DNA of 39,547 nucleotides from a virus: positions 1 through 39,547 of the IMG/VR virus record IMGVR_UViG_3300047322_000209, one strand, 5' to 3'. The notes beneath the pieces are model-generated. The model made no database searches and was not told the origin of the DNA. It saw nothing but the letters and a program-made list of their open reading frames with translations. Below are positions 1 through 39,547 of this stretch, in pieces; position 1 is the stretch's first letter, and every line of letters begins with the position of its first letter. A program made the position numbers and the translations under genes.

Positions 1-1
1 A

Positions 2-319
2 GTGAGTGACAGCAAGACGTGTCGGAAGTGCGGGGAGACTAAACCCCTCTCCGCATTCCATCGCTGTGCAGCCGTCAAGGATGGCCGCAAAGCCCAATGC
101 GCCGAGTGCGGGCGGAAGTCCTCTGCCGAATGGCGAGACTCCAATACCACGCATCTCGCGGAGTACAGCAAGGCAGACGCGCAACGGCGCAAGGCGTATC
201 AGCGGGAATGGCGCGCTGCCAATCCAGACCGTATCCGGGCGTACCGCGAGACGTACAAGGCAAAGGCGGACCCCCGTGACTTCCTCACCCAGTGGAGAAA
301 GGCCCAACGCAATGGCTAA
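2..319 (+). CDS. Small zinc-ribbon protein (copy A)
   Basis: A 105-residue protein starting at GTG 2. Two cysteine pairs near the N-terminus (CRKCG and, about 24 residues on, CAECG) form a zinc ribbon, followed by a basic helical region rich in Arg, Tyr and Ala. Similar ribbons precede the HNH domain in many actinophage endonucleases, so this looks like the N-terminal half of such an enzyme standing alone. It overlaps the next gene by 8 nt, suggesting coupling. A copy with only about seven base changes in 290 nt lies at 39177. The start sits in the same GTGA context as that copy, so an upstream gene probably ends just outside the window. Function unknown; DNA binding is inference. Confidence 0.75.
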   Translation: MSDSKTCRKCGETKPLSAFHRCAAVKDGRKAQCAECGRKSSAEWRDSNTTHLAEYSKADAQRRKAYQREWRAANPDRIRAYRETYKAKADPRDFLTQWRKAQRNG

Positions 320-713
320 GGCATGTACTAAGTGCGGCGAGAGCAAGCCAATTGGGTCGTTTGCCAGTGCTGGTGCGCTGGGGACGTGCGCGCAGTGTAA
401 GACCTGTAAGGCAGCGCAGGCACGCATCCGGCGCTCAACGCCTGGGAATGCGCGGGACGCGATGTATGCCCATGCCGCCCGCCAGCGCGCACGTAAGCGC
501 AACAGTGCGCATGTTCCGTACCGTCGCGCCGAAATCTTCGCAGCCTACGGCGGTACGTGCGCCTACTGCGACGCCCCAGCCGAACACCTAGACCACGTGG
601 TGGCGCTCTCGCGTGGTGGTGCTGACGCTGTGCACAACCTGTTGCCGTCATGCGCCCCCTGCAACATGTCCAAGGGTGCCAAGTCGCTGGCTGACTGGGT
701 TCTGTCCTGGTAA
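312..713 (+). CDS. HNH endonuclease with N-terminal zinc ribbon
   Basis: A 133-residue protein starting at ATG 312. The N-terminus has paired cysteines (CTKCG, then CAQCKTC). A basic stretch follows, then a classic HNH fold: CAYC, the HLDHV catalytic histidine motif, and NLLPSCAPCN, ending in SKGAKSLADW. It should be a metal-dependent DNA-nicking or cutting enzyme, either a free-standing homing-type nuclease or a packaging accessory. It is clearly related to the HNH protein at 32558 and to the partial one at 39481. Its TAA stop is the TAA inside the 16-bp element at 710. Family call firm, role uncertain. Confidence 0.88.
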   Translation: MAKACTKCGESKPIGSFASAGALGTCAQCKTCKAAQARIRRSTPGNARDAMYAHAARQRARKRNSAHVPYRRAEIFAAYGGTCAYCDAPAEHLDHVVALSRGGADAVHNLLPSCAPCNMSKGAKSLADWVLSW

Positions 714-725
714 CCGACTCGCTAG
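710..725 (+). promoter_or_regulatory. 16-bp directional element, copy 1
   Basis: Exact GTAACCGACTCGCTAG, overlapping the stop codon of the HNH gene and ending 37 nt before ATG 763. One of seven exact copies. Inferred phage-specific promoter or activator site. Confidence 0.65.
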
Positions 726-762
726 CCACCCAACACACCGAGCAAACCGAGGAGAAACCGCG

Positions 763-927
763 ATGACGTATACCATGCGCAACGGCTACCGAGTCATCAC
801 CCGCAAGGTGGACGAGGGTACTGAGTTCGAGACCGTGAACACTCGCGGCGAGACCATTTCGACCGTGCGTCTCGGCTACCTGTCCGCCCGTGAACTGGTT
901 CTCGACCTGGCCAAGCGAAGCGCGTGA
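763..927 (+). CDS. Hypothetical 54-residue protein
   Basis: Starts at ATG 763 after a GAGGAG ribosome site and ends in LVLDLAKRSA. It is charged with alternating strand-forming residues (TVNTRGETISTVRLG), with no cysteine cluster and no membrane segment. It is the first gene after 16-bp element copy 1 and the last before the operator at 962, so it probably forms a one-gene early transcript. No family recognised. Confidence 0.7.
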   Translation: MTYTMRNGYRVITRKVDEGTEFETVNTRGETISTVRLGYLSARELVLDLAKRSA

Positions 928-961
928 CACTGGCGCAATTTGCCAGGGCGGTAAGTTACCT

Positions 962-993
962 GGGGTCACATACCAAATTTGGTAGGTGGCCCC
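962..993. promoter_or_regulatory. Operator palindrome a inside a longer inverted repeat
   Basis: The core TACCAAATTTGGTA (971-984) is flanked by GGGGTCAC on the left and GTGGCCCC on the right, giving a 32-bp inverted repeat with one G:T pair and one mismatch. It lies 22 nt before the thyX start. Likely a repressor site that can also form an RNA hairpin. Confidence 0.7.
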
Positions 994-1015
994 TCGGCAC
1001 AATGGAGGAGAGACC

Positions 1016-1699
1016 TTGCGCGTAAGCGTCATCGCATCGACTGAGCTGCACTACCAGGGTGCACTAGAGGACGCGTACCAGTACGACACTGAGAACGGGT
1101 CGACGGATGCTGACCACCTGGCTGAGGCTGCGGGGCGCATCTGCTACCAGTCATGGGGCCGCAAGAACCCTGCAACGGCCAGTAACTCTGGGTACCTGGC
1201 CAACATCCTGTCCCAGGGCCACTTCAGCGTGCTGGAGCATGCGTCAGTGACGTTCCTGGTGCAGGACGTTTCCCGCGCGCTGCTGGCCGAACTGAGCCGC
1301 CATCGCCACCTGTCCTTCAGCGTGGTGTCTCAGCGCTACGTGAACTACGCCGAGACTGACCCCGTGGTTCCGCCCGCGATGAACGCTGATGAGGCCCACC
1401 TAGTCGCCTGCTACTACGACGAGGCACTAGAGGCTTACGAGGAACTGACCGCGCGTCTGGTGGCCCGTGGTAAAACTCGCAAGCAAGCCCGGGAAGCCGC
1501 CCGCGCGGTACTGCCCAACGCTGCCCCCGTCGACATGGTGGTAACCGGCAACCTGCGGGCCTGGCGTGATGTGCTGGGCAAGCGACACAGCAAGCACGCT
1601 GACGCCGAGATTCAGGAGTTTGCGCGGCTGGTTCTGCTGAAACTCCAGTTCATCGCACCGAATAGCGTGCAGGACATTCCGGCGGACGCCAGCGAGTGA
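1016..1699 (+). CDS. thyX: Flavin-dependent thymidylate synthase ThyX
   Basis: A 227-residue protein with a TTG start at 1016 preceded by GGAGGAG. It carries the ThyX signature around residues 95-108, [14 protein letters not shown] (family pattern RHRxxSxxxxSxRY). Further matches are [20 protein letters not shown] before it and [25 protein letters not shown] after it. ThyX makes dTMP from dUMP using FAD, NADPH and methylene-tetrahydrofolate, so it supplies dTTP for phage replication together with the dCMP deaminase at 2267 and the dNMP kinase at 26072. Length matches the family. It sits directly downstream of operator a, so repression in the lysogen is likely. Confidence 0.95.
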
Positions 1700-1905
1700 C
1701 TGCCTTCCTGATCACGGTTGGGGTCCTGGTGCTCTACAGCATCGGGGCCCTGGCCGTTTGCTATGCACTGAGGAGAGATGATGAGCGATCCACGCGAAGC
1801 AAAGCTGCCCAAATGGGCCCAAGAGTCCCTAGCTGGGCTGCGCCGGGATCTGGTAAGAGAGCAGGCGCGCGTAGCGACGCTGAAGCGGGACGTAGGCGAG
1901 ACTGA
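1696..1905 (+). CDS. Possible small membrane protein
   Basis: A 69-codon frame from GTG 1696, overlapping the thyX stop by 4 nt (GTGA). Residues 3-25 form a plausible membrane helix ([18 protein letters not shown]) followed by Arg/Asp residues, the usual inside-positive end. The last 40 codons overlap the next gene by 128 nt in another frame and look like shadow coding, so the true product may be shorter or the frame disrupted. The GTGA coupling and the helix are the support. Could be spurious. Confidence 0.45.
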
Positions 1906-2119
1906 CGTCTTCATCCGGGACTACATCGGTAAGGACTTGCCTCTCCCGCAGGGGTCGGTAATCGCATTCGACATGACCCCACCCGATTGGCGAGCAAAGC
2001 AAATGGTTCAGGTCTATGTCAGCGACCGTGGGACGCTGCACGTTCAGGGGGATTACAGCCTGAGCATTGACCCGCGCGCATCCAACGCTTTCGATATCGG
2101 AATCAAGGTGACCAGATGA
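1778..2119 (+). CDS. Hypothetical 113-residue protein
   Basis: Starts at ATG 1778 (ATG 1781 is also possible) after GAGGAGAG. The N-terminal 45 residues are charged and helical (coiled-coil-like [21 protein letters not shown]). The rest looks like a beta-rich domain ending GIKVTR. The stop overlaps the next start as ATGA. No family recognised. It belongs to the thyX-deaminase nucleotide-metabolism operon by position. Confidence 0.72.
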   Translation: MMSDPREAKLPKWAQESLAGLRRDLVREQARVATLKRDVGETDVFIRDYIGKDLPLPQGSVIAFDMTPPDWRAKQMVQVYVSDRGTLHVQGDYSLSIDPRASNAFDIGIKVTR

Positions 2120-2292
2120 CCCCTGAAGAGGCCCTGACGGCTGCACGGGAGCACGTCGATAAGATGGCGACCAATACCCGTGGCTACACCGACGGTGCCC
2201 CCTTCAGCGCGCGTGTGGCGGCTGTAGAGCGCTTCGCGCGATTCTTGCTGGGGGAGGTGAAGAGCGCTGACACATTCGACTACTCGGAATGA
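2116..2292 (+). CDS. Hypothetical 58-residue protein
   Basis: Starts at ATG 2116 by ATGA overlap with the preceding gene and encodes a mostly helical acidic protein (MTPEEALTAAREHVDKM at the start, DTFDYSE at the end). Its 3' end overlaps the dCMP deaminase frame, and a strong GGGGGAGGTGA ribosome site for that gene lies inside it at about 2250-2260. No known motif. Translational coupling between the two genes is likely. Confidence 0.65.
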   Translation: MTPEEALTAAREHVDKMATNTRGYTDGAPFSARVAAVERFARFLLGEVKSADTFDYSE

Positions 2293-2695
2293 GCGCCCGG
2301 ATTGGGACGCGTACTTTCTCGCTGGCGCTGCCTGGGTGGCCACCCGCGCGGACTGCACGCGTTCTCAGGTGGGAGCAATCCTGGTCAACGCGCAACAGGA
2401 AGTGCGGGGCACGGGGTACAACGGCGCACCTAGCGGCGTACCTGGCTGCCTCAGTGCTGGGGCCTGTCCACGTGGCCAGCTCAGCTACAGCGAGGTCCCC
2501 GCAGGCACCGACTACGCCAACTGCACGGCGGACCACGCTGAGCGCAACGCCATCCGGCACGCTTCCGCATCCGAGCTGCCCGGATCGACCCTGTACACCA
2601 CACGGGCCCCGTGCCCGTCCTGCTGGACTCTGATCCGGGCCAGTGGCATCCGGCGGGTGGTCTGCCCGTCCGCGCGCTGGACCCTGCGTTACTAA
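2267..2695 (+). CDS. dCMP deaminase (unusual start)
   Basis: The zinc-dependent cytidine/deoxycytidylate deaminase motif is clear: HAE (H90, E92) and PCPSC (C116, C119). The protein would convert dCMP to dUMP and so feed ThyX. Homology of the type RPDWDAYFLAGAAWVATR begins upstream of the first ordinary start in frame (GTG 2336), so that start would cut the conserved N-terminus. In this frame the only plausible earlier initiator is CTG 2267, 6 nt after a perfect GGGAGGTGA. The ATG at 2289, which overlaps the preceding stop, is in another frame; a one-base frameshift (real or a sequence error) could reconcile them. Function sure, start uncertain. Confidence 0.85.
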   Translation: MTHSTTRNERPDWDAYFLAGAAWVATRADCTRSQVGAILVNAQQEVRGTGYNGAPSGVPGCLSAGACPRGQLSYSEVPAGTDYANCTADHAERNAIRHASASELPGSTLYTTRAPCPSCWTLIRASGIRRVVCPSARWTLRY

Positions 2696-2714
2696 CCTGT
2701 GGCCTAGGACCAGC

Positions 2715-2728
2715 TACCAATTTTGGTA
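2715..2728. promoter_or_regulatory. Operator palindrome b
   Basis: Perfect core TACCAATTTTGGTA immediately upstream of the -35 hexamer at 2735. Likely repressor site. Confidence 0.7.
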
Positions 2729-2734
2729 GGTGAC

Positions 2735-2764
2735 TTGCACGGGTGCGCTGCCGGACCGTAACGT
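2735..2764 (+). promoter_or_regulatory. Operator-capped sigma-70-like promoter
   Basis: TTGCAC (2735-2740), an 18-nt spacer and TAACGT (2759-2764). The early transcribed region (TCTTGTCAGCAG) resembles that at 26808 and 27216, so this belongs to a four-member promoter family. Drives 2804-3013. Confidence 0.55.
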
Positions 2765-2803
2765 CTCTCTTGTCAGCAGCACAGCGAAGCAGGAGGAACC
2801 AAG

Positions 2804-3013
2804 ATGTTCGGCATCGTTCACCGTAACGGCAACTGGTACGTGGTCAGTCCTTACTACAAGGTCTACACCGGCACTGCCTACGGCACGGCGGATGCTGCCT
2901 GCGACGCTGCCGAGGGGTTTGAGCGCACTTGGCACCACTGGGCTGAGAAGGTTCGCCCGACTGACGCGGGTATCGCTGCGAACAAGGTCAAGCTGGTTGG
3001 GTTTATGAACTAG
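2804..3013 (+). CDS. Hypothetical 69-residue protein
   Basis: Starts at ATG 2804 behind a strong AGGAGG site. A compact protein rich in aromatic residues (NWYVVSPYYKVYTG, WHHWAEK) with no membrane segment. It has its own operator, promoter and terminator, so it is a single-gene transcript and probably an early gene under repressor control. No family recognised. Small phage proteins in this position often modify host functions, but nothing here shows that. Confidence 0.78.
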   Translation: MFGIVHRNGNWYVVSPYYKVYTGTAYGTADAACDAAEGFERTWHHWAEKVRPTDAGIAANKVKLVGFMN

Positions 3014-3022
3014 CAGGTCAGA

Positions 3023-3052
3023 GGGGGTCCGGGGAAACCTGGGCCCCCTTTT
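3023..3052 (+). terminator. Intrinsic terminator
   Basis: GGGGGTCCGGG, a short loop, CCTGGGCCCCC, then TTTTG. Strong GC stem and U tract directly after the stop of 2804-3013. Confidence 0.85.
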
Positions 3053-3067
3053 GTGGCACTCACCGCA

Positions 3068-3081
3068 TACCAATTTTGGTA
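3068..3081. promoter_or_regulatory. Operator palindrome c
   Basis: Perfect core TACCAATTTTGGTA, 6 nt before the -35 hexamer at 3088. Likely repressor site. Confidence 0.7.
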
Positions 3082-3087
3082 GGTGCC

Positions 3088-3116
3088 TTGCGCGCGCCCG
3101 CGCGAACTGCCATAGT
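3088..3116 (+). promoter_or_regulatory. Operator-capped sigma-70-like promoter
   Basis: TTGCGC (3088-3093), 17-nt spacer, CATAGT (3111-3116), then an AACAGCACACGACAG leader similar to the other capped promoters. Drives 3152-3589. Confidence 0.5.
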
Positions 3117-3151
3117 CATCCCAACAGCACACGACAGAGGGAGCAGGGACC

Positions 3152-3589
3152 ATGGAGATCACGGACTACACCGAGAACGGCAAGACCTACGCGACGGTCA
3201 CCGAGAACGGTCAGGAAGTCTTCCGGACGGCCAGCTACTACACCGAGCGCATGGCCATTGCGGACGCTATGACCTGGGTGGCCTTCCACGGTCCGGCGGG
3301 AACCATGACGTTCGGCCAGATGCGGGCCTACAAGGACGGTCTGGCCGCTCGTCTGCGGATGGACGCGCAGAACACTGTGGCGGTATCCAGCGGAACCCAC
3401 GTGCTGCCCTGGGACCTCGCGGACAAGCTGAGGGACGGCCAGCCCCACCCGCGCCACACCATGCCGGGCACGATGGGGGCGCGGAAGCTGGCACGGCAGA
3501 AGATGTTCAAGGACGTGGCTGCGCTGCTGGGAATCCCGGTGGCTGAGGCCCAACGGCTGCCGCGCATGCTGGCTGACAACCGCTGGTAG
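3152..3589 (+). CDS. Hypothetical 145-residue protein
   Basis: Starts at ATG 3152 with GAGGGAGCAGGG upstream. The N-terminal 60 residues look like a beta hairpin domain (TENGKTYATVTENGQEVFRT). The C-terminal part is basic and helical, with RKLARQKMFKDVAALLGIPVAEAQRLP, which could be a helix-turn-helix-like or DNA-contact segment. It has its own operator-capped promoter. A regulatory role is possible but unproven, and no family is recognised. Confidence 0.78.
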   Translation: MEITDYTENGKTYATVTENGQEVFRTASYYTERMAIADAMTWVAFHGPAGTMTFGQMRAYKDGLAARLRMDAQNTVAVSSGTHVLPWDLADKLRDGQPHPRHTMPGTMGARKLARQKMFKDVAALLGIPVAEAQRLPRMLADNRW

Positions 3590-3598
3590 TGCCAGGTT

Positions 3599-3624
3599 GG
3601 CCCCGTCCTTAACCGGGCGGGGCC
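3599..3624 (+). terminator. GC hairpin, probable terminator
   Basis: GGCCCCGTCC, a 6-nt loop and GGGCGGGGCC follow the stop of 3152-3589. There is no clear U tract, so termination is only probable. Confidence 0.5.
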
Positions 3625-3640
3625 CTTGGTGGGGGGGATC

Positions 3641-3793
3641 ATGGAAGAGGTCGAGTTCTGCGCCATAGTCCTGGCTGAGAGCACTGAGGACGGGCGCAGG
3701 CTGGTCGAGTGGGCGGTATCAGCGGATGGCGGTAACGCCCCGTTGCTGGAAGCGGTATTCAGCTTGATGTGGAGGAACCATGAGGCACGCTGA
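3641..3793 (+). CDS. Hypothetical 50-residue protein
   Basis: Starts at ATG 3641 after GGGGGGGAT and ends at TGA 3791, overlapping the next gene by 14 nt. The sequence MEEVEFCAIVLAESTEDG continues with VEWAVSADGG and ends HEAR. It is acidic and strand-rich with no recognised family. The G-run ribosome site and the overlap with a well-supported gene favour a real gene. Confidence 0.6.
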   Translation: MEEVEFCAIVLAESTEDGRRLVEWAVSADGGNAPLLEAVFSLMWRNHEAR

Positions 3794-4010
3794 AAAGGTC
3801 GCTCGCTGCACTGTGGCGCGCACTGTGGAGTCAGGGAGCTATTTCACGCTGGAAGTCGATTACGTGACGGCCAGCGGTATCCGCAAGACTCTTGTACTGC
3901 CTCACTCGGTCGGCGAGAGTCTGCGCGCTGCCCTGGAAGATGAAATTGCGGCCATGCCCGCTGAGCGCCGGAAGCGTTCGTTCTTTGCGTCCCTGAAGCG
4001 GCACCACTAG
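3780..4010 (+). CDS. Hypothetical 76-residue basic protein
   Basis: Starts at ATG 3780 with GGAGG just upstream. It begins MRHAEKVARCTVART, has beta-type central segments, and ends in a basic tail (AERRKRSFFASLKRHH) suited to nucleic-acid contact. No family recognised. It forms a short operon with 3641 and 4022, closed by the terminator at 4256. Confidence 0.7.
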   Translation: MRHAEKVARCTVARTVESGSYFTLEVDYVTASGIRKTLVLPHSVGESLRAALEDEIAAMPAERRKRSFFASLKRHH

Positions 4011-4021
4011 AGAGGCACAGT

Positions 4022-4249
4022 ATGCAGATTCTTGATGTCACCATTAGCGGCACGTGGACGGTCCCTGATGGGGGAGTAGTGGACGTGCGAACGGTGAAGG
4101 TCGGATGGGATGGCGAATGGGTCGAGGATGGCGACGTAGCCACCACCACGGCTCAGCGAAATGAGGTGATAGCGCTTTTCCCGGATGTCGAGATACAAGA
4201 CATGTCCATTGTGCCTGAGCCGATCGCGCCGGAAGATCCGGCAGTGTAA
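4022..4249 (+). CDS. Hypothetical 75-residue acidic protein
   Basis: Starts at ATG 4022 after AGAGAGGC. Beta-rich (MQILDVTISGTWTVPDGG, VDVRTVKVGWDGEW) with an acidic proline-containing end (IAPEDPAV). Last gene of its operon, 6 nt before a strong terminator. No recognised family. Confidence 0.7.
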   Translation: MQILDVTISGTWTVPDGGVVDVRTVKVGWDGEWVEDGDVATTTAQRNEVIALFPDVEIQDMSIVPEPIAPEDPAV

Positions 4250-4255
4250 GGAACT

Positions 4256-4280
4256 GGGCCCTACGGGGCCCTTTTCTTTT
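4256..4280 (+). terminator. Strong intrinsic terminator
   Basis: GGGCCC, TACG loop, GGGCCC, then TTTTCTTTT. It closes the left early block. Confidence 0.9.
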
Positions 4281-4432
4281 GCCCTCTTTTTGGTTGCTTA
4301 GCGAAACTAACCTTTCACAGGAAGGTCACAACTTGACATAACTGTGCAGTAGGTTGTCTACACGCGTAGCCGGAGTAGGCCACTCCGCTTATTGTTGAAA
4401 GCTGTAACGACCATCTAGTCGGGGGACGACTA
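4281..4432. other. AT-richer regulatory gap before the attP/int block
   Basis: No gene seen. It contains small inverted repeats (AACCTT/AAGGT near 4310-4326; CGGAGT/ACTCCG near 4371-4387). It also holds a TTGACA at 4333-4338 with only a weak -10 candidate (TCTACA at 4357). A hairpin TAGTCG/CGACTA (4416-4432) places the GGGGA ribosome site of the next gene in its loop. Probably holds the promoter of 4433-4897. Confidence 0.45.
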
Positions 4433-4897
4433 ATGATCACCTTCGCTGACCTGGGCCCAGTGCCTACGGTCCACCTGTTTCTGAGAATCCCTGTGCCGCT
4501 GGACCATGGCGGTTGGCGCTGGGGTGAGCATCCGCGCGCGCAGGGTTGCATGGTGCGTGAGTACGCCTACAACGCGCGTGAGTGCCAGGCCCTAGTTATG
4601 GTCTACGGCCGGATCACTCCGACCCTTCTAGACAGGCAGTCGCTAGGCCCGCGCTTCAGCGTGCTGGCCAGAGGGCCGGTTACCGGCATGGTCCTGGGCC
4701 TGGCTGAGTGGGCCTGGTCGGCGAGTGAACGGGCGTTCACCCAATCCAGCGAGTACATGTGCGGCTGGCGTCCGGCTGCCCGTACGTACTACGTCAAGAC
4801 TGGGCAACTGATCGAGCGTCAGCGGTTTGATGCCAACGTGGCAGCCCCGCCGCTCATGCCATTTCCGGCGCGCGGAGAACTGGGGCGTGCGGCCTAG
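4433..4897 (+). CDS. Hypothetical 154-residue protein
   Basis: Starts at ATG 4433, 6 nt after a GGGGGA ribosome site held in a hairpin loop. Tryptophan-rich with a hydrophobic N-terminal third (VPTVHLFLRIPVPLDHGGW) and a central LGLAEWAWSASERAF segment. There is no confident membrane helix and no DNA-binding motif. It lies alone after a strong terminator and before the integrase region, a position where immunity or lysogenic-conversion genes can occur, but the sequence does not show such a role. Unrecognised. Confidence 0.7.
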   Translation: MITFADLGPVPTVHLFLRIPVPLDHGGWRWGEHPRAQGCMVREYAYNARECQALVMVYGRITPTLLDRQSLGPRFSVLARGPVTGMVLGLAEWAWSASERAFTQSSEYMCGWRPAARTYYVKTGQLIERQRFDANVAAPPLMPFPARGELGRAA

Positions 4898-4906
4898 GCT
4901 GGACCC

Positions 4907-5200
4907 ATGACAGACCTTGGGTACACGTGGCGGATTGCCGGTCGGGAGATGGCGGGTGGGCAATGCTCGGAAGGGTCGGGCGTGGCCGACTGCGTTGATG
5001 CCGTTGCAGAGGGCGTGGACGGCGCTCTACGGCGTCACTACATGCCGGATGGCCCGGAAGTGCTCGCGCAGGTTCTTTACGCCGTCTGGGGCCCGCTGAG
5101 GCATTCCATGGCGACGGACGGAACGCTGGCCACCCGTGAAAAGGGCGGGAGCTGGCAGGGTTCCAATGGGCCTGTCAGCGTGCGAATCTGGGCCCTATGA
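4907..5200 (+). CDS. Hypothetical 97-residue protein
   Basis: Starts at ATG 4907 with no clear ribosome site; translation may be coupled to the gene ending 9 nt before. Contains CSEGSGVADCVDAVAEGVDGALRRHY and WGPLRHSMATDG. The stop overlaps the next ATG (ATGA at 5197). No recognised family or membrane segment. Confidence 0.65.
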   Translation: MTDLGYTWRIAGREMAGGQCSEGSGVADCVDAVAEGVDGALRRHYMPDGPEVLAQVLYAVWGPLRHSMATDGTLATREKGGSWQGSNGPVSVRIWAL

Positions 5201-5472
5201 CAGTCCTTCAGACAGCGCCATCGCGCCGCTACGTAGTGACCCAGCTTCCGGACCGATCCCGCTGGGTGATCCTTGATCGGTTCATGTTCGGCTACTGCAC
5301 CCTGCCGGACGGGGAAGGCAACCTGCTCCCGCTGGAATGGACGGCCAGACAGGGGGCTGAAGCCTGGCTGTACAGGTGCCGGGTGGCCTGGGGTCGGGGC
5401 CTGGTGCCTGCGCCCGCTGGGTGGGAACCGTTCAAGCCTGAGCCGTCCCCCTGGGATACGGCGCTCAGCTAG
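5197..5472 (+). CDS. Hypothetical 91-residue protein
   Basis: Starts at ATG 5197 by ATGA overlap. Strand-rich, with aromatic residues throughout (RRYVVTQLPDRSRWVILDRF, LPLEWTARQGAEAWLYRCRV) and a proline-rich C-terminus. It ends 2 nt before the candidate attP. No recognised family. Confidence 0.68.
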   Translation: MTVLQTAPSRRYVVTQLPDRSRWVILDRFMFGYCTLPDGEGNLLPLEWTARQGAEAWLYRCRVAWGRGLVPAPAGWEPFKPEPSPWDTALS

Positions 5473-5474
5473 GA

Positions 5475-5528
5475 CATGTGCTCAAGGGTGCGCACGTTTG
5501 GGCAAATGCGGGTAGCCTTGAGTACATG
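5475..5528. other. attP: Candidate attP site
   Basis: A 54-bp imperfect inverted repeat: left arm CATGTGCTCAAGG (5475-5487), right arm CCTTGAGTACATG (5516-5528), with partial symmetry continuing inward to GTTTGG/GCAAAT. About 20 of 27 positions match between the half-sites. The centre is the GG at 5501-5502. Large serine integrases use attP sites of about 50 bp with this design, and in phiC31 attP lies directly before int. The right arm contains the int start codon. Recognition is by structure and position, not by a known sequence. Confidence 0.65.
5513..5518 (+). promoter_or_regulatory. Candidate -10 for a leaderless int transcript
   Basis: TAGCCT, a good actinobacterial -10 type, lies 7 nt before ATG 5526, so transcription would start at or next to the start codon. 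No strong ribosome site is present and the -35 is weak. Leaderless mRNAs are common in Streptomyces. Confidence 0.45.
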
Positions 5529-6944
5529 AGCCTTTCACAGAGCATCAGCGCCACCAACGGCCAGCGCCCGGCCATAGCCGCTTACATCCGGCTGAGCCGT
5601 GAGAACGAGGATTCCGCCAGCATCGAGACTCAGCGGACAGCCGTCCGGCGCTGGGCTGAAGCCAACGGGTTTGACCCTGCCGACCTGGTCGAGTACATCG
5701 ACTCAGGGGTGTCCGGCGCTAAGGCCCTGGAAGCGCGCAAGGGCATGCGCCAGCTCATGGCCGAACGGCCGGTCGTTGCTGTCGCCTGGAAGCTGGACAG
5801 GTACGCCCGCAGCGTCAGCGAATTCCTACGGCTGGTCGCCTGGGGCGAGGCTCATGGGGTCCGGCTGGCCACCACGGACAACACCATCAACACTGCTTCG
5901 CCGACCGGCCGCATGGTCGCTGTGGTGCTCGCTGCACTCGCTGAGTGGGAACGCGAGATGATCAAAGGCCGCATCATCGACGGCCACGCCACCCGCCGTG
6001 CACAGGGCCGCTGGGGCGCTGGCCAGCCTCCCTACGGCTACGCCATCGAACGGCGGGACGGCGCTGCCTACCTGGTCCGCAATGAGCCTGAGGCAGCCAA
6101 GATCCGGGAAGCCGTAGACGCACTCATCAACGGCGGAACGGTCACCAGTACCGCCCGCATGGTGGACATCAGCGAGCCTCAGTGGCGACGCATGCTGAAG
6201 GCCCCGACCCTGCGCGGACAGCGAGCACACAAGGGCAAGCTGATCCTGGCTGAGGACGGGATTACGCCTATCCAGTTCGCTGAACCCATCCTGAACGCTG
6301 CGGAGCACAAGGCCGTGCGGGACAGGCTGCTGGCGCTGGCTACCGGCCAGGACCGTGCGCCCCGTGGCGAGTCTCCCCAGTGCGCCGGAATGGCCTGGTG
6401 CTACAAGTGCGGCGGACCGCTGAGCGGCGGGAAGAGCGGTGCTGGCGTGCGCCTGTACAAGTGCAAGCTGGGCCACGTGACCATGTACGCCGAGACCATT
6501 GATCAGCGGGTCGAGGAAGCGTTTCTGGCCACCTGGGGCGAGATGGCCGAATACACCGTGCGCCTTGAAGGCGGAAACGATCTGTCAGACCAGATGATCG
6601 AGGCGCAAGAGGCTGCCGAACGGCTGGCCAGCCAGATGGCATCCGCCGGACCGCTCATGTTGACCAAGCTGGGAGAGATGGCCGAACAGCTGGAAGCCAC
6701 GTACGCCGCTCTAAGGGCCTCCCATGACCCAGACGTCAGGGAAGTACTAGAACCCACTGGGAGGACGCTGGGGGACGCCTGGAGGGCCGACACGGGGTCT
6801 CGCGGCCGGCTTCTACGGGACGTGGGCCTGTCCATCACGCTGTACCCCAAACAGCGAGCCGACCGGCTGGAGATCTCTTGGGCCATAGGCGGAGATGACG
6901 TCATGCTCGCCGAGTACCTGGGTGATCTGGACGCAAGCGCGTGA
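5526..6944 (+). CDS. int: Large serine integrase
   Basis: A 472-residue large serine recombinase. The catalytic domain begins IAAYIRLSRENEDSASIETQ with nucleophile Ser24. LDRYARS near residue 95 supplies catalytic Arg, and ALAEWEREMIKGRI belongs to the long E-helix. The recombinase domain follows. A zinc ribbon has C286, C292, C295 and C313 near GLPL-type loops, and then comes a coiled-coil region with EAAERLASQMASAGP. It integrates the phage at attB by cutting attP with 2-bp stagger. ATG 5526 is chosen because homology starts just after it; GTG 5478 would extend it across attP. A terminator follows. The partner directionality factor may be 30166-30894. Confidence 0.96.
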   Translation: MSLSQSISATNGQRPAIAAYIRLSRENEDSASIETQRTAVRRWAEANGFDPADLVEYIDSGVSGAKALEARKGMRQLMAERPVVAVAWKLDRYARSVSEFLRLVAWGEAHGVRLATTDNTINTASPTGRMVAVVLAALAEWEREMIKGRIIDGHATRRAQGRWGAGQPPYGYAIERRDGAAYLVRNEPEAAKIREAVDALINGGTVTSTARMVDISEPQWRRMLKAPTLRGQRAHKGKLILAEDGITPIQFAEPILNAAEHKAVRDRLLALATGQDRAPRGESPQCAGMAWCYKCGGPLSGGKSGAGVRLYKCKLGHVTMYAETIDQRVEEAFLATWGEMAEYTVRLEGGNDLSDQMIEAQEAAERLASQMASAGPLMLTKLGEMAEQLEATYAALRASHDPDVREVLEPTGRTLGDAWRADTGSRGRLLRDVGLSITLYPKQRADRLEISWAIGGDDVMLAEYLGDLDASA

Positions 6945-6963
6945 GCTAGACCACACCTGAAGA

Positions 6964-7004
6964 TAACGGGTCGGACTCGAAAGGGTCACGGCCCGTTACT
7001 TTTG
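6964..7004 (+). terminator. Terminator after int
   Basis: TAACGGG (6964-6970) pairs with CCCGTTA (6992-6998), with weaker inner pairing, followed by CTTTT. Closes the integrase transcript. Confidence 0.75.
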
Positions 7005-7078
7005 CCCTGACAGCGCACGGGCGAGTGACGAACAGCTCTTCAGCGGACAGGATCAAAACACCCTCTGACCTGGCCTTA

Positions 7079-7170
7079 GTGATGAAGTGACGATTAGAGA
7101 CACAGTTCTAGTATCTCTAAGGGTTTCTATAGAGGAAGCTGAACCGACCTCCAAACCGTCACTCCGTCAC
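7079..7170. repeat. Long inverted-repeat element, copy 1 (GTGACG arms)
   Basis: Left arm GTGATGAAGTGACG (7079-7092) and right arm CGTCACTCCGTCAC (7157-7170) enclose 64 nt of AT-richer sequence. It is related to 28920-29011: identical right arms and a similar 30 nt before them. Both lie upstream of a 16-bp element. Candidate replication origin or regulator site; unproven. The flanks 7005-7078 and 7171-7202 hold nothing I can name. Confidence 0.6.
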
Positions 7171-7202
7171 TCAGCAGCACTATCCCCAGATATCACGATT
7201 AG

Positions 7203-7218
7203 GTAACCGACTCGCTAG
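7203..7218 (+). promoter_or_regulatory. 16-bp directional element, copy 2
   Basis: Exact GTAACCGACTCGCTAG before the tRNA array. It precedes no reading frame here, which favours a transcriptional rather than translational role. Confidence 0.65.
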
Positions 7219-7220
7219 TT

Positions 7221-7288
7221 ATAGGGGGAGGGCGGGTGGTCCCGCACATTAAGGTCTGACACCAGGTGGTCTGAGGCCCTGCCCCTAT
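7221..7288 (+). other. Structured leader of the tRNA array
   Basis: ATAGGGG (7221-7227) pairs with CCCCTAT (7282-7288), and AGGGC (7229-7233) with GCCCT (7276-7280), separated by one G:G mismatch. An alternative inner hairpin is GCGGG/CCCGC. It starts 2 nt after 16-bp element copy 2, so it is probably the 5' end structure of the tRNA transcript. Confidence 0.5.
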
Positions 7289-7347
7289 CGTCCCCAGTGA
7301 GACTCCCGCGCGTACTCTCCTCCGCCCGGTTGAGTCCTGGGGACCTT

Positions 7348-7419
7348 GCTCCGTTAGCTCAGTGGTAGAGCGCCCGCCTGTCGAGCGGGATGTCACCGGT
7401 TCAAATCCGGTACGGAGCG
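7348..7419 (+). tRNA. tRNA-Asp(GTC)
   Basis: Full cloverleaf of 72 nt: acceptor GCTCCGT/ACGGAGC, D arm GCTC/GAGC, anticodon stem CCCGC/GCGGG with loop CTGTCGA, T arm ACCGG/CCGGT with TTCAAAT, discriminator G as expected for Asp. CCA is not encoded. Confidence 0.95.
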
Positions 7420-7420
7420 C

Positions 7421-7516
7421 CGCGCATGCGTGCAGTGTGGTGGCCATTGGCGTGGCCACTAGGGACCGCAATCCCTGACCCGGTAACGGGTACCGGTTCG
7501 ATTCCGGATCGCGCGT
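7421..7516 (+). ncRNA. tRNA-like element with long variable arm (degenerate, Cys-like)
   Basis: A canonical T arm (CCGG, TTCGATT, CCGG at 7493-7507) follows a variable-type hairpin CCCG/CGGG and an anticodon-like stem AGGGA/TCCCT holding CCGCAA (GCA would be Cys, with C33). The acceptor pairs only over CGCGC/GCGCG, and the D region forms GTGGCC/GGCCAC instead of a normal arm. Probably a decayed or atypical tRNA. Confidence 0.35.
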
Positions 7517-7522
7517 GAGCAA

Positions 7523-7597
7523 TGGTGGGTAGCTCAGTTGGTAGAGCATGGGGTCGCCCCCCGCAATGCGCTGGTTCGAGTCCAGCCCCGCCAGCCA
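7523..7597 (+). tRNA. tRNA of uncertain isotype (Gly GCC or Ala CGC)
   Basis: Acceptor TGGTGGG/CCCGCCA, D arm GCTC/GAGC, T arm GCTGG/CCAGC with TTCGAGT, discriminator G and an encoded CCA, the only one in the array. The anticodon arm is irregular: the standard alignment gives loop TCGCCCC with C at position 33 and a G:G mismatch (anticodon GCC). Insisting on U33 gives CGC. U1-A72 with G73 is unusual for either isotype. Confidence 0.7.
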
Positions 7598-7713
7598 TGG
7601 CACAGGGATAGGTTCCTGACCGGTTCCGATGCTTTGTGCCTTGGGTGAAACCGGCCCCGACTGGCCAGGGTGGTTCCTGGTTACAGAGGGCGGCGAGTAA
7701 CCCTAAATTTCGG
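7598..7713. other. Spacer with RNA hairpins in the tRNA array
   Basis: No gene or convincing tRNA. It contains GGCACA/TGTGCC around 7600-7640, CCAGG/CCTGG, and GGTTAC/GTAACC (7679-7702). These may be processing structures or relics of tRNAs. Confidence 0.35.
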
Positions 7714-7786
7714 TGACACGTAGCTCAGTTGGTAGAGCGCCGGGCCGTTAACCCGGATGTCGTAGGTTCGAGTCCTACCGTGCCAG
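7714..7786 (+). tRNA. tRNA-Asn(GTT)
   Basis: 73-nt cloverleaf: acceptor TGACACG/CGTGCCA (one A:C mismatch), D arm GCTC/GAGC, anticodon stem CCGGG/CCCGG with loop CCGTTAA, T arm GTAGG/CCTAC, discriminator G. The base at 33 is C instead of the near-universal U. Confidence 0.88.
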
Positions 7787-7790
7787 CTTT

Positions 7791-7863
7791 GGTTAGGTAG
7801 CTCAGTTGGTAGAGCGTGGGACTCTTAATCCCTTGGTCGCTGGTTCGAGTCCAGCCCTAATCA
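7791..7863 (+). tRNA. tRNA-Lys(CTT)
   Basis: 73 nt: acceptor GGTTAGG/CCTAATC, D arm GCTC/GAGC, anticodon loop CTCTTAA, T arm GCTGG/CCAGC, discriminator A. A U:U pair at the top of the anticodon stem. Confidence 0.93.
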
Positions 7864-7864
7864 C

Positions 7865-7939
7865 TGGCCCCTAGCTCAGTCAGGTTAGAGCGCCGCCCTG
7901 ATAAGGCGGAGGTCCCTGGTTCAAATCCAGGGGGGTCAA
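7865..7939 (+). tRNA. tRNA-Ile(GAT)
   Basis: 75 nt: acceptor TGGCCCC/GGGGTCA, D arm GCTC/GAGC with a 10-nt loop, anticodon stem CCGCC/GGCGG with loop CTGATAA, T arm CCTGG/CCAGG, discriminator A. Confidence 0.94.
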
Positions 7940-7943
7940 CGGA

Positions 7944-8018
7944 GTCAGCGGCGATCCCCGAAAGCGCGGGACAACGGAGGCATGCACTCCGTCTACCGGA
8001 GTTCCCGGTACCGCTGAC
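7944..8018 (+). ncRNA. Unconventional tRNA-like cloverleaf
   Basis: 75 nt that fold into a near-perfect four-arm structure: acceptor GTCAGCGG/CCGCTGAC (8 bp), D-like TCCC/GGGA, anticodon-like ACGGAG/CTCCGT with loop GCATGCA, T-like TACCGG/CCGGTA with loop AGTTC. It lacks the GGTTCRANTCC box and U33, and the variable loop is about 1 nt. It sits in register between tRNA-Ile and tRNA-Leu. It may be a tRNA mimic, decoy or decayed tRNA. Confidence 0.55.
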
Positions 8019-8023
8019 AGCTT

Positions 8024-8104
8024 CCGCTGATGGTGAAATGGTAGACACGGCAGGCTTAGAACCTGCTGCCGGAAGGCATGGGGGTTCGACTCCCTCTCAG
8101 CGGA
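8024..8104 (+). tRNA. tRNA-Leu(TAG)
   Basis: 81-nt class II tRNA: acceptor CCGCTGA/TCAGCGG, anticodon stem GCAGG/CCTGC with loop CTTAGAA, long variable arm TGCCGGAAGGCA, T arm GGGGG/CCCTC, discriminator A. Starts with C rather than G. Confidence 0.92.
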
Positions 8105-8109
8105 CACAA

Positions 8110-8184
8110 AGGCCCATAGCTCAGTCTGGTCAGAGCACCGGCTTCCAAACCCGGGTGTCCCAGGTTCGAATCCTGGTGGGCCTG
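8110..8184 (+). tRNA. tRNA-Trp(CCA)
   Basis: 75 nt: acceptor AGGCCCA/TGGGCCT (A1-U72 and discriminator G, both Trp identity elements), anticodon loop TTCCAAA, T arm CCAGG/CCTGG. One C:C mismatch closes the anticodon loop. Confidence 0.92.
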
Positions 8185-8188
8185 CCGT

Positions 8189-8260
8189 TCCCCATTCGTC
8201 TAATAGGCAAGACACATGACTCTGGATCATGGGACCTTGGTTCGAACCCAGGATGGGGAG
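8189..8260 (+). tRNA. tRNA-Gln(CTG)
   Basis: 72 nt: acceptor TCCCCAT/ATGGGGA with U1-A72 and discriminator G as in bacterial tRNA-Gln, anticodon stem CATGA/TCATG with loop CTCTGGA, T arm CTTGG/CCAGG. Its 3' GGGGAG is also the only ribosome-site-like sequence before ATG 8263. Confidence 0.94.
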
Positions 8261-8262
8261 CA

Positions 8263-8499
8263 ATGAGCGGATACACAATTGCCTGGCTGGCATGGCTAGG
8301 CGCATTTGGCGTTATCGAGGGCAAAGCCCTTTTCAACAAGACGCCCGGCGACACGCTGAGCGAGCACGTATGGGCCTGGTTCGGTACGGGCGCGGGTAGT
8401 ACGGCCAAGCCTTCCGGCTGGGTCCGCACACGCCGTTTCACGCTGCTGGCTTTCATGGCCTGGTTGTCTGTGCACTTCCTGACTGGTGGCCGTTTCTGA
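8263..8499 (+). CDS. Small membrane protein
   Basis: A 78-residue protein starting at ATG 8263, 2 nt after tRNA-Gln. Two hydrophobic stretches (about residues 4-22, YTIAWLAWLGAFGVI, and 58-74, FTLLAFMAWLSVHFL) suggest two membrane helices joined by a polar loop. It lies between the tRNA array and the packaging genes. No recognised family; a membrane protein of unknown role. Confidence 0.75.
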   Translation: MSGYTIAWLAWLGAFGVIEGKALFNKTPGDTLSEHVWAWFGTGAGSTAKPSGWVRTRRFTLLAFMAWLSVHFLTGGRF

Positions 8500-8512
8500 C
8501 GGAGGCACCACC

Positions 8513-8526
8513 TACCAACTTCGGTA
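8513..8526. promoter_or_regulatory. Operator palindrome d (variant)
   Basis: TACCAACTTCGGTA, two changes from the common core, with CACC before and TGTGG after. Lies 12 nt before the HNH start. Confidence 0.55.
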
Positions 8527-8538
8527 TGTGGAGGCCCT

Positions 8539-8904
8539 ATGCCAGCGCGTAGCGTCTGTTCTACCCCTGGCTGCCCTGTGCTGGTGTACCCCTCTGGGCG
8601 GTGCGCTGAGTGCAGGGCCAAGGCTGCTGCTATGCGTACGCGCACTGCACGTAAGGGCTACGGCTCACAGTGGCAGCGCACACGGGCCAGATTCCTAGCG
8701 CAGCACCCGTACTGTGAATGCACCCAGTGCGGTACGCTGCCAGTCCCGCTGAAGCCACGTGCTACAGAGGTTGACCACATCGACGGCCTTGGTCCACTGG
8801 GGCCGAGAGGCTACGACTGGACCAACCTACGGGCCATGACCAAGTCGCATCACGCGCGCGAGACTGCACGGAACCAGCCTGGTGGCTGGAACGACCGAGG
8901 ATGA
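8539..8904 (+). CDS. Terminase-adjacent HNH endonuclease
   Basis: 121 residues from ATG 8539 with TGGAGG upstream. N-terminal CSTPGCPVLVYPSGRCAECR is a zinc knuckle. RGYGSQWQRTRARFLAQHPYCECTQCG and ATEVDHIDGL, then TNLRAMTKSHHARET, match the HNH family found beside phage terminases. In HK97-like systems such proteins assist terminase cutting at cos. Its position just upstream of the candidate packaging region and terminase fits that role. Confidence 0.92.
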   Translation: MPARSVCSTPGCPVLVYPSGRCAECRAKAAAMRTRTARKGYGSQWQRTRARFLAQHPYCECTQCGTLPVPLKPRATEVDHIDGLGPLGPRGYDWTNLRAMTKSHHARETARNQPGGWNDRG

Positions 8905-8976
8905 ATCATATGGTTCCCTCGCTGTCAAGCTGACCTAGGGTGAGCATCCGTGATGTCCGTTTCGGTCTGTATGGGT

Positions 8977-9058
8977 GGGGGTGCACCCCTTGCCCGGTTG
9001 GGGACATTGAACGCGGGGGAGGTGTCTGCCAGGTGCGCCCGGTTCAGACACCCGGTTG
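8977..9058. other. Candidate packaging (cos/terminase-binding) region
   Basis: In the 182-nt gap after the HNH gene: a perfect palindrome GGGGTGCACCCC (8977-8988), three CCCGGTT repeats (8993, 9038, 9051) and an 8-bp inverted repeat GGTGTCTG/CAGACACC (9021-9028, 9045-9052). Repeats upstream of a small terminase gene are typical of cos/pac sites. No cut site can be assigned from sequence alone. Confidence 0.4.
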
Positions 9059-9086
9059 AGACCCAAGTCACATCACCTAAAGTGAA

Positions 9087-9114
9087 GGGCCCCAGCCAAC
9101 CAGGCCAGGGCCCC
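9087..9114 (-). terminator. Terminator between convergent genes
   Basis: GGGCCCC ... GGGCCCC with inner GCC/GGC pairing and TTCACTTT on the minus-strand side. It lies 13 nt past the stop of the reverse gene and may also stop the HNH transcript. Confidence 0.65.
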
Positions 9115-9127
9115 ACCCTCCCGCCGG

Positions 9128-9319
9128 TCAGCGCCAGTCGACTGACGCTTCAACTTCACCGTTACCGAACACCCCACTTTCCGGGATCAGGTTGCCCACG
9201 TACGACTTGACGTCATCACGGATTGCGGCGCGACCCTTCGCACCGAACGCGATCGTCCAGTCATCCGGGTTGGCGAGGGTGATGGTGAGGGTGACGGAAA
9301 CCTTCAGCGGCTCAGGCAC
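9128..9319 (-). CDS. Conserved-type 63-residue protein on the reverse strand
   Basis: On the minus strand, GTG (9319-9317) follows AAGGGAG at good spacing and encodes MPEPLKVSVTLTITLANPDD, then DWTIAFGAKGRAAIRDDVKSYVGN, ending EVEASVDWR. The amphipathic strands and helix are well formed and there is a terminator behind it. It resembles small reverse-oriented actinophage proteins I have seen near terminase genes, but I cannot name a family. It is the only convincing minus-strand gene in the window. A longer frame back to 9508 overlaps the terminase gene and is unlikely. Confidence 0.7.
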   Translation of the reverse strand: MPEPLKVSVTLTITLANPDDWTIAFGAKGRAAIRDDVKSYVGNLIPESGVFGNGEVEASVDWR

Positions 9320-9387
9320 GGTGCGCTCCCTTGGTTCTGTGTGGACCACCAGACAAGCACACTGCCCGCTGACTACGCAACACCACA

Positions 9388-9401
9388 TACCAATTTTGGG
9401 A
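9388..9401. promoter_or_regulatory. Operator palindrome e with embedded ribosome site
   Basis: TACCAATTTTGGGA: the T to G change in the right arm creates GGGAGGTGA, the ribosome site for ATG 9411. Repressor binding and translation start share these bases. Confidence 0.6.
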
Positions 9402-9410
9402 GGTGACCCC

Positions 9411-9878
9411 ATGGCAAAGGGAGGCGCACGCGCCCGCTCAGGTCCGGCCCCAACGTCGACTGAGCGCAGCCACAAGGCTAAGGCCCCCGACTCCAACGGG
9501 TGGGTCACACTCCCGCGCGAGGGTCGTCAGGACGCTGAACCAGCCTTCCCCCTTGCCTCGCCGAGTCCGCGCGAGATGCAGCTTTGGGAACGGCTCTGGG
9601 AGACTCCCCAGGCAGTCATGTGGGATCAGCTTCACCAGGAATTCGAGGTAGCCAGCTACGTTCGTCTGCTGGTTCGCGCTGAGTCTCCCCGCAGTAGCGC
9701 AATCGTCTGGGGCCAGGTCAAACAGTTCGCCGAGTCCCTGGGCCTGAGCGTCAGCGGGATGCAACGGAACCGTTGGACCATTGGCGCTGTCGACGCTGAC
9801 GACGATGACCAGGCCCCGACTGAGACCGAGGAAGACTCGTTCGAGGATCGGCTACGGCTGGTGGTCGGCAATGGGTGA
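9411..9878 (+). CDS. Terminase small subunit
   Basis: 155 residues from ATG 9411, chosen because GGGAGGTGA precedes it and the longer upstream frame lacks support. Basic Gly/Arg/Lys start (MAKGGARARSGPAPT), central helical region WERLWETPQAVMWDQLHQEFEVASYVRL, and LGLSVSGMQRNRW, a segment typical of actinophage small terminases. Acidic C-terminus. It binds the packaging site and recruits the large subunit, whose start overlaps its stop by 8 nt. Confidence 0.82.
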   Translation: MAKGGARARSGPAPTSTERSHKAKAPDSNGWVTLPREGRQDAEPAFPLASPSPREMQLWERLWETPQAVMWDQLHQEFEVASYVRLLVRAESPRSSAIVWGQVKQFAESLGLSVSGMQRNRWTIGAVDADDDDQAPTETEEDSFEDRLRLVVGNG

Positions 9879-11469
9879 TCCGCTCATCATGCGGGTCACG
9901 TTGCGTTGGATCGAGCGTCACGCGGTTGTTCCTGATGGCTTCAGCCAGGGTAAGCGTTTCAATCTGCTGCCCTGGCAAATGAAGGTCGCTGCGAACCTGT
10001 ACGCGGTCCGCCCGGACGCTGAGGTAGGCCAGCTCTCTACTGCGTTCGTCTACCGGCGCGCGCAGGTCATCATGAGTCAGAAGAGCGGTAAGGGCCCGTT
10101 TGCGGCTGCCATCGTTCTGGGTGAGGCTGCCGGACCTACGGTCTTTGATGGCTTCGCTGAGGGCGGGGAGCGTTACCGGTGCCGTACCCATGGCTGCCCC
10201 TGCGGCTGGTCCTATGCGTACGCCCCGGGCGAGCCTATGGGTGTACCTCAGCCCACCCCGCTGATTCAGCTACTGGCCACGTCTGAGGACCAGGTCGCCA
10301 ACGTCTACCGCCCGCTGACTGCCATGATCAAGCATGGTTCCCTTGGTGCGCTCATGAGCGTCCGAGAGGGTTTCGTCAGGGTCGGCGATGAAGGCCGCAT
10401 TGACGCTGTCACGTCTTCAGCGCAGTCCCGCCTAGGTAACCCCATCACCTTTGCAATCCAGGACGAGACCGGCACGTATACGGCCACGAACAAGATGATC
10501 AAAGTGGCCGAGACTATGCGCCGTGGTCTCGCTGGTATGTCCGGCCGTTCCATGGAGACGACGAACGCTTACGACCCTTCCGAGGAATCGACAGCGAAGC
10601 GGACCCACGAGAGCAAGGCAGAGGACGTTTACCGCTACTTCCCGCAGGCCCCGCTAAACCTGTCGTACAGGAACAAGCAGGAACGGCGGAAGATTCACAA
10701 GGCTGTCTATGGTGACTGCCCGCATATCGACCTTGACGCGATCGAGGCTGAGGCCAGCGAGCTAGCCGAAACGGACCCCGCGCAGGCTGAGCGATTCTTC
10801 GGAAACCGCATCGTTGCGGGCGCTGGTGCCTGGGTCGAGCACAATTTGTGGGAGGCCAGAGCAGACGGCCGGCAAAATGTCAAGCCCCGCACCCCGATTG
10901 TTTTGGGTTTCGACGGATCTGACGTGGACGACTGGACGGCATTCCGCGCTGAGACACTGGACGGCTTCCAGTTCACCCCGACCTACGGCCCTAACCGGCT
11001 GCCTACCATCTGGAATCCTGCCGATTTCGGCGGACAGGTTCCCCGGCTTGACGTATCCGCCGCCCTTGATGAACTGGTGCGCCGGTATGACGTCAAGCTC
11101 ATTTACGCTGACCCACCGTATTGGGACTCAGAGGTAGACGAGTGGGCAGCCAAGTACGGGGACCGCATCGTTATCCGCTGGTACACCCGCCGCGTGGTTC
11201 AGATGCACACTGCTGCGGAGCGACTGAAGACGGATATCAGCAAGGCTGACACTCGGTTCACCCATGACGGGTGCCCGATTACGTCCGGTCACATTCGGAA
11301 CGCCCGCGCAGCCGCAAGGCCCCAGGGCCGGTACGTGCTGGCCAAGTCTGCCGCTGACCAGAAAATCGACGCTGCGGTAACCAGCATCCTGGCACATGAA
11401 GCCGCTTCGGATGCTATAGCCGCTGGCATGGCTTCACCTAAGCGCAAGTCTTACTACTACGGAACGTGA
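9871..11469 (+). CDS. Terminase large subunit
   Basis: 532 residues from ATG 9871. N-terminal ATPase: FNLLPWQMKVAANLY (adenine-binding type), a deviant Walker A SQKSGKGP at residues 69-76, and Walker B-like ITFAIQDETGTYT. C-terminal nuclease: PIVLGFDGSDVDDWTAF (first metal-binding Asp), LIYADPPYWDSEVDEWAAKYG, and a conserved end PKRKSYYYGT. It powers DNA translocation into the prohead and cuts the concatemer. An upstream ATG at 9781 would overlap the small subunit extensively and is rejected. Confidence 0.95.
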   Translation: MGDPLIMRVTLRWIERHAVVPDGFSQGKRFNLLPWQMKVAANLYAVRPDAEVGQLSTAFVYRRAQVIMSQKSGKGPFAAAIVLGEAAGPTVFDGFAEGGERYRCRTHGCPCGWSYAYAPGEPMGVPQPTPLIQLLATSEDQVANVYRPLTAMIKHGSLGALMSVREGFVRVGDEGRIDAVTSSAQSRLGNPITFAIQDETGTYTATNKMIKVAETMRRGLAGMSGRSMETTNAYDPSEESTAKRTHESKAEDVYRYFPQAPLNLSYRNKQERRKIHKAVYGDCPHIDLDAIEAEASELAETDPAQAERFFGNRIVAGAGAWVEHNLWEARADGRQNVKPRTPIVLGFDGSDVDDWTAFRAETLDGFQFTPTYGPNRLPTIWNPADFGGQVPRLDVSAALDELVRRYDVKLIYADPPYWDSEVDEWAAKYGDRIVIRWYTRRVVQMHTAAERLKTDISKADTRFTHDGCPITSGHIRNARAAARPQGRYVLAKSAADQKIDAAVTSILAHEAASDAIAAGMASPKRKSYYYGT

Positions 11470-11482
11470 GGGAGGGGGCATC

Positions 11483-12988
11483 TTGGCCACCCAGGATCAG
11501 GCCCTAAACCTGGTTGCCATTCTGGAAACGGAACTACGCAATCGGCGCTGGGAAATCGACCGCAATGAGGCGTACTACCGGGGTCGCCAGCCTCTCTCTT
11601 ACGCGTCCGACCAGTTCCGCAAGTACCACGCTGAGCGATACAAGGACTTTTCTGACAACTGGGTTCAGGTGGTCTCTGACGCTCCCGTCGAGCGACTGAC
11701 CGTGAATGGCATCAAGCCAGCGGGAATGACCGAGGCTGATAAGGAATCGTGGCGCGTCTGGCAGATGAACGCCCTTGACGCTGACAGTCAGCTTGGCTTT
11801 CTCGGCGCGGTGAATTCCGGCCGGTCGTTCGTCCTGGTGTGGGGTAACCCGGACGACCCAGAGACCCCGGAAGTCACATTCGAGGATGCCTCTCAGTGCA
11901 TCGTGGTCTATGAGCCTGGTTCCCGCCGGAAGCGCCGTGCGGCCCTGAAGCGCTGGGAGGATGGCGGGTACGACTACGCCACGCTGTACCTGCCGGATGA
12001 GGTCTGGAAGTTCCAGCGGGCGCACCTGTCGACCCCTAAGAAGTCTCTCGTCATGCTTCAGGCAGATGATGAGATGGACGCTTGGACCCCGCGCGAGATG
12101 GGCACTGAGCCCAACCCGCAGGTTAATCCCATGGGGTGTGTCCCCATGGTCGAGCTTCCCAACAAGCCAATGCTGGTCAGCGACCCAATCCCGGACATCA
12201 CGGGTGTGGTCGCAATGCAGAATGCCGTGAACCTGCTTTGGGCCCAGCTCTTCACCGCGAGTGACTACGCATCGTTCCCCACCCGGATTGTCCTGGGTGC
12301 CGAACGGCCGGTCGTCCCTGTGCTGGATGCTACGGGGCAGATCGTCGGTGAACGTCCGGTAGACATGGAAAAGTTTGCCGTTGACCGTGTGCAGTTCTTC
12401 AGCGGAGATGACGTCAAGACGGCGGAATGGTCCGCTGCAAATCTCGACGCCTACACAAGCGTGATTGAGACTGCGGTCGGCCACATAGCGGCCCAGACCC
12501 GTACGCCTGCTCACTACCTAATCGGCAAGATGGCGAACCTTTCTGGTGACGCGCTGATCGCTGCTGAGACCGGCCTAATCAAGCGGGTCGAGGAAAAGCA
12601 GCTTTGGTTTGGCCAGGCCATCCGCGAGGTTTTCGGATTGATCGCGCTGGCCCAGGGCAACGACGCTAAGGCCAAGGCGGTGCAGGGTGGTTCGGTCCTT
12701 TGGGCGGACGCTGAGTCTCGCTCGAATGCCCAGCTCGCTGACGCGCTGCTGAAGCTGAAGGGGATCGGGTTCCCGTTCGAGTTCCTGGCCAGCCGGTACG
12801 GCCTGACGCCTACTGAGGTCGCCGACCTGCTGGAGATGAAGGAACGCGAAATGCAGGCTGACCCCATGGCGGCGCTGTCCCAGATCATGACGCACAACCC
12901 TGACCAGTCAGTCGACCCTAACGGCGGTAACGATGGTATGGAGCCTGAGGGCCCGCCTACACCAGAAGGAACGGGAACGGCTGGCTGA
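11483..12988 (+). CDS. Portal protein
   Basis: 501 residues, TTG start at 11483 behind GGGAGGGGG. Matches the SPP1/gp6-type phage portal family: YYRGRQPLSYASDQF near the start, FSDNWVQVVSDAPVERL, a central crown region (VPMVELPNKPMLVSDPIPDI), and QTRTPAHYLIGKMANLSGDALIAAETGLIKRVEEKQ. It forms the dodecameric ring for DNA entry and the head-tail joint. Gln/Pro/Gly-rich C-terminal tail. The next gene overlaps its last 56 nt. Confidence 0.94.
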   Translation: MATQDQALNLVAILETELRNRRWEIDRNEAYYRGRQPLSYASDQFRKYHAERYKDFSDNWVQVVSDAPVERLTVNGIKPAGMTEADKESWRVWQMNALDADSQLGFLGAVNSGRSFVLVWGNPDDPETPEVTFEDASQCIVVYEPGSRRKRRAALKRWEDGGYDYATLYLPDEVWKFQRAHLSTPKKSLVMLQADDEMDAWTPREMGTEPNPQVNPMGCVPMVELPNKPMLVSDPIPDITGVVAMQNAVNLLWAQLFTASDYASFPTRIVLGAERPVVPVLDATGQIVGERPVDMEKFAVDRVQFFSGDDVKTAEWSAANLDAYTSVIETAVGHIAAQTRTPAHYLIGKMANLSGDALIAAETGLIKRVEEKQLWFGQAIREVFGLIALAQGNDAKAKAVQGGSVLWADAESRSNAQLADALLKLKGIGFPFEFLASRYGLTPTEVADLLEMKEREMQADPMAALSQIMTHNPDQSVDPNGGNDGMEPEGPPTPEGTGTAG

Positions 12989-13835
12989 CGCTACCGCCCG
13001 CGCCGTACTCGCTGAGTGGTCCAAGGTCGACCCCAGTTCTGTTGCTGAGAACTGGGGTCGATTGCTGCCCAAGGTAACCGCAATGGTCCAAGCTGGGCAG
13101 ACCAAGTCAGCGGACATGACGAACGACTTCATGCGCGACATGATCGGCGCACTTGACGCTGAGATCGACGCTGAGCAGTTTGCCAGGGCCACCCCGGACG
13201 GGCGGAACCTGATGGGTGTGCTTGCCCGCGCAATCCCTACCGCCCTGTGGCGACGAGATGAGGGAGACTCCGCCCGGACCGCAATGGCCCGTGCAGGCTC
13301 ATTCATCAACATGGTGGTTCGCACCACGATTGCCGACACGGGCAGGCAGGCAGATCAAGCCGCCATGGTCGGCAATACCAAGGTGACCAGCTATGTGCGC
13401 GTGGTGGAGCTTCCCGCGTGTGCCCGCTGCATCATCCTGGCTGGCCGTGAGTACAGCGTCTCAACGGGCTTCCAGCGCCATCCCAACTGCGATTGCACCA
13501 TGGAACCGGTGACGCACGGGAAGGCCGCTTTCATCCTGGACGCCAGGGACATGTTCGACCGCATGTCTGCCGACCAGCGCCGCAAGGTGTTCGGCGAGGC
13601 TGGCACTAAGGCCATTGATGATGGCGCCAACATCTACAGCATCGTGAACGCGCGCAAGGCGATGGACACAGTAGAGATGTTCGGTCGGAAGGTCCAAGTA
13701 ACCCACGTTGGTACGGGCAGCAAGCACAAGCCTAAGCGCCCGCCCAGGCTAATGCCAGAAGAGATCTACCGACTAGCCGACGGTGACCGAGCACAGGCAA
13801 TCCGCCTGCTCTACAAAAACGGCTATCTCCGCTGA
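12933..13835 (+). CDS. MuF-like minor head protein
   Basis: 300 residues from ATG 12933, overlapping the portal gene. The C-terminal half has the MuF/SPP1-gp7 signature VVELPACARCIILAGREYSV followed by FQRHPNCDCTMEPV, with the Cys pair and HPNCDC typical of the domain. Helical N-terminal half. MuF proteins are minor head proteins, often injected or involved in DNA entry. Followed by FDRMSADQRRKVFGEAGTKAI, a common companion segment. The gene ends before operator f. Confidence 0.88.
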   Translation: MVWSLRARLHQKERERLADATARAVLAEWSKVDPSSVAENWGRLLPKVTAMVQAGQTKSADMTNDFMRDMIGALDAEIDAEQFARATPDGRNLMGVLARAIPTALWRRDEGDSARTAMARAGSFINMVVRTTIADTGRQADQAAMVGNTKVTSYVRVVELPACARCIILAGREYSVSTGFQRHPNCDCTMEPVTHGKAAFILDARDMFDRMSADQRRKVFGEAGTKAIDDGANIYSIVNARKAMDTVEMFGRKVQVTHVGTGSKHKPKRPPRLMPEEIYRLADGDRAQAIRLLYKNGYLR

Positions 13836-13862
13836 GGCAGCGCGCACGGCGCACCCGGCACC

Positions 13863-13876
13863 TACCAATTTTGGTA
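13863..13876. promoter_or_regulatory. Operator palindrome f
   Basis: Perfect TACCAATTTTGGTA between MuF and scaffold genes, 35 nt before ATG 13912. Likely repressor site acting on late genes. Confidence 0.7.
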
Positions 13877-13911
13877 CCTGATACGCGCGCAATGCGCATG
13901 GAGGTTCAAGC

Positions 13912-14556
13912 ATGCCCGAAAACGAGTCGACCCCGGACGAGACCGCTGAGGCCGTGACCGACGAGACTGCCAGCACTGAGCCTGCGGGTGAGGCTGGCGA
14001 CGAGTCGGACCCCGCAGGCACTGAGGCCCTGGGGGATGCCGGTAAGAAGGCCCTTGACTCCATGAAGAGCAAGTGGCGTGAGGAGAGGGACAAGCGGCGA
14101 GACCTAGAGTCCCGTATCGCTTCGCTGGAGGCCCCAAAGCCGTCCGGTGACACAGAGACCCCTGACCCGGATTCTATCCGGCGAGAGGCGGCGCGAGAGG
14201 CCACCCTGAAGGCCAACGCGCGAATCCTCAGGTCTGAGATCAAGGCTGCTGCCGCTGGCAAGTTCGCCGACCCCGCTGATGCTCTCGCGTTCATCGACGC
14301 TGCCCAGTTCGAGGTAGACGAGAACGGTGACGTAGACGCGGGTGAGATCTCCGACGCGATCGAGGAACTACTAACCCGGAAGCCACACCTAGCCGCAACG
14401 GCCCGGCCACGGTTTCAGGGAACTGGCGATGGCGGAGCAGCGCGCAAGGCAGCTATTCCTCAGCTCACCCGCGACCAGCTAAAGGGCATGAGTCCTGAGG
14501 CCATTCGCAAGGCCAAGACTGAGGGCCGCCTGAACAACCTGCTCGGCATCAAGTAA
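13912..14556 (+). CDS. Scaffold protein
   Basis: 214 residues from ATG 13912 behind GGAGG. Strongly acidic N-terminus (about 50 residues rich in Glu, Asp, Thr), then a charged coiled-coil stretch (MKSKWREERDKRRDLESRIASLEAPK) and a basic C-terminus ending EGRLNNLLGIK. This composition and position before the capsid gene is typical of phage scaffolds, which shape the prohead and leave before packaging. No protease domain seen. Confidence 0.88.
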   Translation: MPENESTPDETAEAVTDETASTEPAGEAGDESDPAGTEALGDAGKKALDSMKSKWREERDKRRDLESRIASLEAPKPSGDTETPDPDSIRREAAREATLKANARILRSEIKAAAAGKFADPADALAFIDAAQFEVDENGDVDAGEISDAIEELLTRKPHLAATARPRFQGTGDGGAARKAAIPQLTRDQLKGMSPEAIRKAKTEGRLNNLLGIK

Positions 14557-14584
14557 CTATCCCTAACCCAGAGAGGTTCGGCAA

Positions 14585-15460
14585 ATGGCCGTTGACACTT
14601 TCATTCCTGAGGTCTGGTCGGCAGACCTACTAGTTGCGCTACGGGAGAACCTGGTCTTTGGCCAGCCCGGCATCATCAACCGCGACTATGAGGGCGATAT
14701 CGCGCAGTACGGTGACACTGTGCACATTGGGCACCTAGTGCGCCCGACTATCGGCACGTACACCAAGAACAGCACCACGATCGCGCCCCAGACTCTTGTC
14801 ACCACGGACGACACCCTGGTGATCGACCAGAGCAAGTATTTCGCGTTCGAGGTCGATGACGTCGACGCGCGTCAGGTGCGGGACGGTGGCCAGCTCCTTA
14901 ACCGCGCTGCGGAGGATTCGGCCTACGGCCTGGCGGAGGTCGTTGACAACTTCCTGGCGTCCGCGATGACCACGGCTGCGGGCAATGTCCTGACCCCGGG
15001 TGCGGCTGCGACTTCCGATGCTGCGTACAAGATCCTACTGGCGCTGAAGCTGAAGCTAGATAAGGCCAAGGTTCCTACCGCTGGCCGGTACGCCATCGTG
15101 TCGCCTGAGTTCTACTCGCTGATCCTTCAGGACACGCGCTTCATCTACGCGAACCAGTACGGTTCCACTGACCCCATCCGTAATGGTGAGGTTGGTGCAA
15201 TCCTCGGTTTCAGCGTGATGGTGTCGCTAAACCTCCCGCAGGGTACTGCCGGTACCGGCGGCGCTGTCTCCAACTTTGTGGTTGCCGGTCACCAGATCGC
15301 CACCACCTACGCGGAGCAGATCAACAAGGTGGAGGCGTACCGCCCGCAGAACAGCTTCGCCGACGCGATCAAGGGCCTTCACCTTTACGGTGCCAAGGTC
15401 GCGCGTCCTGAGGCCCTGGCTGTCATGGACTGCGACGTCACTACGGGCCTGCCTGCCTAA
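14585..15460 (+). CDS. Major capsid protein
   Basis: 291 residues from ATG 14585 after AGAGAGG. The N-terminus MAVDTFIPEVWSADLLVALR and the segments INRDYEGDIAQYGDTVHIGHL and YAIVSPEFYSLILQDTRF are typical of the actinophage P22-coat/HK97-fold capsid family. Length and position directly after the scaffold agree. An abundantly made structural protein, with its own ribosome site and an operator plus terminator-like repeat behind it. Confidence 0.94.
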   Translation: MAVDTFIPEVWSADLLVALRENLVFGQPGIINRDYEGDIAQYGDTVHIGHLVRPTIGTYTKNSTTIAPQTLVTTDDTLVIDQSKYFAFEVDDVDARQVRDGGQLLNRAAEDSAYGLAEVVDNFLASAMTTAAGNVLTPGAAATSDAAYKILLALKLKLDKAKVPTAGRYAIVSPEFYSLILQDTRFIYANQYGSTDPIRNGEVGAILGFSVMVSLNLPQGTAGTGGAVSNFVVAGHQIATTYAEQINKVEAYRPQNSFADAIKGLHLYGAKVARPEALAVMDCDVTTGLPA

Positions 15461-15475
15461 TCTGGCTAAGTGAGT

Positions 15476-15509
15476 GGGGGTCACCTACCAATCTTGGTAC
15501 GTGGCCCCC
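15476..15509. promoter_or_regulatory. Operator palindrome g within terminator-like repeat
   Basis: Core TACCAATCTTGGTA (15486-15499) flanked by GGGGGTCAC and GTGGCCCCC, forming a 34-bp inverted repeat just after the capsid gene. May combine operator and transcript-end hairpin. Confidence 0.65.
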
Positions 15510-15545
15510 GCCCCGCCCTATCTTCCCCAACCCCTTGGAGTTCCC

Positions 15546-15725
15546 ATGGCTGACCTGGTTGATGTGATCGTCACGAACAAGACGGGTGCCCGCGTGGGTT
15601 TCCGGCTAGACCCTGAGGGTGAGCAGCTTGCCTACCTCCGCCTACTGCTGAAGCGAGACGATCTGGACGCCGTAGACGTTGCCAAGCCTGCCGCGCGTAA
15701 GCCTGTCGCTGCCGCCGCCAAGTAA
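15546..15725 (+). CDS. Small head-region protein
   Basis: 59 residues from ATG 15546 after CTTGGAG. Beta segments (VDVIVTNKTGARVGFRLDP), LAYLRLLLKRDD, then an Ala/Lys/Pro tail (KPAARKPVAAAAK). Similar short proteins with basic tails follow the capsid gene in many actinophages; a capsid-associated role is a guess. Confidence 0.7.
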   Translation: MADLVDVIVTNKTGARVGFRLDPEGEQLAYLRLLLKRDDLDAVDVAKPAARKPVAAAAK

Positions 15726-15737
15726 GGATTTGAACCT

Positions 15738-15959
15738 GTGAAGAGTGACCTTTGGCTAGACCTAGCGCCGGTAGGCCAAGATTCCTTCCTGAGCCTGACT
15801 CAGGCTTGGCAGTTCCGTGTGGCTAGCGCCAGCGGAGTGTTCTACGTGGCGGCCGACCTCCTGAGCGGAGCGACCGTGACGGTAGCGTCCGGGTTTGCGA
15901 CCAGCGATGACGCACGGGCCTGGGTGCTGGACACCATCAAGAACGGCAACGTCAAGTAA
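15738..15959 (+). CDS. Hypothetical 73-residue head-region protein
   Basis: GTG start at 15738, 12 nt after the previous stop, with AAGGA upstream. Beta-rich (FRVASASGVFYVAADLLSGATVTVASGF) with a C-terminal helix (DDARAWVLDTIKNGNVK). No recognised family. Within the head-to-tail operon, so probably a virion or assembly factor. Confidence 0.72.
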   Translation: MKSDLWLDLAPVGQDSFLSLTQAWQFRVASASGVFYVAADLLSGATVTVASGFATSDDARAWVLDTIKNGNVK

Positions 15960-15972
15960 GGACTGGTGACCC

Positions 15973-16584
15973 ATGGCGCTTGACCCTCTGGCGACTATCG
16001 CCGACCTGACTGCGCGTGGCGTCACTGTCGAGTCTGCTGAGACTGTCGCTGTAACCACCTACTTTGACGTGGCTTCCGCCCTGGTGCGCGAGGCTGCGGG
16101 GTCTACCATCACCCAGGCCACCAGTACCATCACGCTAGAGGGTGACCATGACACGCGGCTCAGGCTGCCTGGGCAGCTCGTCCAGTCCGTGTCTGACGTC
16201 ACCATCGACGGCAACCCTGTGACTGACTGGAAGCTGGCTAGCGGCGCGCTGTGGCGTGAGCTGGGCTGGCGCGCGATGAACTGGACGTCGTACGGCTGGC
16301 GGTCGACTGACCAGCCTTCGGAGGTCAGCGTCACCTATACGCATGGCCTACCCGCCGTGCCCGCTGACATTGTTGACCTGGTCTGCCGTCTGGTCGGCCA
16401 GGCCCTAGTAGCACTACGTGGTGGCGACCCGTTCGCGCGGGTGGTCGACCTGGAACGCATCGGGGACTACCAGGCCAAGTACGGCAACCTTGAAACCGGC
16501 ATGCTCGCCCTGTCCGACTTCCAGCGCAATCGGCTGGCTGCCCGCTTTGGTGCTGGCCCGTCCACGGTGGTGAAGTCTCGGTGA
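15973..16584 (+). CDS. Head-tail connector (adaptor) protein
   Basis: 203 residues from ATG 15973. Begins MALDPLATIADLTARGV, which fits the phage gp6/gp15-type adaptor family whose helices bind the portal. It continues with beta segments (ITLEGDHDTRLRLPGQLVQSVSDVTIDGNPVTDW) and YTHGLPAVPADIVDLVCRLV. Position between capsid and head-closure genes is standard. The stop overlaps the next start (GTGA). Confidence 0.85.
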   Translation: MALDPLATIADLTARGVTVESAETVAVTTYFDVASALVREAAGSTITQATSTITLEGDHDTRLRLPGQLVQSVSDVTIDGNPVTDWKLASGALWRELGWRAMNWTSYGWRSTDQPSEVSVTYTHGLPAVPADIVDLVCRLVGQALVALRGGDPFARVVDLERIGDYQAKYGNLETGMLALSDFQRNRLAARFGAGPSTVVKSR

Positions 16585-16913
16585 GTCGGCTAGCGCATCT
16601 GCTGAATGCCAGCGCTGAGGTCTACCGCGAGACACGCCAGCCAGATGGCATGGGTGGCTATGTAACGGCCTGGGGATCGGTCGGTGTGGTCCGGGCCCGA
16701 TTCAGTCAGCCGAGCGTCACAGAGCAGGTTCTAGCGGGTCAGGCTGGCGACAGCCGGACGCACCTGGTTTACCTCCTGCCGACCGCTGGCGTCCGTCGAG
16801 GTGACCAGCTACGGCTAGGCACTGACGTCTACCTGGTTCTGAAGACGCTTCAGCCCAGCGTGCCGGGGACCTACCTCCGCGCTGACTGTCTGTTCCGCGA
16901 GCCTGGTAACTGA
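16581..16913 (+). CDS. Head closure protein
   Basis: 110 residues, GTG start at 16581 overlapping the previous stop by 4 nt. MSRLAHLLNASAEVYRETRQ, then GGYVTAWGSVGVVRARF and RRGDQLRLGTDVYLVLKTLQPS fit the SPP1 gp16-type head-tail adaptor (small beta barrel) that seals the portal after packaging. The stop shares one base with the next ATG. Confidence 0.8.
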   Translation: MSRLAHLLNASAEVYRETRQPDGMGGYVTAWGSVGVVRARFSQPSVTEQVLAGQAGDSRTHLVYLLPTAGVRRGDQLRLGTDVYLVLKTLQPSVPGTYLRADCLFREPGN

Positions 16914-17281
16914 TGGCCGAGACTCTGCGCGGACTGCGCACCGCCCTGGCCCGTATCAGGCTGCTTCCCCGGCGGATAGACGAACTGCGCATCGTTGCGC
17001 TGAACCAATGGGCAGAGGACTTGGCCAAGACTGCCAAGGAACTGGCCCCAGTCCGTACCGGCGCGCTGAGGGAGAGCATCGAAACCAACGTGAACGAGCG
17101 GTCCGGGAAAGCCTGGGTGCAGATCAAGCCAGGCAAGACACGTGACTACGCGTACTACGTCGAGAAAGGAACGAGCAAGATGGAAGACCAGCCGTTCCTT
17201 GGCCCAGCCACTCAGATTCACGCACGTACCGGCGAGCGAGAGCTTCAGCGCAACGCCCGCCGATTCCTGGATAGGTGGTGA
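16913..17281 (+). CDS. HK97 gp10-like tail completion protein
   Basis: 122 residues from ATG 16913. Helical N-terminus, then AKELAPVRTGALRESIETNV and YAYYVEKGTSKMEDQPFLGPA, the hallmark of the HK97 gp10/minor capsid-tail family (TGxLRxS ... YxxxVExGT ... xPFLxPA). It joins the head connector to the tail. Confidence 0.9.
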   Translation: MAETLRGLRTALARIRLLPRRIDELRIVALNQWAEDLAKTAKELAPVRTGALRESIETNVNERSGKAWVQIKPGKTRDYAYYVEKGTSKMEDQPFLGPATQIHARTGERELQRNARRFLDRW

Positions 17282-17282
17282 C

Positions 17283-17669
17283 GTGGCTACCTCTATGCGG
17301 CCGCTTCAGACGGCCATCTATGGCAAGCTGATCGCCGCCCTTCCTGGCCAGGTCTATGACCAGATACCGGAGCCTGCGCCGTTCCCGTACGTCCAGATTG
17401 GCAGCATCACGGAATTCCCGGATGACACCCATGACGCACAGGGACTCAGCGCCACGGTGGTAATTCACGTCTGGGCAATGGCCCCGGGGCCCAGTGAGCT
17501 ATTCGACTTGTTCGCTGCGGTAGACGCTGCCCTTGATCGCGCGCCGCTGAGTGTCGCTGGGTTCGATCAGGTGTACATCAAGCACACCCAGCACCAGACC
17601 GTTCCCGACCCTGACCCGCGCATCCGCCACTTGAATGCGTCGTACAGGGTCAGCATGAGAAAGGACTAA
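17283..17669 (+). CDS. Tail terminator-like protein
   Basis: 128 residues with GTG 17283 (or ATG 17295) as start, 1 nt after the previous stop. RPLQTAIYGKLIAALPGQVYDQIPEPAPFPYVQIG, then ATVVIHVWAMAPGPSELFDLF and a C-terminal NASYRVSMRKD match the DUF3168-type tail completion/terminator proteins that cap the tail tube. Confidence 0.85.
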   Translation: MATSMRPLQTAIYGKLIAALPGQVYDQIPEPAPFPYVQIGSITEFPDDTHDAQGLSATVVIHVWAMAPGPSELFDLFAAVDAALDRAPLSVAGFDQVYIKHTQHQTVPDPDPRIRHLNASYRVSMRKD

Positions 17670-17673
17670 CAGC

Positions 17674-18096
17674 ATGGCTGGTATTGACGGTTTCGGAATC
17701 GCGCTAAAGCGTGGTGACGGCGCTGCGGGCACTGAGGCATTCACGGCTATCGGCAGCGTGTATGACCTGAAGGGCCCTGAGATCAAGCGGGACACCTACG
17801 ACGTAACCGCGCACGACTCGGCGAACGGGTGGCGTGAGTTCATCGGGGGCCTGAAGGACGCGGGCGAGGTAACCATTTCGGTGAACTATGACCCCACCGT
17901 GCATGACGTCCTGGTCGCCGACTTTGAGGACACGGCCCCGCGCAACTACAAGATGGTCTTTCCGCAGGCACTCGGCGAATGGGATCTGAAGCTGATCCTT
18001 ACCGAGTTCAGCCAGGAAGCGCCGAGTGATGACAAGCTCTCGGCAGAACTGAAGTTCAAGGTGTCGGGCAAGCCGACCGTTACCGCAGGGAGCTAA
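17674..18096 (+). CDS. Major tail tube protein
   Basis: 140 residues from ATG 17674. GFGIALKRGDG, AIGSVYDLKGPEIKRDTYDV, SANGWREFIGGLKDAGEVTI and YKMVFPQALGEWDLKLILTEF are typical of siphophage tail tube subunits (beta-sandwich, self-stacking rings). Placed between tail terminator and assembly chaperones as expected. Confidence 0.92.
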   Translation: MAGIDGFGIALKRGDGAAGTEAFTAIGSVYDLKGPEIKRDTYDVTAHDSANGWREFIGGLKDAGEVTISVNYDPTVHDVLVADFEDTAPRNYKMVFPQALGEWDLKLILTEFSQEAPSDDKLSAELKFKVSGKPTVTAGS

Positions 18097-18102
18097 TCAC
18101 CC

Positions 18103-18465
18103 ATGTACCTTTCCGCTGACGACATTCTCAACGCTGACGACCTACCGCGCGAGGCTGTCGACGTCCCTGAGTGGGGCGGTACGGTCCTTGTGCAGGGCAT
18201 GAGCGGTACCGACAGGGACCGGTTTGAAGCCGCCATGCTGAACAAGGAAATGACTGCGGTTGACAAGGACAAGGCCCTAGAGATGTACCGGGCCCGCCTT
18301 GCTGGCGCGTGCATCGTTGACGAGAACGGCAAGCGACTGTTCCAGGGTGCTGCCATCAAGCGTCTTGGCGATAAGAGCGCTCAGGCCCTTTCCCGCGTGG
18401 TGGACGTTGCATCTCGCCTCTCTGGCCTGACTGAGTCGGACGTCGAGGAACTGACGGGAAACTAA
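18103..18465 (+). CDS. Tail assembly chaperone, unshifted form (G-like)
   Basis: 120 residues from ATG 18103. MYLSADDILNADDLPREAVDVPEWGGTVLV and DRDRFEAAMLNKE are typical of actinophage tail assembly chaperones. It binds the tape measure during tail building and is not a virion component. Its last codons contain the slippery heptamer GGGAAAC, so part of the ribosomes should continue in the -1 frame into 18462-18812. Confidence 0.9.
   Translation: MYLSADDILNADDLPREAVDVPEWGGTVLVQGMSGTDRDRFEAAMLNKEMTAVDKDKALEMYRARLAGACIVDENGKRLFQGAAIKRLGDKSAQALSRVVDVASRLSGLTESDVEELTGN
18456..18462 (+). promoter_or_regulatory. -1 frameshift slippery site
   Basis: GGGAAAC in phase G GGA AAC directly before the TAA of the upstream frame. 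It is the canonical X XXY YYZ form and lies exactly where siphophage chaperone genes shift. The -1 frame is open across it. Confidence 0.88.
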
Positions 18466-18812
18466 CCGACCGCCCTGAGCGTCAGTTCTACTTCAGGCTG
18501 GCCGGTCACCTTGGCATGCCCGTTCGGGAACTACTCGCGCGCACTACGTCACGTGAGCTGACCGAATGGCAGGCATACGAAAGGGTGACCGGCCCGCTGG
18601 ACCTGCGCCTACGCACCGAGATTGCGGCGAGCATCGTTGCTGCAACCGTGCATAACGCCAGTGGCACCAAGACTCGTGCCAAGGCTGCCGACTTCATGCC
18701 CGTGTGGTTCCGCCGCAAGCGATCCGCTAGGGACCTTTGGCAGCAGGTCATGAAGGTGAATACCGCTTTGGGCGGTGACTACCAAGAGGCACCTACCAAT
18801 TTTGGTAGCTGA
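18462..18812 (+). CDS. Tail assembly chaperone extension (GT-like, by -1 frameshift)
   Basis: After slipping on GGGAAAC the reading continues LTDRPERQFYFRLAGHLGMP, then VRELLARTTSRELTEWQAYE and ends PTNFGS. The whole shifted product runs from 18103 to 18812 (about 236 residues). FYFRLAGHLGMPVREL and ELTEWQAYE are typical of the T-like domain. The operator at 18794 is read through as the last codons of this frame. Internal ATG 18516 has no ribosome site, so independent translation is unlikely. Confidence 0.88.
   Translation, partial: LTDRPERQFYFRLAGHLGMPVRELLARTTSRELTEWQAYERVTGPLDLRLRTEIAASIVAATVHNASGTKTRAKAADFMPVWFRRKRSARDLWQQVMKVNTALGGDYQEAPTNFGS
18794..18807. promoter_or_regulatory. Operator palindrome h, inside coding sequence
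   Basis: Perfect TACCAATTTTGGTA encoding the last residues of the frameshifted chaperone, 23 nt before the tape measure start. Confidence 0.65.
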
Positions 18813-18830
18813 TTCAGAGAGGGGGTGCCT

Positions 18831-20750
18831 GTGGCCACGCTGGCATCACTGACAGTTGCACTGGGTATTGACACTGACCGTATTCGGGCCGGTGCTGCTG
18901 CCGCTGGTGGTGCAATCCGATCCATTGGCGTCGAGGCCGGTACGGCACAGGAAGACGTCTTTGGCCACATGCGTGCGCTTGACGGCCGTATCGTGTCGTC
19001 CGCCCACGCGAACATGACGAACGCTCAGCGAATAGGCAGCGCGTTCCGGGGAATCGGCCAGGTCTTTGACGGCCTTGCCCGCAACAACGTATCCCGGCTG
19101 CGCACGGGCCTATCCGCGCTGGGCAGTACAGGGCTGAAGGTCGCGGGTGGCCTGGGCAAGACATTCGGGGTGCTCAGCATCGGAGCCATTGGCGCTGCCG
19201 GTGCACTCGCCGCCGTGCCGCTGGCCGTGGTTGGTCTGGGTGCCAAGATTGCGTCTGAGAACAAGGGTGTGCAGGCTTCCTTCACCAAGCTGAAGGACCA
19301 CGTCAGTAAGAGCCTGACCAACCTGACTGCGCCGCTCATCAAGCCTATGGAGCAGGCAGCCGGGCAGCTATCCAAGATATTCGACCAGATCGGTCCCCAG
19401 CTCGGCCAGCTATTCAAGGCTGCCGCCCCGATGATTGCGCCGCTGGTGCAGGGGATTGGTGGTCTGGTCAAGGGCCTGGTCTCGGGCCTGGTCCCTGTGA
19501 TGAAGTCTGCGGGCCCGCTAGTCAAGGCCCTGGGTCGACTGTTCGCCACGCTGGGCAAGTCCCTGGGTGGCCTGCTACAGGGCCTATCCGCTGGCATTGG
19601 CGCGGCTGCCCCCGTGTTCGATGCGCTGGGGTCCGTGATCGCTGCGCTTGCTCCCACCCTGGGCAAGCTCATGGGGCAGATGTTGAAGATTGCGGGGCCG
19701 ATCCTGGCCCGGCTACTGACGGCGCTCGGCCCCGTGATCACTCAGCTTGGTGCGGCCCTAATGCCCATCATTGCTGCCCTGGGACCGGTGCTAAACGCAC
19801 TCATCTCGGCTGTCCTGGCGCTGGTGCAAGCGGTCCTACCGCTACTGCCGCCGCTTTCCATGCTGATTGTGGCGCTGCTTCCCGCGCTGACTCCGATCCT
19901 GCTAGCGCTTGTTCCTCTGTTCAACGCGCTGGCGGAAGTCATTGCAGCGCTGGTTCCCATCCTCATCCCGATCATTGACCTAGTGGCGAAGCTGGCCACC
20001 ATCCTGGCTAACTACCTGGCTAAGTACATCAATTCCGTTCTTGTCCCTGCGATCAAGGCTATTGCGGCCTTGCTACGAGGAGACTTCAGCGGTGCGTTTG
20101 GGTACGCAAAGCAGGCAGCCGGGGCCATGGTCAAGTGGTTGCTGAGCCTATTCACCAAGCTACCCGGACAGGTCTGGACGGCCGCTAAGCCGCTGGCTTC
20201 AAAGCTGTGGTCCGTTGCCAGCGAGGCTGGCGGAAAGCTGATCACTGCTAGCAAGAACGGCGTTAACAGTGCGCTTGGCTGGCTGAAGGCCCTACCTGGT
20301 CGCGCTGTCTCCGGACTGGGCGACCTGGGCGGGGTGCTGAAGCGTGCGGGCGAGTCGCTGATCCGTGGATTCATCAACGGCATCAAGTCCCAGTTTGGTG
20401 ACGTCAAGTCCACCCTTGGTGGCCTGACTAGCAAGCTGACTAGCTGGAAGGGCCCCGCGCCCCTTGACCGCAAGATCCTGACTCCCGCTGGCCGCATGGT
20501 CATTGGCGGTTTTCAGGAGGGCATCAAGCGTCAGACTCCGCTACTGCGCAAGCAACTACAGGGACTAACCGGCGACCTTCCCGGAATGGCTGCGGATATC
20601 TCGCCGCGCGGTGTCTTCAGCGCTTCCATGCGAAACGCGCAGTCCATCACCTTTGATGTGACCGGCGCTGACGAGGACATGAAGCGGCTCATTCGGCGCA
20701 TCGTCAAGAACGATGGTCGAGGCAATGTTCAGACGGCCTTTGGCCGATAA
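18831..20750 (+). CDS. Tape measure protein
   Basis: About 639 residues from GTG 18831 (GTG 18825 overlaps the GAGGGGG ribosome site). N-terminus ATLASLTVALGIDTDRI is typical. Long Ala/Leu/Gly/Pro-rich hydrophobic helices occupy residues 90-420, with repeated LAPLV/LGPVL-type segments. The C-terminus carries KGPAPLDRKILTPAGRMVIGGFQEGI, a common tape-measure end motif. It sets tail length; its modest size predicts a short siphovirus tail of about 0.1 micrometre by the usual residue-to-length rule. Confidence 0.93.
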   Translation: MATLASLTVALGIDTDRIRAGAAAAGGAIRSIGVEAGTAQEDVFGHMRALDGRIVSSAHANMTNAQRIGSAFRGIGQVFDGLARNNVSRLRTGLSALGSTGLKVAGGLGKTFGVLSIGAIGAAGALAAVPLAVVGLGAKIASENKGVQASFTKLKDHVSKSLTNLTAPLIKPMEQAAGQLSKIFDQIGPQLGQLFKAAAPMIAPLVQGIGGLVKGLVSGLVPVMKSAGPLVKALGRLFATLGKSLGGLLQGLSAGIGAAAPVFDALGSVIAALAPTLGKLMGQMLKIAGPILARLLTALGPVITQLGAALMPIIAALGPVLNALISAVLALVQAVLPLLPPLSMLIVALLPALTPILLALVPLFNALAEVIAALVPILIPIIDLVAKLATILANYLAKYINSVLVPAIKAIAALLRGDFSGAFGYAKQAAGAMVKWLLSLFTKLPGQVWTAAKPLASKLWSVASEAGGKLITASKNGVNSALGWLKALPGRAVSGLGDLGGVLKRAGESLIRGFINGIKSQFGDVKSTLGGLTSKLTSWKGPAPLDRKILTPAGRMVIGGFQEGIKRQTPLLRKQLQGLTGDLPGMAADISPRGVFSASMRNAQSITFDVTGADEDMKRLIRRIVKNDGRGNVQTAFGR

Positions 20751-20765
20751 CAGAAAGGGTCAGCG

Positions 20766-23700
20766 GTGGCCATCACCTTTCCGCTAGACATCCGTACGGA
20801 GCTGAATCTAGGTGGCGCTTGGGTGGACGTGTCGTCTGACGTCTACCTCCGCGATACTAAGCAGATCACGCGCGGTGTCAGGGATCAGGGGACTACCGCT
20901 GACCCTTCCACGCTGACATTCACGCTGAACAACAAGGATGGGAAGTACTCGCCCCGGAACGCCATGAGTCCGCTCTACGGGCTCACCAATCGCAACACCC
21001 CTGTCCGGCTGAGCCTGCCGGGTACGGGAGATTCCTACCTTCAGCTTGATGGCCAGGACGGCAACGTCTGCTCTACGCCGGACAAGGCTGCGCTTGACCT
21101 GACCGGCGACCTGGATATCCGCTGGGAGGGGGAGGCCAACTGGTACGGGCAGGAAAACCAGGTACTCATAGGGAAGTGGGATGACGCCAGCGACCAGTGT
21201 TCCTGGCTGCTGAATATCTCCCAGGGAACCATGTTCTTCCAGTATTCGACTACTGGGGCCCAGGCGACTTCAACCGCGTTTATGCAGCGGGATCTTCCTA
21301 TCCTGCCGACTCGCGCGGCGCTGCGGGCAACCGTCCATATCGACACCACGGCGCAGACGGCTACATTCACCTTTTACTACGCCACCGTTTTTGCCGGCCC
21401 GTATACCGCATTCGACGGCGGATCGACAGTCGTAAATATCGGGACCGCGCATAACACGGTAAAGAACAGCACCGCCGCCCTGTCGATTGGCCTAACCGAC
21501 TTCCGGCACGGTCAGCCTGGTGCACGGTCACGTCACCCGCTGGTCGGTCGCTGCTACCGGGCAGAGGTACGGAACGGCATCAGCGGCCCTGTGGTGGCCT
21601 CTCCAGACTTCCGGGCACTGGGAGACCAGGCAACGTCTACAACGGACGCACAGGGCAACGTGTGGACGCTGAAGGGCAACGCTGAGATACGCAACCGGGA
21701 AGACAGGTTCGTCGGCGAGATCAGCCGTTGGCCACTGGCCTGGTCCGCTGACGACGCTGACGTGTGGACGTCCGTAACGGCTTCAGGTCTACTCCGCCGG
21801 ATGGGCCAGGGAAACAAGCCGCTTGACTCGACGCTGCGCCGCCGCATTCCGTCCGGTACGCCGCTGGCCTATTGGCCATGCGAGGAATCCCAGGATGCGA
21901 CCGTTGCCTACTCGCCTATCCCGGGTGTCCGGCCCGCGCTGCTCACTAACGTGGACTGGGCCTCTCAGGATTCCCTACCGTCGAGCCTCCCGCTTCCCAC
22001 CCTGCACCCGCTGAGTGTCCTTGATGCGCACGTCCCTGGTGTCTCGACTACCGGGCAATGGCAAGTCGAGTACGTCTACAACGCGTTCGGCAAGGTGCCC
22101 CCGTCGGCAGGCAATGAAGCCCCGATAGGCAGCGTGTTCACCACGGGCAGCGTAGTGCGATGGGACTTCACCGCTAAGTCAACCGTGGCTCACATCTACG
22201 GCTACGACGATAACGGTGTGCAGGTGGTCAACCAGCCCATTGGTATCGGTGACGATATCTTCAACGGGTGGGTTCGCGTCCAGTTCCACGGGGCCAACAA
22301 CTCTGATGGCACGTATACCGTCGGAATCAACTGGCAGGACGTAGGCGGAGACGCTGGCGGCTTTGCCGTGTCGGGTACTGGGACGGTCGGGTACGTCAAC
22401 CGTGTGTATTGCGCGTGGACGGCGCTAAACGATGGCTGGGGTTTCGGTCACCTCTACGTACTACCGACGCTGAACCAGAGTTTCCTTACCGGTTCTGACA
22501 ACGCGTACAACGGGGACGGCGCTTATGCGCGCATGCTGCGCCTGGCCACGGAAGAGGACTTCAGTCTTGAGCGTATTCCGGGAAGCCTGCTTCCCCTTGC
22601 CGTTGGCTTCCAGCGGCCCGACGCGCTACTAACCCTGGTCGAGGCTGCTGCCGACACTGACGGCGGTCTGTTGACTGAGACGTCCGCGCGCTTGGGCCTG
22701 CGCTACCGCGATCGGTCGAGCATGTACAGCCAGGCCCCCGCCCTAACGCTGTCCTACACCGACCCTGGCCTAGGCCCGGACCTTCAGCCGGTAGACGACG
22801 ATACGAACATTTTCAATGACATCACGGTGCAGCGAGATGGTGGCTCATCCTTCCGGGCGTTCCTGGCATCCGGCCCCATGTCCATCGCTGACCCGCCGGT
22901 CGGTATTGGTAAGTACGACACGTCATACACCGTGTCACTCGCTGACGACAGCCAGCCTGAGCCTGTGGCCAACTGGCGATTGCACCTGAGCACGTTTGAT
23001 GGCGCGCGGTATCCGGTTGTCTCGCTGCTGCTCCACAAGCCTGGCGCTGACGTGCTGATCCCGGACACCATTGGCCTGCGCGAGGGTGACAAGATCCGGC
23101 TAACCAACCTGCCCCAGTGGGTCAGTAACAATGACGTGGACCTAATCGTCATGGGTTGGTCTGAGACGCTGGACATGTACACGTGGCAGATTGATTTCAA
23201 CTGCATCCCTGCCGACCCATGGGAAGTCGCCACCCTTGACGCCAATCTGACGGCGGACGCTGAGGGTGCCACCCTGGCTACGGCCATGGGGACGACTACC
23301 ACCACGGCCAGTGTCAGCGGCCCGCTATGGTCTGCCGACCCCGCCCAGCTTCCCTGGGATATCTCGGTAGGTGGGGAGCGCATGACCGTGCAAGCCGTCG
23401 GAACCATCCTTAACGGCAACTCCGACTTTGCGGCGAACGTGACTGGGTGGTCCGGGCTTAGTGGTGCGTCCGTGGCCTGGTCCTCCGCGCAGGCTAAGTC
23501 AGGCAACGGCTCGGCCTTGCTCACCACGGGCACTCTGGCCGGACCGCGCGTCGAGGCCACCAGCGTGGCTGTAACGGTGGGACAGCAGTACCGGGCAAGC
23601 GGCTGGCTGTTTGCCTTCCAGGCCCTTCCGCTGGGTGCTGCCGTAAGCGTCAACTGGTACACCAGTACTGGCACTTACATTTCGACGTCGACCAACGGGG

Positions 23701-23969
23701 CCGTTCCAACGGTCGGTGCCTGGCAGTTCTACGACGCCACCTTTACCGCCCCCGCTACTGCCGCCAAGGCGGGTGTTTTCTTCACCTGTTCCGGCACGCC
23801 TGGCACTGGGCTAAAGCTCTACGGTGACCTGGTCAAGCTCACCCCTGTGAGCACGTACGCGACCAGTCCGCAGACCTTGACGGTTACCCGCAGCGTGAAT
23901 GGCGTGGTCAAGGCCCAGACTTCCGGCACGGCCGTTACGCTGGCTGACACTCCGATCATCGCTCTTTAG
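20766..23969 (+). CDS. Large minor tail protein with carbohydrate-binding-like end
   Basis: 1067 residues, GTG start at 20766 after GAAAGGGTCAGCG. It begins AITFPLDIRTELNLGGAWVD, a distal-tail type start. Next come a region with QDGNVCSTPDKAALDLTGDL resembling a concanavalin-like sandwich, then a tail-hub section (RIPGSLLPLAVGFQRPDAL, IRLTNLPQWV). The last 200 residues (NSDFAANVTGWSGLSGASV onward, AKSGNGSALLTTGTLAG) resemble a CBM4/9-type jelly roll. Probably the tail tip protein that contacts the cell surface. Domain calls beyond minor tail are inference. Confidence 0.87.
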   Translation: MAITFPLDIRTELNLGGAWVDVSSDVYLRDTKQITRGVRDQGTTADPSTLTFTLNNKDGKYSPRNAMSPLYGLTNRNTPVRLSLPGTGDSYLQLDGQDGNVCSTPDKAALDLTGDLDIRWEGEANWYGQENQVLIGKWDDASDQCSWLLNISQGTMFFQYSTTGAQATSTAFMQRDLPILPTRAALRATVHIDTTAQTATFTFYYATVFAGPYTAFDGGSTVVNIGTAHNTVKNSTAALSIGLTDFRHGQPGARSRHPLVGRCYRAEVRNGISGPVVASPDFRALGDQATSTTDAQGNVWTLKGNAEIRNREDRFVGEISRWPLAWSADDADVWTSVTASGLLRRMGQGNKPLDSTLRRRIPSGTPLAYWPCEESQDATVAYSPIPGVRPALLTNVDWASQDSLPSSLPLPTLHPLSVLDAHVPGVSTTGQWQVEYVYNAFGKVPPSAGNEAPIGSVFTTGSVVRWDFTAKSTVAHIYGYDDNGVQVVNQPIGIGDDIFNGWVRVQFHGANNSDGTYTVGINWQDVGGDAGGFAVSGTGTVGYVNRVYCAWTALNDGWGFGHLYVLPTLNQSFLTGSDNAYNGDGAYARMLRLATEEDFSLERIPGSLLPLAVGFQRPDALLTLVEAAADTDGGLLTETSARLGLRYRDRSSMYSQAPALTLSYTDPGLGPDLQPVDDDTNIFNDITVQRDGGSSFRAFLASGPMSIADPPVGIGKYDTSYTVSLADDSQPEPVANWRLHLSTFDGARYPVVSLLLHKPGADVLIPDTIGLREGDKIRLTNLPQWVSNNDVDLIVMGWSETLDMYTWQIDFNCIPADPWEVATLDANLTADAEGATLATAMGTTTTTASVSGPLWSADPAQLPWDISVGGERMTVQAVGTILNGNSDFAANVTGWSGLSGASVAWSSAQAKSGNGSALLTTGTLAGPRVEATSVAVTVGQQYRASGWLFAFQALPLGAAVSVNWYTSTGTYISTSTNGAVPTVGAWQFYDATFTAPATAAKAGVFFTCSGTPGTGLKLYGDLVKLTPVSTYATSPQTLTVTRSVNGVVKAQTSGTAVTLADTPIIAL

Positions 23970-23981
23970 GAAGGTTTCCCC

Positions 23982-24506
23982 TTGACTTACCCTGCCATCA
24001 ATCCCGGTGTCCGGGTGACTGCTGCGCTGCTCAATTCCATGTTGCCCGTCATGATCTACAAGCCTGGCCACACGGACCGCGCGTCGACCACCACACTGGC
24101 AGACGATCCGGATCTGATTGCGCCCCTGGCTGCCAACGGGGTGTATTACGTGCGCATGTTCCTGCACACCGCAGCGAACAACGCCACGAGGTTCCGTTGC
24201 CAGTGGGGCCTACCTACGGGAGCTACGTGCACCCGTTCGGCCATTGGCCCCGACCAGGGCGTAATCCTGTCGAGTACGTCATCTGGCGGACAGGGTCGAT
24301 TCGGTGTGCATGGCGCCACGTCTACGGCCGTCATCTACGGAAACCGCGATGACCCCAGCAACCAGGTTGTGTCCATCGAAGAGGGGATTGTCTTCATGGG
24401 GACGACCGCCGGGAACGTGAGCCTTCAGTGGGCTCAGGCAACTTCCGGCACGGCTACGGTCCGGCTGGCCCAGGGGTCCTTCATGGAGGTTCGCCGACTC
24501 GCCTAA
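23982..24506 (+). CDS. Tail tip / receptor-contact protein
   Basis: 174 residues, TTG start at 23982 after AGGAAGG. Begins MTYPAINPGVRVTAALLNSM, a start common to actinophage proteins lying after the minor tail gene. The rest is beta-rich with DQGVILSSTSSGGQGRFGVHG and ends FMEVRRLA. Likely a short appendage or receptor-binding subunit, judged by position and beta content. No enzyme motif seen. Confidence 0.75.
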   Translation: MTYPAINPGVRVTAALLNSMLPVMIYKPGHTDRASTTTLADDPDLIAPLAANGVYYVRMFLHTAANNATRFRCQWGLPTGATCTRSAIGPDQGVILSSTSSGGQGRFGVHGATSTAVIYGNRDDPSNQVVSIEEGIVFMGTTAGNVSLQWAQATSGTATVRLAQGSFMEVRRLA

Positions 24507-24512
24507 GTCACA

Positions 24513-24526
24513 TACCAAATTTGGTA
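24513..24526. promoter_or_regulatory. Operator palindrome i
   Basis: Perfect TACCAAATTTGGTA between tail and lysis genes, directly before a terminator hairpin. Confidence 0.7.
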
Positions 24527-24529
24527 GGT

Positions 24530-24567
24530 GGGTCGCTCGCATCGCGCGGGCGGCCCCCTGCCTTTTC
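24530..24567 (+). terminator. Terminator between tail and lysis modules
   Basis: GGGTCGCTCGC pairs with GCGGGCGGCCC (11 bp with two G:U pairs), followed by CTGCCTTTTC. Confidence 0.65.
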
Positions 24568-24581
24568 AGAGAGGAACTACC

Positions 24582-25454
24582 TTGGGTATCAAGGGCATTG
24601 ACGTCAGTTCGTTTCAGCCGGACACGCCGAACCTGACTGGGTTTGACTTCTGCTTCATCAAGGCCACTGAAGGCACCAGCTACACCAATCCGCGCATGGC
24701 CGCTCAGGTCAAGGCAGCGCGCGCAAAGGGCGTAGTCGTTGGGTTCTATCACTTCCTGCACGCTGGCAACATCGCTGCCCAGGCTGCCTATTTCGTCAGG
24801 CAGTCGGCGAGCATCGCGGGTGATGTGCTGTGGTGTGACTGGGAGTCGGACGCGACCAGCGCTGAAAAGGACGCGTTCATCAAGGAAGTTCAGCGGCTAC
24901 GGGGCGCATCGCATCGCGTTGGCCTGTACTGCAACACGGCCTATTGGACTGGCCGAGACAAGTCGGGTTTCTACGGTGACGCGCTGTGGATTGCGGTTTA
25001 CAACGGCAAGCCTGGCCAGCCTGGCATCAATGCCCGTTGGATGTTCCACCAGTACGCGGACAAGCCTGTTGACACGTCGTACTCTGTCTGGGCCAGCCGT
25101 GCAGCGCTGAAGGCTTGGGCCAGCAAGACTCCCATTGCGGTGAAGCCTGCCGCCCCGGCCAAGCCTGCGGTTGACCTTTCCCGCCTAGTGGCTGCCGCCC
25201 GGAACGACCCGCACGCCCCGCAGGGTCACCAGACGTACGCCGCTGGGGTCAAGGTGGTTGAGGCTGCCCTACGCGCTGCCAAGCTGCTGGCACCCCACTA
25301 CGCCAGCGATGGCAGCTACGGCACCACGACCCTAACCGCGTACCGGAACTGGCAGCTAAGGCAGGGTTACCGGGGCAAGGACGCTGACGGCATTCCGGGC
25401 CGCGAGTCGCTGGCCAAGCTGGGCAAGCGCTACGGCTTCACTGTCGTTTCGTAA
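24582..25454 (+). CDS. Endolysin: GH25 muramidase
   Basis: 290 residues, TTG start at 24582 behind GAGAGGA. Glycoside hydrolase 25 domain in residues 1-190: IKGIDVSSFQ (D7), GFYHFLHAGN, and WCDWES with catalytic D86/E88. After a Pro/Ala/Lys linker (AVKPAAPAKPAV), a peptidoglycan-binding-type domain has YASDGSYGTTTLTAYRNWQ and GIPGRESLAKLGKRYGF. It cleaves the beta-1,4 bond between MurNAc and GlcNAc. No signal peptide, so a holin is needed. Starting further upstream would translate through the terminator. Confidence 0.95.
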   Translation: MGIKGIDVSSFQPDTPNLTGFDFCFIKATEGTSYTNPRMAAQVKAARAKGVVVGFYHFLHAGNIAAQAAYFVRQSASIAGDVLWCDWESDATSAEKDAFIKEVQRLRGASHRVGLYCNTAYWTGRDKSGFYGDALWIAVYNGKPGQPGINARWMFHQYADKPVDTSYSVWASRAALKAWASKTPIAVKPAAPAKPAVDLSRLVAAARNDPHAPQGHQTYAAGVKVVEAALRAAKLLAPHYASDGSYGTTTLTAYRNWQLRQGYRGKDADGIPGRESLAKLGKRYGFTVVS

Positions 25455-25465
25455 CGGGGGTTAAC

Positions 25466-25702
25466 GTGTCTGAAGAGAACCCCTTTGGAGTGACCATTTC
25501 CGCGCGCGAGATTTATGACCAGATTGTTGGCCTGCGCGATGACGTGCGATCACTCGTCCAGTCCAACCAGGAAGTCAGCCGGACGCTAGATGACCATGAG
25601 TCGCGTCTCCGCAGCGTCGAGCGCTGGAAGTACTCAGTGCCGCTGGCTGCCCTGGGTGCCGTTGCGTCTACTGGCGTAGCCGTCTTCACTGCCCTTCACT
25701 AA
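25466..25702 (+). CDS. Membrane protein, holin-associated candidate
   Basis: 78 residues, GTG start at 25466, 11 nt after the endolysin stop. An amphipathic helical N-terminus with coiled-coil character (REIYDQIVGLRDDVRSLVQS) is followed by a single C-terminal membrane helix (VPLAALGAVASTGVAVFTAL). This resembles XhlA-like lysis proteins. Part of the lysis cassette by position. Confidence 0.8.
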   Translation: MSEENPFGVTISAREIYDQIVGLRDDVRSLVQSNQEVSRTLDDHESRLRSVERWKYSVPLAALGAVASTGVAVFTALH

Positions 25703-25795
25703 GTGTCACCTTCGGCTGTCGGGTGTGTCCCATTTCGTACGGGTGCACCCCGGGCCGGCCGAGACCCAATCCGTAACCCAACGTAAGGAAAACAT
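25703..25795. other. Gap in the lysis cassette with GGGTGCACCC
   Basis: No gene. It contains the palindrome GGGTGCACCC (25741-25750) followed by a GC-rich stretch and GAGACCCAA. The same two motifs occur near 8977-9067. Meaning unknown. Confidence 0.3.
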
Positions 25796-26020
25796 ATGGC
25801 TGACCATGAGGCCCCGCGCCTAGGCATCCTGTCCCGCCTGAAGGCATCCGCCCGCTACGGCTTCCTGGCCAAGGTCAAGAACGGCGTGGCCTGGGCAGTG
25901 ACTCACCGGCGCAAGGTGGCGGCTGCCGTAGTCGTGGCGCTCCCGCTCGTTTCCCGCGCGCTGCCTGACTTCCCGTCCGCTGAAGTCCTGACTTTCATCC
26001 GGGCCTATTTCGGCGCGTAA
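25796..26020 (+). CDS. Probable holin
   Basis: 74 residues from ATG 25796 after AAGGAAAAC. One clear hydrophobic helix (KVAAAVVVALPLVSRAL) preceded by a basic amphipathic region with positive charges (RLKASARYGFLAKVKNGVAW, THRRK). Small membrane proteins after the endolysin usually act as holins or anti-holins. Which of the two lysis membrane proteins makes the hole cannot be told from sequence. Confidence 0.7.
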   Translation: MADHEAPRLGILSRLKASARYGFLAKVKNGVAWAVTHRRKVAAAVVVALPLVSRALPDFPSAEVLTFIRAYFGA

Positions 26021-26036
26021 GTAACCGACTCGCTAG
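26021..26036 (+). promoter_or_regulatory. 16-bp directional element, copy 3
   Basis: Exact GTAACCGACTCGCTAG starting at the first base after the holin stop and ending 35 nt before GTG 26072. Confidence 0.65.
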
Positions 26037-26037
26037 A

Positions 26038-26068
26038 GCCTCCCCAGGAACACCAAATCTGGGGAGGC
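26038..26068 (+). promoter_or_regulatory. Leader hairpin hiding a ribosome site
   Basis: GCCTCCCCAG (26038-26047) and CTGGGGAGGC (26059-26068) form a perfect 10-bp stem. The GGGGAGG ribosome site for GTG 26072 is in the 3' arm, so translation may be held back until the hairpin opens. Confidence 0.7.
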
Positions 26069-26071
26069 CAC

Positions 26072-26629
26072 GTGTACAACATCGGGCTTATCGGTAAGAA
26101 GCGTTCCGGCAAGGACACTGCCGCATTGCATCTTGTGCATATCCGCGCGTATACCCGCCTGGCATTCGCTGACCCACTCAAAGAGATGGCGCTGTCCCTT
26201 GACCCGCTGATCCCGACCGGCATTGACTCGCACGGCCGGATCTACACCCGCCTTTCTCGGCTAATTGCTGACGTGGGCTGGGAGTATGCCAAGGACCATT
26301 ACGCGGAGATTCGCCGAATCCTTCAGCGCACGGGTCACACGGTACGGGAATACGATAAGGACTTTTGGCTACGCCCCATGCGCCAGAAGTTGAACAATGC
26401 CGAGCGCTGGAACGTCCCCGTGATCATCACGGATGTCCGGTACCCCAATGAGGCTGAGATGCTGCGCCAGCGTGGCTTCCGGCTGGTCCGCATTGTCCGG
26501 CCTGAACCGCTCAGCGGGTATGGCGACACGCACGAAAGCGAGACTGCGCTAGACGACTACGCGGCAGACGTGACCATTCACAACGGCGGCTCGCTCGCTG
26601 GCCTGCACGCTGCCATCTCGGCCGTATGA
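26072..26629 (+). CDS. Deoxynucleoside monophosphate kinase
   Basis: 185 residues, GTG start at 26072. A P-loop GKKRSGKDT (residues 8-16) with the N-terminal strand YNIGLI, RLAFADPLKEMA (kinase LID/substrate region) and VIITDVRYPNEAEMLRQRGFRLVRIVRP are typical of phage dNMP kinases. It makes dNDPs from dNMPs and completes the nucleotide route begun by ThyX and dCMP deaminase. It follows 16-bp element copy 3 and a hairpin leader; a terminator follows. Confidence 0.92.
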   Translation: MYNIGLIGKKRSGKDTAALHLVHIRAYTRLAFADPLKEMALSLDPLIPTGIDSHGRIYTRLSRLIADVGWEYAKDHYAEIRRILQRTGHTVREYDKDFWLRPMRQKLNNAERWNVPVIITDVRYPNEAEMLRQRGFRLVRIVRPEPLSGYGDTHESETALDDYAADVTIHNGGSLAGLHAAISAV

Positions 26630-26632
26630 CTG

Positions 26633-26676
26633 AACGCCCCTGGTTGTCCCATTTTGGGATGGCTGGGGGCGTTTCG
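26633..26676 (+). terminator. Terminator after dNMP kinase
   Basis: AACGCCCC ... GGGGCGTT with inner CCCA/TGGG pairing, followed by a T-containing tail TTTCGTCGTTTC. Confidence 0.65.
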
Positions 26677-26753
26677 TCGTTTCGGGGCACCTGTCTGAGT
26701 CCCTGTGCGCTGGCCCTGGCCACTACCCGGCGGACGACCAGTACTGACCCAGG

Positions 26754-26767
26754 TACCAAAATTGGTA
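26754..26767. promoter_or_regulatory. Operator palindrome j
   Basis: Perfect TACCAAAATTGGTA 11 nt before a -35. An additional half-site CACCTACC lies in the promoter spacer at 26792-26799. Confidence 0.72.
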
Positions 26768-26778
26768 GGTGGTCCAGC

Positions 26779-26807
26779 TTGCACAGTGGGCCACCTACCG
26801 GTAATGT
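26779..26807 (+). promoter_or_regulatory. Operator-capped sigma-70-like promoter
   Basis: TTGCAC (26779-26784), exact 17-nt spacer, TAATGT (26802-26807). Best of the four capped promoters. Drives 26844-27155 and perhaps the repressor candidate. Confidence 0.65.
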
Positions 26808-26843
26808 TCTTCCTGTCAGCACAACGAGGAAGGGACCGGGGTC

Positions 26844-27155
26844 ATGATCACGTTCATTCACCAGGGCCAGGAAGTCAGCGAGACCGAGTACCGCGCGGCG
26901 ACTGAGACCCGCTACGTGATCAAGTACAACCGGACCACTACCCACATCGACGGCATCGGGGCCCGCAGCACTGGCGGCGGGAATGACCAGGGTGACCACG
27001 TCAGCTACTACGCGCAGAATGCATGCGGGGTGCTGACGCGGGGTCGCCTGGCCACGGGTGCCAGCTTCACCGACCTGGCTGACGCGCTGGCCGACGCTCG
27101 CAAGTCGGGGCGCAAGGTGTGCAAGCACTGCGAGGCTGCCGCTACGGCGGAGTGA
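26844..27155 (+). CDS. Hypothetical 103-residue protein
   Basis: Starts at ATG 26844 with GAAGGGACC upstream. N-terminal beta segments (MITFIHQGQEVSETEY), a YVIKYNRTTTHIDGIGARS loop, and a C-terminal CKHC motif. It shares the small C-x2-C end design with the first 60 residues of the next gene. Under an operator-capped promoter, so a regulated early or lysogenic gene. No known family. Confidence 0.75.
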   Translation: MITFIHQGQEVSETEYRAATETRYVIKYNRTTTHIDGIGARSTGGGNDQGDHVSYYAQNACGVLTRGRLATGASFTDLADALADARKSGRKVCKHCEAAATAE

Positions 27156-27160
27156 GCAGG

Positions 27161-27174
27161 TACCAAAATTGGTA
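27161..27174. promoter_or_regulatory. Operator palindrome k
   Basis: Perfect TACCAAAATTGGTA 12 nt before the -35 of the repressor-candidate promoter. It would allow autoregulation. Confidence 0.72.
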
Positions 27175-27186
27175 GGTGGGCCTGAC

Positions 27187-27215
27187 TTGCAATCAGGCCC
27201 GCCGACCACTAGTGT
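27187..27215 (+). promoter_or_regulatory. Operator-capped sigma-70-like promoter
   Basis: TTGCAA (27187-27192), 17-nt spacer, TAGTGT (27210-27215). The -35 lies in the loop of an inverted repeat GGGCCTGA/TCAGGCCC (27178-27200). Drives 27254-28723. Confidence 0.6.
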
Positions 27216-27253
27216 TCTTTCTGTAAGGCAGCGACGACGACAGGGGCGGGAAA

Positions 27254-28723
27254 ATGGGCAACGTGGTCAGCATCCGGGGCGGCAAGGTTCACGCGATGAA
27301 CACGTGGACTGAGGGTGGCACTAAGCCGCTTTGCTCGGTTTCCCGGGGCAAGATGACGTACACCGAGACTTCCGCCCCTGTCTCTTGCAAGACGTGCCTT
27401 ACCTACCAGCAGCGTGCAGAGGAAGCGGAGACCATGAAGGACACCACGGGCAAGGTCTACGGACGCCTGAGCGGTAAGAACGAGTCGACGGGCGGAGAGC
27501 TGTGGGAGTCCCTGCCCCTGGAAGACGCCGAGCGTTTCGAGTCGACCGCCCGTGCGCTGCTGGGGGACCGCACTGAGGTCACCGGCGCTGAGCTGGACGG
27601 CTGCAACTGGGCCACCCTGCTGGAAGACATCCGCAAGGATGCCGACTACACCACGAAAGAGGAGATCATGACTGAGGGTAACGACGCGAACACGGCAGAG
27701 ATCAGCGAGGAAGCCACGCTGGTCGAGCAGGTGCACGCGAACATCGAGCGGGCCGTCAGCCTGGTCGAGGCCGAGAACACGGATGGTCTGGAAGAGCTGG
27801 CCAAGGAAACCGAGCAGCTGATTTCCTCCCTCCCGTCGCGGGGCAAGGTCGAACTGCCGGGCAGGGACACGGCCGTCACGTTCGCTGCGCTGAAGAAGGA
27901 GCTGCGCAACGACTGGCGGGCCGCCGCTCAGGCCCAGCCCAAGCCTGCGCCCAAGGCCACCAAGGCTGAGGTCATCCCCGCCAAGGACTACACCGCATAC
28001 GAGGGTGTCTCCGACCTGGTCAGCATGGGTGCCGAGCGAGTCGCCGAGGGTGTGCGCCTGCACATCAAGACGTCGACCACGGCCAAGGAGATTGCCTCGA
28101 TCATCCTGGACATGTGGCGCCGCATCCCCAACAAGGACGGTAACCCGGACATCACCGGTTCGTCGGACCCCGCTAAGAAGGCTTCCAGTGCTCTCTACCA
28201 GGCCGCTGGCAAGGCCCTGGGCGGGGAGGACCCCTACGAGGTCGAGCAGGCCGTAAAGAAGCTCATGCGGGCCGTGCAGACCCAGCGCACGGACGTCCGG
28301 GCCGAGTACCTGCGGAGCCTTGATGAGGACAGCGCGGAGGCTGCGGAAGAGCGGGCCCACTTCGCCAAGATGCTGGAGGGCAAGGGCGAGGATGTCTCGG
28401 TCAGCGAGTTCCTGGCCAACAGCTACGGGGTGGGCCTGAAGGGCGAAATTGAGAAGGCGCGGGAGCGTTACCACGCCAACAAGGAAGTCACGGGGGGCAG
28501 CAACGGTGGGGGAGAGGCCAGCGCGGACGACGACGACACCGCAGACGAGGCGCTGAGCCCCGACGACGAGGTCCGGGCCATCGTTCGCCGACTGCGCGCG
28601 GACGTCATCAAGGCCAAGCCTGAGGCTTTCGAGGCTGCGACGGACGAGACCAAGGCTGAGGTCCGGGACGAGCTGCTGGCCCTTCAGGAAGCGCTTAAGG
28701 CCATGATCACGGCCACCCTGTAA
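27254..28723 (+). CDS. Candidate phage repressor with nested in-frame starts
   Basis: 489 acidic residues from ATG 27254. Residues 1-60 carry C-x2-C (SCKTC) and resemble separate small phage proteins. In-frame ATG 27434, and ATG 27668 with a perfect AAAGAGGAG site, would give 429- and 351-residue isoforms. Repressor-like features: an operator-capped, probably autoregulated promoter, nested starts as known for the phiC31 repressor, and a possible helix-turn-helix in SVSEFLANSYGVGLKGEIEK. The C-terminus is acidic, then helical. GC-richer coding than its neighbours by eye. No direct family match, so the call is inference. It could also be an unrelated early protein. Confidence 0.6.
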   Translation: MGNVVSIRGGKVHAMNTWTEGGTKPLCSVSRGKMTYTETSAPVSCKTCLTYQQRAEEAETMKDTTGKVYGRLSGKNESTGGELWESLPLEDAERFESTARALLGDRTEVTGAELDGCNWATLLEDIRKDADYTTKEEIMTEGNDANTAEISEEATLVEQVHANIERAVSLVEAENTDGLEELAKETEQLISSLPSRGKVELPGRDTAVTFAALKKELRNDWRAAAQAQPKPAPKATKAEVIPAKDYTAYEGVSDLVSMGAERVAEGVRLHIKTSTTAKEIASIILDMWRRIPNKDGNPDITGSSDPAKKASSALYQAAGKALGGEDPYEVEQAVKKLMRAVQTQRTDVRAEYLRSLDEDSAEAAEERAHFAKMLEGKGEDVSVSEFLANSYGVGLKGEIEKARERYHANKEVTGGSNGGGEASADDDDTADEALSPDDEVRAIVRRLRADVIKAKPEAFEAATDETKAEVRDELLALQEALKAMITATL

Positions 28724-28736
28724 GAGCGACCCAACC

Positions 28737-28766
28737 GGGGCCCTGGGCAACTCGCCTGGGGCCCCA
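28737..28766 (+). terminator. GC hairpin after the repressor candidate
   Basis: GGGGCCC-TGGGC, 5-nt loop, GCCTG-GGGCCCC. No U tract, but a second stronger terminator follows. Confidence 0.5.
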
Positions 28767-28818
28767 ACCCATTGGCGCACCCGTCAGCGTCCCTGAGCGC
28801 CCCTCTCGCAGCCTTACA

Positions 28819-28855
28819 GCCCCGCTTGGCCCCAGTGGTCGGGCGGGGCTTTTTC
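28819..28855 (+). terminator. Strong intrinsic terminator
   Basis: GCCCCGC (28819-28825), GCGGGGC (28843-28849), then TTTTTC. Closes the repressor-candidate transcript. Confidence 0.85.
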
Positions 28856-28919
28856 ATGCCCGCAGACGGGCGTACAGGGCTTCGGCCGGCTTGGGCCTAG
28901 AGAATCAGCGGGAGAGGAA

Positions 28920-29011
28920 GTGACGGAGTGACGATTTAGACCCTAGTTTCAGTTCACCTATAGAAACCCATAGAGAAACCTAAACCGACCATCTAACCGT
29001 CACTCCGTCAC
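28920..29011. repeat. Long inverted-repeat element, copy 2 (GTGACG arms)
   Basis: Perfect 14-bp arms GTGACGGAGTGACG (28920-28933) and CGTCACTCCGTCAC (28998-29011), each made of two GTGACG hexamers, enclosing 64 nt rich in A and T (CTATAGAAACCC, ATAGAGAAACC). The 3' part aligns with 7130-7170. It ends 2 nt before 16-bp element copy 4. Candidate origin or regulator-binding region. The stretch 28856-28919 has no gene. Confidence 0.65.
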
Positions 29012-29013
29012 CA

Positions 29014-29029
29014 GTAACCGACTCGCTAG
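29014..29029 (+). promoter_or_regulatory. 16-bp directional element, copy 4
   Basis: Exact GTAACCGACTCGCTAG, 32 nt before ATG 29062. Confidence 0.65.
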
Positions 29030-29033
29030 CCAC

Positions 29034-29054
29034 CCCTTGACACCACATCAAGGG
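29034..29054 (+). promoter_or_regulatory. Leader hairpin hiding a ribosome site
   Basis: CCCTTGA and TCAAGGG form a 7-bp stem; the AAGGGAGG ribosome site of 29062 is partly in its 3' arm. Same design as 26038-26068. Confidence 0.55.
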
Positions 29055-29061
29055 AGGCCCA

Positions 29062-29904
29062 ATGGCTATCCGCACTGTCAGCAAGGCTGGCGGACGGTTT
29101 TACTTCAATGAGGATTTCCCGGATATCAAGTATCCGGGCGTAACCAGCGTGGTCGGCATGCTGCCCAAGCCCTTCCTTCAGTACTGGGCTGCTGGCATGG
29201 TCGCTGAACTGGCCGTCGACTCGCTGTCGTTCGTAGAGCAGATGGCCAAGCGCGATCGAGACGGCGCTATCGGGTACCTGAAGGGTGCAGCCACGCGCTA
29301 CACCAAGGTCCGGTCGAATATCGGCAGTGACGCGCACGACTTGTTTGAGCGCATGATCCGTAACCAGCGCATCGGGCGCGTTCACCCGGACATGGTCCCG
29401 TATCAGCGCCACTTCGCCGAGTTCCTGGATGCCGTACAGCCTGAGCTTATCCGCGCTGAGGACGTGGCCTGGTCTGACTCCCATGAGTACGCGGGGTCAT
29501 TCGACGGCATCCTTCGCCTGAGGCTGGACGAGAACGGCAAGCCGGACCCCCAGGGCGAGCCTGCCACCGTTATGGCCGACTGGAAGACGTCCAAGGCCAC
29601 CTACCCGGACGTGGCCCTTCAGATGTCCGCGTATGCACACGCTGACGTCATCATCGACCCGCAGGGCAACCGTACGCCTATGCCGGAGTTCGACGGCGCT
29701 GTCGTCCTGCACATCACTGACGAGCAGGCAGCGTTCAAGCCTGTCCGCATCGGGACCGAGAACGGCCAGCCGGACGTGTTCGCTCACTTCCTGCACCTGC
29801 GCGAGACCTTCCGCTGGGTCAACGGCGTGTCCAAGACGGTCCTGGGTGACCCCATGTGGGCCACTGACGGAACCCTGATCACGGGGACTCAGCGGCGTGC
29901 CTAA
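29062..29904 (+). CDS. RecB/Cas4-like exonuclease
   Basis: 280 residues from ATG 29062. PD-(D/E)XK nuclease features: YPGVTSVVGMLPKP near the start, SDAHDLFERMI (conserved His/Glu helix), YAGSFDGIL with the metal-binding Asp near residue 148, and ADWKTSK at 172-178 holding the D...K pair, then LQMSAYAHADV as the QxxxY motif. These are the RecB-type nuclease motifs of phage recombination exonucleases. It probably processes DNA ends for recombination or replication. Confidence 0.9.
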   Translation: MAIRTVSKAGGRFYFNEDFPDIKYPGVTSVVGMLPKPFLQYWAAGMVAELAVDSLSFVEQMAKRDRDGAIGYLKGAATRYTKVRSNIGSDAHDLFERMIRNQRIGRVHPDMVPYQRHFAEFLDAVQPELIRAEDVAWSDSHEYAGSFDGILRLRLDENGKPDPQGEPATVMADWKTSKATYPDVALQMSAYAHADVIIDPQGNRTPMPEFDGAVVLHITDEQAAFKPVRIGTENGQPDVFAHFLHLRETFRWVNGVSKTVLGDPMWATDGTLITGTQRRA

Positions 29905-30058
29905 GGGCTTCCTGGAAGGTATCGCGCTGGGCCTGGTGGCCATCGTCCTGGTGGTCGGGCTGGCCATCGCGCATGCCCATACGCCGTGCGGTGCGTACAA
30001 GTTCACCTCTGTGAAGAACGTCCCGGCTCGCTGCCTGGCCCATTTCGAGCGCAGGTAA
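29897..30058 (+). CDS. Small single-span membrane protein
   Basis: 53 residues, GTG start at 29897 overlapping the exonuclease stop by 8 nt. MPKGFLEGIALGLVAIVLVV runs into a membrane helix to about residue 27, followed by a periplasmic-type tail with two cysteines (PCGAYKF ... ARCLAHF). Its TAA is the TAA inside 16-bp element copy 5. Unknown function. Confidence 0.65.
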   Translation: MPKGFLEGIALGLVAIVLVVGLAIAHAHTPCGAYKFTSVKNVPARCLAHFERR

Positions 30059-30070
30059 CCGACTCGCTAG
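30055..30070 (+). promoter_or_regulatory. 16-bp directional element, copy 5
   Basis: Exact GTAACCGACTCGCTAG; its TAA ends the preceding gene. Next gene starts 95 nt later, with a GC hairpin between. Confidence 0.65.
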
Positions 30071-30080
30071 CAGCAAGTCA

Positions 30081-30120
30081 GAGGGGGATGGGCGGCAGGC
30101 TTCGGCCCCGCCCGCCCCTC
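30081..30120 (+). other. GC leader hairpin
   Basis: GAGGGG/CCCCTC (30081-30086, 30115-30120) and GGGCGG/CCGCCC (30090-30095, 30108-30113). No U tract, so probably a leader structure rather than a terminator. Confidence 0.5.
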
Positions 30121-30165
30121 TCGCCATTCACAGACTGCGCGAACGCGCTTCACAGAGGAGAGAGC

Positions 30166-30894
30166 ATGGCACTCCGCATTTTCGACACCGACCCTGACAG
30201 CAAGCCCAAGGTGCGCACTCCGCGTACCGACTACGAGCGGCCTGTGTTCCAGTTCCGTTCGGGCATGACCGTCTTCAACAAGGCCAAGCGCCGGAACGAA
30301 CCTGTGAGCCTGCCCGCGTGGCGAGTCCTTACGGATGACCCCAACATCGCTGACAGCGTGGCTGAGCTGCTGGGTGGCACTCCTGAGGAGTATGACCCCA
30401 CCAAGGCCATGAATCTGCACGTGCTCACTGAGGCTGAGTCCGTGGAAATCGTCATCAACGGCAGCAAGGCCATTGAGGACAAGCTGATTCTCTGGGGTGT
30501 GGGCGGTCCGGCGCATGAGTGCGACGGAGAGTTCAGCCTGCTTCCGGATGACCGTGGCGAGCCGTGCGGCTGCCCGCGCACCATGGCTGAGCGGAAGGCC
30601 CTGTCAAAGCAGCGCCCGCCCAAGGGTCCGGCCCCGTCCATCAACGTTACGTTCCGTCTCGCTGGCCTGGGTTATGACCTGGGCCCCGGCAAGCTGATCG
30701 CTACGGCGTGGTCCCTCGCTGAGGTCATCCATGAGGTCAAGGACGCGCTTGACCAGGTCGACGGGGAAGCGCTCTGCCGCTTGACCCTGGAACTGGTCGA
30801 GTACACCAACAAGGACGGCATTGCAGTCAGCTACCGGAAGCCGGTAATCACGGTTCTGGGCAGCTACAACGATGCCGTTGGCGAAGCGCGGTAA
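30166..30894 (+). CDS. Gp3-like recombination directionality factor candidate
   Basis: 242 residues from ATG 30166 after GAGGAGAGAG. MALRIFDTDPDSKPKVRTPR, VFQFRSGMTV, SLPAWRVLTDDPNIADSV, LLGGTPEEYD, a Cys cluster near HECDGEF...CGCP, and LVEYTNKDGIAVSYRKPV. As I remember it, this is the pattern and length of the phiC31 Gp3 family (about 244 residues), which makes phiC31 integrase run excision instead of integration. It lies among early genes, far from int, as in phiC31. Recognised from memory of the family; a homology search should confirm. Confidence 0.7.
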   Translation: MALRIFDTDPDSKPKVRTPRTDYERPVFQFRSGMTVFNKAKRRNEPVSLPAWRVLTDDPNIADSVAELLGGTPEEYDPTKAMNLHVLTEAESVEIVINGSKAIEDKLILWGVGGPAHECDGEFSLLPDDRGEPCGCPRTMAERKALSKQRPPKGPAPSINVTFRLAGLGYDLGPGKLIATAWSLAEVIHEVKDALDQVDGEALCRLTLELVEYTNKDGIAVSYRKPVITVLGSYNDAVGEAR

Positions 30895-30899
30895 TCACC

Positions 30900-31085
30900 A
30901 TGCCGCTGAGTGAGACCCAGCGGACTCAAACGGCGGGAGTGCTCCGTATGGCCACTGACGAATACGTAGCGCTCCCGCTGTGGGAGTTCCATCCGTGGCA
31001 GCGTCCGGCCGTTCTCAACGAGCGGCGTAGGCGCAACCTGCTACAGACCGACCCTGAGCCTACGGGCGACCCTGAATTTAGCTGA
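30900..31085 (+). CDS. Hypothetical 61-residue protein
   Basis: ATG 30900, 5 nt after the previous stop. MPLSETQRTQTAGVLRMATD, then PLWEFHPWQRPAVLNERRRRNLLQ, a basic cluster, and an acidic proline-containing end. No family recognised; translated with its neighbours. Confidence 0.65.
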   Translation: MPLSETQRTQTAGVLRMATDEYVALPLWEFHPWQRPAVLNERRRRNLLQTDPEPTGDPEFS

Positions 31086-31093
31086 GGAGACGC

Positions 31094-31351
31094 ATGCCCC
31101 TTTACCAGGTAATCCGTACGGACACCGTTCTGCCCGGTGAGTTCGACAACGCATACGTCATCGCTGGCGGTACTGGCCAGGCCCGAGAGGCTGTCCGGAG
31201 TCTGTTCGGCGTGCCTAAGTCCGCTGAGCTGCTGGCTGACAAGGTCGACGTCAGCGCCCCGCGTGGTGGTGGCAAGATCCGCGTGCTGTCGACCTACTAC
31301 GACGAGCGGGAGGCCATGACCCCGGACTCCGCTGAGACCCCTCTCTGGTAG
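31094..31351 (+). CDS. Hypothetical 85-residue protein
   Basis: ATG 31094 after GAGGAGACGC. MPLYQVIRTDTVLPGEFDNA, AYVIAGGTGQAREAV and VSAPRGGGKIRVLSTYYDER give an alternating strand-helix layout. No known motif. Part of the early run between RDF candidate and HNH gene. Confidence 0.7.
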   Translation: MPLYQVIRTDTVLPGEFDNAYVIAGGTGQAREAVRSLFGVPKSAELLADKVDVSAPRGGGKIRVLSTYYDEREAMTPDSAETPLW

Positions 31352-31431
31352 TGCCTCCCCGCCCCGTTCCTGGTGCTGCGCTAACGCGCCCGCTGGGTTC
31401 GGGGCCTGAGGCATTGGGAGGAGAGAACCCA

Positions 31432-31788
31432 ATGGCATTCATCTTCACCGCTGAAAACGACCCGAGGAGAGAGCACGTGGCAACGTTCGAGGTAGACGCC
31501 AAGGTCAAGGTCCGGGGTATGAACCAGGCCGGTACCGTCCTGTCCGGCCCGCACAAGTCGCCTGGCCATGACCGGTACCTGGTGCGCAAGGCAGACGGGA
31601 ACATCTCGCTGATCAAGTCGACGGAGCTGGAAAAGGCCGTCCCGCGCATCGACATCATGGCCGGAACCCTGGCCATCGTCCTGTACGGCCGTGCCTACGT
31701 GTCGCTGGACTACTCCACCCGCATGAAGATCTCTCGCGTGGCTGCCCGTGCGCTGACCATCGCCGACGCGACCCAGGGCCAGGACTGA
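31432..31788 (+). CDS. Hypothetical 118-residue protein
   Basis: ATG 31432 behind GGAGGAGAG. ATFEVDAKVKVRGMNQAGTV and HDRYLVRKADGNISLIKSTEL suggest a small beta barrel, followed by a helical end (KISRVAARALTIADATQ). A second in-frame start GTG 31477 has its own GAGGAGAG. The stop shares a base with the next ATG. Not recognised. Confidence 0.7.
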   Translation: MAFIFTAENDPRREHVATFEVDAKVKVRGMNQAGTVLSGPHKSPGHDRYLVRKADGNISLIKSTELEKAVPRIDIMAGTLAIVLYGRAYVSLDYSTRMKISRVAARALTIADATQGQD

Positions 31789-32081
31789 TGGGCAAGCGCG
31801 GAGTTATCACGGACTATGCCGGGGAAGAGCTGTACGCGGGCGACCTGGTCACCTATGCGGTTCGCCATGGCAACCGGGTGCGCATGACTGACGCCGTAGT
31901 CGAGGACGTCACCACCAAGAACATCGGGGGGAGGCTGCTGCCGACCCTGGTAGTCACACCTACCGGCGCTGTGTCCGGCTGGGGCCTGGGTGCCCGCAAG
32001 ACAGTTCAGCGGGTAGAGATCAGCGCGGAACATGTGCGGCTGGTAGTGCCAGACTTCCTGGCCAGCCTGCCGACCGAGTAG
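31788..32081 (+). CDS. Hypothetical 97-residue protein
   Basis: ATG 31788, overlapping the previous stop. GVITDYAGEELYAGDLVTYA and RGNRVRMTDAVVEDVTTKNI form a compact beta domain of the sort seen in small nucleic-acid-binding or SH3-like phage proteins. No certain family. A terminator and operator follow. Confidence 0.7.
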   Translation: MGKRGVITDYAGEELYAGDLVTYAVRHGNRVRMTDAVVEDVTTKNIGGRLLPTLVVTPTGAVSGWGLGARKTVQRVEISAEHVRLVVPDFLASLPTE

Positions 32082-32093
32082 CCACCAGAGAAC

Positions 32094-32126
32094 GGGGTCA
32101 GTGCCATGCGCGCTGGCCCCTTCTTT
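32094..32126 (+). terminator. Intrinsic terminator
   Basis: GGGGTCAG (32094-32101) with CTGGCCCC (32113-32120), one T:G pair, then TTCTTT. Confidence 0.8.
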
Positions 32127-32138
32127 GGGTTGACCACA

Positions 32139-32152
32139 TACCAATTTTGGGA
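32139..32152. promoter_or_regulatory. Operator palindrome l with embedded ribosome site
   Basis: TACCAATTTTGGGA, the same T to G variant as palindrome e, giving GGGAGGTGA before TTG 32162. Confidence 0.6.
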
Positions 32153-32161
32153 GGTGACCCC

Positions 32162-32338
32162 TTGGAAATGGGCATTACTGGCACCAGCGCACCGGCCATG
32201 GGTGACATACGAATGATGGGCCAGGGTGACGTCATCTGGCTTTACCCGGACGTTGAGGACCGAAAGGACTGGGGTCGGTACCTGGACGCATTTGCAGCCG
32301 CGATCACGCGTGGCGCTGAGGTCAGGTGGGTTCGCTGA
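32162..32338 (+). CDS. Hypothetical 58-residue protein
   Basis: TTG start at 32162, 4 nt after GGGAGGTGA. MEMGITGTSAPAMGDIRMMG, VIWLYPDVEDRKDW, ending GAEVRWVR. A later ATG (32168) is a less well spaced option. Unknown; stop shares a base with the next ATG. Confidence 0.68.
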   Translation: MEMGITGTSAPAMGDIRMMGQGDVIWLYPDVEDRKDWGRYLDAFAAAITRGAEVRWVR

Positions 32339-32424
32339 TGTTCGTTGCTGGTCTGCTGGTCGGTGTACTGCTGGGTAGCTGGCTGCTGCTGGCCATCATC
32401 TGCACGTTTGGGGAGGACGAGTGA
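32338..32424 (+). CDS. 28-residue membrane peptide
   Basis: ATG 32338 overlaps the previous stop, and the TGA overlaps the next GTG. MFVAGLLVGVLLGSWLLLAI continues into a short CTFGEDE tail: one membrane helix. The perfect chain of stop-start overlaps argues it is real. Function unknown. Confidence 0.6.
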   Translation: MFVAGLLVGVLLGSWLLLAIICTFGEDE

Positions 32425-32561
32425 CCCGCTGGAAGGACACTGCCGGAGACGTGTGGGAGTGGGACGGGGACGGGTGGCTAGAGCCTGTGTCCGGTGCATG
32501 GTCTGACTCCTGGGCCTCCGTCGATCGCGTCTACGGACCGCTTATCGAGGTGACCGAGTGA
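32421..32561 (+). CDS. Hypothetical 46-residue Trp-rich protein
   Basis: GTG 32421 with 4-nt GTGA overlaps at both ends. MTRWKDTAGDVWEWDGDGWL then SDSWASVDRVYGPLIEVTE; several Trp residues in a WEWDGDGW pattern as in short beta repeat proteins. Unknown. Confidence 0.62.
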   Translation: MTRWKDTAGDVWEWDGDGWLEPVSGAWSDSWASVDRVYGPLIEVTE

Positions 32562-32980
32562 GGGTCTGTCGACTATGCGGGCGGGGTCGGCCCGCCACTG
32601 AGTTCACTACCGCCAAGGGCAAGCCGTCGAGCGCTTGCAAGGCATGTCGGCGAGCAAAGCAGCGCCAGCACATCAAGAACTACTACCGGTCGCTGCCGCC
32701 GGACAAGCGCCATGAGCTAACCCACAAGCGCCGTGCAGAGTCCTACGGGGTCGAGCACGTGGCCTATAGCCGGACGGCCATCTTGGAGCGCTGGGGACAT
32801 GCCTGCGCCTACTGCGGGGCGTACGCCACTCACCTAGACCATGTCGAGCCGCTGAGCAAGGGAGGCACGGACACGGAAGCCAACATCGTGCCAGCCTGTC
32901 AGCGCTGCAACCTGTCCAAGGGTGCCAAGACACTGGCTGAGTGGTCCAAGACGTTCGGCGCTGAGCCGCCACCTTTCTAG
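32558..32980 (+). CDS. HNH endonuclease with N-terminal zinc ribbon
   Basis: 140 residues, GTG start at 32558 in a GTGA overlap. N-terminal CRLCG and CKACRR ribbon, then YSRTAILERWGHACAYCGAY, HLDHVEPLSKGG and PACQRCNLSKGAKTLAEW, a complete HNH. Closely related to 312-713 and the partial gene at 39481, but not nearly identical. Its stop adjoins 16-bp element copy 6. Probably a mobile nuclease. Confidence 0.9.
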   Translation: MRVCRLCGRGRPATEFTTAKGKPSSACKACRRAKQRQHIKNYYRSLPPDKRHELTHKRRAESYGVEHVAYSRTAILERWGHACAYCGAYATHLDHVEPLSKGGTDTEANIVPACQRCNLSKGAKTLAEWSKTFGAEPPPF

Positions 32981-32996
32981 GTAACCGACTCGCTAG
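32981..32996 (+). promoter_or_regulatory. 16-bp directional element, copy 6
   Basis: Exact GTAACCGACTCGCTAG directly after the HNH stop, 26 nt before ATG 33023. Confidence 0.65.
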
Positions 32997-32998
32997 GG

Positions 32999-33047
32999 CC
33001 TCAGTGACAGGAAGGGACAGCGATGCGCGCGGAACTTGTCACTGAGG
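32999..33047 (+). promoter_or_regulatory. Leader hairpin enclosing the start of 33023
   Basis: CCTCAGTGACA (32999-33009) and TGTCACTGAGG (33037-33047) pair perfectly over 11 bp. The loop holds GGAAGGGA and ATG 33023, so the start lies in the loop and codons 5-8 in the stem. Confidence 0.65.
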
Positions 33048-33217
33048 ACGGGGCGGAGATTGATCTCCGGATCGAGTACGGACAGACAGAGCTGACTATG
33101 TGGGCGGATGGCTGGGCACACAGCGCGTCAGTGTTCCTGACTGATACCGACATGGGAGAGCTTATCGAGGCGCTGCAAATCATGCGCGCTGGAAAGGCAC
33201 GCAATGCAGTTTGCTGA
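33023..33217 (+). CDS. Hypothetical 64-residue protein
   Basis: ATG 33023. MRAELVTEDGAEIDLRIEYG, LTMWADGWAHSASVFLTDTD and MGELIEALQIMRAGKAR. Beta-then-helix layout. It overlaps the primase start by 14 nt and comes under copy 6 of the 16-bp element. No recognised family. Confidence 0.7.
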   Translation: MRAELVTEDGAEIDLRIEYGQTELTMWADGWAHSASVFLTDTDMGELIEALQIMRAGKARNAVC

Positions 33218-35648
33218 TTTGATTAGCCGGTTTACTGAGGTGACTGAGCAGGCGGACGGGGGTTTCCTTGCTGTGTGTCCCGCACATGGTGATTCCCGTC
33301 CGTCGCTCCGTATCTGGGTCGGCGATAACCGCACCGTTCGGCTGACGTGCCGCGCTGGCTGCGCCACTGACGACGTGCGCAAGGCCGCTGATCTGAAGTG
33401 GCCCGACTTGTTTGACATAGAGGGGGACGCTCCGACCGTGCCCAGCGCCAAGGCTGAGATGGTGGGTCCCAAGCACGTTGCGGCCCTGGCTTACTACGTG
33501 GACGAGTCACGCGATCGGCTGGCCGAAACTGACGAGTGGTCGGAACGGGCCAGGGACTACCTCGCCGACCGGTTCGGCATGAGTCCTGAGCTGGCGTATG
33601 CGCTGGGTGTGGGAGTCGATGACACCACGGTCAATCCGCTATTTCCGGCACTCAGTGAGTCCTACAAGCGCTACGCGCGACTGACTGTCCCTCTGCTGGA
33701 CTTCAGCGGTAACCCGCGCGGTTTGCAGGGGCGCGACCTGACCGGCAAGTGCCCTGGGCGCTGGGTGTCGCTCAGCAACCCTGAGGGGTTCCGCTGGGCC
33801 CCCTACGGCGCGTTCCGGGGTGAGGGTGGGTACGGAGTAACCCTGATCACTGAAGGGCCGGGAGACGGCCTCACAGGGGTTGCCGTTGGCTACGACGTCG
33901 TCATGGTCCGGGGTGCCTCGCTGGTTGCCTCGCCGGACCTGGTTGCCGAGATTGCGCACGCCGTTGCCGGTACTCAGGTGATCGCGTGCGGAGACAACGA
34001 CACGGCCGGACGCGAGTTCAACCGCAGGTTGGCGGAAGGGCTGAAGCCGTTCGGAATCGACGTTCACGCGCTGGCCATTCCGCGCACCCTGGGCAACAAG
34101 GCTGACCTTACCGACTGGCGAGAGAGTGAGCCTCAGACGTTCGCGCTGAGCTTGCACAAGGCCGTCAAGGCTGCCCGGCCCGTTGCCAAGGCTGAGGACA
34201 CGGCGCGCGAGGAACGCAGCGAGGAACTTAGCGAGGCTACCGGCGCTGACATTGTCTCGCGTGAGATGGGCAATGAAGCGGCCCGCATCCTCGCTGGCCT
34301 GCTGGAACGCTACGGGGACACGGACGCCATGAATGCGTATGCCCTGGTGGCTTGGACGGATGGCCGGATCAAGTACGCCCCGGGCCTGGGTTTCTACGTC
34401 TGGAACGGGCGCACGTGGGAGCGATCCGCGCACAAGGTACGGCAGGAAATTCACCGGATGGGTGCTGCCCTGGTGCTCGCTGGCAAGGTCAAGGAAGCGC
34501 GCGGCTTCACCATGACGACCCGCATCAACGACCTGATGACGGAGCTACGCAGCGTCCCCAGCGTGTACGTGACTCCCCAGGAGTTTGACGCACGCGCTGA
34601 TCTGCTGAGCTTCCGCAATGGCACGGTCGACCTGCGCACTGGACGGCTGCACCCGCACCGCCAAGAGGACATGCTGACCTACTGCCTGGCCATCGACTAC
34701 GACGCTGCTGCCAAGTGCCCGCGCTGGGAAGCGTTCCTGGTGGAGATCATGCCGGGGAAGCCGGACATGCCTGCCTACCTTCAGCGGCTTATCGGCTACG
34801 GCTGCACGGGTCACACGGATGAGCAGTGCTTCGCTGTCCTCTGGGGCAAGGGCGCGAACGGCAAGAGTGTGCTCACTGACACCCTGTCAAGTGTGTTCGG
34901 GCCGATCAGCAAGACAACGCCCTTTGCCACGTTCGAGGAAAAGAAGAGCGGCGGTATCCCCAACGACATTGCGGCCCTGCGCGGTGCCCGGTACGTCATG
35001 GCATCTGAGGGTGAGTCAGGCAAGCCTATGAGCGAAGCGGTGCTGAAGCGGGTAACCGGCAAGGACATGGTCTCTGCGCGGTTCCTGCAACAGGAGTTCT
35101 TTGAGTTCAAGCCGTCTTTTCTGCTGATGCTGGCGACGAACCATAAACCCAAGTTCAAGGGCCAGGACGATGGCCTGTGGCGTCGAGTGAAGATGATCCC
35201 CTTCAAACGCTTTTTCGCCGAGCATGAGCGGGACCATGACCTAGACAAAAAGTTGATGGCGGAAGCCAAGGGCATTGCAGCGTGGGCAGTGCGCGGAGCG
35301 GTCGAGTGGTTCGCCAACGGTCTACAGGACCCGGCGGAGATCACGGACGCTTCGCGCGAGTACCGCGAGACTTCCGACGCCCTGGTCGGGTTCTTCCCGG
35401 GTGTCTACGACCGAGACGAGAGCAACCAGGTTCCCGGGGCCGACGCCTACAACGCGTACCGGGAATGGTGTGAGGCTGAAGGACTTCCCTCTAAGGAGAT
35501 CTGGACTCGCCGCGCTTTCTATGACGCGATGGAAGAGCGACAGGTGAGCCGTAAGAAGACCAACAAGGGCATCACGCTGGTTGGTATCCGACTCGCTAGC
35601 ACTGAGGCAAAGCCTACGGGCCCCGGGATCTTCGGAAAGGATGCCTGA
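33204..35648 (+). CDS. Primase-helicase (TOPRIM and D5-type)
   Basis: 814 residues from ATG 33204. N-terminal zinc region CPAHGD (C25, H28) with CRAGC. TOPRIM-like VTLITEGPGDGLTGVAVGYD from about 212 and IACGDNDTAGREFNRRL near 263. Then a D5-type N-terminal domain (FRNGTVDLRTGRLHPH) and the SF3/AAA+ helicase: GKGANGKS P-loop at 548-555, YVMASEGESGKPM, and LLMLATNHKPKFKGQDDGLWRR. It primes and unwinds DNA for phage replication, together with the polymerase at 35803. A 15/16 copy of the 16-bp element lies in its last codons. Confidence 0.95.
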   Translation: MQFADLISRFTEVTEQADGGFLAVCPAHGDSRPSLRIWVGDNRTVRLTCRAGCATDDVRKAADLKWPDLFDIEGDAPTVPSAKAEMVGPKHVAALAYYVDESRDRLAETDEWSERARDYLADRFGMSPELAYALGVGVDDTTVNPLFPALSESYKRYARLTVPLLDFSGNPRGLQGRDLTGKCPGRWVSLSNPEGFRWAPYGAFRGEGGYGVTLITEGPGDGLTGVAVGYDVVMVRGASLVASPDLVAEIAHAVAGTQVIACGDNDTAGREFNRRLAEGLKPFGIDVHALAIPRTLGNKADLTDWRESEPQTFALSLHKAVKAARPVAKAEDTAREERSEELSEATGADIVSREMGNEAARILAGLLERYGDTDAMNAYALVAWTDGRIKYAPGLGFYVWNGRTWERSAHKVRQEIHRMGAALVLAGKVKEARGFTMTTRINDLMTELRSVPSVYVTPQEFDARADLLSFRNGTVDLRTGRLHPHRQEDMLTYCLAIDYDAAAKCPRWEAFLVEIMPGKPDMPAYLQRLIGYGCTGHTDEQCFAVLWGKGANGKSVLTDTLSSVFGPISKTTPFATFEEKKSGGIPNDIAALRGARYVMASEGESGKPMSEAVLKRVTGKDMVSARFLQQEFFEFKPSFLLMLATNHKPKFKGQDDGLWRRVKMIPFKRFFAEHERDHDLDKKLMAEAKGIAAWAVRGAVEWFANGLQDPAEITDASREYRETSDALVGFFPGVYDRDESNQVPGADAYNAYREWCEAEGLPSKEIWTRRAFYDAMEERQVSRKKTNKGITLVGIRLASTEAKPTGPGIFGKDA
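35584..35599 (+). promoter_or_regulatory. 16-bp directional element, near-copy inside primase
   Basis: GTATCCGACTCGCTAG, one change from the consensus (A to T at position 4), in the last codons of the primase, 48 nt before ATG 35648. May be active despite lying in coding sequence. Confidence 0.4.
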
Positions 35649-35731
35649 TGTACTGCGAGAGAGAGTGTCCGGCTGATCACTCGGACCTGAGGCCCGATGA
35701 AGTGTGTGGGGCCTGCGGGGCGCAGGTCTAG
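35648..35731 (+). CDS. 27-residue zinc-ribbon peptide
   Basis: ATG 35648 overlaps the primase TGA. MYCERECPADHSDLRPDEVC, then GACGAQV: paired cysteines C-x3-C and C-x2-C, a minimal zinc ribbon. Similar mini-ribbons occur between actinophage replication genes. Below usual gene-calling limits but well placed. Confidence 0.6.
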   Translation: MYCERECPADHSDLRPDEVCGACGAQV

Positions 35732-35745
35732 CCAGTCGTAAGCAG

Positions 35746-35779
35746 AGGGGTCACCTACCAATTTTGGTACGTGGCCCCT
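35746..35779. promoter_or_regulatory. Operator palindrome m within a terminator-like repeat
   Basis: Core TACCAATTTTGGTA (35756-35769) inside a longer repeat whose left arm ends GGGGTCAC and right arm begins GTGGCCCC, then TTTG. About 16 bp per arm. It would act as an operator in DNA and could act as a terminator hairpin in RNA, just before the polymerase gene. Confidence 0.7.
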
Positions 35780-35802
35780 TTGTGCTGTGCAGAGGAGAGA
35801 GC

Positions 35803-37653
35803 ATGAAGGTATTTCAGTACGCCATAGCCGGTGACCCCGTAACGGTCAAGGTGCCTGAGGACGCGCACGACTTGCGCTCATTCTGGTACTGGTTCCAGGA
35901 CGCCAACCGGCGGGGTCCGATCGCGCTGGACACCGAGACCACGGGCCTGGATATCTACGCCCCCGGATACCGGCTGCGGACCGTGCAGTTCGGCGACCGG
36001 AAAACCGGCTGGGTCATCCCCTGGGAGCTTGGCGGAAGGTTCGTTGAGTACGCCCTGAAGGTTCTGCGCGCGGGTTCCCGCTTCCAGATCCATAACGCGC
36101 CGTTTGACTGGGCGGTCCTTGACCGGCATGCGGGAATCAGCATTGAGTCACTGGCCCCGCGCACCATCGACACCCGCCTGAAGGCTGGTCTTATCGACCC
36201 GCGCCAGCCGCAAGAGGGTGGCCGGGGGACTGGCCTGAAGCCGCTCAGTGCGTACTACCTTGACCCTGCCTCGCCGGACACCCAGGGCGACCTTACGGCC
36301 GTGTTCCGGTCGCTGAAGCTGACCAAGGCAACCGGGTGGGCAGGCATCCCGCTGGACCACCCGACCTACCTCCTGTACGCGGGCCTTGACGTCATCCTGA
36401 CCAGCCGTCTGGACGTGGCCCTTGACGCTGAGCTGGCAGCGCTGGAAGTGCGCCCCGCCCTGGTCGCCTATGAACACGAAATAGCGCGCATATGCGCCAT
36501 CATGCAACGCAAGGGCATGGTCCTTGACGTCGAGTACTGCCAGGGTCTCAGCGCGGAACTGTCTGAGGATGCGCTGAAGTTCGAGGCCCAGGCGCTCCGC
36601 TACGGGGTCGAGAACATCAACGCCACCCGTCAGGTAGTCGAGGCACTGCTAGCCATGGGGGAGACGCTGACCGACCGCACCAAAACGGGCGCGTTCAAGG
36701 CTGACAAGGCTGTCCTGTGTGCGCTGGCCGACCTTGACCAGCACAGTTGGGCCCCGCTGGGCAAGCGCAAGGCCAATCCGCTGGCTGAGGCCATTCTGCG
36801 GAGCAAGCGCGCTGGCAAGTGGAATAGCGCATACGCGCAGACGTTCCTTGATGTGGCGGACGCTGAAGGTCGGGTGCACTGCTTCATTAACAGCATGCAG
36901 GCGCGAACGGGCAGGATGAGTATCACGCGCCCCGCCCTTCAGACCTTGCCCAGCTCAGACCAGACCATTCGGCGTGCGCTGCTGGCTGAAGAGGGACACG
37001 TCATGGTGTCCACGGACTTTGCTGCCGTTGAACTTCGCGTGTTGGCTGCGCTGGCTGACGTCAAGCGAATGAAGCAGGCCATTGCCGAAGGCACGGACCT
37101 TCACTCGTTCACGGCTGGCCTGGTGTTCGGCCCCGACTTCACACCCAAGCACCGGAAGATCAGCAAGGGAATTGCGTTCGGCAAGGTCTATGGGGGTGGC
37201 CCTGAGCACATCGCCCGCCAGACCGGTGCGCCTGAGACTGACGTGCGGCGGGCCCTGGCAGCGTACGACCGTGCCTATCCCGAGATTGCGCGCTTCAGCC
37301 GTCGACTTCAGCGGGAAGCGTACGAACACGGAATGGTGGGTATCTCGGTCACCGGCCGCCGTCTGCCTGTCGACCGGCACAGGGTCTACGCGGTGACCAA
37401 CTACGCCGTGCAGAGTGCGGCCCGCGACTGCCTGGGCCAGTCGCTCATCAACATGGAGGAAGCGGGCCTGCTGGACTACATGCGGCTGCCGATCCATGAC
37501 GAGGTTCTGGCGTCCGTTCCGCAGGCTGACGCCAAGGACTACGCGCGCCAGATTGAGCAGTGCATGACGTTCGACCTGTACGGCGTGCCGATCGAGTCTG
37601 AGGCGGAGATCGGGAAGCGGAGCTGGGGGAGCCTGTACGGCGCTGATTACTGA
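35803..37653 (+). CDS. DNA polymerase A family
   Basis: 616 residues from ATG 35803 after GAGGAGAGAG. 3'-5' exonuclease: IALDTETTGLD (D43, E45) and RFQIHNAPFDWAVL. Polymerase: ARTGRMSITRPALQTLPSSD, motif A VSTDFAAVELRVLAALADV, motif B KHRKISKGIAFGKVYGGG, and motif C LPIHDEVLASV with catalytic HDE near residue 565. The 5'-3' exonuclease domain of host Pol I is absent, as in phage enzymes. A strong hairpin follows. Confidence 0.96.
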   Translation: MKVFQYAIAGDPVTVKVPEDAHDLRSFWYWFQDANRRGPIALDTETTGLDIYAPGYRLRTVQFGDRKTGWVIPWELGGRFVEYALKVLRAGSRFQIHNAPFDWAVLDRHAGISIESLAPRTIDTRLKAGLIDPRQPQEGGRGTGLKPLSAYYLDPASPDTQGDLTAVFRSLKLTKATGWAGIPLDHPTYLLYAGLDVILTSRLDVALDAELAALEVRPALVAYEHEIARICAIMQRKGMVLDVEYCQGLSAELSEDALKFEAQALRYGVENINATRQVVEALLAMGETLTDRTKTGAFKADKAVLCALADLDQHSWAPLGKRKANPLAEAILRSKRAGKWNSAYAQTFLDVADAEGRVHCFINSMQARTGRMSITRPALQTLPSSDQTIRRALLAEEGHVMVSTDFAAVELRVLAALADVKRMKQAIAEGTDLHSFTAGLVFGPDFTPKHRKISKGIAFGKVYGGGPEHIARQTGAPETDVRRALAAYDRAYPEIARFSRRLQREAYEHGMVGISVTGRRLPVDRHRVYAVTNYAVQSAARDCLGQSLINMEEAGLLDYMRLPIHDEVLASVPQADAKDYARQIEQCMTFDLYGVPIESEAEIGKRSWGSLYGADY

Positions 37654-37657
37654 GGGG

Positions 37658-37702
37658 TGATGAAACGGCCGGCCTCTGTGACAGAGGGTGGCCGTTTCCT
37701 CA
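37658..37702 (+). terminator. Long hairpin after DNA polymerase
   Basis: GAAACGGCC (37662-37670) with GGCCGTTTC (37690-37698), and CCTCTG/CAGAGG inside with a TGA loop. The extended A/T ends make it readable in both directions. Probable terminator. Confidence 0.8.
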
Positions 37703-37877
37703 TTGTGATGCACGCTACACATACCGGCGGCGAACCTTCGGTAACGCGCATGGCATCCCCCGTTGGCATATGCCAGACCTGTCAATCCCAGGGATGAACC
37801 ACGGTCACGCCTTGGAATCCGAGACAACTACCCGGCCTAGTAGCTGGTCTCACTATCAACTTCCCTGAATCTGACGC
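37703..37877. other. Non-coding stretch after DNA polymerase
   Basis: No supported gene. It contains a perfect palindrome TTGGCATATGCCA-type sequence (TGGCATATGCCA, 37764-37775) and a weak operator-like sequence near 37720-37740. A 29-codon frame at 37708 has no ribosome site and was not accepted. Confidence 0.4.
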
Positions 37878-37906
37878 TTGACCACCTACCAAAAAAAGCG
37901 TCTAGT
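37878..37906 (+). promoter_or_regulatory. Promoter with operator half-site in the spacer
   Basis: TTGACC (37878-37883), 17-nt spacer, TCTAGT (37901-37906). The spacer contains ACCTACCAA, the left half of the operator, followed by A-tract bases. It may make the following non-coding RNA and respond to the repressor only weakly. Confidence 0.45.
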
Positions 37907-38035
37907 TCACCTCACGCAACGACGAGTCATCCGGCCGGAGGCTCGAAACGTGCGGACCACGTCCCTGAGAACGGGGACCATGTCCGCTGATCAAGGCTGC
38001 CCCTGGGGCACCGATCCGGCCATCTCCGTTCGCAG
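37907..38035 (+). ncRNA. Candidate structured RNA before the sigma-like gene
   Basis: About 130 nt downstream of the promoter at 37878 with no credible long frame. GCGGAC-GTCCC (37952-37965) pairs with GGGAC-GTCCGC (37974-37987), and TGCCC/GGGCA (37998-38010) follows. A 19-codon frame (ATG 37979) ends at the TAA in 16-bp element copy 7, echoing other copies. It may be a leader, small RNA or an untranslated gap; the class is unknown. Confidence 0.4.
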
Positions 38036-38051
38036 GTAACCGACTCGCTAG
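38036..38051 (+). promoter_or_regulatory. 16-bp directional element, copy 7
   Basis: Exact GTAACCGACTCGCTAG, 31 nt before ATG 38083. GACTCG of the element can pair with CGAGTC just after it (38042-38060). Confidence 0.65.
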
Positions 38052-38082
38052 AGCCGAGTCAGACCCCTTGAACGGAGCAATC

Positions 38083-39180
38083 ATGATCACGCTTGCCCAC
38101 ATCTACGCTGCCCAGTCCAACGACTCTGACGCCATCTCCGCCGTACTCACCGAGATGAACGAGCGGGTAGGGGTCCTGGCCTCCCAGGCAGCGCGCCGGA
38201 TGAACGGCCACGGGGAGCACGCTGACGACTTTGCCCAGGACGCACGGGAAGCAGTCCTGACGGCCATCCCGCGCTATATCGGGGCCAGCGTTGACGGCTT
38301 CCTGGGGTTCCTCTACTCGTCCGCGCAGAATGCACTCAAAGACAAGGTCCGTGCGGCCCGCTACCAGGGTGCAGACAAGGACGCTGTAAAGGTCTTCATG
38401 TCGATGATGGAGCTTGCCGACAGCGACGCACACAAGGCTGAGGCCCTGGCCCAGACTGAGCCCGCTAAGGGCCTGCGCCTGTCCGCTGACCGTGCCCAGG
38501 CTGCCCGCATGGCATGGCAGGGAAGCGTGAGCATCGACCGGCCGAACGGTGACGACGAGTCGCCCAGCCTGGCTGACACGCTGGCCGTCGAGGATGAGAC
38601 CCCGGACGTCATCCGCCCCAAGGTGGGCCATGGTGCAGCCCTGGAAGCCCTGGCAGTCCTTCAGCGGTACTCGGCCGCCTACGACGTCCTGAACGACCTC
38701 CCTGCGGACGCTGAGGCTGTCGACGCGATCGAGGATGCTGTCAGGCTTCCCAAGGACGCGACGGAACGGCGCTACGTACTGGACGCTTGCGCCATCCTCC
38801 GTAGCTACGTGTCGACCGCCCAGGATGGCGACATGGCCGACGATCTGCGCGACCTGTCCGACGAGCGACGCGACGAGCGGGCCGCCAAGGTTGGCATGGT
38901 TCACGCCGCACTCGACCGCATGGGGGCGGGGCAGCGTCTCGTCCTGATCCACTCGTTCGGTATCGACAACGTAGAAGACTTTGGCTGGGGCGACGGGTGC
39001 GACCTTGACGGCCTGGCAACCAAGCTGGCATGCACCCCGGATAACGCCAAGGTCCAGCGATCCAAGGGCCGTATGGCGTTCGCCAAGTACTTCATTGCCC
39101 TGGTGGCCACCACTGAGGCTGAGGCCCTGTCGTGGGCTGCTGCTGCCGCTGAGGCGCGCAAGTCGGCGGGCAGGAAGTGA
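38083..39180 (+). CDS. Sigma-factor-like protein
   Basis: 365 residues from ATG 38083, with ACGGAG 7 nt before. Residues 30-95 (ADDFAQDAREAVLTAIPRYI, then VDGFLGFLYSSAQNALKDKV) resemble sigma region 2 (core binding and -10 recognition). The middle is long and acidic. Near the C-terminus, QRLVLIHSFGIDN and LDGLATKLACTPDNAKVQRS have the layout of sigma region 4 with its helix-turn-helix. It is preceded by the 16-bp element, so it could activate its own gene and the six other copies. A weak, non-canonical sigma match; it may instead be an unrelated DNA-binding protein. Confidence 0.7.
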   Translation: MITLAHIYAAQSNDSDAISAVLTEMNERVGVLASQAARRMNGHGEHADDFAQDAREAVLTAIPRYIGASVDGFLGFLYSSAQNALKDKVRAARYQGADKDAVKVFMSMMELADSDAHKAEALAQTEPAKGLRLSADRAQAARMAWQGSVSIDRPNGDDESPSLADTLAVEDETPDVIRPKVGHGAALEALAVLQRYSAAYDVLNDLPADAEAVDAIEDAVRLPKDATERRYVLDACAILRSYVSTAQDGDMADDLRDLSDERRDERAAKVGMVHAALDRMGAGQRLVLIHSFGIDNVEDFGWGDGCDLDGLATKLACTPDNAKVQRSKGRMAFAKYFIALVATTEAEALSWAAAAAEARKSAGRK

Positions 39181-39533
39181 GTGACAGCAAGACGTGTCGG
39201 AAGTGCGGGGAGACTAAACCCCTCTCCGCATTCCATCGCTGTGCAGCCGTCAAGGATGGCCGCAAAGCCCAATGCGCCGAGTGCGGGCGGAAGTCCTCTG
39301 CCCAGTGGCGAGACTCCAATACCGCGCATCTCGCGGAGTACAGCAAGGCAGACGCGCAACGGCGCAAGACGTATCAGCGGGAATGGCGCGCCGCCAATCC
39401 AGACCGTATCCGGGCGTACCGCGAGACTTACAAGGCAAAGGCGGACCCCCGTGATTTCCTCACCCAGTGGCGTCGTGCGAATGGCGTACGACAGGGCCAG
39501 GCGGCAGAGGAAAGCACCCTACAAGCGCGCTGA
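39177..39533 (+). CDS. Small zinc-ribbon protein (copy B)
   Basis: GTG 39177 overlaps the sigma-like stop (GTGA). 118 residues, nearly identical to copy A at 2-319 over the first 97: ribbon CRKCG/CAECG, then the same basic region. It differs by about seven bases in 290 and then diverges at FLTQWR. The last 20 residues (ANGVRQGQAAEESTLQAR) look like frameshifted HNH-linker coding: the -1/+1 frame carries the linker to the partial HNH at 39481. So this could be an HNH gene broken by a frameshift. Confidence 0.7.
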   Translation: MSDSKTCRKCGETKPLSAFHRCAAVKDGRKAQCAECGRKSSAQWRDSNTAHLAEYSKADAQRRKTYQREWRAANPDRIRAYRETYKAKADPRDFLTQWRRANGVRQGQAAEESTLQAR

Positions 39534-39547
39534 CGTGTTCGCCCGCT
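39481..39547 (+). CDS. HNH endonuclease, cut by the window edge
   Basis: In a frame one base from copy B, ATG 39481 begins AYDRARRQRKAPYKRADVFA and runs off the end. This matches the segment RKRNSAHVPYRRAEIFAAYGG just before the HNH core at 312-713. It is either a separate HNH gene coupled to copy B or the second half of one frameshifted gene. Confidence 0.6.
   Translation, partial: MAYDRARRQRKAPYKRADVFAR

Follow-up and report, generated by a model that had tools for sequence, protein, structure and literature searches.

A conserved structured-RNA family, apparently undescribed, in the gaps of phage tRNA arrays

Introduction

T4 stable RNAs species 1 and 2 (bands C and D) are small non-tRNA RNAs of unknown function that come from a phage tRNA cluster. 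They measure 120-140 nt and belong to an enterobacterial myovirus. It has long been asked why phages carry tRNA arrays, whose gaps annotation tools regard as empty. In the widest sense, the occurrence of non-coding RNAs close to phage tRNA islands is established: GOLLD and ROOL, phage or prophage RNAs whose function is unknown, often lie near such islands (PMC12286853). They are the nearest known kind to our family by location and are about ten times larger, with lengths of about 600 to >800 nt and other structures, compared with 60-90 nt here. Phage tRNAs have also been reported to counter tRNA-cutting defences (PMC10264068, PMC11555353). Like those tRNAs, our element is encoded in an array, and a counter-defence setting is possible; they, however, are genuine translating tRNAs that act by replacement or by resisting cleavage, whereas the element has no decoding features.

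We analyzed a 39,547-base IMG/VR virus contig, referred to as the window. By its DNA matches it resembles phiC31-type Streptomyces phages, and a recombinase-like protein at 5478-6944, assigned by its sequence and a gene order common to Sycamore and Shaeky, points to the same type. A first-pass annotation had described a tRNA-sized cloverleaf in its tRNA array that lacks the tRNA consensus. Here, we show that this cloverleaf belongs to an RNA family that is apparently new, is under clear selection on its structure and was overlooked even in sequenced, cultured Streptomyces phages.

Results

The four arms of the cloverleaf lie exactly where they had first been placed (Table 1). The T-loop box and U33 are missing, as the first-pass annotation stated: the T-like loop reads AGUUC and position 33 is a C. 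Its account of the fold thus stands, but it overlooked the leader, the 12-nt core and the family as a whole. The minimum free energy of the element is -37.6 kcal/mol, compared with -24.7 +/- 3.2 in 200 dinucleotide shuffles (z = -4.0), none of which folded as low.

Table 1. Features of the element and its surroundings (window coordinates unless another contig is named)
Feature	Position	Strand	Basis and remarks
Upstream tRNA-Ile(GAU)	7865..7939	+	Rfam RF00005, 67.4 bits; ARAGORN; last base is N73, leader directly next
Leader CGGA, from tRNA N73 to closing helix	7940..7943	+	Conserved in family
P1 5' strand GUCAGCGG, 8-bp acceptor-like helix	7944..7951	+	Pairs with 8011-8018; covariation
Junction CGA	7952..7954	+	Invariant in cloverleaf subtype (alignment A3)
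D-like arm UCCC-CGAAAGCGC-GGGA	7955..7971	+	Stems 7955-7958/7968-7971; cloverleaf subtype only; covariation
P2 anticodon-like hairpin ACGGAG-GCAUGCA-CUCCGU	7974..7992	+	Fold; compensatory changes at outer pairs
Conserved core GGCATGCACTCC, 12 nt; family form GGCAYRCACTCC	7979..7990	+	Alignments A1, A3
P3 T-like arm UACCGG-AGUUC-CCGGUA	7994..8010	+	Flush with P1, no T-loop; pairing kept, letters changed in relatives
P1 3' strand CCGCUGAC	8011..8018	+	Covariation with 7944-7951
3' spacer AGCTT	8019..8023	+	5 nt here; 2 nt (AA) in most relatives
Downstream tRNA-Leu(UAG)	8024..8104	+	Rfam, ARAGORN
Second element	7598-7713; L010 1578-1685; L013 1094-1205; L137 1564-1677; L136 2281-2394		

A BLASTN search of 50,697 phages with the window element alone returned short chance matches only. 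It failed because the stems vary, and relatives had to be found through patterns of the core. The first ones came from contigs that we reached through a neighboring HNH gene, in tRNA-sized gaps of their tRNA arrays; in several of these gaps we recognized a relative, whose closing helix differs but encloses the motif GGGGCATGCACTCC. Scanning 2.9 million viral contigs for the core only (GCGGGGCAYRCACTCC) then yielded 38 stretches. The 28 that lie in tRNA arrays all show the CGGAG leader and a closing helix with complementary strands; the other 10 are not close to any tRNA and resemble chance matches. Further scans enlarged the set to 40 distinct sequences at 66 loci on approximately 57 phage contigs, nine of which are counted twice. 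Because the presence of leader, core and P1 was a condition of the detector and of some scans, the constancy of these parts is partly by construction; the core-only scans had no such built-in requirement for leader or P1.

Family members share one layout: the N73 of a tRNA, CGGA, the 8-bp P1, an optional D-like arm, a GG-CAYRCACU-CC hairpin, a flush P3, usually AA, and the next tRNA. The window fits it, with its CGGA leader, a P1 of 8 bp that begins with G-C, a GGCAYRCACUCC core and a P3 flush with the 3' strand of P1. Of the 40 distinct element gaps, 39 have (C)GGAG after the end of the tRNA, compared with 1 of 188 other inter-tRNA gaps. Nine distinct sequences, including the window, form a cloverleaf subtype with CGA, the D-like hairpin and YAACG or YUACG. 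In the 31 sequences of the short subtype, a short GNRA-like or AUAU-like stub or junction takes the place of this hairpin. The type of this junction tetraloop is coupled to the first P3 pair (U or C), which may reflect docking of the D-like stub on P3 or simply the existence of two clades. P2 pairs in two registers, with 6 bp around GCAUGCA in the window and around CAYRCACU in most short members; four short members have GGG-CUA-CCC instead of the P2 core. These register shifts and core-less members weaken any model built on a single loop. The reading of the P2 loop as an anticodon loop is also weak, because no member's loop is that of a tRNA anticodon arm.

Compensatory changes in relatives, which had been proposed as a check on the cloverleaf, are present in all of the arms that we tested. 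In 15 short members, all eight P1 pairs form and seven change on both sides. An alignment of the short subtype made without structural information has 98.8% of its cells paired and 11 pairs changed on both sides. Across the whole structure of this subtype, we counted 34 compensatory cells, compared with 9.3 in shuffles (0 of 500 reached the observed value), and slid controls were all far lower. In seven cloverleaf members, pairing in P1 and the D-like arm is 100%, with 9 of 11 pairs changed on both sides (0 of 500), including two of the three pairs tested in the D-like arm. Compensatory changes also occur in relatives at the outer pairs of P2, as in L134 and L153. The first P1 pair is G-C in each of the 40 distinct members, and the remaining seven differ among them without loss of pairing, although pairing was a requirement of the detector. 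Up to four pair types occur at one P1 position, which makes accident very unlikely, though the controls leave shared ancestry in.

Covariance models gave a consistent picture. Model R3, for which five cloverleaf members were used and the window and its sister contig left out, finds the window with 60.1 bits and E=1.3e-10, and finds short members as well. R1 and R2 were built separately from the two subtypes, and R2, from cloverleaf members, matches short members at the loci of R1; therefore, the two subtypes are one family. The sister contig is 98.2% identical to the window over 5.5 kb and about 99% identical in the flanking tRNAs, compared with 82.9% in the element. The element is thus the most changed part, with changes mostly in P2 and P3 that keep the pairing. 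Because the fold is kept while the letters change across approximately 57 contigs, we conclude that the family is real; judged from these sequence comparisons, it is almost certainly a conserved structured-RNA family under strong structural constraint.

Nearly all copies sit between two tRNAs of an array, always in the orientation of the tRNAs, and the neighboring tRNAs vary among members. Each of the 66 loci has one copy, although arrays contain up to 30 tRNAs. The element is patchy, occurring in several phage lineages and missing from many related tRNA arrays. The cultured Streptomyces phages Sycamore, Success and Shaeky carry it, in all three cases in a gap that the annotation leaves blank between its tRNAs. 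Contigs of the L085/L088 type look like Manuel/WRightOn-like Streptomyces phages and not like phiC31, so the element is present in more than one phage lineage. Outside phages, a pattern search of 84,980 species genomes gave no acceptable match (12 bacterial genome hits were chance-like), nor did a model search of 395 actinobacterial genomes with strict filters and no positive control, and a plasmid search gave no family match. This absence from the bacterial genomes searched is consistent with a phage-borne gene.

The element shares with tRNAs its cloverleaf topology, its size, its position in the array and a T-like arm flush on an acceptor-like helix. Unlike a tRNA, it has no T-loop box, D-loop GG, U33 or encoded CCA, its closing helix is 8 bp, and several family members have D-like loops of 4 nt. 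The tRNA-loop signatures are missing in relatives as well as in the window, which shows that it is not a decayed tRNA. Neither ARAGORN nor Rfam RF00005 finds anything at 7944-8018, even at E<=10, while both flanking tRNAs are called and the eight real tRNAs around the element score normally in both searches. Searching the window against Rfam 15 gave only tRNA matches at gathering scores, none overlapping the element at E<=10, and no GOLLD or ROOL match. We also found no paper describing the family in a literature search that reached few subscription journals. The RNA matches no known family and is apparently undescribed.

Discussion

A tRNA-sized cloverleaf without a T-loop box, lying in a tRNA array, could be a decayed tRNA or other pseudogene whose fold arose by chance. 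We consider this scarcely credible: covariation in all tested arms refutes it, the members occur in distinct phages and share a non-tRNA core and leader, and no Rfam tRNA score appears at E<=10. The first-pass annotation had argued from perfect pairing that simple decay was improbable and had suggested a new tRNA-like RNA among other readings, and the compensatory changes across the family bear out both points.

Two other explanations would place its function in cis. The element might assist nucleases in cutting the neighboring tRNAs apart, as a processing or insulating element whose RNA is a by-product. It always adjoins tRNAs with a fixed 4-nt and a mostly 2-nt spacer, and its P1/P3 stack resembles the acceptor/T stack that RNase P and RNase Z recognize. 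However, a single copy is present in arrays of up to 30 tRNAs, most tRNA junctions in the same arrays do without one, 32 distinct tRNA-tRNA gaps of <=5 nt manage likewise, and many related arrays have none; this role also leaves the CAYRCACU core without a purpose. We therefore disfavor the processing element proposed in the first-pass annotation and regard it as unlikely. Alternatively, the conserved core between variable stems has the look of a riboswitch and GCATGC is palindromic, as might be expected if the element were not an RNA gene but a cis RNA or DNA-level regulatory element (a recombination or attachment site, terminator or riboswitch). This is more improbable still, because CACGCA, CATACA and CACACA variants break the palindrome, no fixed gene lies downstream (the next tRNA varies), and the orientation always matches that of the tRNAs.

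One copy per locus, changing neighbors and absence from many related arrays instead point to an accessory RNA gene and not a general processing element. Together with the absence from the bacterial genomes searched, this pattern favors a trans-acting phage RNA. The best explanation is probably a gene for a small non-coding RNA that forms a cassette in phage tRNA arrays, and the RNA itself is likelier than not to act in trans. The fixed spacers to the flanking tRNAs suggest that tRNA maturation enzymes free the element. It would be transcribed jointly with the tRNAs and set free as they mature: cleavage behind the upstream N73 would create the 5' end, and RNase P cleavage at the 5' end of the next tRNA would create the 3' end. 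The predicted product is an RNA of about 84 nt (7940-8023). This stable RNA would use its tRNA-like body to bind a protein that handles tRNA-shaped RNAs, such as a host tRNA-targeting nuclease or another tRNA factor, and the conserved CAYRCACU loop would provide a specific contact.

Because phage tRNAs are reported to counter tRNA-cutting defences, a decoy with the shape of a tRNA suggests itself, though as an unproven proposal. The RNA could conceivably be a decoy or antagonist of a tRNA-handling factor, a role that we put forward tentatively; the decoy for a host tRNA-cutting toxin that the first-pass annotation suggested is a candidate of this kind. The broader idea, that tRNA-shaped, non-decoding phage RNAs are excised by tRNA maturation and serve as shape decoys that bind a host tRNA-handling or tRNA-targeting protein, is likewise speculative and rather doubtful. 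If it were true, phage tRNA arrays would combine tRNAs with several structured RNA effectors as mixed cassettes.

Other candidate roles for the core did not hold up. The search for a target or partner gave none: we found no convincing complementarity to the core in E. coli rRNA, an actinobacterial RNase P RNA or tmRNA region, or the rest of the window. Its reverse complement, GGAGUGYRUGCC, resembles a ribosome binding site and start codon; this antisense reading was rejected, as the GGAG lies just 3 nt from the AUG and the window contains no second copy. A His-codon reading, based on the CAY triplet in the loop and an 8-bp acceptor with G-C as in tRNA-His, was set aside because the core is missing in four members. 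Pairing of the leader GGAG with the core CUCC was set aside too: both are invariant, which leaves no room for covariation, and the leader stays in members without that core.

The same arrays contain other structured gaps. In 74 phage tRNA arrays, we counted 245 distinct inter-tRNA gaps, with 101 of 46-100 nt, 60 of 101-200 nt and just 32 of <=5 nt. A closing helix of at least 7 bp occurs in 22 of the 123 distinct non-family gaps that measure 45-200 nt, compared with 1.5 expected. Many tRNA-sized gaps may hide unannotated RNAs. Given the other conserved elements in comparable gaps, the arrays could be a store of RNAs not yet described.

In one cluster of 26 distinct gaps, the tRNAs flank a second element that is conserved and not a tRNA, with a length of about 107-116 nt (Table 1). 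It contains, in this order, a GGTGC..GCACC hairpin, CCTGGGTGAAACCGGCCC, a stem-CTAGTCA-stem and GCGAGTAGCCCTAAA, and the copy in the window has no Rfam match. L007 (2459-2543), L020 (2492-2636) and L099 share another structured gap element, which recurs with CTAGAAGCCTC and is closed by a long helix. Streptomyces phage Rowa (L137) has a tRNA-sized gap at 1894-1957 with a GGGG-ATAGTCA-CCCC hairpin in a longer stem, which gives no match to the family model. In Streptomyces phage Shaeky (L136), an unannotated GGGGTAGGACGGTTTCGAC...GGGGTTCGAATCCCCGCTACTCCA at about 2548-2633 has the look of a tmRNA tRNA-like domain with no tag-coding part. Finally, ARAGORN missed a tRNA-like gene at 7422-7522 of the window (Rfam 7428-7516) and at about 204-300 of L005. 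Its acceptor and D-like arm are both long, a second hairpin resembles a variable arm, the anticodon-like loop contains GCA and the T-loop, TTCGATT, is a real one; it matches tRNA-Sec (RF01852) weakly, with 26.6 bits, below the cut-off.
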